64,000 bases of DNA from Rhodothermales bacterium (GTDB lineage Bacteria; Bacteroidota; Rhodothermia; Rhodothermales; UBA10348): contig JANQQV010000017.1 in the NCBI GenBank assembly GCA_028284865.1, forward strand, positions 62,001 through 126,000. Reading direction: 5' to 3'. Of the stretch, positions 1-64,000 are shown piece by piece (the first letter of the stretch is position 1; the number at the start of each line of letters is the position of its first letter). A model generated the notes under the pieces. It had not been told where the DNA came from. It worked only from the letters and a program-made list of their open reading frames with translations, and made no database searches. The position numbers were made by a program, and so were the translations under genes.

Positions 1-557
1 ATCGTCACACCTGCCTGGGCCGCATCCACGATCACAAAGCTGTCTCCTCCATAAGCCGTGTCGACCCGCAGTGTACCTATTCCAGGAACGTTTAACTCGG
101 CGTCGAGCCGGTCCGCAAAGGAGGGGACATTGGTGATCTGAACACGCTCAGCCTTCCCATTGCGGCACGTCGCTTGGACTCTGACCAATCCTCCCGGAGC
201 TTCGAGTGTCAACGTTGTTTCGGGCTCGGTCATCGGGAGGATTCCCGTGTCCAGAAGCGCGGTGGCCACACACATCGAGTTGGAACCCGACATGGGAGGC
301 GTGTCGGCAGGTTCCATGATGATGAAGCCCATGTCCGCGTCGGGATGTTTCGGTGGAACGAGCAGATTCACATGCCGAAAAACTCCGCCTCGTGGCTCAT
401 TCAGGACGAAATTACGCAGCGTATCGTCCTTCGCGATGAAAGAACGCTGTTCCCAGATCGTATCACCGGGAGGCGGTGCAACACCACCTACAATGACATC
501 GCCCACTTCACCTTCAGCGTGTACGCTGACAATGTGTACTAACTTTTCAGTTCTCAT
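1..557 (-). CDS. Proline racemase / hydroxyproline epimerase family protein (3' end cut by window)
   Basis: The N-terminal 185 residues are present and the C-terminus lies beyond the left edge. The start [17 protein letters not shown] and the segment [18 protein letters not shown] match the proline racemase/4-hydroxyproline epimerase/trans-3-hydroxyproline dehydratase family. In the classical racemase the first catalytic residue is the Cys of an MCG motif; here that position is Ser (MSGSN), as in a recognised Ser-type subgroup, so plain proline racemase activity is less likely than an epimerase or dehydratase role. The second catalytic residue is outside the window. It is last in a leftward gene run that includes two Pro-peptide hydrolase families. 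The family is confident; the substrate is open. Confidence 0.85.
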
Positions 558-621
558 GCTGAAAAACAATCATTGAAAGACTGAGTGAACGCGGTTGAAA
601 GAGCTGGACCTGGGCTTCGAC

Positions 622-2430
622 TCAGTACGTACCCATCCTTCCTTTCAGTGCCGCAGCGCCACCAACGATCGGGATTTCGATCGATGTGGCATCGAGGTCA
701 ACTTGAAGCTCGGAGCCGGGGGCTGGCCAAAGCGTGAAGTCGCGATCAGAGGACATGATCATCAATCCGATTTTCTGGCCTGCTGGGATGACTTGATCAT
801 CCGGCTGCAGCTCAAACTCGAATTCGACGAACTCACCCGGCGTCAGGGGAGTGCTCTCGGTCATGGACTCGGCATTCTGCGGATCAAACCATCCTCGCGT
901 AATAATGCCACCGCGAGCCCGGCGACCTTCTGTCCAGGGCAGGGAAACCAGCCAGACGGAGAAGTTCACGGCTGGCTTGTTGGCAGCCAGCCGCACCTTC
1001 ATGGTAGCCGTTCCAGAAATATGCACGTCCTGGGTCAGCTCCGGTGTGACATAAAGCAGACGGTGGTTCGTGTACTCAGCCTGGGCAAGAGACTTGCCAC
1101 TGAAGGAGACATTGTCCACGATCGTTTCGGCGCCCTGTCCCGTGGGCTGCTCGAGGGACAGTTCCGCCGTGTACTGACCGCCTTGTGTTGGGTACAGGCG
1201 CACGCCTTCGGATTCGGGATTCGGGTAGTCGGCGTACGGCGTGGGCTCGAGACGCTCGTCGCCTTCGCGCGTGATCCATGCTTTCGGGTCGTTCTCGACA
1301 CCATTCTCAACATCGTAGAGATAGCGAGTGAACCACTTGTTCATCATGTCGAGTGGCGGAGGACCACCATGGCCTCCCTGGTGGAAGTACATCTGCACAG
1401 GGACCTGGCCTTTGAGCGCTTCCACGATCCGCACACTGTGCTCTGGCATCACATTCCAATCATTGAAGGCGTGAGCCATGAGGGTTGCCGCTTTGACGTT
1501 CTCGATCACATTCAGATAGTCACGGCCGGCCCAGAACTCATTGTAGTCTCCCGTCACGCGGTCCATCCCTTCGGCATATTCGCCGTCCCGGATGGTAGCG
1601 TTGCAGTAGTCGCGACGATCGCTCTCGCGGCTGTGGATGAAGTCGTATAGCACGTCGATGTCTTCTCCAAGGAAGCCACCGGGATGGCGAATCAGGCCAT
1701 TGGAGCGGTAGTAGTGCCAGTACGAGGTGTTCGGTGCAATGGGGATGATGGCTTTCAGTCCATCTACACCCGTCGTCGCAGCCGCCAGTGGGAGCGTTCC
1801 GTTGTACGAGGTCCCTGTCATGCCCACGTTACCGGTTGACCAGTCGGCAACGACTTCTTCGCCGCCAACGGGAGCCGTGTATCCTTTCGCACGACCATTG
1901 AGCCAGTCCACCACGGCTTTTGGAGCCAGGGATTCATTGATGCCGCCAACGGTCGGACAACCCTGCGACTGGCCCGTCCCAGGAGACTCAGAGTGGACCA
2001 CGGCAAAACCACGCGGCAGCCAATCCGACACATACCCCGTCGAAATACCGGGGCGCGTACGCGGAGAGAAGCCTTCGAACTTCTCCTTTTCCGGTGGGAC
2101 TGCACCTACTTCGTGTTCGACATCCCAGAAGAGATCTCCCAGGCCAGCCGTGCCCGAATAATAGGGGCTCGTACCATAGACCACGGGTACTTTCAGACCT
2201 TCGCTTTCCGTCTGGGCCTGGCGTACGACGGAAACGTGTACGCGGTCCAGCTCGCCATCGCCGTCTGAATCAAACTCGGTCTCCACCCAGAGCTGCTCAC
2301 GAATCCAATCGGATTCATCGTTGAACGCATCGACCACTTGGGCCATGCCATTCTCGAAAACGGGACCAGTCTGAGCGAAAACGGGCTGGATCAGGAAGGT
2401 TGCCAGAAGCAACAAGGGAAGGCGTTTCAT
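622..2430 (-). CDS. S15-family X-Pro dipeptidyl-peptidase / CocE-NonD hydrolase, secreted
   Basis: A 602-residue protein with a signal peptide (start MKRLPLLLLA, probable cleavage after VFAQ at residue 20). The alpha/beta-hydrolase nucleophile is visible as GTSYNG (Ser about 208). The Asp in AFNDWN (about 324) and the His in GGHGG (about 354) complete the triad, and a C-terminal jelly-roll typical of S15/CocE enzymes follows. Known S15 members release X-Pro dipeptides or hydrolyse esters. I chose the Met at 2430 because it begins the signal peptide; an upstream in-frame start at 2532 would bury it. It lies 64 bp before the proline racemase-family gene on the same strand, which suggests co-transcription and use of Pro-rich peptides (inference). 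Confidence 0.88.
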   Translation of the reverse strand: MKRLPLLLLATFLIQPVFAQTGPVFENGMAQVVDAFNDESDWIREQLWVETEFDSDGDGELDRVHVSVVRQAQTESEGLKVPVVYGTSPYYSGTAGLGDLFWDVEHEVGAVPPEKEKFEGFSPRTRPGISTGYVSDWLPRGFAVVHSESPGTGQSQGCPTVGGINESLAPKAVVDWLNGRAKGYTAPVGGEEVVADWSTGNVGMTGTSYNGTLPLAAATTGVDGLKAIIPIAPNTSYWHYYRSNGLIRHPGGFLGEDIDVLYDFIHSRESDRRDYCNATIRDGEYAEGMDRVTGDYNEFWAGRDYLNVIENVKAATLMAHAFNDWNVMPEHSVRIVEALKGQVPVQMYFHQGGHGGPPPLDMMNKWFTRYLYDVENGVENDPKAWITREGDERLEPTPYADYPNPESEGVRLYPTQGGQYTAELSLEQPTGQGAETIVDNVSFSGKSLAQAEYTNHRLLYVTPELTQDVHISGTATMKVRLAANKPAVNFSVWLVSLPWTEGRRARGGIITRGWFDPQNAESMTESTPLTPGEFVEFEFELQPDDQVIPAGQKIGLMIMSSDRDFTLWPAPGSELQVDLDATSIEIPIVGGAAALKGRMGTY

Positions 2431-2600
2431 GATGCGTATCCGGATGGGGTGGCGGGGCATTAGAACCAAAAGGCAACTAGGACTAACAGTCACAAGGACA
2501 AGGGGGCCCGGTGTACGGTGGGGCCAGGACACAAAGATGCACTGCTGTCTCGATCATCAGACCATGAGACAGCCAGATAAAAAGCATTCTAGGGAACGAA

Positions 2601-3746
2601 TCAACGCGATGTTGTCGGGGCAATCCGGACAATGCCGGCACCGTCTGCATCTCCGTCGAGGCCCAGATAGATCGCGCCATCAGGACCCTGGCGAATGTCG
2701 CGAATACGACCGTGGCCTTGATAAATGGTCTCTTCGCTCACCACGCTTTCTCCGTCCATGGTCAAGCGCGCGACCTGCTGGCCCCGGAGACCGCCGACGA
2801 AGAAGTTGCCCGTCCATTCTGGAATGAGAGTGCCCGTGTAGATGAGCATGCCCGATGTTGCAATCGAAGGCACCCAGTAGTGAACCGGGTCGACCAGGCC
2901 ATCACCTTGCGTTGCGTCGTGCAGATTGTCACCGCCGTAGTTCACGCCATAGCCGACAACTGGCCATCCGTAGTTGGCTCCCTGTTCGACCAGATTGAGT
3001 TCATCACCGCCTTGCGGGCCGTGCTCATTCAGCCAAAGCCGTCCGGAGGCAAAATCATAGGCCATACCTTGGGAATTGCGGTGTCCGTAGCTCCAGATCG
3101 AAGGTTCGGCACCATCCTGGCCAACGAATGGATTATCTGACGGGATGCTTCCATCATCATGAATCCGATTCACGGTACCGTGGTGATTGGAGAGATCCTG
3201 AGCCGAGTGGTTGGCTTGATCCCCATTGGGATTGTCCTGTCGGTCTCCGACCGTGATGAACAGGTATCCTTCGTCGTCAAACACCAGCCGGGAGCCGTAG
3301 TGGCCGCGGCCGCGTGAGTCAGCAACCCAGATGTCTTCAACATCAACCAGTGCCATGCCGTCGAGGCGCCCGCGGGCCACGACCGTGGTGGAGTTGCCAT
3401 CCAGCGGCTTCGCGTAGGACAGATATACGAATCCGTTGGATTCGAACTCCGGGTGTAGCGCTACGTCCAGCAAGCCGCCCTGTCCACGAGCATGGACCTC
3501 AGGCACACCGCTGATGGACTCGGCCACCAGTTCACCGTCTTTCACCATGCGAAGGCGACCATCGCGTTCGGTCGCCAGAATGTCCCCATTCGGGAGGAAT
3601 GTGAATCCCCAGAGGGATTCGAGACCTTCAGTGACCACTTCCACGTCCAGATCGACCAGATCGGTGTCGATGGAGGTGGGCTGTGAGCAGGCCATCAGGG
3701 CCGTGGATCCTGCCACCAGGAGCAGGGCAAACGTGCGGAGCAACAT
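2601..3746 (-). CDS. PQQ-dependent sugar dehydrogenase-like lipoprotein (GSDH/YliI family)
   Basis: A 381-residue protein with a lipoprotein signal ending LMAC (Cys20), so it is probably anchored in the envelope. The body matches the six-bladed beta-propeller of soluble glucose/sorbosone dehydrogenases: LWGFTFLPNGDILATERDGRL near residue 45 for blade 1, then HGPQGGDELNLV and NYGWPVVGYGVNYGG, the usual PQQ-side segments. Family members oxidise aldose sugars using PQQ. The natural substrate cannot be read from sequence. It sits between the S33 and S15 hydrolases, leftward, in what looks like one transcription unit. Confidence 0.87.
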   Translation of the reverse strand: MLLRTFALLLVAGSTALMACSQPTSIDTDLVDLDVEVVTEGLESLWGFTFLPNGDILATERDGRLRMVKDGELVAESISGVPEVHARGQGGLLDVALHPEFESNGFVYLSYAKPLDGNSTTVVARGRLDGMALVDVEDIWVADSRGRGHYGSRLVFDDEGYLFITVGDRQDNPNGDQANHSAQDLSNHHGTVNRIHDDGSIPSDNPFVGQDGAEPSIWSYGHRNSQGMAYDFASGRLWLNEHGPQGGDELNLVEQGANYGWPVVGYGVNYGGDNLHDATQGDGLVDPVHYWVPSIATSGMLIYTGTLIPEWTGNFFVGGLRGQQVARLTMDGESVVSEETIYQGHGRIRDIRQGPDGAIYLGLDGDADGAGIVRIAPTTSR

Positions 3747-3830
3747 GACGATTCCGGGATGGGATGGGAAGAGGAGAAACGGGTATCATTCCCTAACTAT
3801 CGGTGCACCTGGTTCGTTTCCGTCGTGAAT

Positions 3831-4811
3831 TCAACGACTCTCGACATCGGCCAGAAAAGCGGAAACGAGTCCAGCTACCATGGCCGGTCGTTCTACGGGA
3901 GCTCCATGTCCCGCCCCCGGGATGACCTCGACATGGGCCTCGGGCATCATGGATGCGAACATCTCCATCGTCACCGGCCGTGCCTCATCGAATTCGCCCG
4001 AGACGATCATCACAGGGACGTCGATTTCATCCAGGCGATCACGCCGGTCGTAGTTGAGCAACGTACCCGTTGCGGTGAACTCAGTGGGTCCCCACATGGT
4101 GTTGTAGACCTCCGTATTGCCTGAACCCATCTCACACTCTGGGACGGGCTGTGTGCCAAGAGGCGTCATGAAGCGGGCGTAGAATGAGTCTGTGGCTGCG
4201 ACATAGTCCGGATGGTCGTAGTCCTCGATGGCTTCGTACTGGCGAATGGTCTCCTGCAAGTTTCCGGGCATGGTGGAGAGGAGGTAGTTGGCGTCCTCAA
4301 CCCATACTGGCGTGCTGAGAAGCGGGCCAGCCAGTACGACACCTCCGATGCCCTCCTGCGCGCCTTCCAGTACGTATTCGGCTGCAACCGCTCCACCCCA
4401 ACTCCAGCCCATCAAGTGGACCGCGTCCAGTCCAAGTGTATTGCGGATGGCATCGATCTCTGTCACCGAGTGTTCAATGTTCCACTGATCGCGAAGCCCG
4501 GGCCGATCCGACCGTCCCGTCTCCAGCTGATCGTAGCGGATCACAGGTCGATCCAGGATTTCGTTGTCCATCAAGCCGAATCCGCAGCTGGTGCCGCCCG
4601 GTCCGCCGTGGATCAACAGGAGGGGCGTGCCATCGGCGTCCGGATTGGAGATCTCATAGAACACGTTGCCCCCTGGAACGGCTACCTGGCCGGTTCGGGT
4701 GATTTGTCCGGTTTCTGGGTTCACCCGCTCCTCTGGAACGAATTCAGACGAACAGGCGGGCAGAATGATCAGCGCGGCGGTCGCCGCCAACAAAGGGAAA
4801 GTGATCTTCAT
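3831..4811 (-). CDS. Alpha/beta hydrolase lipoprotein, proline iminopeptidase-like (S33)
   Basis: 326 residues with a lipobox LPAC (Cys20). HGGPG (68-72) is the oxyanion motif characteristic of prolyl aminopeptidases, DQLETGRSDRP resembles the family DQxGxGRSxxP segment, GWSWGG carries Ser137, GEFDE holds the Asp and GAGHGAP the His. Known relatives cut N-terminal Pro from peptides. The lipobox indicates an envelope location, so periplasmic peptide trimming is likely. Its start codon overlaps the stop of the upstream ThuA-PQQ gene by 4 bp (4808-4811), indicating translational coupling. Confidence 0.87.
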   Translation of the reverse strand: MKITFPLLAATAALIILPACSSEFVPEERVNPETGQITRTGQVAVPGGNVFYEISNPDADGTPLLLIHGGPGGTSCGFGLMDNEILDRPVIRYDQLETGRSDRPGLRDQWNIEHSVTEIDAIRNTLGLDAVHLMGWSWGGAVAAEYVLEGAQEGIGGVVLAGPLLSTPVWVEDANYLLSTMPGNLQETIRQYEAIEDYDHPDYVAATDSFYARFMTPLGTQPVPECEMGSGNTEVYNTMWGPTEFTATGTLLNYDRRDRLDEIDVPVMIVSGEFDEARPVTMEMFASMMPEAHVEVIPGAGHGAPVERPAMVAGLVSAFLADVESR

Positions 4812-6871
4812 CGACGATAGCGGATTCGGGTGAGTTTGGCGTCTTCGTTTCGGGTATTCCAGGATTCGCCGTATTCAAGTACGTACAGCGCCCCATCCGG
4901 GCCGAACTCCATGTCCATGGGCCGGCTCCAGTCGTGATCAGGTAGGAAGGCCTGCATGTAGCGGTAGTCCCCTTCGTCATCCACGGAGACGAGCAGCAGT
5001 TTGTGACGCATCCATTCGTACATGATCAGCTTTCCCTCAAAGAAGTCGGGGAATGACGGCGCACCGGTCGCGTCGGCACGGAATACCGGACCGGCCATGG
5101 CACTTCGCCCGCCGGACTCGAGAAGCGGGTGGTCCAGGGTGGCTGCGTACGGATAGTGGATGAACGCAGGCTGGGCAGGGGGCAGCACGACCGAACCGGT
5201 GTTGTTCGGAGAATCATTCAACGGGGCGGCAGGATCGAACCAGCCTTTTCCGGATGCGCTGGCAAAGTCCCAGTCCTGATAGGCTTTGTTGTCTGCGATG
5301 AACAGCGGCCATCCGAAGAAACCAGCACTCCGCGCCTGATTGACTTCGTCGTAACCGCGCGGCCCACGGATATCGGACGCATCGCTCGCATCGGGACCAA
5401 TCTCGCCCCAGTACAGCCAGCCCGTCTCCGGATCGATGGAAATCCGAAATGGATTCCGGTTGCCCATCACGTAGATCTCGGGACGACCTTCGGCCGGGTC
5501 CTCGAACAGGTTGCCCTCAGGAATGGAGTACGAACCGTCAGCCTCCGAAGTGATTCTAAGGATCTTGCCTCGAAGGTCCTGCGTGTTTGCCGAGGTCCCT
5601 TGAGCATCGAACGGGGAGCGTCCGGGGCGTTCATCAATCGGGCCGAAACCGTCTGTTTCGAAGGGGTTGGTGTTGTCGCCCGTGGACAGGAAGAGCGTCC
5701 CGTCCGGGCCGAATTCCAGTGATCCTCCCGCATGACAGCAGGTTTCACGCTGGGTTCGAACATCCAGCATGGGGATTTCGGATGCTGGATCAATCCGGTT
5801 GCCATCAAATGCGAACCGGGATAGTCGATTGACGGACGAGTCGAGTGGGGAGTAGTACAGGTATAGGTGCTGGTTCTCCTCGAATGCCGGATCCAGGGCA
5901 AGACCGAGGAGCCCATCCTCAAGCCCGTAGGCGACCGGCATCTCGTTGACCATGTCCACGGATCCGGAGGCCGGGTCCACCAGATGAATGCCCCCCGAGC
6001 GCTCGATGAACATCACCCGTCCATCAGGCAGTGTGGCAAGCTCCATGGGTTCATTGAGATTGGAAGCCAACTCGTCGACCACGAATTCCCAGTCGAAAGG
6101 CGCCAGTCCGGATTCAGGCGTTCCGGTTCCGCCTTCCATGACCCATGCCAGTCCAGCCGATACCATCTCCAGAAAAGCGGCCTCTTCCCATGATTCGTTG
6201 GTGTGTCCGGGTCCGATATAGAGGGAGCGGCCACCATCGAATTCGTGGTACCAGACGATAGGATGGGAATCGCCCTCAGAAACGTCATTTCCAACATCAT
6301 ATGACGTTTCGTCGATGCTGATCAGAGGGATGATGTCTGGATTGACGAACCGGATGTTGTACCACTCGTCTGTGCGAACCCATCGCTCAGGCAGATGGCT
6401 GACCACGGGGTGATCAGGATCCAGAACGTCCAGGGCGGCTTCCTGGATGTGCGGGTGATTGACGAAATAGCCGCCAACCAACTGCCCATACCAAGGCCAG
6501 TCATACTCGGTATCGCTTGCTGCATGGATCCCCAGATACCCTCCACCTCGCTGGATGAACCGCTGAAAAGCAATCTGCTGGGGATGATCGAGAATATCTC
6601 CTGTGGTGTTCAGGAAGACCACGGCATCATATCCCGCTAGATCATCCTCGTTGAAGACTGTCGGATTCTCAGTGGTATCGACTTGGATGGCAGCCGACGT
6701 GCCCAGCTCAATAAGGGCCTCCTTGGCCAGAGGGATACTGCCGTGGCGAAATCCCTCGGTATGGGAGAACACGAGAACGCGAGCAGGTTCGGAGGTACAG
6801 CCCGATGGAACAGCGACCGCAGATACAGCGATCAGCAGAGCAACAAGCAAACGGACAGAGGAATGGGACAC
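4808..6871 (-). CDS. ThuA domain fused to PQQ sugar-dehydrogenase propeller, lipoprotein
   Basis: 687 residues. The lipoprotein signal ends VPSGC (Cys25). Residues about 31-250 form a ThuA-like (trehalose-utilisation, class-I amidotransferase-like) domain, with VLVFSHTEGFRH near the start and GIHAASDTEYDWPWYG in the middle. Residues about 265-680 form a GSDH-type PQQ beta-propeller (LPDGRVMFIERSGGIHLV, GDNTNPFETDGF, GPRGYDEVNQA). Similar ThuA-PQQ fusions in Bacteroidota and Planctomycetota often carry PKD or cytochrome c domains at the C-terminus; none is present here. A role in polysaccharide or sugar oxidation is inferred. It heads the leftward run. Confidence 0.85.
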   Translation of the reverse strand: MSHSSVRLLVALLIAVSAVAVPSGCTSEPARVLVFSHTEGFRHGSIPLAKEALIELGTSAAIQVDTTENPTVFNEDDLAGYDAVVFLNTTGDILDHPQQIAFQRFIQRGGGYLGIHAASDTEYDWPWYGQLVGGYFVNHPHIQEAALDVLDPDHPVVSHLPERWVRTDEWYNIRFVNPDIIPLISIDETSYDVGNDVSEGDSHPIVWYHEFDGGRSLYIGPGHTNESWEEAAFLEMVSAGLAWVMEGGTGTPESGLAPFDWEFVVDELASNLNEPMELATLPDGRVMFIERSGGIHLVDPASGSVDMVNEMPVAYGLEDGLLGLALDPAFEENQHLYLYYSPLDSSVNRLSRFAFDGNRIDPASEIPMLDVRTQRETCCHAGGSLEFGPDGTLFLSTGDNTNPFETDGFGPIDERPGRSPFDAQGTSANTQDLRGKILRITSEADGSYSIPEGNLFEDPAEGRPEIYVMGNRNPFRISIDPETGWLYWGEIGPDASDASDIRGPRGYDEVNQARSAGFFGWPLFIADNKAYQDWDFASASGKGWFDPAAPLNDSPNNTGSVVLPPAQPAFIHYPYAATLDHPLLESGGRSAMAGPVFRADATGAPSFPDFFEGKLIMYEWMRHKLLLVSVDDEGDYRYMQAFLPDHDWSRPMDMEFGPDGALYVLEYGESWNTRNEDAKLTRIRYRR

Positions 6872-7040
6872 GGATTCGGCGATGTATGGTTCAGGTGAGC
6901 CAAGCTACCCGGTCAAGCCCGCATCGGCAATGCCTCCGGACTGATGTGACACGAGGATGTCACCTTGTCCAGCGAAATTGAGGTCGATCACTCCTGAGAT
7001 CTACCACGCATTTCTCGCCTTTGTTTTATTCCGCCTGACC

Positions 7041-7628
7041 ATGACCTCCGTCGATTCCCTTCCCCGCTGCGCCTGGTGCGGTTCAGATCCGCTCTACGTT
7101 GACTACCACGACAATGAATGGGGTCGTCCGGTCCACGACGATCAGAAGCTGTTCGAGATGCTGATTCTCGAGGGAGCGCAGGCCGGCCTGTCCTGGATCA
7201 CGATCCTCAGGAAACGGGAGAACTATCGGAAGGCGTTCCACGGATTTGATCCAACGCGGGTGGCCCGCATGAGCGACGAGGACCAGGCGCGGCTATTGCA
7301 GAATGAGGGCATCGTCCGGAATCGCCTCAAGATTGCCTCGACGATTTCGAATGCCCAAGCCTTCCTGACCATCCAGGAAGAATTCGGATCATTTGATTCC
7401 TGGTATTGGGCCTACACAAATGGGAAGGTGATCGATAACGCACCTGAATCCATGTCGGACCTGCCGGCAAAGACCCAGCTTGCGGAGACGATTTCGCGGA
7501 GCCTCAAGAAACGAGGATTCCGATTTGTGGGGCCCACCATCGTGTACGCCTACATGCAGGCAACGGGTATGGTCAATGACCACGTTACGTCTTGTTTCGT
7601 CCGCCAGGAAAGGGCCCAAACGCCCTGA
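7041..7628 (+). CDS. tag: DNA-3-methyladenine glycosylase I
   Basis: A 195-residue base-excision repair enzyme that removes 3-methyladenine from DNA. RCAWCG at the start, YHDNEWGRPVHDD, QAGLSWITIL and GMVNDHVTSC near the end are Tag signatures; the Cys/His at the N-terminus and the His-x3-Cys at the C-terminus match the structural zinc site known in the E. coli enzyme. I chose the Met at 7041 (MTSVDSLPRC) because the 28 upstream in-frame residues have no family counterpart. The gene is monocistronic and is followed by a hairpin and DnaA-box-like sequences. Confidence 0.95.
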   Translation: MTSVDSLPRCAWCGSDPLYVDYHDNEWGRPVHDDQKLFEMLILEGAQAGLSWITILRKRENYRKAFHGFDPTRVARMSDEDQARLLQNEGIVRNRLKIASTISNAQAFLTIQEEFGSFDSWYWAYTNGKVIDNAPESMSDLPAKTQLAETISRSLKKRGFRFVGPTIVYAYMQATGMVNDHVTSCFVRQERAQTP

Positions 7629-7651
7629 CATGCGTGTAGGGGGGCGATTGG

Positions 7652-7859
7652 CCACACTTGTTAATGAAGTGTGGAAAACGTTGAAAAACGCCCAATTTCA
7701 GGTGTTACGGTACCATTACGAAATAGCAGGCTCTCACAAGTCTAAATAAAACAATGGTTTACGACTAGTCGATAGGCCGTTGGATCACAAAATGGCGATT
7801 GGAGCCAAATTCGGAAGGGCTTCCACCTGAAGTGGATAAGGTGTGGAAAACGTGGAAAA
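7652..7859. other. DnaA-box cluster, candidate replication-origin element
   Basis: This intergenic stretch between tag and mreB holds two head-to-tail pairs of 9-mers close to the DnaA box. 7670-7678 (TGTGGAAAA) is followed directly by 7679-7687 (CGTTGAAAA); 7842-7850 (TGTGGAAAA) is followed directly by 7851-7859 (CGTGGAAAA). A further box at 7831-7839 reads TTATCCACT on the minus strand. An 8-bp-arm hairpin (7652-7659 with 7667-7674) precedes the first pair, and the spacer around 7740-7765 is A/T-rich. dnaA is about 2.5 kb away. The boxes are seen directly; origin function is inferred. Confidence 0.5.
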
Positions 7860-7880
7860 CCCGGAAATCGTCGGATTTGC

Positions 7881-9953
<2,073 letters not shown>

Positions 9954-9966
9954 GTGCGCTGAGGAG

Positions 9967-10347
9967 CTACTCGGGTTGGAACAGGGCCATGACGGCGCCG
10001 GCGGGATCCTGGATCACACAGTAGGCTCCGTGCCCTTCCATGTTCTTGACAGGAGTCTGCAGCTTGCCGCCTCTGGCTTCGCACGCCGAGCGTGAGGCCT
10101 CAATGTCGGCCACGTTGACGTACATGAGCCACTGCGAGGGAAGTCCTGCGTTGGTCCCTCTGGCATGACAGACTCCGGAAACCGGCGTACCATCCGCAGT
10201 TCCCATCACGTAGTCGCTGTAATCCCCCATGGAAAGGGGTGTCGCTTTCCATCCCACGACTTCGGCATAGAAATCCCGAATGGAATCGGCGTCCTCGACC
10301 GTGAGGTCAAACCAGCCGACGGTTCCTGGAACAGGGCGTTCACTCAT
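9967..10347 (-). CDS. VOC-family (glyoxalase/bleomycin-resistance fold) protein
   Basis: A 126-residue single-domain vicinal oxygen chelate protein. PGTVGWFDLTVEDADSIRDFY at the start and the terminal DPAGAVMALFQ are typical of the VOC family (often labelled glyoxalase-like or hydroxylase). The two halves form beta-alpha-beta3 modules. Members bind metals and small electrophiles; the substrate cannot be deduced. It ends 13 bp from the convergent upstream gene, and its start lies 19 bp downstream of dnaA's stop on the same strand, so it may be read through from dnaA. Confidence 0.85.
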   Translation of the reverse strand: MSERPVPGTVGWFDLTVEDADSIRDFYAEVVGWKATPLSMGDYSDYVMGTADGTPVSGVCHARGTNAGLPSQWLMYVNVADIEASRSACEARGGKLQTPVKNMEGHGAYCVIQDPAGAVMALFQPE

Positions 10348-10366
10348 GGTTGCGGGGTCGAGCCGA

Positions 10367-11911
10367 TCAGGAATGGAGGACGCGGTTTTTCAGCAACTGC
10401 TCGATACGCTCCAGTTCTTCCACGAACCGGGGGTCCGTATCGATACGAGCCTGGATCGCCTTGCATGCGTGGATGACGGTGGAATGGTCGCGACCACCAA
10501 ACCGACGACCGATGGCCTCAAGGGAGTGCTGTGTCATCCGCTTGCAGAAGTGCATGGCCACTTGACGCGCATCCACGATCGGACGCTTGCGACTCTTGCC
10601 GATCAGCAAATCGGTATCCATGTCGTAGTACTCGGCTACGATATCCCGAATTTGCGAGGCGGAAATGCTCTTGCGCGTGCGGTTGTCGATCAGGTCCGCC
10701 AGAGCATCCTGGACGAATGTCAGATCGATGGGCTGCCGCGTCACGCTGTGCAGCGCGAGCAGTTTGTTGAAGGCACCTTCCAGCAGTCGGATGTTGTCCT
10801 TCACGTTGTAGGCGATATAGTCGATGACTTCGCCCGACAACTCCAGTCCGGCCTCGGAAGCATGACGCTGCAGAATGGCCGTTCGCGTTTCCAGATCAGG
10901 TGGCTGCACGTCTGCGGACAGCCCCCAACGGAATCGGGAGAGCAGGCGCTCTTCGATTCCCGCGATTTCAGCTGGACTGCGATCAGCGCACAGGATGATC
11001 TGCTTGCCGCTCTGGTGCAGTTCGTTGAACAGGTGGAAGAACTGCTCCTGGGTCTTCTCCTTCCCGCCGAAGAACTGGATGTCGTCGACGATGAGTACAT
11101 CGATCTGACGGAACGCCTGTGTGAACTCGCCGAGCGTATTGTTCTGGATAGCGTAGACGAAGTAATTCGTGAACGCTTCCGACGTCAGGTACAGGACCTG
11201 AGCACGCGGCTGATTCTTGACGATGTCGTTTCCGATGGCGTGGGCCAGGTGGGTCTTGCCCAGGCCGACCTTTCCATAGATCAGGAACGGGTTGAAGCTG
11301 GTCTCGCCTGGACGTTTGGCCACGGCGACACCCGCACTTCGAGCCAGTCGGTTGCAGTCTGCCTCGAGGAATGTGTCAAGCGTGTACTTCGGGTTGAGCG
11401 TCCGCGGGAGCGATCCAGGGACCGTCTCAGGCTTGAAGGCAAATGGTGCTCCCGGCTGGGAAGGGGTCTGCGTGCCGGATCGCCCGGTACCTCGGGAATG
11501 ACCGGACGAAGACCGGTCGGCAGTGGAGGATGATCCAGCAGGTCGACGGGTGGACTGCGAGGAGCGTGGGGGTTGGGTCTCGCCAGCGGAGGCCCTCATT
11601 TCGAGTCGGGATGAATCGGCAGCGGTCTCAAGCTCAGCTTCGGCCTCGGCCGAAACCATGAAGGTATATGAGACGGGAGTATCAGCGCTCAAGTCGAGTG
11701 CTTGCTGAATGACTCCGCTGAATTCCCGGTCAATCCAGTCGCGATGAAAATCTGAGGGGACGCCAAGCGTCAAGTGGATACCATTGGGGGTATCGCTACT
11801 GGAAATGAACGAGAGGGGACGAATCCAGGTCTGAAACTGTTGGGTCGGGAGTTCCTGCGCCAGCTTTTCCTTGCTTCTCTGCCACAGCATTTCAGATGGG
11901 TAGGCCATCAA
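10367..11911 (-). CDS. dnaA: Chromosomal replication initiator DnaA
   Basis: 514 residues (513 if the second Met is used). Domain I spans about 1-90 (W-x-R-x4-LAQEL, FQTWIRPL), with a Ser/Thr/Arg-rich linker about 91-170. The AAA+ domain III carries Walker A GKVGLGKT (213-220) and Walker B VDDIQF; the sensor-type segment ERLLSRFRWGL follows. The C-terminal domain IV contains the DnaA-box-reading signature GGRDHSTVIHA. It binds DnaA boxes and melts the origin. dnaN is not adjacent, unlike in many bacteria. Three DnaA-box-like 9-mers lie upstream (12009-12053), consistent with autoregulation. Confidence 0.98.
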   Translation of the reverse strand: MMAYPSEMLWQRSKEKLAQELPTQQFQTWIRPLSFISSSDTPNGIHLTLGVPSDFHRDWIDREFSGVIQQALDLSADTPVSYTFMVSAEAEAELETAADSSRLEMRASAGETQPPRSSQSTRRPAGSSSTADRSSSGHSRGTGRSGTQTPSQPGAPFAFKPETVPGSLPRTLNPKYTLDTFLEADCNRLARSAGVAVAKRPGETSFNPFLIYGKVGLGKTHLAHAIGNDIVKNQPRAQVLYLTSEAFTNYFVYAIQNNTLGEFTQAFRQIDVLIVDDIQFFGGKEKTQEQFFHLFNELHQSGKQIILCADRSPAEIAGIEERLLSRFRWGLSADVQPPDLETRTAILQRHASEAGLELSGEVIDYIAYNVKDNIRLLEGAFNKLLALHSVTRQPIDLTFVQDALADLIDNRTRKSISASQIRDIVAEYYDMDTDLLIGKSRKRPIVDARQVAMHFCKRMTQHSLEAIGRRFGGRDHSTVIHACKAIQARIDTDPRFVEELERIEQLLKNRVLHS

Positions 11912-11932
11912 TCAGGTGGGTTCAAAAATAGA

Positions 11933-11940
11933 TGGGTGGG
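11933..11940 (-). promoter_or_regulatory. Putative -7 element of the dnaA promoter
   Basis: On the minus strand this reads TATTTTTG, a full match to the Bacteroidota TAnnTTTG element, 21 bp upstream of the dnaA start. I see no clear matching TTG element at the expected distance, so this is a weak call based on one motif. Confidence 0.35.
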
Positions 11941-12008
11941 ATCGGGTTCTTTTGTCCATCTATTGTAGGCAGAGTTCACCCCCTCCGGCAAGCTGGTTTC
12001 AATCGTAT

Positions 12009-12053
12009 TTATCCACGCGTCCCACTTCTTATCAACAGTCGGAATGTTGAAAA
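12009..12053. promoter_or_regulatory. Three DnaA-box-like sites upstream of dnaA
   Basis: Sites read TTATCCACG (12009-12017), TTATCAACA (12029-12037) and, on the opposite strand, TTTTCAACA (12045-12053). Each is one or two mismatches from the consensus TTATCCACA. They lie about 100-140 bp upstream of dnaA, suitable for autoregulation or as part of a split origin together with the 7652-7859 cluster. Confidence 0.55.
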
Positions 12054-12095
12054 AAAAGTGCGTCAAATCCCTTGCTTTTCCAGCCCGTTTCCGGG

Positions 12096-12137
12096 GTGCG
12101 GTCTGAGGACGGATTGCGTTCCGTCCTCAGACCGCAC
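12096..12137 (-). terminator. Long perfect hairpin downstream of bcp
   Basis: Eighteen-base perfect inverted repeat (12096-12113 with 12120-12137) around a 6-base loop. It starts 13 bp after the stop of the leftward peroxiredoxin gene and lies before dnaA. No T-run follows on either strand, so it may be a Rho-assisted terminator or an RNA-stabilising stem rather than a classical intrinsic terminator. Confidence 0.55.
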
Positions 12138-12149
12138 AGAGACCGATTT

Positions 12150-12632
12150 CTAGTCTCCGATGCCGAAGCCGCGCAGGACTTCTGCAGCATGGTCGCCCGT
12201 CTTCGGGCGCTTGATCACTTTCACGATGACACCATCCTCATCGATGAGGAATGTCGTCCGTTTCGTCCCTTCGAAAATCCGGCCGTACATGTTTTTCGGC
12301 CCATACGCGCCGTATGAGCGCATTACTGCACGTTCTGTGTCCGCAATGAGCGGAAAGGGAAGGCTATACTTGTCGGCGAATCCAGCGTGTTTGTTGACCG
12401 GATCGTCCGAGACGCCCACAACGGCGATGTTGTGTTCGCCCAGTGCTGACCAGTTGTCGCGAAGGTTGCACGCCTGTTTGGTGCAGCCCGGCGTGTTGTC
12501 GCGTGGATAGAAGTAGAGGACCAGTTTTCGGCCGTCAAAATCGCTTTTGGAGATGGACGAGCCGTCCTGGGTTATCCCCGAGAAATCAGGGGCTTGCGTG
12601 CCTGCTTCAGGCATGTCGACAGCAGTGCTCAT
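12150..12632 (-). CDS. bcp: Thioredoxin-dependent thiol peroxidase (Bcp/PrxQ)
   Basis: 160 residues. Reduces hydrogen and organic peroxides using thioredoxin. APDFSG near the start, then YPRDNTPGCTKQACNLRD, which supplies the peroxidatic Cys (TPGC) and a nearby second Cys five residues later, the atypical 2-Cys pattern of PrxQ. GVSDDPVNKHAGFADKYSLPF follows. The Met at 12632 (MSTAVDMPEAG) fits the family N-terminus; the upstream extension to 12722 does not. Cytoplasmic. Confidence 0.94.
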   Translation of the reverse strand: MSTAVDMPEAGTQAPDFSGITQDGSSISKSDFDGRKLVLYFYPRDNTPGCTKQACNLRDNWSALGEHNIAVVGVSDDPVNKHAGFADKYSLPFPLIADTERAVMRSYGAYGPKNMYGRIFEGTKRTTFLIDEDGVIVKVIKRPKTGDHAAEVLRGFGIGD

Positions 12633-12661
12633 GAGTCGTGTTTTCAGGTGGTTGAAGTGGT

Positions 12662-13348
12662 TCAGAATGGCACGTTGACCGACTCGCTGAGGAAGCGCAT
12701 CAACGGGGTTCCTTTGCCCCATTCAGAGGCCAGGAACGGGAGGATATCCGGGCGGCCGGCATCTGCTTCCGGCATGGAGGCCACGCCGATGAAATCCTTC
12801 CGGCGAAGGTCCTCGATATCGGGGTGATCCACGTCGAATCCTTTGGGGGCCCGGACCAGTGATTCGCCTTCCCATTGGAAGGTCGACGCGAAAGCTTCGT
12901 CATCCTTGACCGCGCGCCAGGCGTCGGGCTCCCGGTCGATACGTTCGCGAATCGCACGCAGATCAGGAGAGGAGGGATGCCACATTCCCATGGCGAAGAA
13001 GACGTTCCCCGGCTCAATGTGCAGGTAGTACCCAGGTGCATGAACATCCTTGCCCAGGCGATGCCGGAAATGGATGCCTGCAGCCGTCTTGTACGGGTCC
13101 TTGTTCTTCGAGAACCGCACGTCGCGGTAGATCCGGAAAAGAGAACCGCCGTTCGCCTTGGGAATGGCGAGGTAGTGTGGACTGAGCTGGGACAACATGG
13201 GTGCGAAATCCGCAATGAAGTCCAGCAGCGGATCTTTCAGCTCCTGCTCATAGCGGGCCTTGTTGTCGTTGAACCAGTCCCGGTTGTTGTTGGCTTTCAG
13301 ATCACGGAGGAACTGGAAGAGTGCTGGAGTGATGTAGGGATTGGCCAT
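12662..13348 (-). CDS. DUF2461 family protein
   Basis: 228 residues with the DUF2461/TIGR02453 pattern: F-x2-FLRDLKANNNRDWFNDNKARYE at the start, then GSLFRIYRDVRFSKNKDPYKT and GYYLHIEPGNVFFAMGMW. The family is widespread and has no established biochemical role. It lies 29 bp upstream of bcp's start on the same strand and is probably co-transcribed with it. Confidence 0.9.
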   Translation of the reverse strand: MANPYITPALFQFLRDLKANNNRDWFNDNKARYEQELKDPLLDFIADFAPMLSQLSPHYLAIPKANGGSLFRIYRDVRFSKNKDPYKTAAGIHFRHRLGKDVHAPGYYLHIEPGNVFFAMGMWHPSSPDLRAIRERIDREPDAWRAVKDDEAFASTFQWEGESLVRAPKGFDVDHPDIEDLRRKDFIGVASMPEADAGRPDILPFLASEWGKGTPLMRFLSESVNVPF

Positions 13349-13477
13349 GGAGACGGGGTTGGTCCGGTTTGATCATGAACGGGAGGGCAAGTGACATCCT
13401 CTCGAACATACCGGCTTTTGGTGACAGCGGGATGTCAGTTGGTACGTCATGCTGACCGGACAGGTCCTATCAGATTG

Positions 13478-13540
13478 GGGTCGGATGAGCGGGTCGGAGA
13501 AACGGGTCGGATGAACGGGCCGGCCCACCCGGGCCGGCCC
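13478..13540. repeat. 13-bp tandem repeats running into a GGGCCGGCCC inverted repeat
   Basis: Three 13-bp units GGGTCGGATGAGC, GGGTCGGAGAAAC and GGGTCGGATGAAC (13478-13516) continue into two copies of the palindrome GGGCCGGCCC (13517-13526 and 13531-13540) separated by 4 bases. The pair can form a strong hairpin about 105 bp past the leftward TonB receptor stop, so it could terminate that transcript, though no T-run follows. Confidence 0.55.
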
Positions 13541-13644
13541 GCATCCTGGGTATGCAGGGCGAGGCTGATCGTTACCCGCCAACGTCAGCCGGCACCTGCA
13601 ATGTCATGACGTCATCGCTTCAAGCGTGACGATCCGATACTCCG

Positions 13645-16161
13645 TTATCCAATGCCGATATCGCCGCCCATCCCTTCGTCCTGCTGACCGCGATTCGGTC
13701 GCTGGGTGCGTCGGATCTGCTCACCGAAGTTGTACTGGAACGTGATCCCAACCGACTGCGACTCCCAGTTGCGCGTGCCCAGCTGGTAGAAGGCCGCCTG
13801 ATCAACTTCAAACTCGAAACCCATCATGTTCAGCGGATCGCTGACGCGCAGGGTGAGGGAGCCTTTGTTGTTCAGGATGCGCTGGCGAATGGACAGGTTG
13901 GCCACCGAGAAGGAGGAGATGCGGCCCTGGGCAACATCAATCGGTGCGCGATAGAAGTAGAATGCCTGAAGGTCCGTGCCATCCTTGATCTTGTAGGAAA
14001 GGCTGGCGCGAGAGGACCACGAAATGGCATCGTTTGCCAGGTCAGCATCCACGTTGGTGCCTTCGGTCACGATGCGATAGGCATTGAAGCTGGAGAACCC
14101 GCTCATCTTGCCTTTGCGAAGCGATCCGATGATTTCAGCACCGTAAGACTCGCTCTGGTCGAAGTTGCGGAACGTGAGCGTAGAAATGCCCGATGTCGGA
14201 TCGACCGTCTTGTAGCGCTCGATCTTGTTGACCGTCCGGCGATAGTAGGGTGCAATACTGAGCGACCCGGTCCGGGAGAACTGCTGATAGGACAGCTCAA
14301 CGGCGTGGATGTACTCGGGCTGCAGCTGAGGATTTCCCACGCTCAGGTTGAGCGGGTCGGTGAACGTCGTGAATGGATTAAGTTGTCCCGTCCGTGGGCG
14401 GTTGACGCGCTTGGAGTAGCTCGCCTTGACCTGCTTCATCGGCGACAGGTTGTAGTTCAGGAATGCACTTGGGAAGAGGCTCGCATAGTTGTTGTCGAAC
14501 GACTCATCCGTGGTGCGCAGATTGAACGTCGTGCGTGCCTGCTCGACGCGAAGGCCCGCCTGGGCTTCAAACGAGCCGAATGCCTTGCTGACAATACCAT
14601 AACCGGCGAATACGTCTTCGTCGAATACGAACTGGTTGCTGAGCGACGCATCCGTTTCAAACAGATCGGAAGCCAGATTCAGGGACTGGACATCGAATCG
14701 GTTGTCCATCTGACGCAGCGTTGCCTTTCCTCCTGCTTCGACCTTCCACTCGCCGAACGGACGGATCCAATCGGTCTGCATGTTCCACTGCGCATCGTGG
14801 TTGTCCAGCTCATTGACGGTTTGCTCGAGCAGCAGGTCGGCGCTGCCACCGTCCAGCTCCATGAGGCGCTCTGTAAGATCGTCCAGGTTGCCGCCATCCG
14901 ATTCGTTGAACCGCACTTCACCAGTCAACTCGCGCTTGGAGGCTTCCACAATGCGACGCCCGGAGAGGGACAGGTCCAAGGAGGAGCCGTCCGAAGCGAT
15001 GATGCTTTCGCGCACCGAACGATCGGTCAGGGAGCGATTGGGATCCAGCTGATTGTAGACATTCTGGGAGGCATTGTCTCCGTTGCGCGTACTGGCCAGT
15101 GCCGAGACGCCGATCTCCGAAATGTCACTGATCTTGATGTCCAGAGAGGAATTGATCAGGTGCGAAGTCGACGTGCGCAAACCCGAGTTGTCCTGCTCCA
15201 GATAGGTGCGCGGATCCAGGTAGCGGTTCTCACGGAAGTTGAATCCGTCGCTGTCTCGGTCATCAGCACGGAAGCCGTAGTTGGTAAACAAGGTCAGCCG
15301 GCCACGCTGTGCCGTGAACGTGCCACCAATGTTGTAGTCACCACGGGTGGAGCCACCTGAAGTGATGCTCCCGCTCTTGCCCAGTTCGGTGTCTTTGGCC
15401 AGGATGATGTTCAAGGCCCCTGCCTGACCATCGGGGTCGTACTTGGCCGACGGGTTTGGGATGACTTCGACACGATCGACGGAGTTGGCCGGAATCTGCT
15501 GAAGGAATGCAGCCAGGAATTCTCCACGCAGCGGGGAGGGCTTGCCGTTGATCAGGATGTTGATGTTCTGGTTGCCGCGCAGCGAGACATTGCCATCCAC
15601 ATCGACTTCCACGGAAGGGATGTTTTGCAATACGTCTGTGGCCGACCCACCCGCGCTGGAGATCTGGTCACGGGTATTGTACACCGTCCGGTCTATCTCG
15701 AATGCGACTTCGGCGCGCTCTGCCTGAACCACGACGCCATCCATCTCAGCCGCGTCGGTCTGCAACGTTACCGATCCGATTTCGATGCGCGTGTTGCCTG
15801 GCGTGATCTCGAAAGGCTCCGAACGAACCGGCTTGAAGCCGACGAAGCTGATCTCGACGAAGTACGTGCCCGGATCAACGCGGTCCACAATGAACTTGCC
15901 GTTGGCGTCGGTCACCGTTCCCGTCACTAGGCTCGAGTCTGCAACGGCTCTGATTCCCACAGTTGCCGTGACCAGCGGTTCACCGCTCCGTTCAAAGACT
16001 TCGCCGGTGATTGTGCCAATGGTCCGCTCGACATCAGATGTCGGGCCGGACGTAACTGAAGCAGTTGTCTGGGCTTGGACATTCCCCGCGAAGGAAACGA
16101 GCAATACGGCGATGACGCCGAAAAAGGCGAGAGGGCCAAAGGGGGTGATAGAGCGCTGCAT
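13645..16161 (-). CDS. TonB-dependent receptor with CarboxypepD-regulatory-like N-terminal domain
   Basis: 838 residues from the Met at 16161 (848 if 16191 is used). Order: signal peptide to about residue 30 (NVQAQ); carboxypeptidase regulatory-like domain (GTITGEVFERSGEPLVTATV to EISFVGFKPV); plug domain (ATDVLQNIPSVEVDVDGNVSLRG, ILINGKPS); then a large outer-membrane beta-barrel ending in FQYNFGEQ and a short Arg/Gln/Gly-rich tail. This matches the 'outer membrane beta-barrel family' of TonB receptors common in Bacteroidota. No SusD partner is adjacent, so the ligand is unknown. A short polar tail follows the last barrel strand. Confidence 0.9.
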   Translation of the reverse strand: MQRSITPFGPLAFFGVIAVLLVSFAGNVQAQTTASVTSGPTSDVERTIGTITGEVFERSGEPLVTATVGIRAVADSSLVTGTVTDANGKFIVDRVDPGTYFVEISFVGFKPVRSEPFEITPGNTRIEIGSVTLQTDAAEMDGVVVQAERAEVAFEIDRTVYNTRDQISSAGGSATDVLQNIPSVEVDVDGNVSLRGNQNINILINGKPSPLRGEFLAAFLQQIPANSVDRVEVIPNPSAKYDPDGQAGALNIILAKDTELGKSGSITSGGSTRGDYNIGGTFTAQRGRLTLFTNYGFRADDRDSDGFNFRENRYLDPRTYLEQDNSGLRTSTSHLINSSLDIKISDISEIGVSALASTRNGDNASQNVYNQLDPNRSLTDRSVRESIIASDGSSLDLSLSGRRIVEASKRELTGEVRFNESDGGNLDDLTERLMELDGGSADLLLEQTVNELDNHDAQWNMQTDWIRPFGEWKVEAGGKATLRQMDNRFDVQSLNLASDLFETDASLSNQFVFDEDVFAGYGIVSKAFGSFEAQAGLRVEQARTTFNLRTTDESFDNNYASLFPSAFLNYNLSPMKQVKASYSKRVNRPRTGQLNPFTTFTDPLNLSVGNPQLQPEYIHAVELSYQQFSRTGSLSIAPYYRRTVNKIERYKTVDPTSGISTLTFRNFDQSESYGAEIIGSLRKGKMSGFSSFNAYRIVTEGTNVDADLANDAISWSSRASLSYKIKDGTDLQAFYFYRAPIDVAQGRISSFSVANLSIRQRILNNKGSLTLRVSDPLNMMGFEFEVDQAAFYQLGTRNWESQSVGITFQYNFGEQIRRTQRPNRGQQDEGMGGDIGIG

Positions 16162-16349
16162 GACGGTGCTGAAGGATGAAAGGTTGACCAATCAAGTATC
16201 CCTCAGAGCACCATCCAGCAGCTATGGTTACGCGACGAAAGGATGAAATCTGCGTCAAGCGGTTCCTCGTAACGCCATGCGGCTCAAGGAGTCACGGCTA
16301 CAAAATCGTTCGTTGATCGGTTTTGGTGTGGGGCGCAGCCAAAAAATGG

Positions 16350-18203
16350 TCAGGGGCTCCGCTCGTCTCCCTTGTCGAAGTACTCCCGCACGAGCCGCGC
16401 GGCGTAGGGTCCGACTTCTTCCGCCAAAGCAGCCTCTGCAGCCTCCCGAACCCGCTTCAACGAACCGAACGCTCGCAGGAGTTTGCGGGATGTGGCTGGG
16501 CCGATGCCTTCAATTTCCTCGAGCTCGGTATGCAGCGTGTTCTTCTTGCGCAGCTTTCGTTGATACGTAACCGCGAATCGGTGGGCCTCGTTGCGTGCAC
16601 GCTGAATGAGTTGAAGGGAAGCGCTGTCTTTCGAAATGAACACGGAGTCCGTATCACCAGGAAAGAAGACTTCCTCGAGTCGTTTGGCCAATCCTACAAC
16701 AGGAAACTTGCCGTACGCTTCTACATCGACCAGCGCCATCACCGAACTGGATAGCTGGCCCTTCCCACCATCGATCACTACCAGGTCAGGCCAGGGACCG
16801 TTCTCCTCGACCACCTTGGCATAGCGACGGCCGACGACTTCTTTCATGGATTGGAAGTCATCCGATCGCCCGTCGCCGACGGTGCGGACTTTGTACGTCC
16901 GGTATTCACTCTTCTTGGGCTGTCCGTCAACAAAGACTACGCACGACGCTACCACGTCGGTACCTCCCAAGTGGGAGATGTCAAAACACTCGATGCGACG
17001 CGGCAGGCGCGGGAGAGAGAGGTCTTTCTGCAGCTTCTCCACGGCGTGAGGCACTCGGCCTTCACTCTGCTTCTGTTTGTGGATCAAATGCTCAGACAAC
17101 ATCAGGTCAGCGTTCTTCTCGACGATGCGGATCAGGCCAGCCTTGTCGCCGCGCTGAGGTATGTGTAGTGTCACCTTGTGACCACTCTTTTCGCGCAACA
17201 GATCCTCGATCAATTCAGGATCTGAGCACTCGACCGACATGAGAAGCTCTTTCGGGAAAAACGTGGACTCCGTATAGTAGCGCTCCAACACGGCCTGCAT
17301 GAGCTCGGCTTCCGGCGTTTCCTCGATGCGACTCAGGTAAATGTGACGTCGACCCACAATCTTTCCATCCCGCATCTGGAAGACGGCGCCGCAGGCGGTG
17401 TTCGATTCACGATCCGTGGACAGGGCGAACAAATCGCGATCAGCCAGATCGCCACTGACCACTTTCTGGCGCTCCGCGTACTTCTCCAGAGCTGCAATCT
17501 GGTCGCGCAGTTTGGCTGCTTCCTCGAAGTCCATCGCCTCGGCGACACGGGCCATTTCATCCTTCAAGAGATTGATCAGCCTACCGGTCTTGCCATTGAG
17601 CAGCTGCTCGACCTGTTTGATGGTGTTCGCATAGTCTTCAGTGGTCTGAAGACCCACACAAGGTGCATCACACTTCTTGATGTGGTACTGCAGGCAGACC
17701 TCATACTTGCCCGCCGCAATTGGTTCTGGCGCCAAATTGAGCGAGCAGGTTCGAAGGCGGAAGATGGACCGGATCGTATCCAGCATCAGGTTCATGCTTC
17801 GCACGTCCGTGTACGGGCCGAAGTACTTGGACCCGTCCTTCCGAGGGCGACGCGTCGGAAAAACCCGGGGGAAGGGCTCGTTCTTGATGCAGATGAACGG
17901 GTAGGTCTTGTCATCGCGCAGCAAGATGTTGTAGCGCGGCTTGAGACTCTTGATCAGGTTGTTCTCAAGAAGCAGAGCCTCAACTTCAGTGTCCGTGACG
18001 ATGACTTCGACATCGTGCACTTTGGACACCATGATCCGAAGGCGACCATCCAGATTCCGGCTGGCGTGGAAATACGAGCTGACCCGCGCTTTCAGATTCT
18101 TGGCCTTCCCGACGTAAAGCACCTTGCCCGCCGCATCCTTGTGTTGGTATACACCGGGACGCGTGGGAATGCGGGACAGTCTTTCGGCCAGTTCGGGGCG
18201 CAT
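16350..18203 (-). CDS. uvrC: Excinuclease ABC subunit C
   Basis: 617 residues. UvrC makes the dual incisions in nucleotide excision repair. The N-terminal GIY-YIG nuclease begins RPGVYQHKDAAGKVLYVGKAKNLKARV. Clustered Cys residues near 160-185 (CSLNL, CLQYHIKKCDAPC) are usual. The UVR motif is near 205-240, the RNase H-like C-terminal nuclease includes ECFDISHLGG and VIDGGKGQL, and two helix-hairpin-helix motifs end the protein (EIEGIGPATSRKLL). It is divergent from nth, another repair gene, across a short region containing a 12-bp tandem repeat. Confidence 0.98.
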   Translation of the reverse strand: MRPELAERLSRIPTRPGVYQHKDAAGKVLYVGKAKNLKARVSSYFHASRNLDGRLRIMVSKVHDVEVIVTDTEVEALLLENNLIKSLKPRYNILLRDDKTYPFICIKNEPFPRVFPTRRPRKDGSKYFGPYTDVRSMNLMLDTIRSIFRLRTCSLNLAPEPIAAGKYEVCLQYHIKKCDAPCVGLQTTEDYANTIKQVEQLLNGKTGRLINLLKDEMARVAEAMDFEEAAKLRDQIAALEKYAERQKVVSGDLADRDLFALSTDRESNTACGAVFQMRDGKIVGRRHIYLSRIEETPEAELMQAVLERYYTESTFFPKELLMSVECSDPELIEDLLREKSGHKVTLHIPQRGDKAGLIRIVEKNADLMLSEHLIHKQKQSEGRVPHAVEKLQKDLSLPRLPRRIECFDISHLGGTDVVASCVVFVDGQPKKSEYRTYKVRTVGDGRSDDFQSMKEVVGRRYAKVVEENGPWPDLVVIDGGKGQLSSSVMALVDVEAYGKFPVVGLAKRLEEVFFPGDTDSVFISKDSASLQLIQRARNEAHRFAVTYQRKLRKKNTLHTELEEIEGIGPATSRKLLRAFGSLKRVREAAEAALAEEVGPYAARLVREYFDKGDERSP

Positions 18204-18274
18204 GCTCCTTGGAAATGCCTCATCTTTGAAGTCGGTCCATGAACCGTTCCTCTCAGGGAAGGTTCGATTCCGGG

Positions 18275-18322
18275 CGCCAAATCGATGACCAAATCGATGA
18301 CCAATGCGGTGACCAAATCGGT
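18275..18322. repeat. 12-bp tandem repeat array upstream of nth
   Basis: Four 12-bp units: CGCCAAATCGAT, GACCAAATCGAT, GACCAATGCGGT and GACCAAATCGGT (18275-18322), ending 45 bp before the chosen nth start in the uvrC-nth divergent region. Related arrays occur at 44599-44646 and 63809-63856. If translated in the nth frame they would encode a Gln-Ile-Asp-Asp-like tetrapeptide extension, but that reading has no counterpart in EndoIII. Confidence 0.75.
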
Positions 18323-18367
18323 GACTGTCGCTTCAAGAATCTTCATTACACTCGTCAGCCCAGGCCC

Positions 18368-19009
18368 ATGAGCAGCACAGAACAGAAACGCGTCGAAGCG
18401 ATCCTGGAAGAACTGCATCGCCTCTATCCCGACGCCGATTGCGCGTTGAATCACTCGAATGCCCACGAGCTGCTATTCGCGACCATCATGTCGGCTCAAA
18501 CGACGGACGTCAACGTCAACAAGGTGACCGACGAGCTCTTCCGGAAATACCGGACCGTCCAGGACTATGCCGAAGCAGACCTGGACACGTTCATGGAGGA
18601 AATCCGCTCAACCGGCTTCTTTCGAAACAAGGCGAAGAACGTGGTCGGCGCGGCCAACATGATCATGGACGACCATGATGGAGCGGTGCCCGACTCGATG
18701 GACGACCTCGTCCGTCTACCCGGAGTGGCTCGCAAGACGGCGAACGTGGTGCTGGGTACCTGGTTTGGGCAGGCCAGCGGGTTTGTCGTGGATACCCACG
18801 TCAAGCGACTGGCCAATCGCCTGGGGTTCACCGAGCAGAAAGACCCGGTCAAGGTCGAGCGGGATCTGATGGAGCAGATTCCTGAAAGCGAATGGATCTT
18901 CGCGGGCCACGCCATCATCCTCCACGGACGGGCGGTCTGCGACGCCAAGAAGCCGCTCTGCGATGCGTGCACGCTCAGACCGCATTGCCCGAGGAATGGT
19001 GTCGAGTGA
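18368..19009 (+). CDS. nth: Endonuclease III
   Basis: 213 residues. A bifunctional DNA glycosylase/AP lyase for oxidised pyrimidines. The helix-hairpin-helix LPGVARKTANVVL holds the catalytic Lys, VDTHVKRLANRLG holds the catalytic Asp, and the C-terminal [4Fe-4S] cluster pattern C-x6-C-x2-C-x5-C is complete (CDAKKPLCDACTLRPHC). The Met at 18368 gives the normal family length; the upstream in-frame Met at 18239 would read through the tandem repeat. It ends 7 bp from the convergent asnB stop. Confidence 0.97.
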   Translation: MSSTEQKRVEAILEELHRLYPDADCALNHSNAHELLFATIMSAQTTDVNVNKVTDELFRKYRTVQDYAEADLDTFMEEIRSTGFFRNKAKNVVGAANMIMDDHDGAVPDSMDDLVRLPGVARKTANVVLGTWFGQASGFVVDTHVKRLANRLGFTEQKDPVKVERDLMEQIPESEWIFAGHAIILHGRAVCDAKKPLCDACTLRPHCPRNGVE

Positions 19010-19016
19010 CTCCGTG

Positions 19017-20681
19017 CTAATATGCGTCGACGTGGACGCCTTTGACCGCACGACCTGATGGGTCGGCCTGGTTGGCGAAGGCCTCGTCCCAAGCAATGGC
19101 CTCGGGCGTGCTGCATGCCACGGATTTTCCGCCGGGCACACATCGCGCAGCACTTTCCGAGGGAAAGAGCTCCTCGAACAGGCTCCGGTAGAAGTAGCCT
19201 TCTTTCGTATCCGGGGTGTTGATCGGGAAGCGGAACGAGGCGCGTTTCATGTCCTCATCGCTGACACGCTCTTCAGCATGCGCTTTCAGGTGATCAATCC
19301 AGCCGTACCCAACGCCATCCGAGAATTGCTCCTTCTGGCGACGATAGATGCTCTCGGGCAGCAGATCCTTGAAGGCCTCGCGGACGATCTGCTTTTCGAG
19401 TCGGCCCTCCTTGATCATCTTGGCTTCAGGATTGAGCCGCATGGCCACGTCCAGGAATTCCAGATCCAGGAATGGAACGCGCGCTTCTACGCCCCACGCT
19501 GCCATGCTCTTGTTCGCGCGAAGGCAATCGAAGAGGTGCAGGCGATTGATTTTGCGAACCGTCTCTTCGTGGAATTCGCGGGCGTCCGGAGCCTTGTGGA
19601 AATACAGGTAGCCGCCGAAGATTTCGTCAGCGCCTTCGCCCGAAAGGACCATCTTGATGCCCATGGCCTTGATGCGACGGGCCATCAGGTACATCGGAGT
19701 CGAAGCGCGGATCGTGGTCACATCGTACGTCTCGATGTGATGGATGACATCGCGTAGCGCGTCGATGCCCTCTTGAACCGTGAACGTAAAGCCGTGGTGC
19801 ACGCTACCGATGTGATCGGCCACGGCTTGGGCGGCCGCCAGATCCGGGCTGCCTTCCAGTCCGATGGCGAATGAGTGAATGCGAGGCCACCAGGCTTTGG
19901 TCAGATCATTGTCTTCAACCCTGGATTCGGCGTACTTGCAGGCCAGTGCGGCAATCACGGAGGAATCCAGTCCACCTGACAGCAAAACGCCGTAGGGGAC
20001 GTCTCCCATCAGCTGCCGGTGAACGGCGCTCGACAGGGCAGAGCGGACAAGAGCTGGATCCGACGATCCATCTTTCACCGTCTCGAAGGATTCCCAGCCC
20101 CACTCGTGCCATTTCTGCGGTTCGCGATCCGAATCGCTGTTCAGAACGAATCCGGGAGGGAATTCCTCGAAGCGATTGCAGACGGGTTCCAGCGCTTTGA
20201 GCTCGGAGGCCACGATCAGATGACCATCGGCGTCGTGGCCGACATAAAGCGGGATGACTCCGACCGGGTCACGAGCGATCAGGAATCGTTCGCGACTGGA
20301 ATCCCAAAGCACGAAGGCGAAGATGCCATTCAATCTTTTGAGCCCTTCGATCCCATAGCGGTCCAGCAGCGGGATGATGACCTCACAATCCGAGTCGGTC
20401 TGGAAATCATAGTCCGGAAAGTCCTTGCGCAGCTCCCTGTGATTGTAAATCTCACCGTTCACGGCAAGGACGTAGCGCTGGTCGGGGCTGTAAAGTGGCT
20501 GTGCGCCATGCAGCAGGTCGACGATGGCCAATCGCTCGTGGGCCAGGATGGCATGATCATCGGCATGGATTCCGGACCAGTCCGGGCCACGATGGCGCTG
20601 CCGACGACTCATGTTGAGCGCCTGCTCGCGCAGTTCGTCGGTCATCTGGGGGATGTCAAGAATGGCAAGAATGGAGCACAT
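19017..20681 (-). CDS. asnB: Asparagine synthase B, glutamine-hydrolysing
   Basis: 554 residues. Makes asparagine from aspartate, ATP and glutamine. The start at 20681 gives Met-Cys-Ser-Ile, exposing the Cys nucleophile of the class-II glutaminase domain after Met removal; RHRGPDWSG and NGEIYNHRELR are in the same domain. The synthetase domain carries the PP-loop LLSGGLDSSV near 235 and SGEGADEIFGGYLYFHKAP. The C-terminus ends in a loosely conserved tail of about 40 residues. An upstream Met at 20708 would block the N-terminal Cys and is rejected. Confidence 0.96.
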   Translation of the reverse strand: MCSILAILDIPQMTDELREQALNMSRRQRHRGPDWSGIHADDHAILAHERLAIVDLLHGAQPLYSPDQRYVLAVNGEIYNHRELRKDFPDYDFQTDSDCEVIIPLLDRYGIEGLKRLNGIFAFVLWDSSRERFLIARDPVGVIPLYVGHDADGHLIVASELKALEPVCNRFEEFPPGFVLNSDSDREPQKWHEWGWESFETVKDGSSDPALVRSALSSAVHRQLMGDVPYGVLLSGGLDSSVIAALACKYAESRVEDNDLTKAWWPRIHSFAIGLEGSPDLAAAQAVADHIGSVHHGFTFTVQEGIDALRDVIHHIETYDVTTIRASTPMYLMARRIKAMGIKMVLSGEGADEIFGGYLYFHKAPDAREFHEETVRKINRLHLFDCLRANKSMAAWGVEARVPFLDLEFLDVAMRLNPEAKMIKEGRLEKQIVREAFKDLLPESIYRRQKEQFSDGVGYGWIDHLKAHAEERVSDEDMKRASFRFPINTPDTKEGYFYRSLFEELFPSESAARCVPGGKSVACSTPEAIAWDEAFANQADPSGRAVKGVHVDAY

Positions 20682-20779
20682 ACGAGGAGACGTCAGCGGT
20701 CGGATCAACCGATTCAGCAGGATAGATCATTCGAATGAGCAGGATACACCCAAAGGCGGCCAAGCACCCGTTCCAAAGC

Positions 20780-20811
20780 CTGAAAACCCTGTCGGGGAAG
20801 CCCCCTTTCAG
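20780..20811 (-). terminator. Possible terminator hairpin downstream of kynU
   Basis: Outer arms CTGAAA (20780-20785) and TTTCAG (20806-20811) enclose GGGG (20794-20797) and CCCC (20801-20804). It lies 23 bp beyond the leftward kynU stop and contains a TTTT stretch on the minus strand. Weak, structure-only evidence. Confidence 0.3.
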
Positions 20812-20833
20812 AAATCCAAGTCTGGAAGCAAGC

Positions 20834-22105
20834 TTAGGCGACGGTGTTCAGCGCTTCGTCGAACAGATTGGCGAAGCGGCACACGTCCTCGAACGAATTG
20901 TAGAGGGGAGCAGGTGATATCCGGATGCAATTCGGATTTCGCCAGTCACAGATCACGCCACCAGCCTTGATGAAATCGAAGACCGCCCTTCCATTCTCCC
21001 CGTGGACTCGAAGGGACAGCTGGGCGCCCCGTTGTTCGGGATCTGCTGGCGTCATGATGTCAAACCCATCTCCGATTTCCTGAAGCAGGTCCCAGAGATA
21101 GCCTGTTAGCTTGATGCTTTTCGCTCGCAGCGCGTCGATTCCAACCTCATCGAAAAGCTTCAGTGAACCTTTCAGCGGGGCTGTGGACAGGATCGGAGTA
21201 TTCGTCATCTGCCATCCCACGGCGCCCGGCTCCGGATCGAATTCGTCGACCCACTGGAATCGCGTGTCCCTGTTGTGTCCCCACCAGCCGGCCAGACGAG
21301 GCAGGTCCGTTCGATGGGCGAAGCGCTCGTGTACGAATGCGCCACCCGGTGCAGCGGGTCCGGAATTCAGATATTTGTAGTGACACCAGACAGCAAAGTC
21401 GGCATCCCATTCGTGGAGCTTCAGCGGCACGTTGCCTGCAGCATGGGCCAGGTCCCATCCAACGACACACCCGGCGTCATGACCGGCTTTCGTGATGGTC
21501 GGGATGTCAAAGAATTGTCCTGTGTAATAGTTGACACCGCCCAACATCACTAAAGCAATTCGATGCCCTTCGCGCTGCAGCGTCTCAAGGATGTCCTCGG
21601 TGCGAAGGTGGTCTTCGCCATCACGGGCTTCCTGGATCAGCAAGCACTCATCCGGATCCAGACCGTGGAATCGAATCTGCTCCCTGAACGCGTACTGATC
21701 CGATGGAAAAGTATGCTCTTCGATCAGGATGCAAGGACGATCGGCCGTCGGACGGTAGAACGACAGCATGAGCAAGTTCAGGTTCACCGTCAGCGAATTC
21801 ATGACGGCAACCTCAAGGGGCTTCGCGCCTACGAGCCGGGCCTCGGATTCGCGCAATTCTGTCCCGTAATCGGCCCAGGGATTGTCTCCCGTGAAGTACC
21901 CCTCGATGCCCAGGTTGGCCCAGTCGTTCATGACCGCGTTCAGGGTTTCCACGCCATCCTGTGGTTGAAGCCCGAGGGAGTTGCCGCACAGGTACAGGGT
22001 CTCTGATCCATCCGGCATTCGGGGGATCGAGAAGTGACTGCGGTATCCGGACAGGGAGTCTGAGGCGTCCAGATTTTGAGCGGTTTCGAGAGGGAATCGG
22101 GGCAT
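20834..22105 (-). CDS. kynU: Kynureninase
   Basis: 423 residues. A PLP enzyme that cleaves kynurenine to anthranilate and alanine in tryptophan breakdown or NAD synthesis. YLCGNSLGLQP near the start, NSLTVNLNLLMLSFY, HTFPSDQYA, GWDLAHAAGN (Asp binding the PLP nitrogen) and WCHYKYLNSGP (PLP Lys) are kynureninase signatures. The start at 22105 (MPRFPLETA) fits family length; in-frame extension to 22174 is unsupported. No other kynurenine-pathway genes are adjacent. Confidence 0.95.
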   Translation of the reverse strand: MPRFPLETAQNLDASDSLSGYRSHFSIPRMPDGSETLYLCGNSLGLQPQDGVETLNAVMNDWANLGIEGYFTGDNPWADYGTELRESEARLVGAKPLEVAVMNSLTVNLNLLMLSFYRPTADRPCILIEEHTFPSDQYAFREQIRFHGLDPDECLLIQEARDGEDHLRTEDILETLQREGHRIALVMLGGVNYYTGQFFDIPTITKAGHDAGCVVGWDLAHAAGNVPLKLHEWDADFAVWCHYKYLNSGPAAPGGAFVHERFAHRTDLPRLAGWWGHNRDTRFQWVDEFDPEPGAVGWQMTNTPILSTAPLKGSLKLFDEVGIDALRAKSIKLTGYLWDLLQEIGDGFDIMTPADPEQRGAQLSLRVHGENGRAVFDFIKAGGVICDWRNPNCIRISPAPLYNSFEDVCRFANLFDEALNTVA

Positions 22106-22286
22106 GACAGTGCGAAGGGCGAAAAAAGTTTGACCGCTTTCCAGGCAACTTGTGCGGAAGGGAGCGGGGCGCAAGATACGCGAATGAAAGGTTTAGACGC
22201 TGGTTAACACTGTCAAATAGCGGCCCGGAATGGCTGGAAACGGCGTTTTTCTGGTAGCGCTTCCAAATTCTTCACGTGATGAAGTG

Positions 22287-22318
22287 TTGAATTCAACGCC
22301 GGGAGGCCCCTACCATTG
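22287..22318 (+). promoter_or_regulatory. Putative promoter of the ilv-leu leader
   Basis: TTG at 22287-22289 and TACCATTG at 22311-22318 with a 21-base spacer, one mismatch from the Bacteroidota TAnnTTTG element. The predicted transcript would start near 22323, about 100 bases before the leader peptide. The same spacing is seen before the arg leader. Between kynU and the leader (22106-22423) I see nothing else of note except a small inverted repeat, CTTCACGTGATGAAG. Confidence 0.4.
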
Positions 22319-22423
22319 GTCGCAATTCCGGCCAGTGATCGGTTCGGGCTCCGGTGTCATCCGGATCCGAGTCCTTCCAGGCCAACGATCCATTCTCGAT
22401 CCAATCATGCAGTGGGCGGCGTC

Positions 22424-22591
22424 ATGATGACTACGCAAACATCGCACTCCAACTGGACGCACGCGCAGTACGCTGCGCTGGCGGTTGAAGCTGTCGCTCA
22501 ACGCGGATCGCTCGTGGTGGTTGACCTTCCAGGCTCGGTGCTTCTAAGCATCGTGCTATCCATTCTTGTACTCAGCGTGCTTATCGCCTGA
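22424..22591 (+). CDS. Candidate branched-chain amino-acid leader peptide (attenuator) of the ilv-leu operon
   Basis: A 55-codon ORF ending 76 bp before ilvD. Of its last 27 codons, 18 specify Leu (8), Val (7) or Ile (3), including GSVLLSIVLSILVLSVLIA at the end. All eight of these Leu codons are CTT, CTC or CTA and none is CTG, although CTG is frequent in the neighbouring genes. Inside the ORF, GCGCAG (22463-22468) and CTGCGC (22473-22478) form a 6-bp stem with a TACG tetraloop. Downstream, CAACCC (22601-22606) can pair with GGGTTG (22637-22642), excluding the hairpin at 22636-22649. This fits ribosome-mediated attenuation as in enteric ilv/leu operons. The alternative is a small hydrophobic membrane peptide. 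No T-run follows the hairpin. Confidence 0.6.
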   Translation: MMTTQTSHSNWTHAQYAALAVEAVAQRGSLVVVDLPGSVLLSIVLSILVLSVLIA

Positions 22592-22635
22592 GATCCTGGT
22601 CAACCCTACCGCATCGCGGAATTACATCATGCTAC

Positions 22636-22649
22636 GGGGTTGACACCCC
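22636..22649 (+). promoter_or_regulatory. Small hairpin before ilvD, possible attenuator element
   Basis: GGGGT (22636-22640), loop TGAC, ACCCC (22645-22649), located 18 bases before the ilvD start. It competes with pairing of 22601-22606 to 22637-22642. There is no downstream T-run, so if it regulates, it may act on ilvD translation or through Rho rather than as an intrinsic terminator. Confidence 0.35.
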
Positions 22650-22667
22650 TGAAACCTGATTCCGACG

Positions 22668-24404
22668 ATGTCTCGACGTAGCCATACCATCACGAAAGGA
22701 TACCAGCGTGCTCCGCATCGCAGTCTGTTGCGTGCGACGGGCGTGGTTCAATCCGACGAGGATTTCGACCGGCCATTCATCGGGGTCTGCAATTCCTACA
22801 TCGACCTGATTCCCGGGCATGTCCATCTCCAGGAATTCGGGAGACTGGTCAAGGAAGCCGTCCGGGAGGCCGGAGGGTTGCCGTTCGAATTCAACACCAT
22901 CGGTGTGGATGACGGGATCGCGATGGGACATCTCGGCATGCGCTACTCGTTACCAAGCCGGGAGTTGATTGCCGATTCGGTGGAGACGGTCGTTCGGGCA
23001 CACTGCCTCGATGCCATCATCTGTTTGCCCAACTGCGACAAGATTGTACCGGGCATGTTGATGGGAGCGCTTCGCTGCAATGTCCCGGTCATCTTCGTAT
23101 CGGGTGGGCCCATGAGGGCAGGTCGCCTTCCGGACGGTCGGAAAGTCGACCTGGTCTCCGTGTTCGAGGGCGTAGGGCAGTACTCGAACGGCGAAATCAA
23201 CGACATCGAATTGGACGCCCTCGAGCATCTGGCCTGCCCAACGTGCGGTTCCTGCGCAGGCATGTTCACGGCCAATTCCATGAACTGCATCATGGAAGTC
23301 CTGGGCTTGGCGCTCCCCGGGAATGGCACCATCCTGGCCATCGACCCCAAACGGGGCGACCTGGCTCGTCAGGCCGCACGGCGCATCGTGGAAATGGTGG
23401 ATGAGGACTTGAATCCGCTCGATATCGTGACCGAGGCCGCTTTTGACGATGCGTTTGCATTGGATATGGCGATGGGTGGGTCCACGAACACCATCCTGCA
23501 TCTGCTGGCTGCAGCTCATGAAGCTGGAGTCGACTATGATCTCCATCGGATCAACGAGATATCGGACCGGGTGCCGTACCTGTGCAAAGTGGCTCCGGCG
23601 ACTCCTGACGTCCATATGGAAGATGTGGACGAGGCGGGCGGCATCCCGGCCGTCCTGGCTGAGCTACATGATGCCGGACTGCTGAACAGTGATCGCCCGA
23701 CGGTGACCGGAGGCACGCTGGCGGACGGCCTGGATGCCGCCCACACGTCGCGGCCCGACATCATTCGTCCGGCTTCCGACCCCTTCCGAGCCACTGGTGG
23801 TCTACGCGTTCTGTTCGGCAACCTGGCTCCCGAAGGCTGCGTGGTCAAGACCGGTGCCGTGTCCGAAGAAATGCACATGTTCACGGGCACCGCACGCATA
23901 TTCGAATCCCAGGACGACGCGGTTGAGGGCATCCTGAGTGGCACGATCGAGGAGGGGACCGTGGTCATCATCCGCTACGAAGGTCCTCGCGGCGGGCCGG
24001 GTATGCCCGAGATGCTGTCCCCGACTTCCGCTTTGGCAGGCATGCGCCTCGATCGCTCCGTGGCCATGATCACGGACGGCCGCTTTTCCGGCGGTACCCG
24101 TGGATTGAGCATCGGCCATTGTTCGCCCGAAGCCGCAGCCGGCGGACCGATCGCCCTCGTCGAGGAAGGCGATCAGATTACTATCGACCTCAACGCCGCT
24201 TCCGTGCATTGGCATGTCGATGAAGAAGAAGCGGCGCGTCGCAGGGCTGTTTTGCCCCCGTTCGAATCCCGGATCCGGACCGGCTACCTGGCGCGGTACA
24301 CTCATCTCGTGACCAGCGCATCCACGGGTGCCATTGTTCAGGTCCCTGACCTCACCACGCAACACGCAACCCCAGCACCAATCAGCGAACCATCACATGT
24401 CTGA
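22668..24404 (+). CDS. ilvD: Dihydroxy-acid dehydratase
   Basis: 578 residues. Converts dihydroxy-isovalerate and -methylvalerate to the 2-oxo acids of valine and isoleucine. Iron-sulfur ligands lie in [18 protein letters not shown] and [16 protein letters not shown]; the C-terminal half has [12 protein letters not shown] and [15 protein letters not shown]. First gene of the ilv-leu operon, immediately after the candidate leader peptide. Its stop overlaps the ilvB start by 8 bp. Confidence 0.98.
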
Positions 24405-26175
24405 TTCCAGCACGCTGTCTACTCCCTCAGCCGCATCTTCAGCGGCGACGGCCTCTTCAACCGATGCCCTTCTGGCAACGGGCGCAGAGATCCTGATCCG
24501 CTCTCTCGAAGCCGAGGGCGTCGAGTACGTTTTCGGTCATCCTGGCGGTGCAGTGATTTCCATCTACGACGAGATGCATCGCATCCAGCCGTCGTTCCAG
24601 CACATCCTCGTGCGACACGAGCAGGGCGGAACGCACGCAGCTGAAGGCTATGCCAAGGCCACGGGAAAGGTGGGGACAGTCCTGGTGACGTCAGGCCCCG
24701 GCGCAACCAACTGCGTGACCGGGATTGCCGATGCGTACATGGACTCCATCCCGCTCGTTGTGTTTACCGGTCAGGTGCCGACCCATTTGATCGGGAATGA
24801 TGCGTTCCAGGAGTGCGATACGATTGGGGTTACGCGAAGCATCACCAAGCACAGTTTCCTTGTTCGCGATGTCAAGGAACTGGCAGAGACGGTTCGCAAA
24901 GCCTATCACTTGGCACAGACAGGTCGTCCGGGACCCGTGGTTGTGGACCTGCCGAAGGACGTTCTGGCCGCCCGAGCACCATTCCACTATCCGGAAAAAG
25001 TCCAGATTCGCGGCTATTCGGTGGTCGGACGTGGCAATGCTGATCAGGTCCAGTTGGCGGCTCAGATGATGGCGGAGGCCAAGCGTCCGTTGTTCTACGT
25101 GGGTGGTGGCACGATCATTTCCGGAGGTAGTGAGCGACTGACGGCTCTCGCCCGACGCACCGGAATCCCTGTGACGACGACGCTACACGGACTCGGCGCA
25201 TTCCCCGAAACGGATCCTCTTTCAGTTGGGATGCTCGGCATGCACGGGACCTGGTACGCCAACATGGCCGTCCAGAACACGGATCTGCTGATTGCTGTTG
25301 GCGCGCGATTCGATGACCGCGTGACCGGCAAGATTGAAGCCTGGGCCCCGCACGCAAAGATCATCCACATCGACATCGACCCGGCATGCATCTCCAAGAA
25401 TGTCCCCGTCGATTGCCCCATCCTCGGCGATGTTTCGATGGTACTGGAACAGCTCGATCCGCTCGTTGAGCATGTGGATCGCCCCGAATGGTTGGCGCAA
25501 ATCGAGGCCTGGAAAGCTGAGTGTCCGATGGACTTCGAGCGGGACGGCAAGCTTCGCCCGCAGGAAATCATTCAGGCCCTGCGCGACCATACCGCCGGCG
25601 AGGCCTGTGTGGTGACCGATGTGGGTCAGAATCAAATGTGGGGGGCGCAATTCTATTCCTACGTCCACCCCCGCAGTCATATCACATCGGGTGGCCTGGG
25701 AACGATGGGCTTCAGCCTTCCCGCAGCGATGGGCGCGGCCTTCGGCCTACGAGGCACGGGTCGGGACGTCATTTCCATCAACGGTGATGGCGGTGTCCTG
25801 ATGAACATCCAGGAGCTGGGAGTAGCGGCCGCGCACAAACTGCCCGTCAAGGTGGTCATTCTGAACAATCAATTCCTGGGCATGGTGCGGCAATGGCAGG
25901 AGCTCTTCCACGACAATAGATACAGCCACACGAACCTGGAGCCGACCAATCCGGATTTCGTGCAGCTGGCTGAGGCTTTCGGTTGCGTGGGTCTGCGATG
26001 CTCGGATCCAGCGGATATCGCCGCAACGCTGGACGCCGCTTGGCAAGTCACCGACCGTCCCGTCGTCATGGACTTCCGGGTCGTGACCGAAGAAAAGGTA
26101 TTTCCGATGGTTCCGGCTGGCGCCGCTACGGACAACATGATCACCGCCCAATTCAACCCTGAAGCCTGCGCCTGA
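24397..26175 (+). CDS. ilvB: Acetolactate synthase, large catalytic subunit
   Basis: 592 residues. A TPP enzyme catalysing the first common step of valine, leucine and isoleucine synthesis. An N-terminal Ser/Ala/Thr-rich stretch of about 25 residues precedes the core. [17 protein letters not shown] and [15 protein letters not shown] carry the TPP-activating Glu; the C-terminal TPP/Mg motif is [14 protein letters not shown] with [15 protein letters not shown]. The start at 24397 overlaps the ilvD stop, indicating coupling. Confidence 0.98.
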
Positions 26176-26192
26176 CGCAGGAGGATGTCCTC

Positions 26193-26789
26193 ATGACAAC
26201 TGAAATACCAGTTGAGCCCCAAGTCACCATCACGCCCCAGCAGCTTTTTAGAAAGAAGGCCGCCGGAGAAGCCATCCTTCCCGATGGTGAGGACATGGTC
26301 AATCGCCATGTGCTGACGGTGCTGATCGACGACACGATCGGCGCCTTGAACCGGGTGGCCAACCTGTTCTCCCAGCGGGGATTCAACCTGGAAAGTGTCA
26401 CCGTGGGAGAGGCCAAGGATCCGTCGCAACGGCGGCTGACCCTGGTCACGACGGGCAATGATCGCATCATCGGCCAGGTCCTGCGTCAGCTGCAAGGGCT
26501 GATCGACACGATCGAGGTTGAGGATCTGACCGATGAAGACCACGTCGAGCGTGAGCTCTGCATGGTCAAGGTGCGATGCAGTGCCACCGAAAGGGCCGAC
26601 GTGTTGGCGGTCGTGGACGTTTTCCGCGCCAACGTGGTCAACATCACTCCGGACAGTCTGACTTTCGAAGTCACTGGACCGACCGCAAAAATCAACGCCT
26701 TCATTGGCGTGATGAAGGATTTCGACGTGCGTGAAGTGGCCAGGAGCGGTCGCGTTGCCATGCGTCGTCGGCTCGCATTCGAGCACTGA
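26193..26789 (+). CDS. ilvH: Acetolactate synthase, small regulatory subunit
   Basis: 198 residues. Binds the large subunit and confers feedback control, typically by valine. The ACT domain begins HVLTVLIDDTIGALNRVANLFSQRGFN near residue 35, and the ALS C-terminal domain follows (ELCMVKVRC, VVDVFRANVVNI). An extra N-terminal arm of about 35 residues precedes the ACT domain. 17 bp after ilvB, same operon. Confidence 0.96.
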   Translation: MTTEIPVEPQVTITPQQLFRKKAAGEAILPDGEDMVNRHVLTVLIDDTIGALNRVANLFSQRGFNLESVTVGEAKDPSQRRLTLVTTGNDRIIGQVLRQLQGLIDTIEVEDLTDEDHVERELCMVKVRCSATERADVLAVVDVFRANVVNITPDSLTFEVTGPTAKINAFIGVMKDFDVREVARSGRVAMRRRLAFEH

Positions 26790-26841
26790 TTCCCTCTCCA
26801 TCTCCAACACATTCTGACGAACAACTGACAGCTTGAAGACC

Positions 26842-27855
26842 ATGAACATGCACTACGATGCCGATCTGGGCATCATCCAGAACAGACGCGTTGCCGTCAT
26901 CGGATTCGGAAGCCAGGGCCACGCCCATGCGCTGAACCTGCACGAAAGCGGTGTGGACGTCGTCGTGGGACTCCGAGAAGGGTCTTCCACGGCCAGCGAA
27001 GTCGAAGCGCACGGGGTTTCCGTGATGAGCGTTTCCGATGCGGCCGCATGGGCGGACGTCGTCATGATCCTGATTCCTGATCAGCACCAGAAAGCGGTCT
27101 ACGAAGCCGACATCGCGCCTCACATGAAGCCCGGCAAAGCACTCGGATTCGGCCATGGATTCAATGTGCACTACGGCCAGATCGCTCCTCCGGAAGGCGT
27201 GGACGTGTTCATGGTTGCACCCAAGTCCCCGGGACACCTTGTGCGCCGCACCTACACCGAAGGTCGCGGTGTGCCTTGTCTGGTTGCTGTCGCCCAGGAC
27301 GCGTCTGGCAATACCATGGATCTGGCGCTGAGCTGGGCCAAGGGCATCGGTGGCACGCGCGCCGGCGTGATCGAGACCAACTTCAAAGACGAAGCGGAAA
27401 CTGACCTGTTTGGCGAACAAGCCGTGCTTTGCGGCGGTAGCGAAGCACTCATCAAGGCTGGATTCGAGACGCTGGTTGAAGCCGGCTATTCGCCTGAGCT
27501 TGCGTACTTCGAGTGCCTGCACGAGCTGAAGCTGATCGTCGACCTCTACTACGAAGGGGGGCTGGAAGCCATGAACCGCTCCGTTTCGGATACCGCAGAA
27601 TACGGAGGATACTCCCGCGGCTCACGTGTGATTACAGACACGGTGAAAGCCGAAATGAAGACGATTCTCGAAGAAGTCCAGAGCGGCAAATTCGCCCGCG
27701 AATGGATTGCCGAATGCGATGCCGGTTGGCCCAATATGTCGAAACTGCGAAGCGCCTCGGTGAATCATCCCATGGAAACAGTAGGCAAGAAGCTGCGAAG
27801 CATGATGTCCTGGTTACGCCGCGAACAGCCCGAGCCTGCCTCCTCAGCAAGCTGA
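26842..27855 (+). CDS. ilvC: Ketol-acid reductoisomerase
   Basis: 337 residues, class I size. Isomerises and reduces acetolactate or acetohydroxybutyrate with NAD(P)H and Mg. The Rossmann loop is [15 protein letters not shown] near the start, [15 protein letters not shown] follows, the metal-binding Asp/Glu are in [17 protein letters not shown], and [17 protein letters not shown] with SDTAEYG completes the knotted C-terminal domain. I use the ATG at 26842 ([10 protein letters not shown]); an in-frame TTG at 26833 adds three residues. Confidence 0.97.
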
Positions 27856-27875
27856 TGCCGGTTTTCCCCGGTTGA

Positions 27876-28991
<1,116 letters not shown>

Positions 28992-29018
28992 CTTTAAGTC
29001 CTGATTCTGGCTCAGACC

Positions 29019-30635
29019 ATGTCCAACAACCGTGTCATCATCTTCGATACATCGCTCCGCGATGGGGAGCAAGCACCGGGGGCCGCCATGACGGTGCCCG
29101 AAAAGATCCAGGTGGCACATCAACTAGCCAGACTGGGCGTGGACGTGATCGAGGCGGGTTTTCCGATCTCTTCCCCCGGGCAATATGAGGCTGTCCGCCG
29201 GATTGCCCGTGAAGTTGACGGCCCGACGATTTGTGCGCTGGCCCGCGCGAAGAAAGACGATATCGAGGCGGCAGGAAAAGCGCTTGAAGGCGGAGCCAAT
29301 ACGCGTATTCACACCTTCATCGCGACGAGCGACATACACCTGGAGAGCAAGTTTGCTGACGCCCGATACGGCGAGACCCTTGCTCAGAAGCGGGAAACCG
29401 TGGTTGAAATGGCTCTCGAAGCGGTTCGTCACGCACGCACGTTTACCGATGACGTGGAGTTCAGCGCTGAAGATGCCGGACGAACGGATACCGACTATCT
29501 GGTACGCATCGTCAAAGCGGTGATCGAGGCCGGAGCGACGACCATCAACATCCCGGACACGACCGGATACTGCGTCCCGGATGAATATGCCTTGCTGATC
29601 CGCCAGGTGATTGAAGGGGCTGGTTCTCCGGAGGGCGTGGTTTTTTCGACGCACTGTCACGACGATCTCGGTTTGGCCGCAGCCAACTCATTGGCCGGAT
29701 TGCAGGCAGGAGCTCGCCAGGTCGAATGCACGATCAACGGAATCGGCGAGCGGGCTGGCAACGCATCCCTCGAAGAAGTGGTCATGGCCCTCAACGTGCG
29801 ATCCGATCACTTTGGACTCGAGACTGGCATCCAGCCGAAGCTGCTGTTTCCGACCTCGAAAATGGTCTCCACGTTCACCGGATTCCAGGTCCAGCCCAAC
29901 AAGGCCATCATTGGCAAGAATGCCTTCGCCCATGAGGCGGGTATTCATCAGGACGGCGTGCTGAAAAACCGGGAGACCTACGAAATCATGCGTGCCGAAG
30001 ATGTCGGCCAGGAGGCAGAATCCATCCGATTGGGAAGGCATTCGGGTCGGCATGGCCTATTTTCCCGTCTGGAACGGCTGGGAATCCGGATTGAACCCGG
30101 CGATCGGGCTGGAGTCTATGCCCAGTTCGTCGGCCTTGCCGATCGCAAGAAAGAAATCAACGATTCCGACCTCATCAATCTTTTCCATCACGAACCCGCA
30201 TCCATGGACAGTCCCCATTACTCCCTGGAAAAATTCCATGTCACCGTCGGCTCCGGCCAGGAGCCTCAGGCAACCGTGACCGTCAAGAATCTTCAGGACG
30301 ATGTCATCATCGAGAAAACGGCGACCGGAGATGGCCCCATCGACGCTCTGTATAGTGCTATCGATCATGCCATCAACGAAGGACATGATCTGGTGAACTA
30401 CTCCATTCGTTCGGTCTCCGAAGGATCCGATTCCTTTGGAGAGGTGAGCGTGCTGATTGGCATTGGCGGTCCGTTGTTCGCTGGCAAAGCCAGCAGCACG
30501 GATGTGATTGAGGCCTCCGCACACGCTTACATGAACGCCCTGAACTCGTTGGCTGCGTATCGCCTCGACAAGGAGTCTATCGAGTTCGTCGGATCAGGCA
30601 TCATGCAGGCTTTCGACAGCCCGAAAGAATCGTAG
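29019..30635 (+). CDS. leuA: 2-Isopropylmalate synthase
   Basis: 538 residues. Condenses acetyl-CoA with 2-oxoisovalerate, committing carbon to leucine. The TIM barrel begins IFDTSLRDGEQAPGAAM; THCHDDLGLAAANSLAG supplies metal-binding His; NGIGERAGNASLEEVVM follows. The linker contains HEAGIHQDG, and the C-terminal LeuA dimer domain (about 395-525), with GIGGPLFAGKASSTDV, is the leucine feedback site. This is the long, regulated type. Confidence 0.96.
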   Translation: MSNNRVIIFDTSLRDGEQAPGAAMTVPEKIQVAHQLARLGVDVIEAGFPISSPGQYEAVRRIAREVDGPTICALARAKKDDIEAAGKALEGGANTRIHTFIATSDIHLESKFADARYGETLAQKRETVVEMALEAVRHARTFTDDVEFSAEDAGRTDTDYLVRIVKAVIEAGATTINIPDTTGYCVPDEYALLIRQVIEGAGSPEGVVFSTHCHDDLGLAAANSLAGLQAGARQVECTINGIGERAGNASLEEVVMALNVRSDHFGLETGIQPKLLFPTSKMVSTFTGFQVQPNKAIIGKNAFAHEAGIHQDGVLKNRETYEIMRAEDVGQEAESIRLGRHSGRHGLFSRLERLGIRIEPGDRAGVYAQFVGLADRKKEINDSDLINLFHHEPASMDSPHYSLEKFHVTVGSGQEPQATVTVKNLQDDVIIEKTATGDGPIDALYSAIDHAINEGHDLVNYSIRSVSEGSDSFGEVSVLIGIGGPLFAGKASSTDVIEASAHAYMNALNSLAAYRLDKESIEFVGSGIMQAFDSPKES

Positions 30636-30705
30636 ATCACCTCGTACAGCGGCTCACGTACCCGGCCACCTGACCGGGACCTGAACGCAGATCGCCGGAT
30701 CCATC

Positions 30706-32004
30706 ATGGGACAAACGATCACACAAAAGATTCTGGCTCGTCATGCCGGACGGGACCGCGTCGCTCCAGGAGACAACATCTGGGTAGACGTGGACACGCT
30801 CATGACGCATGATGTGTGCGGACCACCTACGATCGGCATCTTCAAGCGGGAGTTCGGTGAGGATGCCAAGGTCTGGGATCCGGACAAGCTGGTGATCCTG
30901 CCAGACCACTACATCTTCACTGAGGACCCCCACGCACGACGAAATATCGAAATCCTGCGCGCGTTCGCGGCTGAGCATGACCTGAAGCACTATTTCGACG
31001 TGGGTACCTCCCGCTACAAAGGGGTCTGTCACGTTGCATTGGCTGAGGAGGGCTTCAATCGGCCCGGGACGGTCCTCTTTGGAACGGACAGCCATTCCTG
31101 CACGTCCGGAGCGTTCGGGATGTTCTCGACCGGCGTGGGGAATACGGACGCCGCCCTGATCATGGGTACCGGGAAGATCTGGGTGAAAGTGCCCGAGACG
31201 ATGCGATTCGTCTTCGAGGGGACGCTCCCGCCATGGCTGATGGCCAAGGATCTCATTCTCAGTGTCATTGGCGACATCGGATTCGAAGGAGGTACGTACC
31301 GTGCTCTGGAATTCGATGGTGAGGCCGTATTCGATCTGTCGATGGAGGAGCGGATGACGCTCACGAATATGGCCATCGAAGCGGGCGGCAAGAATGGCAT
31401 CATCGCGGCAGATCAGAAGACAGAAGACTACGTGCGGGCGCGGACCGACATGCCGTACGAATTGGTAGCGTCTGATCAGGACGCGCGATACATCTTTGAG
31501 AAGGTCTACGACGTTTCCACGATGGAGCCGGTTGTGGCCAAACCCCATCGCCCCGACAATCGGGCGACTGTTTCTGAAGTTGCAGGCACAAAGCTGGATC
31601 GGGCTTACATTGGAAGCTGCACGGGTGGGAAATATGAGGACTTCCTGGCAGCAGCCAACGTGCTGGAAGGCGAACGGGTGCAGGTCGACACGTTCGTCGT
31701 CCCCGCCAGCACTGAGGTCTCCAAGCAGCTGCGGGAGAAGACGTTGAACGGCAAGACCTTGTGGCAGGTGTTTCTGGATGCAGGGTGCAAGATGGGCCAC
31801 GCATCATGTGGTGCATGCCTGGGCGGTCCCGTGGATACGTTCGGTCGCACGCACGGCACGGAGGTGGTCATTTCCACGACCAACCGCAATTTCCCGGGGC
31901 GCATGGGATCCAAGCAGTCTGCCGTCTACCTGGCCAGTCCGCTCACGGTGGCTGCCTCGGCCATCCACGGCGTCATCACGGATCCTCGCGCCGTTCTCGC
32001 CTGA
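30706..32004 (+). CDS. leuC: 3-Isopropylmalate dehydratase large subunit (LeuC2/HacA type)
   Basis: 432 residues, the shorter archaeal-type LeuC subfamily rather than the about 470-residue proteobacterial form. It interconverts 2- and 3-isopropylmalate with LeuD. FGTDSHSCTSGAFG carries the first cluster Cys, IGSCTGGKYEDF is another cluster segment, and GHASCGACLGG supplies the final Cys pair of the [4Fe-4S] centre. TTNRNFPGRMGS binds substrate. It precedes leuD by 35 bp. Confidence 0.95.
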   Translation: MGQTITQKILARHAGRDRVAPGDNIWVDVDTLMTHDVCGPPTIGIFKREFGEDAKVWDPDKLVILPDHYIFTEDPHARRNIEILRAFAAEHDLKHYFDVGTSRYKGVCHVALAEEGFNRPGTVLFGTDSHSCTSGAFGMFSTGVGNTDAALIMGTGKIWVKVPETMRFVFEGTLPPWLMAKDLILSVIGDIGFEGGTYRALEFDGEAVFDLSMEERMTLTNMAIEAGGKNGIIAADQKTEDYVRARTDMPYELVASDQDARYIFEKVYDVSTMEPVVAKPHRPDNRATVSEVAGTKLDRAYIGSCTGGKYEDFLAAANVLEGERVQVDTFVVPASTEVSKQLREKTLNGKTLWQVFLDAGCKMGHASCGACLGGPVDTFGRTHGTEVVISTTNRNFPGRMGSKQSAVYLASPLTVAASAIHGVITDPRAVLA

Positions 32005-32039
32005 TCGATCTGCTCAACCAGCAATAAGAACGACGCATC

Positions 32040-32600
32040 ATGAAAGACCGCATTGAAGGGAAGGCGTACGTGCTCGGCGATTCGATCGACACGGATCAGA
32101 TCATCCCGGCTGCGCATCTGGTCTACAGCATGACCGAACCCGATGAACGACGGATGTATGGTCGATACGCCTGCAGTGGCGTGCCCAATGACCAGGCTGG
32201 GCTCCCGGAAGGCGGGAAACCGATGACCGATCCCGAAGCCTGGACGAGCGAATACACGGTCGTGATAGCGGGCTCCAACTTCGGATGTGGCTCCTCCCGT
32301 GAGCATGCGCCGTTCGCCCTTCAGGTCGCAGGCATCGAAGCGGTCGTCGCCACGTCGTATGCCCGAATTTTCTACCGCAACGCGGTCGATGGCGGGTTTG
32401 TCGTTCCGTTTGAATCGAGGGAACGACTCGTGGAAGAGATCCGGACGGGCGATGACATTATCATCGACGTTCCTGCCGGCACACTCACCCATGTTGCTTC
32501 AGGGACGACCCATCTGCTGAATCCGCTGGGAGATGTCGCTGACATCCTGCGTGCAGGCAACGTGTTCGAATACGCCCGGCAGGCCGGGTTCATCAAGTAA
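32040..32600 (+). CDS. leuD: 3-Isopropylmalate dehydratase small subunit
   Basis: 186 residues. The swivel-domain partner of LeuC. GDSIDTDQIIPAAHL near residue 14 and AGSNFGCGSSREHAPFAL near 80 are aconitase C-terminal domain signatures, and ARIFYRNAVDGG follows. Last biosynthetic gene of the ilv-leu operon; a regulator starts 17 bp later. Confidence 0.96.
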   Translation: MKDRIEGKAYVLGDSIDTDQIIPAAHLVYSMTEPDERRMYGRYACSGVPNDQAGLPEGGKPMTDPEAWTSEYTVVIAGSNFGCGSSREHAPFALQVAGIEAVVATSYARIFYRNAVDGGFVVPFESRERLVEEIRTGDDIIIDVPAGTLTHVASGTTHLLNPLGDVADILRAGNVFEYARQAGFIK

Positions 32601-32617
32601 GGTCAGCACCTCGAAAC

Positions 32618-32992
32618 GTGGCGCCGCGGAAGAAACAGATCGTGCTGACCCGTGCCGACGAGATGTTGCTCGTCTGTATTCTGGTGTTGGGAAACGACGC
32701 CTTCAGTACCACCATCACGTCCGAGTTGCATCGCCGAACGCGCAAGCGGATTACGGTCGGTAGCCTTTGGGTTGCGCTTGATCAACTCGCTACGAAAGGC
32801 TTGATCGAAAAACAGAATCGCCCGAACCCGGATCGCAAGGGAGGGCGACCCCGTGTGTACTACTTCCTGACCAAAGAGGGGCTGACCGCACTGCGGAAGA
32901 CTCGGGATGTACAGACAAAGCTCTGGAAAGGTGTCCCGGACCTGGATACCGTAGACGTTCTGGAGGCGGCGGATTCGGCTCCGGTTTCTTGA
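32618..32992 (+). CDS. PadR-family winged-helix transcriptional regulator
   Basis: 124 residues from a GTG start. The PadR winged helix is recognisable: ADEMLLVCILVLGNDAFSTTI, then SLWVALDQLATKGLIEKQN (recognition helix region), then the wing GGRPRVYYFLTKEGLTALR, ending shortly after. There is no long effector coiled coil, so it is the short PadR class. It lies 17 bp after leuD, so it is probably co-transcribed with the ilv-leu operon and could sense its state. No PadR target site is evident. Confidence 0.82.
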   Translation: MAPRKKQIVLTRADEMLLVCILVLGNDAFSTTITSELHRRTRKRITVGSLWVALDQLATKGLIEKQNRPNPDRKGGRPRVYYFLTKEGLTALRKTRDVQTKLWKGVPDLDTVDVLEAADSAPVS

Positions 32993-33042
32993 GGCGCAGA
33001 AGGCATGGGTGACGCCTTGGTCATGAATCATGCTCGCCCCGC

Positions 33043-33074
33043 TTGACGCGTATGAAGGAAAAGCCGTAAGTTCG
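33043..33074 (+). promoter_or_regulatory. Putative promoter of the arg leader/operon
   Basis: TTG at 33043-33045 (within TTGACG) and TAAGTTCG at 33067-33074, spacer 21, one mismatch from TAnnTTTG. If used as in other Bacteroidota, transcription would begin within a few bases of the leader peptide ATG at 33081, making that message leaderless or nearly so. The spacing matches the ilv leader promoter. Confidence 0.45.
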
Positions 33075-33080
33075 CCGCCC

Positions 33081-33179
33081 ATGAAACGCACTGCACTGCA
33101 TATCACTCGAGTTCGCCGCGACCGACGAGTCCGATCGGAATTCCGATCCGGATCAGGCCCGGCTGTGCTACGAGGGTAG
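33081..33179 (+). CDS. Candidate arginine leader peptide (attenuator) of the arg operon
   Basis: A 32-codon ORF: MKRTALHITRVRRDRRVRSE, continuing to a C-terminal VLRG before TAG. Nine of 32 codons are Arg (residues 3, 10, 12, 13, 15, 16, 18, 22, 31), six of them CGA, and five of the nine lie within residues 10-16. It ends 38 bp before a strong intrinsic terminator (33218-33249), with argG starting at 33318. A perfect 16-bp palindrome (33133-33148) overlaps the end of the Arg cluster. CCGGATC (33148-33154) can pair with GATCCGG (33223-33229) in the terminator's 5' arm. This layout matches ribosome-stalling attenuation. The peptide and elements are seen directly; the mechanism is inferred. It is too short to be identified by homology. 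Confidence 0.68.
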   Translation: MKRTALHITRVRRDRRVRSEFRSGSGPAVLRG

Positions 33180-33185
33180 CAGCGC

Positions 33186-33199
33186 TGCGCGAAAGCGCA
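33186..33199 (+). promoter_or_regulatory. GNRA-tetraloop hairpin in the arg leader
   Basis: TGCGC (33186-33190), loop GAAA, GCGCA (33195-33199): a 5-bp stem closed by a GAAA tetraloop, between the leader peptide stop and the terminator. A second stem, TGCTAC with GTAGCA around GAGG (33166-33181), overlaps the end of the leader peptide and its stop codon. Together they suggest a folded leader RNA. Confidence 0.5.
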
Positions 33200-33217
33200 A
33201 TCGTTTAAGAGCAGTCA

Positions 33218-33249
33218 GCGTCGATCCGGTCGGGATCGACGCTTTTTTT
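33218..33249 (+). terminator. Intrinsic terminator in the arg leader
   Basis: Ten-base perfect stem (33218-33227 with 33233-33242), loop GGTCG, followed directly by seven T (33243-33249), 68 bp before argG. Clear Rho-independent terminator. It may act as the arg attenuator, as the end of the ilv-leu-padR transcript, or both. Confidence 0.9.
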
Positions 33250-33317
33250 ATGTCCATCCCGGATTTGCATTCCGGGAGATCAAACCGCGGCGGAAGCTGC
33301 CTCACTCTTTCAACATC

Positions 33318-34517
33318 ATGTCCATCATCGTCGCCTTCAGTGGCGGACTCGACACCTCCTTCTGCGTCCCGTTCCTTCGGGAAGAGCACGGGTGCGATGT
33401 CCACACGGTCACGGTCAACACCGGAGGCATCTCGGAACGGGAGGCCCTGGAAATCGCAGCGCGAGCCGAGGAGCTCGGAGCGGCCAGTCATCACATCATT
33501 GACGCCCGTTCTGATCTTTTTGAGCGATCCCTGCAGTACCTGATCAAGGGCAACGTGCTTCGAGGGTATCTGTATCCACTGTGCGTGGGTCCGGATCGAG
33601 TCGTGCAAGCAGCTACGCTCGTTGAGAAGGCGCGCGAGATGGGAATCAAAACGGTTGCACACGGCTCAACCGGAGCGGGCAATGATCAGATTCGATTCGA
33701 TGTGGCATTGTCGGTGCTTGGAGGCGATCTGGAGATCCTGACTCCCATCCGGGCCGGCAATCTGAGTCGGGAATACACGTCGGGATGGCTACGTGAGCGT
33801 GGATATGCGGTCGACGCCGCCACGACCACGTATTCCATCAATACGGGACTGTGGGGAACGACCGTAGGAGGGAAAGAGACGCTTGGTACGTCGGTGAGCC
33901 TACCCGACGAAGCATGGCCGTCGCCATCGCCCATGGAAGCCCCAGACGAAGAGGTCTTGCTGGACATCGCATTCGAGAAGGGTGTACCCGTGGGTCTTAA
34001 CGGAACGGCAATGGATCCGGTGTCCGTGATCGAAGCGCTCAATGCGCTGGGAGAGGAGCATGCCATTGGCCGGGCGATCCACGTCGGAGATACCATTCTC
34101 GGGATCAAAGGTCGGGTCGGTTTCCAGGCGCCGGCCGCTGCCATTCTGATTCCGGCTCACCGGGAGCTGGAGAAGATTGTCCTGTCGCGCTGGCAGCAAT
34201 ACCACAAAGCCCAGCTTGGCGATTTCTACGGGATGCTCTTGCACGAGGCCCAGTACTTCGATCCGGTCATGCGGGACATCGAAGCACTGTTCGACTCTTC
34301 GCAGGAAACGGTCACAGGTACCGTGCACGTGACGTTGTACAAAGGCAGCGTTTCGATCACGGGATGCTCCTCTCCGTTCTCCTTATTCAACACGGGAGTC
34401 GCCACCTACGGCGAACAGAATGATCTTTGGGATGGCCGGGACGCGCGCGGATTCGCTCGTATCCTCGGAGTCCAATCGCTGCTGACCCACGGGGTCCGCG
34501 CCAACCAGGAAGCATGA
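33318..34517 (+). CDS. argG: Argininosuccinate synthase
   Basis: 399 residues. Joins citrulline and aspartate with ATP. The N-type PP-loop AFSGGLDTSF starts at residue 5, HGSTGAGNDQIRFD binds citrulline/aspartate, and TTYSINTGLWGT and KGSVSITG are typical. First gene of the arginine operon. Its stop overlaps the next start (ATGA at 34514-34517). It has an unusual upstream region with an Arg-rich ORF and terminator. Confidence 0.98.
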   Translation: MSIIVAFSGGLDTSFCVPFLREEHGCDVHTVTVNTGGISEREALEIAARAEELGAASHHIIDARSDLFERSLQYLIKGNVLRGYLYPLCVGPDRVVQAATLVEKAREMGIKTVAHGSTGAGNDQIRFDVALSVLGGDLEILTPIRAGNLSREYTSGWLRERGYAVDAATTTYSINTGLWGTTVGGKETLGTSVSLPDEAWPSPSPMEAPDEEVLLDIAFEKGVPVGLNGTAMDPVSVIEALNALGEEHAIGRAIHVGDTILGIKGRVGFQAPAAAILIPAHRELEKIVLSRWQQYHKAQLGDFYGMLLHEAQYFDPVMRDIEALFDSSQETVTGTVHVTLYKGSVSITGCSSPFSLFNTGVATYGEQNDLWDGRDARGFARILGVQSLLTHGVRANQEA

Positions 34518-35578
34518 TGAATACGATTCCAGTCACATACGTCTCGTCCACCGCCGCAAAGACCGGTCTGGTGAGCGACGTCTCCCTCAGCGACTATGTC
34601 GTCGCCCAGGAAGGGTATTGCGTTGTCGTTGAGGCGCTCGAGTCCAAAGCGGTCTACAACCAGATCGAGTGCGCCGACGGCGAATTCCGGACGATTGCCA
34701 AGGGCGATGTCTTTGTCGGTGTTCTTGGTGAGCGCCGGGCCCTTAAGGGGTACTCGGGCGTCGTTCCGCGTGTCGCGCTTCCAGGTGATACCCTGAATGT
34801 CCTCAACATGGGTGGCATCATTGGTAATTGTGTCTCCGATCACCCGGATCTCGGCCCAGCTCTTCGGGTCAAGGTGTTGGGCGCGGCGATGGTTGAGACC
34901 GATGGCATGTGGGTGCATGCCCGCCTGCAGGATCACGCGCTGCACGAGGTGGACTCGCTGACGTCGTCGGTGCCGCTAATTTTCATTTCCGGCACGGCCA
35001 TGAACACAGGCAAGACGTGGGCTGCCTGCGAACTGGTGCAGCGTCTGACCCGTCGCGGATATCGGGTCGCCGCTGCCAAAGCCACTGGCGCCTCGCTGAT
35101 GCGTGACGTTCAGCTGATCGAGCGGCACGGGGCCGTAGCCACGGCCACCTTCACTGATTCAGGCGTGGTATGCTCGACATCCAAAGCCATGACGCCCAAG
35201 GTGAAAGGGCTCATCAAGCATCTCAGCGACACGGCGGATCCGGACTGTATCGTGATCGAGCTGGGAGACGGTATCGTGGGCTATTACGGCGTCGACGAGC
35301 TGCTGCAAGACAAGCAGTTGCAGAAATTCTGCGCGGCCCATGTGGTTGCTGCCGTGGACTTGGCGGGAGTCTGGGCCGCGCAACATCTGTTCAAGGACCG
35401 TTACCACGCTGACATCACGGTCGTGACTGGTCCGGTGACAGACAACGGGGTAGGGATCCAGTACATCGAGCAGGTGATGGGTATTCCCGCCATCAATGCC
35501 CGCGAAGACCCCAACGATCTGGGTGACCGGGTGGCTTCCAAGCTTCCGGATCCCAAACCCCGGGAGGCAAGCGTATGA
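34514..35578 (+). CDS. Unidentified P-loop protein inside the arginine operon (BioD/DUF1611-like)
   Basis: 354 residues. Residues 1-150 form an all-beta/alpha N-terminal region with no family I can name with confidence (VVVEALESKAVYNQIE, DVFVGVLGERRALKGYSG). A P-loop GTAMNTGKT (160-168) follows, in the style of dethiobiotin synthetase and other SIMIBI NTPases, with IVIELGDGIVGYYG as a possible switch segment and VVTGPVTDNGVGIQYIE near the end. It overlaps argG upstream and argC downstream by 4 bp each, so it is translated as part of the operon. It has no place in the known arginine pathway. A possible role is N-acylglutamate formation, enzyme activation or regulation; this is speculation. Confidence 0.75.
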   Translation: MMNTIPVTYVSSTAAKTGLVSDVSLSDYVVAQEGYCVVVEALESKAVYNQIECADGEFRTIAKGDVFVGVLGERRALKGYSGVVPRVALPGDTLNVLNMGGIIGNCVSDHPDLGPALRVKVLGAAMVETDGMWVHARLQDHALHEVDSLTSSVPLIFISGTAMNTGKTWAACELVQRLTRRGYRVAAAKATGASLMRDVQLIERHGAVATATFTDSGVVCSTSKAMTPKVKGLIKHLSDTADPDCIVIELGDGIVGYYGVDELLQDKQLQKFCAAHVVAAVDLAGVWAAQHLFKDRYHADITVVTGPVTDNGVGIQYIEQVMGIPAINAREDPNDLGDRVASKLPDPKPREASV

Positions 35579-36588
35579 AACGGACGGCTGTACTCCACGC
35601 GGCCGGCTACGTCGGTCGGTCGCTGATGGATGTCATTCTCAAGCATCCGGATCTGGACCTGGTCGCGGCGACCAGTCGCTCGTTTGCCGGACAGCCGGTT
35701 GCGGCCGCCCATCCTGTGCTTGCTGGCCGTACCCAGCTTTCGTTCAGTAAATCGCTTGGCGATCCGTCCGCACTGGACATCGTGTTCGTGGCGGCTGGTC
35801 ACGGGCAAGGAGCGGCAGCTGTTGACGCCTTGCGCGGTCAGGGATACGATGGGTTGATCGTGGACATGAGCGCGGACTTCCGCCTGTCCGATCCGGAAAC
35901 ATACCTCTCGCGGTATGGCAAGGAGCATCCAAGACCGGATCTGCTGGCCGGCGCCTGGTATGGGATGCCAGAGATCACAGGCCCGCCGCCTTCCGGAACA
36001 ACTCTTGTCGCGAATCCAGGCTGCTTTGCCACAGCCATTTCCCTGGCTCTGCATCCCTTTTCGACGGACGACATCCTCAGCGCGTGTTCGTTTGCGGTGA
36101 CGGCCATCACAGGAGCGTCGGGCTCAGGTGCATTGGCCAAGCCGGCAACTCACTTTCCGGACCGCGACGGCAACATGCGCGCCTACAAGGTCTTCTCGCA
36201 TCAGCACGAAGCGGAGATCGATCAAATGGCGCCCGGAGTGGATTATGCGTTTGTCCCGTCGTCGGGACCCTGGACCGCGGGTATCTGGGGGACGGCTCAG
36301 GCCGAGCTTCCTTCAGGTCTCGAAGGCGAAAGGGGCCAGGAAGCTGTTGCAGCGCTATTTGCCGGCTTGTACGGCGACCACGCTTTGATCCGGCTGTGGC
36401 CGAATGCGCTCCCGGAACTGCGGTGGAGCGTGGGCTCACCATTCACAGATCTCGGGTGGCAGATTTCCGGTAATCGACTTGTTGTCGGATTTGCCATCGA
36501 CAATCTGATGAAGGGCGCCGCCACCCAAGCCATTCAAAATGCCAACCTGGCGTTTGGTTGGGACGATTCCAGAGGCTTGATTCCCTGA
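35575..36588 (+). CDS. argC: N-acetyl(acyl)-gamma-glutamyl-phosphate reductase
   Basis: 337 residues. NADPH-dependent reduction of N-acylglutamyl phosphate to the semialdehyde. HAAGYVGRSLMDVILKHPD is the nucleotide-binding start. VANPGCFATA holds the catalytic Cys, SGASGSG-like ITGASGSGALAK follows, and FSHQHEAEI has the conserved His. C-terminal VVGFAIDNLMKGAATQAIQN is typical. It overlaps the P-loop gene by 4 bp; argD starts 37 bp later. Confidence 0.96.
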   Translation: MKRTAVLHAAGYVGRSLMDVILKHPDLDLVAATSRSFAGQPVAAAHPVLAGRTQLSFSKSLGDPSALDIVFVAAGHGQGAAAVDALRGQGYDGLIVDMSADFRLSDPETYLSRYGKEHPRPDLLAGAWYGMPEITGPPPSGTTLVANPGCFATAISLALHPFSTDDILSACSFAVTAITGASGSGALAKPATHFPDRDGNMRAYKVFSHQHEAEIDQMAPGVDYAFVPSSGPWTAGIWGTAQAELPSGLEGERGQEAVAALFAGLYGDHALIRLWPNALPELRWSVGSPFTDLGWQISGNRLVVGFAIDNLMKGAATQAIQNANLAFGWDDSRGLIP

Positions 36589-36625
36589 CCGGTCGTTTGA
36601 CCCAGACTCCAATACCTGAATCATC

Positions 36626-37822
36626 ATGCACACTGAATCCTTGACCGCCGCCGAGTGGATGGCGCTTGAAGACAAGACTCAGCTGGACACGTATCGAAAG
36701 TGGCCCATTCCGCTCGTTCGCGCGAAAGGAGCCGAGGTCGAAGACGTTGATGGAAACACCTACCTGGATCTCTATGGTGGGCACTGTGTGGCCTTTCTGG
36801 GGCACAATCACCCTGAGGTGGTGCGGGCCATCAAGGAGCAGGCGGATTCGCTGCTGTTCTACTCGAATGCTGTCTATGCTCCCGTGCGGGCTCGGGCTTC
36901 CGAACGGCTCTCACGGATGGCGCCCGAAGGAATGAACAAGGTGTTCTTTGTCAGCACCGGTACTGAGGCCAACGAGGTGGCGATGAAGATCGCCCGAAAG
37001 GCTACCGGGCGTCCAAACGTGATTGCGGTCGAAGGCGACTTTCACGGTCGGACGATGGGTAGCCTCTCCACAACGTGGGCCCACAAGTATCGCGAGGGCT
37101 ATGAAAAGGCCTTCGGACCCGTCGCGTTCGCCCCATTCGGGGATGCCGAAAAGGCTGCAGCCATCATCCGCGAACACCAGCCAGCCGCGGTCATTGTTGA
37201 ACCGATCCAGTCGATGGGCGGCATGCGCACGGCCCCGGTGTCCTATTTCCAGGCGCTCAAGGACGCCTGTGTCGAAGTGGGTGCCATGCTGATCTTCGAC
37301 GAGGTGCAAACGGGGGTCGGGCGAACAGGAGCATTCACGTATGCCCAGACGATAGGCGTCATCCCACACATGATTTCGTTGGCTAAGAGTCTCGGCGGTG
37401 GAGTGCCGGTCTCTGCGCTGTTGATCAATGACGAAGTAGCCAAAACTGTCGGATACGGCGAACAAGGAACGACGTTTGGCGGGGGCATGATCGCCATGGC
37501 GGCTGTGGATGCGGCATTGCGGGTCGTTGAGGAGGAGAAGCTTTCCGAGCGGGCGATGTTGGTCTGGGAAGCTCTGGCAGACGGATGTGAGGCGCGCGGT
37601 TTGCGCTACCAGGGCGCAGGTTGTCTCATGGGGATCGACTTCGGGCGACCGGTTGGGCCGATTGTTGCTGGTCTCCGGGATCGCGGAATCTTGACGGGCG
37701 GTTCTGCGGATCCGAACATCATGCGGCTCATGCCTCCCGCTGTCGTCACGCGTGAACACGTTGACCGGTTCTTCCTGGCACTGGACGAAGTATTGACCGC
37801 GACGGAGGAAGTCGACGCATGA
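36626..37822 (+). CDS. argD: Acetylornithine (acylornithine) aminotransferase
   Basis: 398 residues. A class-III PLP transaminase that converts N-acylglutamate semialdehyde to N-acylornithine. STGTEANEVAMKIARKATG binds the PLP phosphate, IVEPIQSMGGMR and IFDEVQTGVGRTGAF carry the Asp that pairs with the PLP nitrogen, and SLAKSLGGGVPVSALL has the Schiff-base Lys. Its stop overlaps the start of the carbamoyltransferase gene by 4 bp (37819-37822). Confidence 0.95.
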   Translation: MHTESLTAAEWMALEDKTQLDTYRKWPIPLVRAKGAEVEDVDGNTYLDLYGGHCVAFLGHNHPEVVRAIKEQADSLLFYSNAVYAPVRARASERLSRMAPEGMNKVFFVSTGTEANEVAMKIARKATGRPNVIAVEGDFHGRTMGSLSTTWAHKYREGYEKAFGPVAFAPFGDAEKAAAIIREHQPAAVIVEPIQSMGGMRTAPVSYFQALKDACVEVGAMLIFDEVQTGVGRTGAFTYAQTIGVIPHMISLAKSLGGGVPVSALLINDEVAKTVGYGEQGTTFGGGMIAMAAVDAALRVVEEEKLSERAMLVWEALADGCEARGLRYQGAGCLMGIDFGRPVGPIVAGLRDRGILTGGSADPNIMRLMPPAVVTREHVDRFFLALDEVLTATEEVDA

Positions 37823-38871
37823 CGCATCTGCTGGACTGGCTGGATATCGATCAAGAAACCTGGGTCAGGTGTATCCAGGAGGCGCAGTTCTGCGCTGACT
37901 ATCGGGATGCGCGTGCGGATCGATTCCTGGGCAAGGCGCTTGGGCTGGTGTTTTTCAACGATTCGTTGCGCACACGCGTATCGATGGAGCTGGCTGCATC
38001 CGAACTCGGTGCCAAGCCCGTGGTCATCACTCCCGGGTCGGGTACCTGGGGTTTTGCGTGGGATGACGGTCCAATGACCGGCGGAGAAGCCGAGCATATA
38101 CGAGAAGCGGTTGGCGTGCTGTCGCGGTATTGCCATGGCCTCGGTGTGCGTTTATTTGCCGAGGGGAAGGACCGACAGCAAGACATGGACGATGTCCGGC
38201 TCAAGACGTTTGCGGCTGCCTCGGACGTACCCGTATTGAATCTGGAATCAGCCGCTCGCCACCCGTGTCAGGCGCTGGCTGATGCGGCCGTCCTGGATCG
38301 GCAGTTCGATGGGCACACAAAGGGTAAGAAGTTCGTCTTGCACTGGACGTGGCATCCCAAGGCGCTACCGATGGCCGTTCCCAATTCCACGTTGTTGATG
38401 GCATCGCGACTCGGGATGGACGTTGTGGTAGCTCGGCCGGATGGCTTTGAATTGGACGAAGGTGTCATGGATGCTGCGCGCCGTCAGGCGGCGGCCCATG
38501 GCGGAAGCGTTTCCGAGACCAACGATGCCGATACCGCCGCCGACGGCGCGCATATCGTGTATGCCAAGGCTTGGGGCGGTTTCGAGAGATACACGGATCC
38601 TGCTGCGGAGGAATCACGCCGTCATGCCCACAAGGATTGGCGTGTCACCACCGATCGAATGGACCGCACGGACAACGGACTGTTCATGCACTGCCTGCCC
38701 GTTCGGCGCGGCGTCGTAGTTGACGACGCTGTTCTCGACGAAGGGCCGTCGCTGCACCTTGATCAGGCCGAATACCGGCTACACGCCCAGAAAGCCATCC
38801 TGTCGATGCTCTGGGAATCAGGTTCGCGCTCACCATCTTCCGAAGATGTCACTGATCCCGCGCAGCCATGA
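37819..38871 (+). CDS. argF': N-acetyl- or N-succinyl-L-ornithine carbamoyltransferase
   Basis: 350 residues. Carbamoylates N-acylornithine rather than ornithine. The carbamoyl-phosphate site is FFNDSLRTR (about 46-53), HPCQAL follows, and LHWTWHPKALP and HCLPVRRGVV match the AOTCase/SOTCase branch, not standard OTCase. In the published pair of enzymes, specificity depends on a Glu (acetyl, Xanthomonas) or Pro (succinyl, Bacteroides) in a short segment; here I align Ala80 (WGFAW, 77-81) to that site, from memory, so the acyl group is uncertain. 4-bp overlaps both sides couple it to argD and argB. Confidence 0.92.
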   Translation: MTHLLDWLDIDQETWVRCIQEAQFCADYRDARADRFLGKALGLVFFNDSLRTRVSMELAASELGAKPVVITPGSGTWGFAWDDGPMTGGEAEHIREAVGVLSRYCHGLGVRLFAEGKDRQQDMDDVRLKTFAAASDVPVLNLESAARHPCQALADAAVLDRQFDGHTKGKKFVLHWTWHPKALPMAVPNSTLLMASRLGMDVVVARPDGFELDEGVMDAARRQAAAHGGSVSETNDADTAADGAHIVYAKAWGGFERYTDPAAEESRRHAHKDWRVTTDRMDRTDNGLFMHCLPVRRGVVVDDAVLDEGPSLHLDQAEYRLHAQKAILSMLWESGSRSPSSEDVTDPAQP

Positions 38872-39656
38872 AACGGATCGTCATCAAATTGGGAGGAGCG
38901 TTGCTCGCTCAGGACCTGACGGGCTTCTGGAATGGGTTGGCGCACGTGACCGCTTTCTCTGAAGTCGTCCTGGTCCACGGAGGGGGTCCCCAGACGACTG
39001 CCCTGGCCAAACGCCTGGGTCACACTCCAACCATTGTCGAAGGCCGACGCGTCACGACCGACACGGATCTTGAAATCCTGCAGTGGGTCATTCGGGGTCA
39101 ACTCAACGGGGACCTGATTGCGCAGGCCCATGCACATGGGATGCGCGCCGTTGGAGTCAGCGGGGCAGACGGTGGCATTTTGCAGGTTCACAAACGTCCG
39201 CCATGGACGATTGCCGAAAAGGAAGTCGATTTTGGTCACGTGGGTGATGTGGACGGCATTGATCCCACGCTTCTGTTGACGTTGCTTCAGGCCGGCATGA
39301 TGCCCGTGGTCTGCCCTCCGGGTGTCGACGCAGCCGGGAGGTTGTACAACGTCAACGCAGACACCATTGCTCTCGAGATTGCGGCCGCCATCGGCGCATC
39401 CGAGCTGATTCTGCTGACCGAGGCCGGCGCTGTGCTGGACTCGGGCATGAATCCCATTCGCCGGTTGACGACTGCTGATGCTTTGAAAGGCGTCGAGGAC
39501 GGCTGGATCGCAGGAGGGATGAAAGTGAAGACGGACATTGCCCGTTGGGCGCTGGAAAAAGGAATCGGATCGGTCTGGATTGCTCATCCCGATGCGTTGA
39601 TCGACCGGGCCAACGCGACCCGAATCATCGCCGATTTTCCTGGAGGAAGCGCATGA
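38868..39656 (+). CDS. argB: N-acetyl(acyl)glutamate kinase
   Basis: 262 residues. Phosphorylates N-acylglutamate. An amino-acid kinase fold: KLGGALLAQ at residue 7, VHGGGPQTTALAKRLG, NVNADTIALEIAAAIGA and LLTEAGAVLD. GGMKVKTDIA near the C-terminus has the conserved Lys. It lacks the N-terminal helix of arginine-inhibited hexameric kinases, so feedback by arginine may be absent here, which would put more weight on transcriptional control (inference). Overlaps neighbours by 4 bp on both sides. Confidence 0.95.
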   Translation: MKRIVIKLGGALLAQDLTGFWNGLAHVTAFSEVVLVHGGGPQTTALAKRLGHTPTIVEGRRVTTDTDLEILQWVIRGQLNGDLIAQAHAHGMRAVGVSGADGGILQVHKRPPWTIAEKEVDFGHVGDVDGIDPTLLLTLLQAGMMPVVCPPGVDAAGRLYNVNADTIALEIAAAIGASELILLTEAGAVLDSGMNPIRRLTTADALKGVEDGWIAGGMKVKTDIARWALEKGIGSVWIAHPDALIDRANATRIIADFPGGSA

Positions 39657-40795
39657 CCGTTCGCCCCGAACACAGTGATCCTTCCGCTTTTTACGCTGCC
39701 AGTGACGTCGGCCAGTTGCATCGCGCGCTCGTTGCCACGCCTTCACTGAGTCATGAAGAGGCGGCCGCTGCTGACTTGCTCGAAAAGCATTTCCAGGACG
39801 CAGGTGTTGAGACGCGTCGCATCGGTGACAACATTGTGGCTTGGGTCGGAGCTGGTTCGCGCACGCTGCTGTTGAATTCCCACCTCGATGTGGTCCCGCC
39901 AAGCTCCAATCACCCGTACCCGGCATTCGAGCCCACAATCGAAGGCACTGAAGTGTTCGGACGCGGCACCGTTGACGCGAAAGGCTGTGTGGCTTCCATG
40001 GTGACGGCCATGATCCGTTCGGCTCGATCAGGCCACCTTCCCGATGATGCCCGGCTTGTGGGTGCATTCACCGTCTGCGAAGAGACGGGTGGGCAGGACA
40101 ACGGGCTGGAGGCTATTCGTCCGGATCTGCCGTCGTTTGATGCAGCGCTGATCGGTGAACCCACGCACATGCAGCCCTGTGTCGCACAGAAGGGATTGCT
40201 CATTCTCCGTTTGGATGCCCATGGAAAAAGTGCCCACGCGGCGCGGGCAGAGCATGGCGACAATGCGATTTCACGCTTGGTTCGGGACCTGTCCTACCTG
40301 GAAGGCTTCGAGTTTGAACGGATCCATCCATTCCTGGGCGAAACGACCCAGAATGTCACCGTCATCGAAGGCGGTACGGCGCGAAACGTGATTCCGGATC
40401 GGGCCTCGGCCTGGATCGACATTCGGACGACGCCCTCGTACACGCATCCGGAGATTGCTGAGCTTCTGAATGCCCGGCTTGAGTCTGAAGTCGTGATCCA
40501 TTCGCAGCGGTTCATTCCGGTGGAGACGAGCCCGAACGAGGCCATTGTCAAAGCCTGTCTGGCGGCGCGCTCTGATGCGCAGCCTTTCGGTTCGCCCACG
40601 ATGTCCGACTGGATCCAGGTTCACGATGTCCCCGCCGTCAAGATTGGTCCGGGCGACAGTCGTCGGTCGCACACGGCTCATGAATCGATCGACGTTTTCG
40701 AATTGCACGACAGCTGCGCGATCTACGAGTCAATCATCCGCTCTTTCTTTGAAGACATTGAGGGCACGTCCCAGGATCGGGGCTTCCCATCCTGA
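39653..40795 (+). CDS. argE: Acetylornithine deacetylase / N-acyl-citrulline deacylase (M20)
   Basis: 380 residues. An M20 zinc peptidase-fold hydrolase. LLNSHLDVVPP holds the first metal His and Asp, GRGTVDAKGCVAS the bridging Asp, TVCEETGGQDNG the catalytic and metal Glu pair, and GPGDSRRSHTAHESI the last His. Because the pathway carries the acyl group through carbamoylation, this enzyme most likely removes it from N-acylcitrulline. The start at 39653 overlaps argB's stop; longer in-frame readings are unsupported. Confidence 0.93.
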   Translation: MTVRPEHSDPSAFYAASDVGQLHRALVATPSLSHEEAAAADLLEKHFQDAGVETRRIGDNIVAWVGAGSRTLLLNSHLDVVPPSSNHPYPAFEPTIEGTEVFGRGTVDAKGCVASMVTAMIRSARSGHLPDDARLVGAFTVCEETGGQDNGLEAIRPDLPSFDAALIGEPTHMQPCVAQKGLLILRLDAHGKSAHAARAEHGDNAISRLVRDLSYLEGFEFERIHPFLGETTQNVTVIEGGTARNVIPDRASAWIDIRTTPSYTHPEIAELLNARLESEVVIHSQRFIPVETSPNEAIVKACLAARSDAQPFGSPTMSDWIQVHDVPAVKIGPGDSRRSHTAHESIDVFELHDSCAIYESIIRSFFEDIEGTSQDRGFPS

Positions 40796-40846
40796 TCCAG
40801 ACACCTCGATCACCCTGACGAACACTCTCCCCAAACGAACAACAGC

Positions 40847-42166
40847 ATGTCTCCGATCTGGCAGAAAGAAGCGCACAGCGGTGCGGCCGACTGGGTCACC
40901 AGATTCACCGTCGGTGATGACCCCCATTGGGATCTGATGTTGATGCCGTACGACGCGGCAGCCTCGTTGGCGCACGCGGCAGGTCTCCTGAGGATCGGGG
41001 TGCTTTCTCAAGCCGAGTTCGACGCACTCCAGGAGGCTTTCGCACGCCTGGGCGATGCTATCGAAATCGAGCAGATCACGATCACGGTGGAAGACGAGGA
41101 TTGCCACACCGTCATCGAGCGCTTTCTGATCGAGGAGACCGGCGAAGCGGGACGCAAGATCCATACGGGCCGGTCCCGTAATGACCAGGTGCTGGCTGCC
41201 CTTCGTTTGTGGCTTCGACAGCACGTCGGCGATGTCATGGAGGATCTGGTCGACGTGGCCGAGTCGTTGGCTGACGTCGCCGATGCCAACAAGAACCAAT
41301 TCATGCCCGGATACACGCACACCCAGCGAGCCATGCCGTCCTCGGTGGCGGCGTGGGCGTTGGGATACGCCGAATGTTTGGCCGATGACCTGACCGTGTT
41401 GGCCCAAGCCCGTGTGCTCAACAATGCGTCACCGCTGGGCGCTGCAGCTGGATACGGCGTGCCCCACCTGGATCTGGATCGCGCGGGCGTTGCTGCGGAT
41501 CTTGGATTCAATCGGGTCCAGGAACAAGTCACCGCCGTACAGCTCAGTCGAGGGAAGTTCGAGATGGCCGTGGTGCACGCTCTCGTTCAAGCGGCGTCGA
41601 CCCTGAATCGGCTTGCGTCGGACATCGTCCTGTACTGCAGCGCCGAATTCGGCTTCATTTGCCTCGATGATGCCCTGACGACCGGGTCGAGCATCATGCC
41701 GCAGAAAAAGAATCCGGACATCGCTGAGCTCGCGCGCACGGTTGTGCATCGGATTGCAGCCGAAATGCACGTGCTCCTCAGTGTCCCGGCCAATCTGCCC
41801 TCCGGGTATCATCGCGATCTCCAGGTCACGAAAGCCAGCGTGATGCGCTCCGTGCTCCTGATGCTGGATCTCTGCCAGGCCGCATCCGGGTTGGTCCAGG
41901 GGATGCGTTTCGACGAGGACAACCTTCAGGCGGCTCGCGGTGCGGAGCTGTTTGCCACCGCAGCGGCGCTGAAACAGGTCAAGGACGGCACGCCCTTTCG
42001 GGATGCCTACCGAGACGTGGCCAGCAAAAAGAAGCTGTGGGACGAGCAGGCCAGAGCCTCGTTGGGCGATGTTTACTCCACACCCGGCAATCCAGGCCAG
42101 ACGGACTCCTCGTCGCTCAGGCAGCGACTGGATGCGCTCAGACCCGGAACAGGTAGCTCAGCTTGA
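40847..42166 (+). CDS. argH: Argininosuccinate lyase
   Basis: 439 residues. Splits argininosuccinate to arginine and fumarate. HTGRSRNDQVLAALRLWLR near 110, MPGYTHTQRAMPSSVAAW, and the fumarase/ASL signature GSSIMPQKKNPD near 285 are present. The last gene of the arginine operon, 51 bp after argE. Its final 29 bp (42138-42166) overlap the end of the convergent DUF5916 gene. Confidence 0.97.
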   Translation: MSPIWQKEAHSGAADWVTRFTVGDDPHWDLMLMPYDAAASLAHAAGLLRIGVLSQAEFDALQEAFARLGDAIEIEQITITVEDEDCHTVIERFLIEETGEAGRKIHTGRSRNDQVLAALRLWLRQHVGDVMEDLVDVAESLADVADANKNQFMPGYTHTQRAMPSSVAAWALGYAECLADDLTVLAQARVLNNASPLGAAAGYGVPHLDLDRAGVAADLGFNRVQEQVTAVQLSRGKFEMAVVHALVQAASTLNRLASDIVLYCSAEFGFICLDDALTTGSSIMPQKKNPDIAELARTVVHRIAAEMHVLLSVPANLPSGYHRDLQVTKASVMRSVLLMLDLCQAASGLVQGMRFDEDNLQAARGAELFATAAALKQVKDGTPFRDAYRDVASKKKLWDEQARASLGDVYSTPGNPGQTDSSSLRQRLDALRPGTGSSA

Positions 42167-44471
42167 AGAACAGGCCATCCTGGAGGCGCTGAAGGTCCCT
42201 GAACCGATACGTATCGGGCTCCCGGGATGAGTTGCCATAGCCCAGGAAGAGTACCGTTCCCGGGGTGGGGCGGTAAGAGAGCAACCAGTCGACCGTCAGA
42301 TGATTCCGTCGACTGGATGATGTGCGATTGAATTCGCCCGAAGACGGATCGAGGATCAGGATCGGCAGGTTGGTGCGGGAATCGTCGCGTAATTCGTCCA
42401 CGAACATCGAGTTGTACTGTCCCACCAAGCGAACGAAGAGGGAAGGGGTCAGCTGGTACTCTGCTTTCAATCGGGGTACGCGGCGAAGCGCAACCGTGCT
42501 CTTATCCGAATGCCGCACGTAGTGCTGGTGGTTGTAGAGCAGGTTCACCCGAAGCTGATCCGTGGGGTGATAGTTCAGGGTGAGCGTGTAGAAGTAGATG
42601 TCGGCTCGCGCCCACTCGTAGAAGTTGTCATCGAGCCCGGCCACAACGAAAAGGGAGCCCGAGAACTTGTTGAAGCGGGGCGTGGCAATGCGAGACCAGA
42701 AGCCCAGGTTGATGAGGCGATCCACGCCCACGTACGGCTGGGCCGTCAACTTACCATTGACCTCCGTTTCAATGTAATAGTTGTCATAAAGCCCGGTCGG
42801 CATCATGAATGACTCATAGAAGACCGAAGTCAGCCCCGACCATCCACCCCGGAAGGAGTAGTTCGAGTTGAAGTGCAGCTTTCGATCGTTGGGTCCATTG
42901 CCCGCTGTGAAGCGATCGTAATCCCAGGTCCCGTCCAGCGTGATACCGAGGCTGTAGGACTCCACGAAATCACCCGCGTCGCCGAACCAGCGGCGGGTCG
43001 GGCGGATGTTCATGTGCACGATGCCGGTGCGTTGAATGAAACCCGTCTCGGAATTGAAGTCGGTGTGGTACCCGGTCGAGGAGATTGAGCCGCCCCATTT
43101 GCGGCCGGAAGCCAGCGCATTCAAGCTCCACATGGGTGCGCTCTCGGTGCCGCCGTCATCATCCGTGAAGCTCATTCCCGTCTGCCATGTCAGCGAGTAG
43201 ATGTCCGAAAACGTCATGCGGCCGTCGACGGCGGCTACCCGGTTCCAGTGGTCCCCGTCGATCTTGTCCGTGTAGACCATGCCCAGCGTGTTCTGGCCGG
43301 ACAGGTCGCGTCGAAGGCGGACGGCATTGAAGTAACGGGCATCGAGGTCACTGAGGTGCAGTTGTTTGTTGTCCACTGCCGAAAGGAAGGCCACGTTCGT
43401 GTTTCCGCTCTTTCCGGTGACTTTTGCTGCACTCAACGGATTCGCCACTCGACGGGTGTAGATCAAGTTGGTTGGGGAAGCGAACATCTCGATCCCGTCC
43501 AGAAAGAAGGGTCGGCGCTCCGGGAAAAAGACCTGCCTGCGGGGGTCAAACTCGATCTGCGCCACATCGGCCTCAACCTGACTGAAGTCCGGATTCAGCG
43601 TGCCGTTGAGCGTGAGGTTGTTCGACAGCCCCCATCGGACGTTGACGCCAACCGGATCGTTGAAGTCCTGATCGAAGGTGGCATCTGCGCCAGCGGGTCG
43701 GTTGGCTGCGCCGGTGAACTCGGGGTTGATATCCAGGACCAGGCCGCGACGTAGATCCGTCAAACCCGTCAACAGCCCATTCTGGGCCATGAAAGAGGCA
43801 TTGTCCAGGCGGGAAGGTGTCCATGTGCTGGTATATCCGGAGTGCTGAACGCGCCGGATGATGTTGAAACCCCAGTCTTGCGTGAGAGCGCCCTGGTAAC
43901 GGATGCTTTTGAACGGCAGACGGATCTCGACTTCGTAGCCGTATTCAGTCAGGCGGCCTTTCGATTCGAAGACGAAGTCCGGGCTTTCGTCAATGTTGTA
44001 CGGCCGTCCGGCGCCGCCTCCACTGTCACTTCTCGTTCGATCGCTCAGAATGCCGTCCGTCTGCTGTCCCAATGGATTGACACCGATGACGAAGGCCTGC
44101 CGCCGGTCATTGTACGTGTCCAGGACGATCTGGATGTAGTCATCGCCTTCGATCTTGTCGCGATCAGCAAGCGTTGCGCGCACTTCTTCGTCGTGCACTT
44201 CCCAGGCCTTGATGCCGAAGTGGATGGCGGTGGGCGAATACCAGACCATCACCTGAGTCGAGTCTTCAGCCAGGCGACCGTCTACTGGCAAATAGTCCCA
44301 GAACTCCCGAAAGACTGCCGCCTGTTGCCATACGGACTCGTCCAGAAATCCGTCGATAGAGACGTCTGCGGATTCTATGCGGGGGACGGGACTGGCGAAG
44401 GGGTCATCGCCGGCATGCGCAGGCAAAGCGAGGAATGCAGCCAACAGGGCCACAGACAGGATCCGTTTCAT
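42138..44471 (-). CDS. DUF5916 outer-membrane protein with CBM9-like N-terminal domain (paralogue 1)
   Basis: 777 residues. Signal peptide MKRILSVALLAAFLALPAHA. Residues about 30-230 resemble a carbohydrate-binding family-9-like domain (VSIDGFLDESVWQQAAVFREF, DDYIQIVLDTYNDRR). The rest is a DUF5916 barrel (EADVAQIEFDPRRQVFFPERRPFF) ending in aromatic FFKLSYLFRV, a typical outer-membrane C-terminus. The start at 44471 gives the signal peptide; the in-frame extension to 44645 reads through a tandem repeat. Function unknown; an envelope role is inferred. Confidence 0.88.
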   Translation of the reverse strand: MKRILSVALLAAFLALPAHAGDDPFASPVPRIESADVSIDGFLDESVWQQAAVFREFWDYLPVDGRLAEDSTQVMVWYSPTAIHFGIKAWEVHDEEVRATLADRDKIEGDDYIQIVLDTYNDRRQAFVIGVNPLGQQTDGILSDRTRSDSGGGAGRPYNIDESPDFVFESKGRLTEYGYEVEIRLPFKSIRYQGALTQDWGFNIIRRVQHSGYTSTWTPSRLDNASFMAQNGLLTGLTDLRRGLVLDINPEFTGAANRPAGADATFDQDFNDPVGVNVRWGLSNNLTLNGTLNPDFSQVEADVAQIEFDPRRQVFFPERRPFFLDGIEMFASPTNLIYTRRVANPLSAAKVTGKSGNTNVAFLSAVDNKQLHLSDLDARYFNAVRLRRDLSGQNTLGMVYTDKIDGDHWNRVAAVDGRMTFSDIYSLTWQTGMSFTDDDGGTESAPMWSLNALASGRKWGGSISSTGYHTDFNSETGFIQRTGIVHMNIRPTRRWFGDAGDFVESYSLGITLDGTWDYDRFTAGNGPNDRKLHFNSNYSFRGGWSGLTSVFYESFMMPTGLYDNYYIETEVNGKLTAQPYVGVDRLINLGFWSRIATPRFNKFSGSLFVVAGLDDNFYEWARADIYFYTLTLNYHPTDQLRVNLLYNHQHYVRHSDKSTVALRRVPRLKAEYQLTPSLFVRLVGQYNSMFVDELRDDSRTNLPILILDPSSGEFNRTSSSRRNHLTVDWLLSYRPTPGTVLFLGYGNSSREPDTYRFRDLQRLQDGLFFKLSYLFRV

Positions 44472-44511
44472 CGAGCTGGGGGCGGGTTCGAGGTGTTTCA
44501 AACGTACAAAA

Positions 44512-44541
44512 CGCGGCGGGATTCTCTCGAATCCCGCCGCG
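44512..44541 (-). terminator. Intrinsic terminator between the two DUF5916 genes
   Basis: Thirteen-base perfect stem (44512-44524 with 44529-44541), loop TCTC, followed on the minus strand by TTTTG. It sits 108 bp past the stop of the upstream leftward paralogue and 41 bp before the start of the downstream one, so the two genes are likely separate transcripts. Confidence 0.8.
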
Positions 44542-44598
44542 CATACCGACCGACCGGCTGGCGGGGTCGTTTGACCGATTGCACGGAGGTACATTTTG

Positions 44599-44646
44599 GA
44601 CTTCATCGCCGACCAAATGGTGGACCAAACTGCAGTCCAACTCATG
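44599..44646. repeat. 12-bp tandem repeat array between DUF5916 paralogues
   Basis: Four 12-bp units: GACTTCATCGCC, GACCAAATGGTG, GACCAAACTGCA and GTCCAACTCATG. Two share GACCAAA with the array upstream of nth. It begins 3 bp beyond the stop of the 44649 gene. Confidence 0.6.
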
Positions 44647-44648
44647 GT

Positions 44649-47018
44649 CTACATCCGGAACAGGTACTGGAACTTGAAGAAGATCTGACGCTCAGTCTGC
44701 TGGAAGACCATCGACTGCTGATCCAGCTGTCCCGGGAAATCCTGGAAGCGATGCGTCGAGCCAACATGGAAGACCGTGAAAGGACTGACGCGGTAGGTGA
44801 CCAGCGGATCAACTTCGAGACGTTCCGCGAAATCGTTGTACTGGACGATGATGCGGGTCAGCAGCTTGCGGGTGAACTGATAGTTCAAGCGCGAGCGAAG
44901 GATGTACCCTGAGAAGTAGTTGTCACCAGTCGCACGATTCTGCAAGCGCGAGTAATTCAGTCCCGATGACAGCACAAGGCGGTCCGTCGGCACCAACGTC
45001 AGGTCGGCGCCTGCATTCAGCTGGTCGCCCATTTCAGGAGCGTTAGGGTTGCGATAGATTCCATCACCCACATTGATCCGGCCACCGAATCGCACCTTCT
45101 GGCTGAAATTGCTGTTCATGAACACGTTCAAACGCTGGATGCCGTTGAACTGAACGCCGGCGAACAGTTCGTTCGACGTGAACGCATTGATGTTGATGAA
45201 CGTCTGGCGCTTCATCTGCATGTTGAAACCACCAAACACTGCCTCATCCTTGCGGATGTTGTCGTAGTTCCAGAACCGGTTCACGCCTCCATAGACGTTG
45301 ATGCGGTTGAAGACGGGATGGTCCGTAAACCAGAAAGAGTACCGCGACATGCCTTCGAAACGCCGATTGTCGTTCATCGTCACGAAGCCATTGTCCGTCC
45401 GGAAAGTGGGTGAGAGCTGATTGTAATTGATATCGAAGCCCCAATTACGACCACCCCGGCCCACTCCGGTACTGATTCCGTGACCCCAGAACGTCTCGCC
45501 GTCCAGGGCTGCCGTGTGTGCGCCGCGGCCGAACGTACGACCATCGAGGCCGGACGCAGAGGACAGTTCAGCGTCGTTCAATTCCTGTGTGTGACTGGCC
45601 AGCACCTGCCATGAGAACGTGTACTTCTGCAGGAACCGGACGGCACCGTCGACGCCCATGACCGAACCCGAGCCGCCATCATCCATGCGGCGGTCGGTCA
45701 GCATGCCGGCGACGAAAGAGGAGTTCTCGAAAGAGCGGCGGGCACGGAAGATGTTGGAAACGCTCTTCCCACCGGACACGAGCGCCGAACCCTCCTCAAA
45801 TGGCATCAGGATGGGCGACGTATTGTCGCGCGCTCCGATGTACCCAACCGTCCAATCGCCGAAACGTCCGGACAGCTTCGACGCCGCAATCGGATCGTTG
45901 ATGGATCGAGTGTATACGGCATCGATGTTGGTCTGGAACAGGTCGGCTCCTTCCTGGAAGAATGCGCGACGTTCGGGGAAAGACAGCGCGAAGGTCGAAT
46001 TGACGTCAATCTGCGCCGCATCGGATTCAATCTGGCTGAAGTCCGGATTGATCGTCGCGTCCAGGGTCAAATCCGAAGTCAAACCGTACTTGAGATTGAA
46101 GGACGGCTCGGCCGTCATGCGCCCGTTGTCGAATCCCGAAGCTGGAGACGACCAATCCCGTCCCCCCGCCTGTGAACCGGTAAGGGCTGGCAGGATCTCC
46201 AGATTCCGGCCACGTTTGATATCGCTCATGCCGCGCAGCGTGCCGAACTGACACGTGAAGCACGGATCACCTCGGTCAATACCTGCCCATGAGTACGTAA
46301 AACGGTCCTCCCGAGGTCGAGTAATCCAGAACGTAGCCTTCCATTCCTGGATGTCCGCTTCCGGAAAGCGAAGCGAGCGGAACGGAATGGCCATCTCGAC
46401 CTGATAGCCGGATTCTGTCACCATGCCCGCTGACGTGTAGATCAGATCGAAGGACTCGTCTTCGTCATCTCCTGCGCTGCGGGTGTCGCCTTGGATACCC
46501 AGCGGATTGGCTGAAATGAAATACGTCACCTGGCCATCGCCATTCGTGTCGAGAAGCATCCCCGCGTAGTCATCCTGCCAGATCTGGTCGCGATCACTCA
46601 GGCGGGCCCTGATTTCACTGGGATCGTCCTTGATGATGTAAGCGATGTACAGATGCTCAGCGTCATAGGCGAGCAAGGCTTTCATCCCGATATCGGGTAT
46701 CCCTTTCTCGGTTGGATTACTCTCCGAGAAATTGGTGGCCACGGAGGCCGCCTGCCAAATGGCATCGTCCAGATCGCCATCAATGTTCACCGGGCCATTC
46801 ACAAAAGGGATGTCCAGCAGTGGCTCAATGTTAGGCTGAAATAGTAATTCCGGCGCCTGGCGGTCATTCGATGCCTGTCCAAAGGCCGTCGAAGTGATGG
46901 GGGCCATGCCCAGAACAAGAACAAAAAGGGCCAACAGGGGCCCGGAAAACGGATAATGTGCTAAATTTTTAGCACTACGATTCGCGTTTTCGGCGGAATC
47001 GGTAGCTGATTGTGTCAT
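44649..47018 (-). CDS. DUF5916 outer-membrane protein with CBM9-like N-terminal domain (paralogue 2)
   Basis: 789 residues. A long N-region precedes a hydrophobic signal core (LLALFVLVLGMAPITSTAFGQ). The CBM9-like domain is about 65-250 (NIDGDLDDAIWQAASVATNF, DDYAGMLLDTNGDGQ) and the DUF5916 barrel follows (ESDAAQIDVNSTFALSFPERRAFF), ending FFKFQYLFRM. Same architecture as the neighbouring paralogue. C-FTC in DRGDPCFTCQFG adds a Cys pair not seen in the other copy. An 18-bp palindrome (46958-46975) falls in the codons of the signal region. Confidence 0.88.
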   Translation of the reverse strand: MTQSATDSAENANRSAKNLAHYPFSGPLLALFVLVLGMAPITSTAFGQASNDRQAPELLFQPNIEPLLDIPFVNGPVNIDGDLDDAIWQAASVATNFSESNPTEKGIPDIGMKALLAYDAEHLYIAYIIKDDPSEIRARLSDRDQIWQDDYAGMLLDTNGDGQVTYFISANPLGIQGDTRSAGDDEDESFDLIYTSAGMVTESGYQVEMAIPFRSLRFPEADIQEWKATFWITRPREDRFTYSWAGIDRGDPCFTCQFGTLRGMSDIKRGRNLEILPALTGSQAGGRDWSSPASGFDNGRMTAEPSFNLKYGLTSDLTLDATINPDFSQIESDAAQIDVNSTFALSFPERRAFFQEGADLFQTNIDAVYTRSINDPIAASKLSGRFGDWTVGYIGARDNTSPILMPFEEGSALVSGGKSVSNIFRARRSFENSSFVAGMLTDRRMDDGGSGSVMGVDGAVRFLQKYTFSWQVLASHTQELNDAELSSASGLDGRTFGRGAHTAALDGETFWGHGISTGVGRGGRNWGFDINYNQLSPTFRTDNGFVTMNDNRRFEGMSRYSFWFTDHPVFNRINVYGGVNRFWNYDNIRKDEAVFGGFNMQMKRQTFININAFTSNELFAGVQFNGIQRLNVFMNSNFSQKVRFGGRINVGDGIYRNPNAPEMGDQLNAGADLTLVPTDRLVLSSGLNYSRLQNRATGDNYFSGYILRSRLNYQFTRKLLTRIIVQYNDFAERLEVDPLVTYRVSPFTVFHVGSTHRFQDFPGQLDQQSMVFQQTERQIFFKFQYLFRM
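46958..46975. promoter_or_regulatory. Interrupted palindrome inside the 5' end of the DUF5916 gene
   Basis: GTGCTAAA (46958-46965), TT, TTTAGCAC (46968-46975): perfect 8-bp arms. A/T-rich and located at codons 15-20 of the gene, it could be an operator for an intragenic site or indicate a later true start. Function unproven. Confidence 0.35.
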
Positions 47019-47217
47019 CGTTCAAGGTCGCTTATTTGACGGGTCGACTGAACGAAGAAGTATGTGAACTCCTCCCTCTCGGCGGCGACTACGGAAGGTG
47101 ATCGTCGCGAGTTACAGGAAAGAGTCCTTCAACCCCAGGAAAGTTTGCATGGTGTACGGATTTTTACCCCAGATCTCGGGTGCTTGGAATCCGTGATGCG
47201 AGGTCATTAGAGCGACT

Positions 47218-47709
47218 CTACCAGACCGGGCATCCATCTGGTGGATTGTTCTTTCCAACCTTGAGTCCGGAGTTGATCCACTTGCCGTCGATCTTTTTCG
47301 CCTTACGAAGTTTGAGGCAGTTCGACTCTGTTCCATACATGAACAGATCAATGCGGATGGACGTCTGGTTGCCGTGCTGGATACGGAAGTAAGGTCGCTT
47401 GGAGTTCAGTCCCTTCAACGTGCGCTTGAAGTCATCATCATTGGCTTTGGTACCCGCTCCGTTCGTGGCCTCGAACCCGATGTCCGAGAATGTCATTCCT
47501 TTGAGGTACTGGATGGATTTCCCTCCACCCATGGTCGCGGGTCGGTGCTTCCAGGCAATGGTCCTGGACAAGACATTCATTGCTTCGGTGGTGATCGCGT
47601 CATAAGCGGCCGCCTCTTGCTGATCGCTGAACATGCTCAACCCGACGGTTGTGGCACCGGCGACCAAGAGTGTGCTCAGAATGAGGAAAATCAATTGTTG
47701 TTGTCCCAT
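47218..47709 (-). CDS. Single-pass, pilin-like exported protein of unknown function
   Basis: 163 residues. Starts MGQQQLIFLILSTLLVAGAT, a short polar start followed at once by a membrane helix, then a soluble domain (EAAAYDAITTEAMNVLSRTI, then a Lys-rich C-terminus with a Cys pair, NCLKL and GCPVW). This N-terminus resembles small pseudopilin-like proteins that I recall from Rhodothermota/Balneolota genomes, but it lacks the canonical prepilin peptidase site. No secretion-system genes are adjacent. The start at 47709 is chosen because the extension to 47778 would push the helix inward. Confidence 0.6.
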   Translation of the reverse strand: MGQQQLIFLILSTLLVAGATTVGLSMFSDQQEAAAYDAITTEAMNVLSRTIAWKHRPATMGGGKSIQYLKGMTFSDIGFEATNGAGTKANDDDFKRTLKGLNSKRPYFRIQHGNQTSIRIDLFMYGTESNCLKLRKAKKIDGKWINSGLKVGKNNPPDGCPVW

Positions 47710-48051
47710 GATGGTTGAGAGGATGACGTCGGAAGACGACTCATCGATGGTTCGAATTACATTGAAGGCATCGGCCATTCCCGCTCTGGATTCCGTAGAA
47801 CGACCAGAAAATGGAGTGTTCTTGGTAGCAGAATGCGTAGAATCCCGTAGCTATGTGCGTAATAGTGCTCCCATGGAATTCCCGGCATTGAGGGGGCGAC
47901 GCGCCTCTCCCCGCGACGACAAGTGATCGTGAAATGGTGCAGCGTGGTGGAGCCTTGAGTCGTCAAGTGGTACCTTCTGAACGTGTACGGAAGCGATGAC
48001 CCCTGCCGCCCTTCGCGTCGCTCACTTGACTCCTTAATCAGCACCTCCAGC
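47710..48051. other. Divergent intergenic region without a clear gene
   Basis: 342 bp between the pilin-like gene (leftward) and the transaldolase gene (rightward). It contains an imperfect hairpin at about 47713-47736, but I see no convincing promoter, terminator or small ORF. Confidence 0.4.
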
Positions 48052-48726
48052 ATGAAGTTTTTTATCGATACAGCCGACCTCAATGAAATCCGGGAAGCCA
48101 ATGACATGGGCGTCCTCGACGGCGTCACGACCAATCCTTCCCTGATGAAGAAGGTGGGTGGTTCGGATTTCCATGCCCACATCGCAAAGATCTGCGATAT
48201 CGTGGACGGCGACGTGTCGGCTGAAGTGATTGCGACGGACTACGAAGGCATTGTCCGGGAGGGACGTGAACTGGCCCAGATACATCCGAACGTGGTGGTC
48301 AAGGTGCCGCTGATTGCCGATGGGATCAAAGCCATCAAGACGTTTTCCGGCGAAGGAATCAAGACCAACTGCACGCTCTGCTTCTCACCCACTCAGGCTC
48401 TGATCGCCGCAAAGGCCGGAGCCACGTACATCAGCCCGTTCATCGGTCGTCTGGATGATATCTCATCCCCCGGCATGGAGCTGATCGAGCAGATCGTCAC
48501 CATTTATGCCAATTACGGTCTGCAAACGGAGGTTCTCGCGGCTTCCATCCGCCACCCCATGCACGTGGTTGAAGCGGCACTCATCGGAGCGGATGTGGCA
48601 ACCATTCCGTTCAAGGTCATCGCTCAGCTGATCGAGCATCCGCTCACGGACAGTGGACTGGAGCGTTTCCTGGCCGATTGGAAAGCGTACGAAGCCGCAG
48701 GTGCTTCGAACGGCGTCGACGCGTAA
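48052..48726 (+). CDS. Transaldolase / fructose-6-phosphate aldolase family (TalC/Fsa)
   Basis: 224 residues, the small TIM-barrel class. [17 protein letters not shown] and GVTTNPSLM open the protein; the Schiff-base Lys is in [28 protein letters not shown] and [13 protein letters not shown] complete the barrel. Known members transfer dihydroxyacetone units in the pentose phosphate pathway, or act as fructose-6-phosphate aldolases; length alone does not decide which. Transaldolase is the commoner function in this clade. Followed 15 bp later by the beta-CASP gene. Confidence 0.93.
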
Positions 48727-48741
48727 TCGCGGTCCTGCTGG

Positions 48742-50139
48742 ATGCTTTTCACAACACTTGGCGAAACGGAGGAGATCGGGGCCAGCTGCCACTATCTCTT
48801 GATGGATGAAACGGGCATTCTTCTGGATGCGGGTGCTGACCCGGAGAAGGAAGGCCTGGACAGCATGCCTGACCTGGAGGTGATCGCCGACCACCCGGAT
48901 TGGCCTCTGGATCATGTCGTGGTCAGCCACGCGCATCACGACCACCTCGGGGCATTGCCCTTGGTCACCAAGACGTTTCCGCACGCTCACATTCACATGA
49001 GCGCGGCCACACGACAGTTGGCCGACATCCTTTTGCCGGCGTCGGCCCGATTGCAACGGCGCAAATTGAAAGAGGGCTCGACAACGGTCAATCCCTTGTT
49101 TGACGAGGATGATGTCGAGGCAAGTTCCTACGTATATCAGGCGCACCCCCTTGAAGAAGAATTCGATATCTCGGGGCTGAATGCGCTCTACGACGTGACG
49201 GCCGAATTTTTCGATGCCGGGCACGTTCTGGGCTCGCTGGGCGTCATGCTCCGTTGGGAAGAAGGAGGCAAGCTGCGCAAGCTGTTTTATACGGGCGATA
49301 CCGGAAGTCGCAATCAGACCATTATTCCGGGTGCAGCCTATCCCGATGAAAAGGTCGATATCCTGCTGCTCGAGAGTACGCTTGGAGCCGACCCGATAGC
49401 AGAGACGGTTACTCGCCGCAGTGAGGAAAAGCGCCTGGGAGAGGAGATGGCGAAGGTCCTCAAACGTGGAGGAACGATCCTGATGCCGGTCTTTGCGCTC
49501 GGCCGAGGTCAGGAGATGATCGCGCTGATCGATCGCTACAAACGTCGGGGAATCATCCCTGAGGATGTCCCGGTGTATACGGCAGGCATGATGCGTGCTA
49601 TTGCGGACCTGTATGACAAGACCCGTCTCAATACGCCGCGGCTGAATGACGAATTCCAGGTCTACGGCGTGTCGCAACAGCGGCTTCCGCGCTCCCAGTC
49701 GGCGTTGAACGAGGTCCTTAAGAAGCCGGGCATCATGGCCGTTGGCTCTGGAATGATGTTCGAACGGACGATTTCCAACAAGATTGCACAGCAACTCATC
49801 GGCAACCCGAAGAACGCCGTATTTCTGGTCGGTTTCGCAAGGGAGGATTCTCCAGCTGACAGGCTACTTCAAGCCAAGGAGATGGAAGGCGATGTGGATG
49901 TGGTGCTCTCGAATGCGAAAGGGCCGCAGCCTATGCGATGTACCGTGGACCGCTTCCGGTTCTCAGGTCACAGCAACCGACGAGAGCTTCTCAAACTGGT
50001 CGAGCACTTTGAACCGGAGAAAGTGGTCCTGGTCCACGGCGAAGCCAAGGCCAAGGAGTGGATGGCGGACAACATCCGCTATTTCCACCCGGACGTAGAG
50101 GTGCACGTACCCGCAGAAGGCGAAACTCTGGAGCTCTGA
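48742..50139 (+). CDS. MBL-fold beta-CASP RNA exonuclease/endonuclease (CPSF-like)
   Basis: 465 residues. Metallo-beta-lactamase core with the metal motif SHAHHDHLG near residue 55, GDTGS, then the beta-CASP domain (LMPVFALGRGQEMIALIDRYK) and the C-terminal RNA-metabolising motif FSGHSNRREL with VLVHGE. Homologous bacterial proteins process or degrade RNA. Probably co-transcribed with the transaldolase 15 bp upstream. Cytoplasmic. Confidence 0.92.
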   Translation: MLFTTLGETEEIGASCHYLLMDETGILLDAGADPEKEGLDSMPDLEVIADHPDWPLDHVVVSHAHHDHLGALPLVTKTFPHAHIHMSAATRQLADILLPASARLQRRKLKEGSTTVNPLFDEDDVEASSYVYQAHPLEEEFDISGLNALYDVTAEFFDAGHVLGSLGVMLRWEEGGKLRKLFYTGDTGSRNQTIIPGAAYPDEKVDILLLESTLGADPIAETVTRRSEEKRLGEEMAKVLKRGGTILMPVFALGRGQEMIALIDRYKRRGIIPEDVPVYTAGMMRAIADLYDKTRLNTPRLNDEFQVYGVSQQRLPRSQSALNEVLKKPGIMAVGSGMMFERTISNKIAQQLIGNPKNAVFLVGFAREDSPADRLLQAKEMEGDVDVVLSNAKGPQPMRCTVDRFRFSGHSNRRELLKLVEHFEPEKVVLVHGEAKAKEWMADNIRYFHPDVEVHVPAEGETLEL

Positions 50140-50182
50140 CCAGCGACGCTGGGACGGTCGTACGCGTTCCGCCTCGTACTCA

Positions 50183-50272
50183 GGCGGCCGAATAACAACC
50201 ACGCCATGCTCAGCCGGCCCAACACCAACCGCGCCGTGCTCTGCCGGCCGACTAGCACCCGCGCCCTGCGCT
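50183..50272. repeat. Three imperfect 30-bp tandem repeats
   Basis: Units at 50183-50212, 50213-50242 and 50243-50272, each beginning G(G/C)CGGCC and containing an ACCNCGCCNTG(C)-like core, followed by a partial fourth GCCGG. They lie between the convergent beta-CASP and surface-repeat genes. No ORF of their own. Confidence 0.65.
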
Positions 50273-50283
50273 GCCGGAAGGAC

Positions 50284-51315
50284 CTAATTCCAGTTGATGA
50301 TCGGCATCCACTTCATGCTGCGCTTGTTGCCAGCGAAGTTGAGCAGGCCGATTTGCAGGCCGTCGAGATTACGCGCCCAGTTGACGATCCCGATGGTCAC
50401 ACCTTCCTGGTCGCCTTTGATGCGGTTGAAGGCAGAGATGGAAAGGCCTCGCTGCACACCTTCGTCAATATGGAAATAAGCAGGGGCGAAGCTGAATGCG
50501 TGGACATCTTGACCGCCTGCTGCCAGTCCCGAAATCATGATGCCGCGGACAGTCGATGCACCGACGGCGATCCCAGCCATGTGAAGCCCTTTCAACGTTC
50601 CACCGGCTCCGGTGGCAATACCACTCAGCGATACGCCGGTGAAGTCACGACCCGCGCCCGCTCCGATTCCGGAAACGGCAATACCGACAAAGTCGCGTCC
50701 GGCGCCGGCGCCCATACCGGCCAGCACAATTCCTTTGACATCCTGACCGGCGCCGGCGCCGAGGCCGCCCATCATGACACCTACAGCGTCACGTCCGGCA
50801 CCTGCTCCCAGGCCGCCCATGGAAATACCTCGCAGGTCACGGCCGGCACCAGCGCCTAGACCGCCTGCAGTAATTCCGATTACATCCCGACCAGCGCCTA
50901 CGCCAAGACCACCGAAGGCGATACCACTGAGGTCTTCCCCGGCACCCGCGCCAAGGCCACCGAAGGCAATGCCCTTGATGGATTCATTTGCGCCCACGCC
51001 GAGTATGCCGTAGCCGATTCCGTGAATGTTGTCAGCTCCCGTGGCTGGAAGTCCGAGGGCGATTCCCATCACATCACCGCCACGTCCATTGTGAGGCATC
51101 CAGATCGTTGCGTTGATCCCGGATACCCGGCGCATGCGACGATCCCGGAAATTCAGTCGAACTCCGGTCACTTCTTCCGAGTCGCCAATAGACAGCCCAA
51201 CGTCATTTACCGTCAGGTCCAGCGACTGGGCAGAGACGGGTCCTGCCATGATCAGGAGCAAGGCGACAAACAGGGAGGCGGCCAGCGGACCAGCCAGAGA
51301 ACGACGGATAGACAT
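50284..51315 (-). CDS. Secreted surface repeat protein, LA_2272-like, 16-residue repeats
   Basis: 343 residues. Signal peptide to about VSAQ (residue 30). A short N-terminal domain precedes about 11 consecutive 16-residue repeats, with consensus GRD-x2-GI-x3-GLGAGA (for example GRDLRGISMGGLGAGA). A non-repeat C-terminus has the same flavour (FNRIKGDQEGVTIGIVNWA, IGLLNFAGN). The hydrophobic positions every few residues and the Gly pattern suggest a beta-solenoid or stacked beta layers on the cell surface. The resemblance to the LA_2272 surface-repeat family is by pattern. The Met at 51315 starts the signal peptide. Confidence 0.8.
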   Translation of the reverse strand: MSIRRSLAGPLAASLFVALLLIMAGPVSAQSLDLTVNDVGLSIGDSEEVTGVRLNFRDRRMRRVSGINATIWMPHNGRGGDVMGIALGLPATGADNIHGIGYGILGVGANESIKGIAFGGLGAGAGEDLSGIAFGGLGVGAGRDVIGITAGGLGAGAGRDLRGISMGGLGAGAGRDAVGVMMGGLGAGAGQDVKGIVLAGMGAGAGRDFVGIAVSGIGAGAGRDFTGVSLSGIATGAGGTLKGLHMAGIAVGASTVRGIMISGLAAGGQDVHAFSFAPAYFHIDEGVQRGLSISAFNRIKGDQEGVTIGIVNWARNLDGLQIGLLNFAGNKRSMKWMPIINWN

Positions 51316-51448
51316 GGATTGAACAGAAACTCGACGAGACGTCATGGGAGAGAAGGAAAGCGTGTAAATGAAAGACGCGTCCTAGACGTGCGAGGTCTCA
51401 AAAGGGTTACACGGCCTGTCGAAAAGTCGGGAATCCCTCGCGATGTGA

Positions 51449-52564
51449 TCAGGCTGCCAGTCCGGCAAGGATCCGGTGATAGTCGACGGCCTTCATGTCC
51501 TTTCTGTTCGAAGGGTTCGAGCCGTTGGACTCGGCACGGGCTGCAATTTCGCCGAAGAGGTCCGGAGAAATCTCAAGATCCGCCCACGATCCGATCGGAA
51601 ACCCTTTGATCATGGTTTCCAGTCGCTCCAGAAATGTCTCCGGCATGGGGGCTCCCAGAAATGCAGAGATCTCTTTCAGTCGATCCCGAATGTCCGGCAT
51701 CTGGTATCGCAGAACGGGTACCAGAAGCAGCGTATTCAGCAACCCATGCGGATGATCGAGCATTCCGCCAACTCCTTCGGACAGACAATGAACCGCGCCA
51801 ACGTCAGCATTTCCGAAGGCCATTCCGGCCAGCGTGGATGCATGCATCACCCGCATTCTGTATTCGGACCGTTCAGGTTGTCGCACGCAGGGCCCCAGGT
51901 ACTGAACCAACAAACGGATGGCCTGCAACGCCAGGGCGTCAGAGGCAGGGTTTGCCTGTCGGGCGATGTACGCTTCGATGGCGTGCGTCATGGCATCCAT
52001 TCCCGTCGCGGCAATCAGCGGCGCCGGAAGCGTTTCGATGACATCCGCATCGACGAATGCGGCGGTAGGAAACATCCCATCGCCCTTGACGGACCATTTG
52101 GTACCCGTATCCGGCTCTGACAGAACAGACACCCAGGTCACTTCCGAACCCGTACCACAGGTTGTGGGCACCGCAATAAACGGAGCAGCAGCATTCGGGA
52201 ATTGGTTCTTTCCGACATAATCCTTGCAGGAGCCGTTGTTGGCAAGAAGCATGGCGACAGCCTTGCCTGCATCCAGCACACTACCTCCGCCGATGGCCAA
52301 AACGACCTGATCGCCGCGGCTCCGCGCCTCATTCGCAATCCGATCGACCGTTCCAATGCGTGGATTCGGCTCGATATCCACTTCAATCGTGTGTTCCGGA
52401 AGGTGGGACCTCAGCGCCTTGAACCAAGAGGTGCCAGCCACCCCAGCATCTGTCACCAACAACAAGCCGTCGTCAGGAAGCCCATTCAGGTAAGCAGCCA
52501 GGTCGCTCAGCACCCCAGGGCGCATTCTGACTTCGACCGGAATCCTGAATGGCGGCGTGATCAT
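51449..52564 (-). CDS. Iron-containing alcohol dehydrogenase
   Basis: 371 residues, group III (Fe-ADH). NAD-binding region AIGGGSVLDAGKAVA near 95, VPTTCGTGSEVTWVSV, then metal-binding residues in ATGMDAMTHAIEAY (Asp/His) and CLSEGVGGMLDHPHG (His pair). Substrate unknown: butanol, 1,3-propanediol and 4-hydroxybutyrate enzymes share this fold. It ends about 130 bp before the surface-repeat gene and starts 28 bp downstream of the CtpA stop on the same strand. Confidence 0.9.
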   Translation of the reverse strand: MITPPFRIPVEVRMRPGVLSDLAAYLNGLPDDGLLLVTDAGVAGTSWFKALRSHLPEHTIEVDIEPNPRIGTVDRIANEARSRGDQVVLAIGGGSVLDAGKAVAMLLANNGSCKDYVGKNQFPNAAAPFIAVPTTCGTGSEVTWVSVLSEPDTGTKWSVKGDGMFPTAAFVDADVIETLPAPLIAATGMDAMTHAIEAYIARQANPASDALALQAIRLLVQYLGPCVRQPERSEYRMRVMHASTLAGMAFGNADVGAVHCLSEGVGGMLDHPHGLLNTLLLVPVLRYQMPDIRDRLKEISAFLGAPMPETFLERLETMIKGFPIGSWADLEISPDLFGEIAARAESNGSNPSNRKDMKAVDYHRILAGLAA

Positions 52565-52591
52565 GAAGATTGAAGGGCAGAGGGCTCCGTG

Positions 52592-54277
52592 TCAGTTCGA
52601 GCTTGCCGCCATGGTGCCGTTTTTGGCGAGCGATTCTGCGTGAATCCAGAGCGACTCGATCTGGGCAATCATCGGATCGATGGTATTGAATACGGGGTAC
52701 CAGGCTTCGCTGCGATAGAGCCGCTGCGCCATACGCGCCTTGAGCACCACCTCCAGGGTCTCGCGGTGCGATTCAAGGTCGGATTGGTCGAAGGCCTGGC
52801 TATCATCGCCCTCACCGATCGGATCTTCGAGCCCGTTTTCGGAGGCGTATGTCACAAAACCATTCCAGTGCGTCGCGTCGATTTCGAACTCGGTGTAGAA
52901 TCGGTCCGGCGTCTGGGCCCATTCCTGGCGTGCTGCGAGACCTTCCTCGGAGTCAAAGTACTCGCGAGCATAGAGGAAGGCCCATCCACGACGGATGGCG
53001 ACCTGGACAATCGGTGCATTCAGCGCGGACAGGGAGTCTGGCGGTATGACGATGTCAGGCATGACGCCACCGCCACCGAATACCGTGCGGCCGTTATCCG
53101 TGCTGTAGCGTAGTGAATCCGGAATCTCGGACAGGTACTCGTCAGGACGGTAGGTGGCCTTCTCGTAGTTGCGGATTTTCTCGGCGAAGTAATCGCCCTG
53201 TTCTCCCGTCTCGTACGGAGTCTGGATCAGGCGGCCACTGGGCATGAAGTAGCGAGCGACCGTCATCTGAACAACGGAACCGTCCCGAAGCTGGAAGGGG
53301 CGCTGAACGAGGCCTTTTCCGAACGTACGGCGACCCACGATCAACGCGCGGTCGTGGTCCTGCACGGCGCCAGCCACGATTTCGCTGCCTGAAGCCGACT
53401 GTTCATCCACAAGAATGATCACTGGTTCGTCGGTCAACAATCCTCCCGGCGTAATTCGGTTGATTACGTTTTCGCGCGTATCGCGGCCTTCGGTTGTCAC
53501 GATCACACCCGCGCCGCCCAGCATTTCATCAGCGATGTATACGGCTGCGTCCTTGATACCGCCAGGATTACCGCGCAGGTCAATCACGAGACGCTGCATG
53601 CCACGCGTCTTTAGGCGCTGGACATGCTCGATGAACTCCGTGTGGGTCGTCATGGCGAACCGCCCAATTCGGACATACCCGGTGGTCTCGTCCATCATGT
53701 AGGAGGAGTCGATCGAATAAAGCGGAATCGAAGCACGCTCGATCACGACATCAAATGGCTCGGAAACCCCTGGACGTTTGATCGAGATGCGTACGTCCGT
53801 TCCGGTGGGGCCCTTGATCAGATTTTGGATCGGGATACTGGCCATTCCCACGATGGAAGTGTCGTCCACTGCGAACATGCGATCGCCAGCCATCAGGCCA
53901 ACCGCCTCTCCAGGACCATCGGGGATCGTGGAGGTTACTTTGGCTGTGTCTTCTGGGGGAGCTTCAAACCAGATGCCGATCCCGCCAAATGAGCCCCGGT
54001 AGTCCTCTTGCACGCGTCCGATGGCCTCGGCATCGATGTAGGCAGAGTGGGGGTCCAGTTCTTCAAGCATGGCCCGGATGGCAGCCTCCGCCAATTCCGA
54101 CGGATCGGTTTCTTCCACGTATTGCCGATTGATCAGCAGGAACGTGTCTTCCATTTTCTGGAGCTGCTCGTACGTGTCTTCCTGCCCGAAAAGGTTGTCA
54201 ATCGTCAGACCGAGTCCCGTGCCGATGGCCAGAACGAGGGAGAAAGGGAGCAGCAGTTGCTTGATTCCGGATTGCAT
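52592..54277 (-). CDS. S41-family C-terminal processing peptidase
   Basis: 561 residues. One N-terminal helix (LLLPFSLVLAIGTGLGLTI) exports it to the periplasm. A PDZ domain follows (GGIGIWFEAPPEDTAKV, MAGDRMFAVDDTS), then the protease core: LRGNPGG, catalytic Ser in DEQSASGSEIVAG, catalytic Lys in GRRTFGKGLVQ. A long C-terminal region of about 150 residues is typical of the Bacteroidota form. The Met at 54277 is used; an in-frame TTG at 54364 would add 29 residues before the helix. It is divergent from the ECF sigma gene. Confidence 0.9.
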   Translation of the reverse strand: MQSGIKQLLLPFSLVLAIGTGLGLTIDNLFGQEDTYEQLQKMEDTFLLINRQYVEETDPSELAEAAIRAMLEELDPHSAYIDAEAIGRVQEDYRGSFGGIGIWFEAPPEDTAKVTSTIPDGPGEAVGLMAGDRMFAVDDTSIVGMASIPIQNLIKGPTGTDVRISIKRPGVSEPFDVVIERASIPLYSIDSSYMMDETTGYVRIGRFAMTTHTEFIEHVQRLKTRGMQRLVIDLRGNPGGIKDAAVYIADEMLGGAGVIVTTEGRDTRENVINRITPGGLLTDEPVIILVDEQSASGSEIVAGAVQDHDRALIVGRRTFGKGLVQRPFQLRDGSVVQMTVARYFMPSGRLIQTPYETGEQGDYFAEKIRNYEKATYRPDEYLSEIPDSLRYSTDNGRTVFGGGGVMPDIVIPPDSLSALNAPIVQVAIRRGWAFLYAREYFDSEEGLAARQEWAQTPDRFYTEFEIDATHWNGFVTYASENGLEDPIGEGDDSQAFDQSDLESHRETLEVVLKARMAQRLYRSEAWYPVFNTIDPMIAQIESLWIHAESLAKNGTMAASSN

Positions 54278-54483
54278 GTTCGAAGAAAAAGGGCCTTCTG
54301 GATGATAGTGGGGTGCGGCAGGTGGCTCTCCGACCTGTTCGTCAACACGCTCGACATACTTCAATCAGCAAAGCGAACAAGTGAGGCAACTACCACGGAG
54401 CGCCCGGCGGGACAAGCACCCTTCTGATTCGACTGAGACCCTGATTTGTTTCAGTTCTGACACGACTACACACCCGGCCGTGT

Positions 54484-54511
54484 AACCTTTCTCCGACCTT
54501 GCCCGTTCTGA
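54484..54511 (+). promoter_or_regulatory. ECF-type promoter-like element before the sigma gene
   Basis: AACC at 54484-54487 (in TGTAACC) and CGTTCTGA at 54504-54511, spacer 16. AAC-type -35 and CGT/TCTGA-type -10 with 16-17 spacing is the usual ECF pattern, so the sigma factor may activate its own operon. Based on motif resemblance only. Confidence 0.4.
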
Positions 54512-54551
54512 TCGCGGATTTCCAAGACAACACGGCCCGACCCGCTAACGG

Positions 54552-55073
54552 TTGAATCCGATTCACTTCAGATCGCTCGTCGACACGCACCGCGATCGCG
54601 TGTACAGCTATGTGCTGCACATGCTGCGCGACCCTGCCGTGTCGGCGGATGTGACGCAGGATGTGTTCATCCGATTGTGGGAGCATCGGGACGGAATGGA
54701 TGAGGATCGGGTGCTTTCGTGGCTGCTTCGCGTGGCTCGGAATGCATGCATCGACCAGGTGCGCAAGCGCAAGGTCCGGAAGAGTGTGGAGAATGACGAC
54801 GTCACGGGTGTCGATGTATTGAGTGATGACGCTCCATCTCCCGAGCGTACGGCTGCGGCTTCGCTCTTTCGTGAACGGCTGCTCCTTGCCCTCGATCGCC
54901 TCGGCGAGCCACATCGCTCCATTGTGGTGTTGCGCGAAATCCAGGAATACAAATACGAAGAGATCGCAGACACGCTGAACCTGCCGTTGAACACGGTCAA
55001 GGTCTACTTGCATCGGGCAAGAAAGGCGCTGCGCAAGGATCTCGGAGAAGTGCACCGACATGACTATGCATGA
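54552..55073 (+). CDS. ECF-family RNA polymerase sigma factor
   Basis: 173 residues from a TTG start; no earlier ATG fits. Region 2 spans about 5-75 (VYSYVLHMLRDPAVSADVTQDVFIRLWEHRD, with the LLRVARNACIDQVRKRKVRK core) and region 4 about 110-160 (LGEPHRSIVVLREIQEYKYEEIADTL, LPLNTVKVYLHRARKAL). There is no region 3. The next gene overlaps it by 14 bp and encodes a membrane protein with anti-sigma features. Confidence 0.92.
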   Translation: MNPIHFRSLVDTHRDRVYSYVLHMLRDPAVSADVTQDVFIRLWEHRDGMDEDRVLSWLLRVARNACIDQVRKRKVRKSVENDDVTGVDVLSDDAPSPERTAAASLFRERLLLALDRLGEPHRSIVVLREIQEYKYEEIADTLNLPLNTVKVYLHRARKALRKDLGEVHRHDYA

Positions 55074-55632
55074 CGACAACAGACATGATCCCTCACGCGG
55101 CGATTCCGATCGGCTGTGGGCCGACGAGCATCTCGAAGCGTGGATGGATGGCCAGCTGGATTCGGTCGATGGAAAACGATTCGAAGACGTGCTTGCTCGT
55201 GATGAGTGGCTGATTTCCGAAGTGGATCAGGCGCGATTGATCAGCGCCACGTTCGCGGGCATGGAAGACGCTCGCTGTCCGGATGTCGTGACTGCGAATG
55301 TGATGCGTCACGCACGGCGGGATTGGGTACTTCAGTTGCCCAAGCGCCTTGTGGAGGGTTTCCGCCGCATGTCTTCGGCCGGGCTTCGACCGGCGTTGGC
55401 AATGATGTTGTTGCTCGTCGTTGTGCTGTCCTCAACTCTGATCTATCGCTCAATTCCTGAGCAGCCTGCGCAAACGGCGGAAGTCGCCCAGGCCCTCGAG
55501 GACGTCAAGATGGCCTTGGCGGTGCTTGCTGATGCGGGTCGGACAACCGGGTCTACGGTCAGCAACGAAGTGATCGGCCCGTATGTCGTTCGCCCCATGG
55601 CCAAAGGCATGAACACGGTGATTGAAAATTGA
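55060..55632 (+). CDS. Putative membrane anti-sigma factor
   Basis: 190 residues. A cytoplasmic N-terminal domain (LEAWMDGQLDSVDGKRFEDVLARDE, similar to anti-sigma zf-HC2-type folds but without the zinc Cys/His set) is followed by one transmembrane helix near 110-130 (MMLLLVVVLSSTLIY) and a periplasmic tail of about 60 residues. It overlaps the sigma gene by 14 bp, the usual layout for a co-expressed antagonist. Function is inferred from position and topology. Confidence 0.75.
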   Translation: MTMHDDNRHDPSRGDSDRLWADEHLEAWMDGQLDSVDGKRFEDVLARDEWLISEVDQARLISATFAGMEDARCPDVVTANVMRHARRDWVLQLPKRLVEGFRRMSSAGLRPALAMMLLLVVVLSSTLIYRSIPEQPAQTAEVAQALEDVKMALAVLADAGRTTGSTVSNEVIGPYVVRPMAKGMNTVIEN

Positions 55633-55682
55633 ACAGCCTACGACCCCTACCTGCTGAGATCGACTACCGACCAGGATTCGAA

Positions 55683-56249
55683 ATGAACAGAACCATGAAA
55701 CGATTCGTGACCGCGCTGCTGGTTTTTGGTGCACTGGTGATCAGTGCCGGATCCGCGTATGCCCAGCCCTCCCAGGACCGGCCTGATGGCTACGTCAACC
55801 TCAAAGAGCTTGGGGACCTGGATCGATTCTTCCCGCGCGACGCATTGATGGAAGTCAACGTCGAAGGCGCCCTCATGCGCATGGTCGCAGCGGCGTCCAG
55901 GCAGGAGGATCCGGAGCTGGCTGATTTGCTGGCAGGTCTTGACGGGGTTTATGTGCTGGGCTACGACCTGGGCGCATACACCCTCGATGACTTTGATGGG
56001 CTGGCCACCGGGATGGGGGGCGAATTGTCTGACGATGGCTGGACGGTGGTCGTCCGATTCCGCGATGTATCGGAAAACACGCACATGTATGTGCGATTGG
56101 CCGGCGACGCTGTGGCCGGGATGGTCGTCATGTCGGTGGAAGAGGGGTCCGATCAGGCGGTCTTTGTCAACATCGTGGGTGATATTGATCCGGAGCAGAT
56201 CGGCCGGATCGGACAGAAATTCCAGATCGGGGGGATGAGCGACCTGTAG
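55683..56249 (+). CDS. DUF4252 domain protein, exported
   Basis: 188 residues. Signal peptide (MKRFVTALLVFGALVISAGSAYA). The mature part has the DUF4252 pattern: VEVNVEGALMRMV-like N-terminus, GVYVLGYDLG, VFVNIVGDIDPEQIGRIGQKF at the end. Family members commonly lie beside ECF sigma/anti-sigma pairs in Bacteroidota, as here, with unknown function. I use the Met at 55683; a Met at 55695 is possible. Confidence 0.82.
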   Translation: MNRTMKRFVTALLVFGALVISAGSAYAQPSQDRPDGYVNLKELGDLDRFFPRDALMEVNVEGALMRMVAAASRQEDPELADLLAGLDGVYVLGYDLGAYTLDDFDGLATGMGGELSDDGWTVVVRFRDVSENTHMYVRLAGDAVAGMVVMSVEEGSDQAVFVNIVGDIDPEQIGRIGQKFQIGGMSDL

Positions 56250-56323
56250 AAACTCCCCCAACGTCCTTCCGTATGCTGGGAGCATCTTAATCCAAGACGC
56301 AACCAATCAACGGAGACGAAATC

Positions 56324-56920
56324 ATGAGACCCGGACTTCTTATTGCCGGCGGTCTATTGCTGGTATTTGGACTGGTCTTTTTTGCCGGAGTCGGCAGTTA
56401 CAATGGACTGGTGACGGCAGATGAAGCGGTCGTTCAGTCATGGGCAGATGTGGAGACGCAGTATCAGCGTCGGGCCGATCTGATTCCCAACCTGGTCAAT
56501 ACCGTCAGTGGCGCAGCCGATTTCGAGCAGGAAACCCTGACGGCTGTCACGGAAGCCCGCGCTCGGGCCACATCAATAAACCTTTCGGCGGATGATCTCG
56601 GCGATCCTGCCCGCATGGAGCAGTTCATGGCTGCCCAGCAGTCTCTCGGCGGAGCACTCAGTCGACTGCTTGTCGTTTCGGAGAATTACCCGGATCTGAG
56701 AGCTACCGAAGCATTCCGGGATCTTCAGGTGCAGCTCGAAGGCACCGAAAACCGCATCAACGTGGCGCGCCGGGATTACAACGGTGCCGTTGCCGAGTAC
56801 AATGGCAAGGTGCGTCGCTTCCCCGGTTCGATGATCGCTTCCATTACCGGCTTTGACCGCAAGACGCCGTTTGAAGCGCGCGAAGGGGCTGAAGAAGCAC
56901 CAACCGTCGAGTTCAACTGA
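56324..56920 (+). CDS. LemA family membrane protein
   Basis: 198 residues. An N-terminal membrane helix (LLIAGGLLLVFGLVFFAGV) is followed by a helical LemA domain (SWADVETQYQRRADLIPNLVNTV, ENRINVARRDYNGAVAEYN, RFPGSMIASITGF). LemA proteins are broadly conserved, often paired with TPM proteins as here (48 bp downstream). Role not established. Confidence 0.94.
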   Translation: MRPGLLIAGGLLLVFGLVFFAGVGSYNGLVTADEAVVQSWADVETQYQRRADLIPNLVNTVSGAADFEQETLTAVTEARARATSINLSADDLGDPARMEQFMAAQQSLGGALSRLLVVSENYPDLRATEAFRDLQVQLEGTENRINVARRDYNGAVAEYNGKVRRFPGSMIASITGFDRKTPFEAREGAEEAPTVEFN

Positions 56921-56967
56921 TCGGAAGCCGTCAATCGTGACGATCCGATGCTGATCCCTCTTTGAGG

Positions 56968-57774
56968 ATGTCCATCCGTTTTCTACGTGTATTCTGGCTG
57001 CTGGCCGCGCTTTGCGCGGCCAGCACGCTCCAGGTTCGTGCCCAGGTTCCTCCTCCATCGAACCAGCTGGTCACTGACTTAGGTGACTTCCTGGAGCCCG
57101 TTGAGGAGAGGGCTTTGGAGCGCAAGCTGCGAACGTATGCCGACACCACATCGACCCAGATCGCCGTCGTTACGGTTCAGGACCTTGCCGGGATGGATGC
57201 TCAAGAGTTCGCCCTGGAAATAGGACGTACTTGGGGAGTCGGACAGGAAGGGCGTGACAATGGGATCGTTTTCCTGATTTCCCGCGAAGAGCGTCAAGTC
57301 CGCATTGAGGTCGGTTACGGTCTTGAAGGAGTCGTTCCCGATGCTCTTGCTGCTCGCATCATTCGCCAGGTCGTCACACCGTCGTTCAAGCAGGGCCAGT
57401 TTTTTGCAGGCATCAACGCTGGAGTGGACCTCATCATGGCTGCAGCGGCCGGCGAGTTCGAGGGTCTTCCCGATGATGGCGGTCAGGGAGGCGGCGGCAT
57501 CGATCCCATCTTCATCTATCTCGCATTCATATTCCTGTATTTCCTGATCTCCGGAATTCGCAATCGTAATCGAGGCGGAGGCAAGAAGAAATACCGCAAA
57601 GGACGTCATCGCGACATGGATCTGCCCATCATTTTCTGGGGCGGTGGATTCAATAACCGTCGAGGCGGTGGCTTTGGCGGCGGTGGATTTGGTGGGGGCG
57701 GCTTTGGCGGTGGCGGCTTCGGTGGCTTCGGCGGCGGCGGATTCGGCGGTGGCGGGGCAGGAGGGAGTTGGTAG
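56968..57774 (+). CDS. TPM-domain membrane protein (YgcG family)
   Basis: 268 residues. Signal peptide, TPM phosphatase-like domain (LGDFLEPVEERALERKL, then TSTQIAVVTVQDLAG, RQVRIEVGYGLEGVVPD), one transmembrane helix (FIYLAFIFLYFLIS) and a C-terminal Gly-rich GGGFGGGGFGG tail with a basic segment between. The ATG at 56968 is chosen over a TTG two codons earlier. The LemA-TPM pairing is common. Confidence 0.88.
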   Translation: MSIRFLRVFWLLAALCAASTLQVRAQVPPPSNQLVTDLGDFLEPVEERALERKLRTYADTTSTQIAVVTVQDLAGMDAQEFALEIGRTWGVGQEGRDNGIVFLISREERQVRIEVGYGLEGVVPDALAARIIRQVVTPSFKQGQFFAGINAGVDLIMAAAAGEFEGLPDDGGQGGGGIDPIFIYLAFIFLYFLISGIRNRNRGGGKKKYRKGRHRDMDLPIIFWGGGFNNRRGGGFGGGGFGGGGFGGGGFGGFGGGGFGGGGAGGSW

Positions 57775-57832
57775 CCCTGGAGCTCTTCTCCTCAACGAGC
57801 TGTCATTCAGCGAATCTGGACCCTGAAAGGCC

Positions 57833-58156
57833 ATGAGCCGACTCAAACAACTCCTTTCGTTTCACGAAGAAGACCCGAACGATTCGTTCGTGCGCTTCGC
57901 GCTGGCTGCTGAGTATGTAAAACTGCGGCAGTATGATGATGCCGTGCGCGCCTTTGAAGACCTGTATGCGCATGATCCCGCCTATGTGGGTCTGTACTAT
58001 CACTTCGGAAAATTGCTGCAGTCGCTTGGACAGGTAGAGCGAGCTGGAGCTATCTATCGCGAGGGTATTGCCGTTGCAACCCGCTTGACCGACTTCCATG
58101 CTCGCTCCGAATTGCAGTCGGCGCTGATGGAAATGGAGATCGAGGCTGATGAGTAA
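57833..58156 (+). CDS. Small TPR-repeat protein
   Basis: 107 residues with two or so tetratricopeptide-like repeats: FVRFALAAEYVKLRQYDDAVRAFEDLY, then YYHFGKLLQSLGQVERAGAIYREGI. No signal peptide, so it is probably cytoplasmic. Its TAA is directly followed by the ATG of the LysM gene, suggesting coupling. Confidence 0.8.
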   Translation: MSRLKQLLSFHEEDPNDSFVRFALAAEYVKLRQYDDAVRAFEDLYAHDPAYVGLYYHFGKLLQSLGQVERAGAIYREGIAVATRLTDFHARSELQSALMEMEIEADE

Positions 58157-59215
58157 ATGGACAGAATGAGTAAACGAACAACGATTTGGCTCCTGCTTCT
58201 GATGGGTGCGCTGGGCATTCAGCCGGGAGTCACTACGTCCGCATGGGCCCAAGAGCAACAGGTCGAAGCTGCCGAGGAGGGATGGATCACGGTTCGCCCG
58301 GGTGACACGCTGTTTTCGATTGCCCGTCGTCATGAAGTCAGCGTTTCCGATCTGCAGTCATGGAATGAGCTTCCGGACTCAGGAATCCGGGCGGGGATGC
58401 GGCTCCGAATCGCTCCTCCTGATGAAAACGCTTCGGCGATCGAGCAAGGTGAGGCCCAAGACCAGGAGCAACTTGAAGCGCCCACGGACACGACAGGCAC
58501 TGCGGCATCATCCAACACACCAGAATCGGAATCTTCAGCATCTAACGCGCCCGCGGAGGAGTCCCTCGACGTCTCCGCTCGCTCCGTCACGCCATTGAGT
58601 GGTGGGGTGGTAGCGGTGTCGTTGGCTCCGGGAGAGACGTTGACTGACCTGGCCGACCGATTGGAATTGCCTGCGGACAGCGTGATCGGTCTCAACCCCG
58701 GTTTCCCAGTGGACGTGCGAGACGGGATGGTGGCCGTGGTGCCTGACGATCGTGTTACGCGTGTCCGTACCGTCAAGCGTGGAGATACGCTATTCAGCAT
58801 TGCGCGGGAAGAAGGGGTAAGTGTGGCCCGGATACGCGAGATGAACAGTCTCAGGGGAAACACGATTCAGGTGGGGCAGCGATTGAACGTTCCTTCGTCA
58901 GGGTTGTCAGTCGACGGAGACCAGCGACTCCCGGGAGCAGGAGAATTTCCCATGCGAGCGTATCCTGATGCCTTGACGGGCCGTACGCTGTCTGAGGGAC
59001 GAACCTATCGTCCGGAAGCATTCCTGATAGGTCATCCCTCACTGGCCCCGGGCTCGTTCGTGTTGATCAGTACTCAAGCTGGTCTGCACGTGTTTGCCGA
59101 AGTCGTTGAAACGGCTCCGGCCCGAACCCCGGAGTTCATTGAAGGATCGATGGCCGTATTCGAAGCTCTTGGCATCGAGCCAGGAGATGTCGCAATCATT
59201 CACCACGTTCATTAA
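58157..59215 (+). CDS. LysM-repeat protein with C-terminal RlpA-like double-psi barrel
   Basis: 352 residues, exported (LLLLMGALGIQPG to TSAWA). LysM domains occur at about 40-85 (VRPGDTLFSIARRHEVSVSDLQSWN) and about 205-245 (VKRGDTLFSIAREEGVSVARIREMN), with a degenerate one between (APGETLTDLADRLELPADSVIGLN). A low-complexity Ser/Glu/Thr/Ala linker lies near 95-135. The C-terminus (AFLIGHPSLAPGSFVLIST) resembles RlpA-type domains. It probably binds peptidoglycan. Confidence 0.85.
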   Translation: MDRMSKRTTIWLLLLMGALGIQPGVTTSAWAQEQQVEAAEEGWITVRPGDTLFSIARRHEVSVSDLQSWNELPDSGIRAGMRLRIAPPDENASAIEQGEAQDQEQLEAPTDTTGTAASSNTPESESSASNAPAEESLDVSARSVTPLSGGVVAVSLAPGETLTDLADRLELPADSVIGLNPGFPVDVRDGMVAVVPDDRVTRVRTVKRGDTLFSIAREEGVSVARIREMNSLRGNTIQVGQRLNVPSSGLSVDGDQRLPGAGEFPMRAYPDALTGRTLSEGRTYRPEAFLIGHPSLAPGSFVLISTQAGLHVFAEVVETAPARTPEFIEGSMAVFEALGIEPGDVAIIHHVH

Positions 59216-59240
59216 GTGAACGTGTCGAGACGGATCTCGC

Positions 59241-60173
59241 ATGCACTCAGACCCGGAATTCTCTGATTCGTCGGACGCTCAGTCTGCTTCTAACGGCTTT
59301 GCGGGCAGCTCCACGACAGGCTCGACCGGAGCTGATCCGGGTGGTGCACCCTTTGATTCTTCGACCGCTTCAGACGGTCAGGAGTCCGCAACCACCCCCA
59401 AGGCCTTCAACTACTGGAGTGCCTCTCGGACGGCCACGTACGGATTCCTTGCAGCATTGCCTCTGTTCGTGCTCTACGAAAGCCTGATCCTTTTCGTGAA
59501 TGAGCAAGGCACTGCCCAGATTCGGGTCGGTGCCGACCTGTGGGTCAAACAGCTCATGGCTGTTTTCGGCGGTACAGGACTGTTCGCCCTCGGAATCCCG
59601 GTCCTGTTGATCGGAATCTGGGTCTTTGTGCGGGAACGTAAGCGCCGACCGCCCATCCGGATGAACTGGTTCGGATGGCTGATTGGCGAGAGCACCATCT
59701 ACGCCATAGGCGTCGCATTGCTGGTTTCGACGGTTGTTGGACTGATTTTCGCGTTCCAGCCGGCGGTGGTCCCTGCGATGGCACATGTCTCGGTGGCCGG
59801 ACTAGTGCCTGCCGTGGCGCAAGCGACGGATGCGTTGTCGACGCCCATGATGCTCGTCTTGTCCATTGGCGCAGGTCTGTACGAGGAACTCGTATTCCGG
59901 GTCGTGTTGGTCGGAGGGCTCTTCTGGATGCTCAACAAAGGTATGAGCAGGTCATGGATGGCTTACACGGTGGCTGCGGTGATCGGCGCGCTGTTGTTTT
60001 CCGCCGTGCATTATGTCGGTGCGCTTGGTGATCCATTCACGATGGCATCGTTCACCTTCCGCTTTCTGTTTGGACTCGCTCTGAATGTGATTTTTCTGAC
60101 GCGCGGATTTGGAGTGGCAGCCTGGACGCACGCCATCTACGACATCCTGGTCGTGTCACAAATACTGGGCTGA
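59241..60173 (+). CDS. CPBP-family intramembrane metalloprotease
   Basis: 310 residues. A Ser/Thr/Gly-rich cytoplasmic N-terminus of about 50 residues, then several transmembrane helices. The CPBP/Abi motif 1 is GAGLYEELVFRVVLVGG and motif 2 is FSAVHYVG, with a third motif in FRFLFGLALNVIFL-AAWTHAIYD (His). These are the catalytic Glu and His of the type II CAAX prenyl-endopeptidase family. Located just downstream of LysM in the envelope cluster; substrate unknown. Confidence 0.88.
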   Translation: MHSDPEFSDSSDAQSASNGFAGSSTTGSTGADPGGAPFDSSTASDGQESATTPKAFNYWSASRTATYGFLAALPLFVLYESLILFVNEQGTAQIRVGADLWVKQLMAVFGGTGLFALGIPVLLIGIWVFVRERKRRPPIRMNWFGWLIGESTIYAIGVALLVSTVVGLIFAFQPAVVPAMAHVSVAGLVPAVAQATDALSTPMMLVLSIGAGLYEELVFRVVLVGGLFWMLNKGMSRSWMAYTVAAVIGALLFSAVHYVGALGDPFTMASFTFRFLFGLALNVIFLTRGFGVAAWTHAIYDILVVSQILG

Positions 60174-60268
60174 TCCCGTACAGTCTCGTTCATCGACGCA
60201 AGATGAATCGACGCTAGTGTGAATCGTCTCGAGTATCCGAAACGTAACGGGTCATCCGATTCACCAAC

Positions 60269-60286
60269 TTGGAGATAGATCTCCAA
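60269..60286. promoter_or_regulatory. Perfect interrupted palindrome upstream of htpX
   Basis: TTGGAGAT (60269-60276), AG, ATCTCCAA (60279-60286): 8-bp perfect arms, 26 bp before the htpX start. Candidate repressor operator or 5'-UTR hairpin; its regulator is not identifiable here. Confidence 0.45.
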
Positions 60287-60312
60287 CTCATCGGAAGAAA
60301 ACCGGAATCAAA

Positions 60313-61143
60313 ATGAACGGAATGAGGACAGCCGCCCTCATGGCGGCACTGATCGTACTGTTTGCCTTGCTGGGACAGGCCCTAGGTGGTCAGTCCGGCA
60401 TGTTTATCGCATTCTTTTTTGCGGTGGCACTCAACTTTGGTAGCTACTGGTTCAGCGCTTCCATCGTCCTGAAGATGTACCGGGCGAAAGAGGTGACGCG
60501 TGACGAAGCACCCGAACTGGTCGACATGGTCGACCGCCTTCGCCAGCGGGCCAACCTGCCCATGCCACGTGTCTATGTCATTCCGTCCGACCAGCCCAAT
60601 GCCTTCGCTACGGGTCGCAACCCGGCCAATTCAGCGGTTGCTGTAACCAACGGCATTGTTCGCATGCTCTCGAAAGAAGAGCTGGATGGCGTCATCGCTC
60701 ACGAGCTGGCCCATATCCAGAACCGTGACATCTTGACGGGATCCATCGCAGCAACCATAGCAGCGGCCATCACCATGCTGGCCCGGTTTGCGCTGTTCTT
60801 CGGCGGCGGCGATCGGGATCGCGGCGGGGCAATCGCTGCCATCCTCATGATGATCCTGGCGCCGATTGCAGCCATGCTCATTCAGATGGCGATCTCCCGT
60901 TCCCGAGAATTCGCAGCCGATCGAGACGGCGCAGAAATCTGTGGCAACCCTCGAGCCCTGGCCAGTGCGTTGCAGCGCCTACAGGCCGGCAGTCAGCAAA
61001 TTGCCATGGAGGGTAGCCCCGCCACGGCGCATATGTTTATCGTGAATCCTTTTGCCGGTGCCATGCGCGGCGTTCGCAGTCTGTTTTCCACGCACCCGCC
61101 CACCGAACAACGTGTAGAACGACTGATGTCCATGGACCTCTAG
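60313..61143 (+). CDS. htpX: Zinc metalloprotease HtpX
   Basis: 276 residues. Membrane M48 protease in envelope quality control. Two N-terminal helices ([37 protein letters not shown]). The zinc motif [14 protein letters not shown] lies near 135 with downstream [13 protein letters not shown] supplying the third ligand. [13 protein letters not shown] is the usual C-terminus. Preceded by the palindrome at 60269-60286; probably not in the same transcript as CPBP because 139 bp separate them. Confidence 0.96.
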
Positions 61144-61200
61144 GCCGAGGTCGTCAGGTCCTCCTTTCAGCACCATTCACCACACAACCCCAGTACACGC

Positions 61201-61890
61201 GTGAAATCAAGCATCAAGTTCGGTTCGGTCAGGGGCATTGACATGTTTGTCCATTGGACTTTCCTGGTGATGCTGGTGGGCATCTTCATTTTCTATGTCT
61301 ACCAGGGACTGACCGTGACTGCGGCGCTGATGGGCGTCGGATTGATTTTGGCCGTGTTCGGATGCGTGGTGCTTCATGAGCTCGGTCACGCGTTCATGGC
61401 CAGGGAATTCGGGATTCCGACGCTTGACATCACGATGTACCCCATCGGTGGGGTGGCACGCCTGCAACGCATGCCGCGTGAACCCAAACAGGAATTCCTG
61501 ATCGCTATTGCCGGGCCCGCCGTCAACTTGGCCATCGCAGCGATTCTGTTCTTGATTACATCCCTATTCGATACATCCACGGCTCTTTCGGCGGCCATGA
61601 CGCCCGGGGGCAATATCCTGACCATGTTGATGTGGGTGAACCTGGCGCTGGTCGTGTTCAACATGCTCCCAGCTTTCCCCATGGACGGTGGCAGGGTTCT
61701 GCGCGCCGGATTGGCTACCCGGATGGACTATCGGACCGCGACCAGTGTGGCCAGCCTGATCGGTCAGGGCATGGCCTTCCTGTTCGCCATTTACGGAATC
61801 ATGACGGGATTGTGGACGCTTCCGTTGGTTGCCGTATTCGTGTTCATGGCGGCCCGACAGGAAGTGAAGCACGTGATGGAACGCGCGTGA
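61201..61890 (+). CDS. Site-2 protease, M50 family
   Basis: 229 residues from a GTG start. A small intramembrane zinc protease: first metal motif VLHELGHAF near 60, third ligand in NMLPAFPMDGGRVL, with EFLIAIAGPAVNLAIAAILFL between them. It lacks PDZ and CBS domains. Relatives cleave membrane-bound regulators such as anti-sigma factors, which fits the sigma/anti-sigma pair 6 kb upstream, though a link is unproven. 57 bp after htpX. Confidence 0.92.
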   Translation: MKSSIKFGSVRGIDMFVHWTFLVMLVGIFIFYVYQGLTVTAALMGVGLILAVFGCVVLHELGHAFMAREFGIPTLDITMYPIGGVARLQRMPREPKQEFLIAIAGPAVNLAIAAILFLITSLFDTSTALSAAMTPGGNILTMLMWVNLALVVFNMLPAFPMDGGRVLRAGLATRMDYRTATSVASLIGQGMAFLFAIYGIMTGLWTLPLVAVFVFMAARQEVKHVMERA

Positions 61891-62000
61891 CCGCGAAGGA
61901 TAGACGGTCTTGAATCAGCAGGGGAGCCTCCTGTTAAGTGTGTCAGTAACGAGATCATTCCGATTGGGTAACGCCAGTCTCAGATGATGAACGGAAGGCC

Positions 62001-62228
62001 ATGGCAGCAGGATACTGGGACGTCATATTGATCACCTTTGTAGGCTTCGTCGCGTTGGCGGCGATGCTGCTGGTTCCTGTGTGGCGATTCCTGTCCCGGG
62101 AAGAAGAGGTCGGTGACGGGTTCTCCGATGAAGTGAAGGGTCACGCGAAAGACGATGTTTCCAGCGGTGGTCCTGCGTGGGTGAACGACCTCAAGTCTCC
62201 CTCAGAGGATCATAACCCGCCATCCTGA
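62001..62228 (+). CDS. Small membrane protein of unknown function
   Basis: 75 residues. One hydrophobic segment near 9-28 (VILITFVGFVALAAMLLVPV) is followed by an Arg and a charged C-terminus (FLSREEEVGDGFSDEVKGHAKDD). No family recognised. The 3' end overlaps the convergent ComEA-like gene by 19 bp. Supported by open frame, membrane segment and position in the envelope cluster only. Confidence 0.55.
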   Translation: MAAGYWDVILITFVGFVALAAMLLVPVWRFLSREEEVGDGFSDEVKGHAKDDVSSGGPAWVNDLKSPSEDHNPPS

Positions 62229-62830
62229 CCGCTGCCGTCGGTTGAGTCAGGGCTGGGTGAATCCGGCACGTCGAATACGACCAGCGGAAGAAGTCGCTCA
62301 AGCGTTTTTGGACCGATCCCCTTGATGTTTGAAAGATCGTCAGGACCCTCAAAGTGACCGCGCGTCTTACGGTAAGCAAGAATGCGTTCGGCCATGGCGG
62401 GTCCAATCCGGGGTAGAGCCTGAAGCGTTCGGGAGTCAGCCGAGTTGATCGTGATCGGGAATGAAGCCTTTGGTTTGTCCAGGGTGTCCACAAGCGCCCA
62501 GCGCTGAACCCGGTCCGTGGCGTGCTCAGACCGGGACGGAATATGATCGAACGTTGCTCCAAAGCCCACATGGATGGTATCCATCCGTACCGGGTCGATC
62601 CCTTCGGTTGAGTCTGCATGCGCAGAAAGGGCCTCAAACAGGCTGTCCATTTCGGCATAGGTCAGATCATTGAATGGAGGGTGAGCTGCATTGACGATGC
62701 GCCACACATTTCCTCCCAGGACGCCTGCCAGAACGAGAACAAGCGCAATCGCTTCCTTCTCCGAACACACCAGTCTTTCCCGGATTGGATACAGTATTCG
62801 GTGTTGCAGTCGTTTGAGTCTGGTGCTCAT
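62210..62830 (-). CDS. ComEA-type helix-hairpin-helix protein, membrane anchored
   Basis: 206 residues. One transmembrane helix near 30-47 (AIALVLVLAGVLGGNVW). C-terminal HhH repeats like ComEA/T2SK DNA-binding domains: INSADSRTLQALPRIGPAMAERILAYR and GPDDLSNIKGIGPKTLERLLPL. ComEA binds DNA in transformation; a Pro-rich/Ser-rich tail follows. The Met at 62830 is chosen over 62971, which would add a region with no hydrophobic start. Competence genes are not adjacent. Confidence 0.85.
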   Translation of the reverse strand: MSTRLKRLQHRILYPIRERLVCSEKEAIALVLVLAGVLGGNVWRIVNAAHPPFNDLTYAEMDSLFEALSAHADSTEGIDPVRMDTIHVGFGATFDHIPSRSEHATDRVQRWALVDTLDKPKASFPITINSADSRTLQALPRIGPAMAERILAYRKTRGHFEGPDDLSNIKGIGPKTLERLLPLVVFDVPDSPSPDSTDGSGQDGGL

Positions 62831-62922
62831 TGTGCGGGAGACAAATGCCGAAATGGTTCTGGATTGACACCGGTTGCCTTCAGCAGTAACCTGCCTGTCC
62901 CTTCGCATCGAAACCCATCCCC

Positions 62923-63687
62923 ATGCCCACAACTGGCGTTGTCCAAACCGAGGCCATCGTGCTGCGATCACTCGACTATGGCGAGACGAGTCGCATTGTC
63001 ACGTTGTTTTCGCAGGAACTGGGCAAGGTGGGGGTTATGGCCAAGGGTGCGCGGTCCGCGAAGAGCCGATTCGGATCAACTCTGGAGCCGATGGCCCGCG
63101 TTTCAGCTGTCATCCATGTGCGTCCTGGGCGGGATTTACAGATCCTCTCTGAAGCCTCGCATGTTGATCTGCACACAACCCTTCGGTCGGATCTGACCAG
63201 GGTTGAATCGGGCATCCGGATGATCGAATTGGTTGGGGCTTTGCTACCCGATCGGGAGCCTAACCCGGCAGTCTACGCTTTGCTGGCCGCAAGCATGACT
63301 GCGCTCGATCAGGCTCCGGGTCGCATCGGAAATATGTGGCCTTTCTTCCAATTGCGCCTTGCTACGCTTCTTGGATTCGGCCCTTCTTTCGATCGCGAAT
63401 CCGTCCAGCAAATGGACGGCGATCACGGCGTCCTGGACTTGCATTCGGGGCGAATTGCCGGGGAGGTCAAAGAGGGGTGGACGCCCGTTCGTGAGCGACG
63501 TACGACCCTTCGAGCCTTCGCCATCCTGGCGCGTGCCGAGCTGTCGGATGTTCTAAGGATGGAGCTTTCGGCTGAGGAGACGGCCGAGGTGGGACGACTG
63601 GTAAGGGGATATGTGCAGCACCACGTGGAAGAGTCATATCCCACGCGAAGTGCTCGGGTGTTCGCCCAATTCCGCGATTCGCTCTGA
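62923..63687 (+). CDS. recO: DNA repair protein RecO
   Basis: 254 residues. Loads RecA on SSB-coated DNA in the RecFOR pathway. OB-fold start VQTEAIVLRSLDYGETSRIVTLFSQELGKVGVMAKGARS and the helical C-terminal part (QLRLATLLGFGPSFD) match RecO. The usual zinc cluster Cys of E. coli-type proteins are not obvious. It precedes lexA, another DNA-damage gene. Confidence 0.95.
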   Translation: MPTTGVVQTEAIVLRSLDYGETSRIVTLFSQELGKVGVMAKGARSAKSRFGSTLEPMARVSAVIHVRPGRDLQILSEASHVDLHTTLRSDLTRVESGIRMIELVGALLPDREPNPAVYALLAASMTALDQAPGRIGNMWPFFQLRLATLLGFGPSFDRESVQQMDGDHGVLDLHSGRIAGEVKEGWTPVRERRTTLRAFAILARAELSDVLRMELSAEETAEVGRLVRGYVQHHVEESYPTRSARVFAQFRDSL

Positions 63688-63758
63688 CCATCCAATCACG
63701 GCTTGGGGTCTCGACCCTGTCCGTATTCGATTGGCGAATCGGGTTGCGCTCAATGGAT

Positions 63759-63780
63759 TATATGAGTACTATATGTGTAT
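63759..63780 (+). promoter_or_regulatory. Two 11-bp direct repeats upstream of lexA
   Basis: TATATGAGTAC (63759-63769) and TATATGTGTAT (63770-63780) match at 9 of 11 positions, one helical turn apart, about 90 bp before lexA. A/T-rich compared with its surroundings. Candidate promoter or regulator-binding site; not a recognised SOS box. Confidence 0.4.
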
Positions 63781-63808
63781 CCGCACAGTTAACTCGCTCA
63801 AGCATCGT

Positions 63809-63856
63809 GATTCAAAAGGTGATCCAAAAGGTGATCCACGAAGCGATCCATAAAAC
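63809..63856. repeat. 12-bp tandem repeat array upstream of lexA
   Basis: Four 12-bp units: GATTCAAAAGGT, GATCCAAAAGGT, GATCCACGAAGC and GATCCATAAAAC. The first two are close to perfect copies; the array ends 11 bp before the lexA start. Related in period and core to the arrays near nth and at 44599-44646. Confidence 0.7.
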
Positions 63857-63867
63857 GCGCAACGCCC

Positions 63868-64000
63868 ATGGCACGTAGAGGATTGACCAGCAAGCAGGAG
63901 TCCTTTCTGGACTTCCTCAAATCGTATGTCGACCAGGAAGGCGACTGGCCTACCTATCGCGAGATTTCCGATGCATTCGGTTTCCGCTCTCCGAACAGCG
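63868..64000 (+). CDS. lexA: LexA repressor, N-terminal part (3' end cut by window)
   Basis: 44 codons are present. The start MARRGLTSKQESFLDFLKSY and TYREISDAFGFRSPNS match the LexA DNA-binding winged helix-turn-helix, including the conserved REI-x3-GF-x-SPNS recognition helix segment. The autoprotease domain lies beyond the right edge. The ATG at 63868 follows the tandem repeat array directly. Confidence 0.9.
   Translation, partial: MARRGLTSKQESFLDFLKSYVDQEGDWPTYREISDAFGFRSPNS

Follow-up and report, generated by a model that had tools for sequence, protein, structure and literature searches.

Among the closest described counterparts of the locus analysed here are the datA and DARS loci, both of which are well studied in Escherichia coli. 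As described in parts of PMC5742627 and PMC4585315, datA is an intergenic locus whose essential DnaA boxes all face one way, with an IHF site separating box 2 from box 3; IHF loops the DNA, and the spacing matters. The DARS core, in the account given in a section of PMC5742627, has its box I in the opposite orientation to boxes II and III. In Bacillus subtilis and Streptomyces, box clusters outside the origin are thought to hold DnaA (sections of PMC5295017 and PMC5742627), and titration in E. coli is treated in part of PMC12371093. For the group to which the present organism belongs, no account of an origin, a dnaA paralogue or a locus controlling DnaA was met among the papers listed by our searches, which exclude subscription papers, and neither was the element presented below; queries for 'datA' are noisy and also match 'data'.

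Here we analyse a window of 64,000 nucleotides (positions 62,001–126,000 of contig C21) from a Rhodothermales genome of 3.48 Mb in 28 contigs, G000, together with its relatives, of which those with names are uncultured Rhodothermales/Bacteroidetes metagenome-assembled genomes. The analysis places a candidate control site, element M, beside mreB and a second dnaA gene, and locates the likely oriC at pgi.

Results

Two pairs of DnaA boxes between tag and mreB

The noncoding gap at 7629–7880 of the window (252 bp) is bounded by the convergent 3' ends of tag (+) and mreB (-). M consists of two boxes offset by 11 bp, then a spacing of 160/161 bp, and then a second 11-bp pair. All its DnaA boxes share a single direction, the pairs are head-to-tail, and the 11-bp offset corresponds to about one helical turn. 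The features of the region are as follows.

6957–7628, + strand: tag, methyladenine glycosylase; left neighbour, varies among relatives
7659–7667, + strand: DnaA-box-like site L0, TGTTAATGA, 11 bp before L1; relatives have TGTTRATGA or TGTGGANNN here
7670–7678, + strand: DnaA box L1, TGTGGAAAA
7679–7687, + strand: extra contiguous box CGTTGAAAA, partly conserved
7735–7764, no strand: central AT-rich dyad motif CACAAGTCTAAATAAAACAATGGTTTACGA, symmetry peak at +79 from L1; also picked up by a motif scan; model hit at E 0.835
7749–7761, + strand: IHF-like site AAACAATGGTTTA, at +79 from L1; differs from WATCARNNNNTTR at one position
7831–7839, + strand: DnaA box R0, AGTGGATAA, 161 bp after L1
7842–7850, + strand: DnaA box R1, TGTGGAAAA, 11 bp after R0
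7851–7859, + strand: extra contiguous box CGTGGAAAA, which most relatives do not keep
7881–8891, - strand: mreB, the constant right neighbour; M lies beyond its 3' end
10367–11911, - strand: dnaA2, a divergent second dnaA
12009–12037, - strand: DnaA-box-like sites TGTTGATAA and CGTGGATAA, upstream of dnaA2

An earlier note on this DNA had drawn attention to contiguous 9-mer pairs in the gap, and each of its 9-mers is indeed present where the note had placed it. However, the conserved unit is the 11-bp-apart pair on each side; the contiguous 9-mers are only partly conserved, as judged by eye, and the left outer box L0 had been overlooked. Two copies of TTTTCCACA occur in the 64-kb window, both in the tag-mreB gap, and TTATCCACA is absent from the window. 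When DnaA boxes were scored in 300-bp windows, the M site ranked first on its 347-kb contig (9.0, the next site scoring 3.7), and the M copy of a congener likewise ranked first in the surrounding 400 kb.

The spacing of M is retained among relatives

We matched mreB in 56 of 60 genomes and examined 30 mreB loci, 24 of them from the family of the present organism (f1). M is found in 22 of these 24 loci, the exceptions being L103 and L104; it is absent near mreB in genomes G011 and G026, and the six loci from other families carry no M within 1.5 kb of mreB. Of 60 relatives, with the own genome counted in, 10 have the site by DNA search. The L0-11-L1-160/161-R0-11-R1 spacing is kept in 20 of the 22 elements (159–161 bp, with all four boxes; L097 has its L0 at -11, by eye and on rescanning, and L099 was re-anchored for this count), leaving G008, with 151 bp, and G009, in which R1 has decayed. 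Counted over 24 copies of M, 21 have 160/161 bp, two have 159 and one has 151, which is a constrained spacing of the datA type.

An unconstrained rescan, in which spacings of 110–229 bp were allowed, recovered M in 17 of 22 dnaA2 loci, which were drawn from another collection and are largely of the same species as the mreB set. The losses were L291 and L292, which end before M, and L294, L300 and L304, which fell under the threshold. In this rescan M always lies beyond mreB, with its boxes directed back toward that gene. None of 66 shuffled loci held a four-box arrangement of comparable quality. Furthermore, a degenerate paired pattern with a spacing of ~150–176 bp matched at 35 places in 19 of the 27 family genomes, some of these matches being likely due to chance and others coming from a second locus, N, described below, against none in the reversed control; at spacings of 177–207 bp the pattern gave 8 matches in 6 of 27 genomes and 4 in the control. 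By the shuffles and the reversed control, the paired boxes exceed chance.

The mean ungapped identity between genera inside M is 0.31 (nine genus representatives), and thus it is the length of M that is retained and not its sequence. The distance from M to the end of mreB ranges from 24 to 718 bp. One genome, G007 (L295 / L281), has a tandem mreB pair with an M of its own after each copy, at spacings of 159 and 161 bp.

A dyad and an IHF-like site at the centre of M

Averaged over 21 M elements (all but G008), complementarity is highest at +79.0 from L1, where its value of 0.448 (z 7.7) exceeds the rotation-null maximum of 0.365. AT content is likewise highest around the dyad centre (0.77 at +81), and the aligned dyad motif of M is nnTAAnnnnnTGAAAAACAAnnATTTAnGn. 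A hairpin in each single M was considered and rejected: inverted repeats in individual elements are mostly non-significant, and significance is reached in the stacked profile only. In six f3 elements the profile was barely over the null and off-centre (0.515 versus a null maximum of 0.500), and we therefore do not claim dyad symmetry for these.

Exactly at +79, 12 of the 22 M elements (13 if +80 is counted) have a sequence one mismatch away from the IHF consensus WATCARNNNNTTR, as printed in a section of PMC8407004, and the biggest stack at one position in 200 local shuffles was 3. One-mismatch matches anywhere in the element occur in 16 of 22, versus a mean of 6.5 and a maximum of 12 in local shuffles. 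These one-mismatch matches predict a likely IHF/HU-type bending site at the centre of M. A crude motif scan of a partial sample, ~1.45 Mb from two genomes, did not find an IHF/HU gene.

A 30-position dyad model searched genome-wide gave matches at E<=2 in 19 of 27 genomes (best 0.02), and many of the matches in AT-rich genomes are probably due to chance. The model alone is weak: M stands at E 0.835 in its own genome, where the dyad upstream of the other dnaA gene, dnaA1, is not recovered at E<=2.

The neighbouring dnaA is a second copy

The earlier note had placed dnaA about 2.5 kb from the boxes. The position is right, but the gene is a second, divergent dnaA and not the canonical one. Indeed the window gene, dnaA2, is one of two in all seven genomes of the genus and in all six other f1 genomes tested. 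The other copy, dnaA1, lies at C8:237,470–238,990, 58 kb from the pgi gap described below, and the two are 46–48% identical within the genus. In a midpoint-rooted DnaA tree, dnaA1 falls with the canonical dnaA of the order and dnaA2 forms a separate group (99/99); 13 of the 57 rows in this tree have fewer than 350 residues (one matched domain each), and we rely on the tree for the A1 and A2 groupings only. Both proteins retain Walker A, the arginine-finger region and GGRDHSTV. Elsewhere in the order, families f2, f8, f13 and f14 include genomes with a second dnaA, which may have arisen separately.

The region upstream of dnaA resembles M

The upstream regions of canonical dnaA genes carry a four-box arrangement with 11-bp pairs on the dnaA sense strand, the pairs being mostly 129–144 bp apart. 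For 49 such regions (L211 was dropped as too short) the mean best score was 21.5 on the sense strand, 13.0 on the antisense strand and 10.7 in shuffles, and the null 99% cut was passed by 41 of 49 on the sense strand and by 9 of 49 on the antisense strand. With the pair gap set to values other than 11, 17–31 of 42 upstream regions still pass this cut, and it is the mean score that separates gap 11 from the others (22.3 versus 14.8–16.5). Several upstream regions, from f1 and elsewhere, score low.

We made a dyad matrix from 14 M elements of other genera and ran it over 655 kb on both strands, where it ranked the dnaA1 upstream region first (16.5) and M second (16.3), with the next independent site at 11.7. 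Upstream of f1 dnaA1 genes, 6 of 12 genomes examined have 110 bp between L0 and the dyad. The distance from L1 to R0 is 216–218 bp in G000, G001 and G005, and also in G007 and G012 if L1 is assumed to be L0+11; the dnaA1 upstream regions of G002 and G014 show neither the 110-bp nor the 216–218-bp distance. In the f3 elements L1 to R0 is 138/139 bp. M and the dnaA1 control region thus have common parts in a common order, with different fixed spacings. Helical phasing between families is at most suggestive.

Just upstream of dnaA in the Rhodothermus-like loci L189 and L191–L195, near-perfect TGTGGATAA-11-TGTGGAAAA pairs occur twice, 138/139 bp apart, with varying inverted repeats in between.

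Chromosome copying most likely starts at pgi and not at M

The earlier note had offered M as a candidate origin or a DnaA-titrating locus, and had named a GC-skew minimum and coverage peak elsewhere as evidence against the former. On skew the origin proposal finds no support: cumulative GC skew is monotonic across M in its own genome, where the skew of C21 is positive nearly throughout, and in a congener the skew falls steadily through the M copy over the surrounding 400 kb. The own-genome minimum is at C8:179,569, in or at the edge of a noncoding gap of ~590 bp next to pgi, which begins at C8:178,893 and contains DnaA boxes and ATCCACCGCCCCTATTACTA. The skew of this genome is weak, with a flat bottom from ~170 to 237 kb of C8, and so does not by itself discriminate pgi, at 179 kb, from dnaA1, at 237 kb. 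In the congener G004 the minimum is at 1,066,568, ~10 kb from pgi (1,076,766–1,078,160), which has ATCCACACCCCCTACTACTATCTACTA downstream. In the Rhodothermus-like complete genome G028 the minimum, at 31,161, is ~0.6 kb from pgi (31,796–33,085), and dnaA, at 13, is 31 kb off. We chose pgi over dnaA1 as the origin because this last minimum adjoins pgi.

DnaA-trios (BUS), as defined in part of PMC8287927, follow a DnaA box within 16 bp, and looser trios are allowed. Counting only cases of at least two trios in the strict CTA/TTA form next to a box, we found a box plus trio in 16 of 30 pgi loci, 1 of 30 dnaA loci, none of 30 mreB loci and none of 22 M elements. Given these counts and the skew minima, the likely oriC of these bacteria lies beside pgi, and an origin in this place is likely in several families of the order. 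It is not universal, as the box clusters of L064 (a pgi locus cut by the contig end), L079, L086, L088 (3.0) and L090–L092 are weak or absent. Dense DnaA boxes, many with box-plus-trio, were seen in L063, L068, L075, L080, L083 and other pgi loci.

M itself has the box cluster of an origin but neither a skew minimum nor a box-trio. On the skew and the missing trios we reject a main origin at M, and chromosome copying most likely starts elsewhere; of the two options in the earlier note, it is the titrating type of locus that fits. In G015, a 4.5-Mb genome, M lies on one contig with the pgi locus and ~608 kb from it, and thus M might be copied fairly early, judging from this one genome only.

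Locus N (G000 C8:302,432–302,635; L008:12433–12635) has DnaA boxes upstream of a ribonucleotide reductase gene, together with CAATAACGG motifs; the enzyme has a B12-dependent look, by eye. As a rival origin this locus was rejected for its distance of 123 kb to the skew minimum. Box pairs ~150 bp apart with CAATAACGG are found in many genomes of the order.

Discussion

Taken as a whole, M is best explained as a free-standing DnaA-binding control site that is not an origin, a prediction to which we give a little better than an even chance. The best reading of its sequence is of a datA-like locus that resembles the dnaA control region in its design and sits with the dnaA2-mreB cluster. M may hold back or inactivate DnaA. 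In the mechanism we propose, DnaA (DnaA1 and/or DnaA2) would bind both pairs cooperatively and an IHF/HU-type protein would bend the centre, such that the two DnaA groups could meet in a loop. In the manner of E. coli datA, this complex would lower the amount of DnaA that is free or bound to ATP, and so restrain initiation at the pgi origin. Titration, hydrolysis and reactivation at M are not distinguishable from sequence. The geometry of M (pair, 160/161 bp with the dyad within, pair) is exact and open to helical-phase insertion tests.

A possible though unlikely alternative is that M controls transcription, with DnaA looping regulating the dnaA2-mreB cluster or its neighbours and so coupling replication to cell elongation. 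The same design does lie upstream of canonical dnaA, and M accompanies mreB even to the point of following each of the two copies in G007. However, M in the window is between two convergent 3' ends, and therefore no promoter is expected there; moreover its left neighbour is variable and it stands anywhere from 24 to 718 bp beyond the end of mreB. More doubtful is the idea that the family keeps, with its two DnaA proteins, a matching second control module, a dnaA2-mreB-M cluster. In it M would be a relocated copy of the dnaA control region and the target of DnaA2, and would serve as a dedicated brake, or as a second origin used conditionally, tying initiation at the pgi origin to the cell-elongation gene mreB.

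It is improbable that M is an origin, either an auxiliary or relic one served by DnaA2 or the true oriC. The box arrays flank an AT-rich centre and a dnaA gene is nearby, but a skew switch is absent at M in two species, the skew minima are at or near pgi in three genomes, and no M has a box-plus-trio. We consider regeneration of ATP-DnaA at M, in the way of a DARS site, distinctly improbable, although M is a noncoding DnaA-box locus with an IHF-like site, as its unidirectional boxes do not match the opposed box I described in part of PMC5742627. A noncoding RNA or an element of the mreB mRNA is very improbable, although a hairpin could form from the symmetric motif inside M: an Rfam search of M gave no matches at E<=1, conservation falls on DNA motifs, DnaA boxes and IHF-like sites, that are also present upstream of dnaA1, and M can be up to ~700 bp from mreB. 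A chance cluster of AT-rich 9-mers is scarcely credible: single boxes do mean little (TGTGGAWAA occurs 41 times in the genome versus 30 in the reversed control), but the geometry is retained across genera and was never reproduced in the 66 shuffles.

The predicted non-origin control site can thus be set beside the known systems. Like M, E. coli datA is noncoding, intergenic and away from oriC, with its essential boxes in one direction and a constrained spacing; its IHF site between box groups would have a counterpart in the predicted IHF-type site of M. Unlike datA, M is built of two 11-bp pairs ~160 bp apart in the design of a dnaA upstream region, and is linked to mreB and a second dnaA; hydrolysis of DnaA-ATP is a property of datA. 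DARS1 and DARS2 of E. coli are also noncoding DnaA-box loci, with IHF at DARS2, but their cores have one opposed box and M has none. The clusters of Bacillus subtilis and Streptomyces resemble M in being DnaA boxes outside the origin, whereas M differs from them in its fixed spacing and central dyad. The dnaA upstream region of the Rhodothermales themselves has, like M, two 11-bp box pairs and, in f1, the same dyad. Its pairs, however, are ~129–144 bp apart in most families and ~216–218 bp apart in f1, compared with 160/161 bp in M, and unlike those of M they are directed toward the start of dnaA.

Follow-up and report, generated by a model that had tools for sequence, protein, structure and literature searches.

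The classic ribosome-mediated attenuators, i.e., those of the trp, his, leu, ilv, thr and phe operons, have in common a short open reading frame (ORF) carrying control codons, a set of alternative pairings between regions of the leader RNA (1:2, 2:3 and 3:4) and an intrinsic terminator. Bacterial arginine operons are generally taught as being controlled by the ArgR repressor and, to our knowledge, leader peptides have hardly been described in the phylum to which the Rhodothermales belong. At the time of a 2010 survey, leader-peptide systems were known only in Proteobacteria and Actinobacteria, to which the Firmicutes were then added (PMC2965389). Leaderless leader peptides are known from Sinorhizobium (PMC7298713) and Streptomyces (PMC8079986). 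A sensing of arginine through arginine codons has been described in two other settings: the Staphylococcus aureus rbfL leader reports arginine supply in this way but controls the translation of a biofilm regulator by occlusion of the ribosome-binding site, with no terminator switch (PMC13009471), and the Salmonella speF leader is likewise reported to sense arginine codons (PMC6386406). Neither of the two controls the biosynthesis of arginine, as the leader described below would do. A search of the open-access literature did not find a published attenuator of a bacterial arginine biosynthesis operon.

Analysis of a window of 64,000 nucleotides from a Rhodothermales bacterium, in which the parts of the arg locus lie on the forward strand, points to such a system. 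We consider it highly probable (about 0.9) that the arg operon of this window is under the control of a ribosome-mediated transcription attenuator in the style of the trp operon. In each feature that can be probed in the sequence, the anatomy of the locus is that of a ribosome-mediated attenuator: a leader ORF in which codons for arginine, the product of the pathway, abound; a predicted 1:2 pairing between the control codons and region 2; an antiterminator which, according to pairing tests and folding, is exclusive with the terminator, freed by a ribosome stalled at the control codons and hidden by one that has reached the stop codon; and an intrinsic terminator, evident from sequence and folding, between the leader and the first gene. 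The novelty with respect to the known attenuators would lie in the amino acid (arginine), the lineage (Rhodothermales) and a probable leaderless leader. Translation of the leader, the start of transcription, the sensing of tRNA, termination and read-through are all what we infer from this arrangement.

The first structural gene of the operon is argG (33318-34517; argininosuccinate synthase, Pfam PF00764/PF20979), followed from 34427 to 42166 by an unknown P-loop gene, argC, argD, an N-acetylornithine carbamoyltransferase gene, argB, an argE-like gene and argH. The operon is situated directly 3' of the ilv-leu genes and a PadR gene; the latter, coding for a PadR-like regulator, occupies 32618-32992, between leuD and the arg leader. 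Ahead of argG, the initial annotation had called a 32-codon ORF (33081-33179) with nine Arg codons, six of them CGA, clustered at residues 10-18, and its translation (MKRTALHITRVRRDRRVRSEFRSGSGPAVLRG followed by the stop) bears this out. The Arg residues stand at positions 3, 10, 12, 13, 15, 16, 18, 22 and 31, so that six of the nine fall in the cluster R10-R18 (33108-33134), which comprises the putative control codons and is part of region 1. Taken singly, this Arg-rich ORF before a terminator is suggestive and no more: when the argG upstream region of the window was shuffled with its dinucleotides preserved, 31 of 3000 sequences contained an ATG-initiated ORF that had six or more Arg within 12 residues and stopped 15-60 nt short of the terminator (p about 0.01). 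Decisive support comes from conservation: 29 of 38 non-redundant loci have an ATG-initiated ORF with this density of Arg (six or more within 12 residues), as against 0.4% of shuffles.

The argG loci were sampled over a widening range of relatedness, beginning with the genus, family and order and going on to the class and phylum; in a named collection, the relatives found to carry this protein are Rhodothermales metagenome-assembled genomes. Counted by eye from the locus tables, 63 of the 79 Rhodothermales genomes, representing 13 of the 14 families of the order, have an Arg-rich short ORF before a hairpin and directly upstream of argG (f1 19/21, f2 2/3, f3 6/6, f4 3/3, f6 1/1, f7 1/1, f8 3/3, f9 1/1, f10 1/1, f11 2/2, f12 6/6, f13 13/13, f15 5/5 and f14 0/13), the terminator of the f10 genome being weak. 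Elsewhere in the class, the leader was seen in both genomes of f16 and in the single genome of f19. It is missing upstream of argG in all 20 genomes of the sister family f18, in 20 outgroup genomes belonging to other families in the phylum, and, within the order, in family f14 (L077, L081, L084, L086, L089, L093-L096, L098, L100, L101 and L103). Some f14 loci retain hairpin remnants, e.g., GGCGCTGATT...GATCAGCGCC. In genus g10 (L015 and L062), argG follows a PadR-like gene and neither a leader nor a terminator was found. Typical Arg runs are LRRRLRRVRR (L021), TTRRRARRVRR (L023) and SRRLRRVRR (L018), while the leader of G030 reads MTRQPTLIAPTTRRRARRVRRLH...; the gap from the leader stop codon to the hairpin is 18-59 nt, mostly 20-45 nt. 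In the sister family and the outgroups, a short ORF of the type MFVHRYVV ahead of argG was considered as a second conserved leader and rejected, since it is the conserved CLCTGMLYDP end of a GNAT gene read out of frame.

The make-up of the Arg clusters points to a frame that is read codon by codon. Over the 12-codon clusters, 235 of 456 codons in the leader frame specify Arg, versus 30 and 19 in the other two frames. Between close relatives, 23 substitutions of Arg codons in the cluster are synonymous, whereas 14 exchange Arg for another residue or the reverse; the third position accounts for 29 of the 53 base changes in the cluster. Apart from the Arg codons, the peptide varies freely, with 221 non-synonymous versus 82 synonymous codon differences, as is usual for attenuators outside their control codons. 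Substitution by codon position over the whole leader yielded no clear coding signal, the Arg cluster alone showing one, and, since the peptide is free to change apart from its Arg codons, it is only the Arg frame from which the leader is taken to be translated. Further, CGA makes up 116 of the 235 Arg codons in the clusters (49%) versus 59 of 592 (10%) in argG of the same genomes, and CGG 11 of 235 versus 184 of 592. CGU, CGC and CGA are read by one tRNA (ICG); the bias towards CGA could in part be due to the needs of pairing.

The intrinsic terminator that had been noted ahead of argG was recovered as a hairpin of 11 pairs, AGCGTCGATCCGGTCGGGATCGACGCT (33217-33243; -20.3 kcal/mol), with a U-tract, the whole spanning 33217-33249. 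Its 5' arm and loop constitute region 3 (33217-33235), which is predicted to pair with region 2 (33141-33165), the 5' strand of the antiterminator. The stretch 33106-33123 would be the 5' strand of the 1:2 pairing, or anti-antiterminator, with its partner, by folding, at about 33154-33174. The repeat finder agrees with the initial annotation that CCGGATC (33148-33154) and GATCCGG (33223-33229) are complementary, and also reports GATCGGAA/TTCCGATC at the palindrome given there as 33133-33148. These two heptamers turned out to be the core of the independently predicted antiterminator, in keeping with the mutually exclusive structures proposed for them.

The same architecture recurs across loci. 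The arg hairpins stand before argG at varying distances and mostly have energies of -16 to -30 kcal/mol, and a T-rich run comes after most of them. At most loci, the terminator 5' arm has its best partner at about -33 to -8 nt from the leader stop codon, 3' of the Arg cluster. Cognate pairing was assessed by comparing the summed pairing energy of the true species combinations with that of combinations shuffled between species. For the 2:3 antiterminator, the cognate energy is -659, whereas the permuted combinations average -513 (sd 16; z about -9) and not one of 20000 permutations reached so low a value. The signal comes solely from the 3' end of the leader, disappearing at offsets of at least 30 nt upstream and weakening 20 nt downstream. 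The arms of the 3:4 terminator yield a cognate z of -11.9. Regions 1 and 2 give z values of -4.9 and -5.1 in two overlapping windows and about zero in windows nearer region 2; the exact 1:2 pairs vary by species and were folded for the window of this study. Additionally, the partner of arm 3 changes in step with it column by column: at columns 10-12, which are loop columns hardly used by the terminator stem, G-C, C-G, A-U and U-A all occur. The antiterminator is weak at L004, L017, L067, L071 and L105. Thus, in the aligned upstream regions of related argG genes, the comparison which the initial annotation had proposed, the Arg runs are conserved and the stems covary, which supports its reading of the locus as an arginine attenuator.

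On this attenuator model, the transcript would begin with the leader ATG or a few bases 5' of it, and translation of the leader would follow immediately. With enough charged Arg-tRNA, the ribosome would reach the stop codon and cover region 2, allowing the 3:4 terminator to form before argG. With charged Arg-tRNA in short supply, it would stall in the cluster of CGN codons and cover region 1, upon which region 2 would pair with region 3, the terminator would be blocked and argG to argH would be transcribed. In a leader left untranslated, the 1:2 pairing would leave the terminator free. Folding of the window sequence is consistent with this scheme. Once the full terminator is included, only a ribosome at R15 or R16 still yields the antiterminator; one at R10-R13 or R18 gives the antiterminator until the 3' arm of the terminator has been made, after which the terminator wins at equilibrium, and one at the stop codon gives the terminator only.

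Alignment of the loci on the leader ATG revealed, at most of them, a promoter-like pattern TTGAC(A)-N17/18-TAnnnT ending 7-10 nt 5' of the ATG. The spacer is 17 or 18 nt in 46 of 61 loci, and the distance from the -10 box to the ATG is 7-10 nt in 43 of 61. In the window, the predicted arg promoter comprises a -35 box TTGACG (33043-33048), an 18-nt spacer and a -10 box TAAGTT (33067-33072) placed 8 nt before the ATG, the coordinate from which the initial annotation had begun its feature, 33043, being the first base of the -35 box. A promoter score of at least 10 is reached at 68% of the leader ATGs of 37 non-redundant loci versus 0.6% of 1448 other ATGs; the leader of the window scores 10. A Shine-Dalgarno-like motif was found at the leader ATG in none of the 37 non-redundant loci. 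Assuming a start 6-8 nt past the -10 box, the spacing is compatible with a 5' UTR of about 0-4 nt. Hence, with the ATG 7-10 nt past the -10 box and no Shine-Dalgarno sequence, the arg leader mRNA is probably leaderless. In this respect it would resemble the trpL leader of Sinorhizobium meliloti (PMC7298713) and the leu, trp and ilv leaders of Streptomyces (PMC8079986), whose transcripts begin at or beside the start codon, while differing from these in its amino acid and phylum and in that its own start is deduced from promoter spacing.

Three other explanations for these features may be weighed against codon-level sensing of charged tRNA. One is that the leader is an arrest peptide, whose nascent chain senses free arginine or a polyamine in the ribosome tunnel; in its favour, a leader with arginine codons, though of a different kind, is reported ahead of Salmonella speF (PMC6386406), and closely related species do have similar leader peptides. 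Nevertheless, outside the Arg run there is no motif shared across families, and the spacing of the Arg residues varies. The strong bias towards CGA is a feature of codons rather than of the peptide, and the predicted pairing geometry suits stalling in the Arg run, making this explanation quite unlikely.

The position of the arg operon, directly after ilv-leu and the PadR gene, raises another possibility, namely that the hairpin merely terminates ilv-leu transcription and that the Arg-rich ORF arose incidentally from a CG-rich sequence, for which the chance of about 1% at a single locus leaves some room. This is already contradicted by the recurrence of the ORF in 13 of the 14 families of the order, and sits poorly with the enrichment of Arg codons in one frame only, the presence of a promoter between the upstream gene and the ORF, and the covariation of the 2:3 pairing; we regard it as very improbable. 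Still more improbable is that the leader works by another route, e.g., through Rho or the translation of argG, with the hairpin being secondary: competing hairpins without a U-tract are seen in the ilvD leader of this lineage, implying that leaders without terminators may exist, but the arg hairpins are strong, mostly followed by T-rich runs, and placed ahead of argG.

The families bearing the leader appear to be devoid of the usual ArgR repressor. No match to PF01316, the N-terminal ArgR family, was found in the window genome by a search with that family which matched 9 of 14 control genomes; the remark in the initial annotation that bacterial arg operons are usually controlled by ArgR fits with this setting. 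In the phylum sample, 93 of 247 genomes match PF01316, and 134 genomes, named in part, are without a match. The only genome of the class among the matches listed is G028, with five identical partial matches (positions 10-54), which were read as copies of a repeated element and not accepted as ArgR. Strong ArgR matches are common in genomes outside the class, and in several of these the ArgR gene lies just upstream of argG. As for known RNA families, neither a T-box nor any other Rfam leader matched at the gathering score; the terminator region resembles the Xoo2 sRNA (RF02241) by a sub-threshold match only (26 bits versus a gathering score of 45), which was dismissed as a chance match to the hairpin.

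If the attenuator reading is true, a bacterial arginine biosynthesis operon would be under codon-sensing attenuation, with a leader conserved widely enough for testing in a cultured member. It would offer a natural comparison, for the same operon, of attenuation with repression, the latter in those outgroups where the ArgR gene immediately precedes argG, and also one of leaderless translation coupled to transcription. A start codon at the 5' end would mean that only transcripts from the arg promoter would be translated, so that read-through from ilv-leu would always be terminated and arg thereby insulated from its neighbour. It is possible, though somewhat doubtful, that a leaderless-leader attenuator of this kind assumed control of the arg operon in the absence of ArgR across much of the class, within a wider use of leaders (arg, trp, his and ilv/leu), and insulates arg.

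Leaders for other amino acids, which like the probable leaderless start had been overlooked by the initial annotation, were sought gene by gene. Relatives have Trp leaders with FGWWWF, GFWWW and SWWWH and His leaders with FHHHH and AAHHGHEHHG, several of both kinds being accompanied by terminators. Trp-rich leader ORFs with terminators lie upstream of trpE in the Rhodothermales relatives L190, L192, L193, L198, L201 and L202, and His-rich ones with terminators upstream of hisG at L208, L209, L211, L212, L214 and L216, of which L209 is from the window's own genome. Within the window, a Leu/Ile/Val-rich leader ending in LLSIVLSILVLSVLIA and conserved in relatives of the family occupies 22428-22591, upstream of ilvD (22668); it is followed by competing GGTCAACCC and GGGGTTGAC...CCCC elements capable of alternative pairing, without a U-tract. 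Lastly, the P-loop protein encoded between argG and argC (34427-35575) has weak matches to CbiA/DUF1611; its listed start overlaps argG and the true start is probably later.
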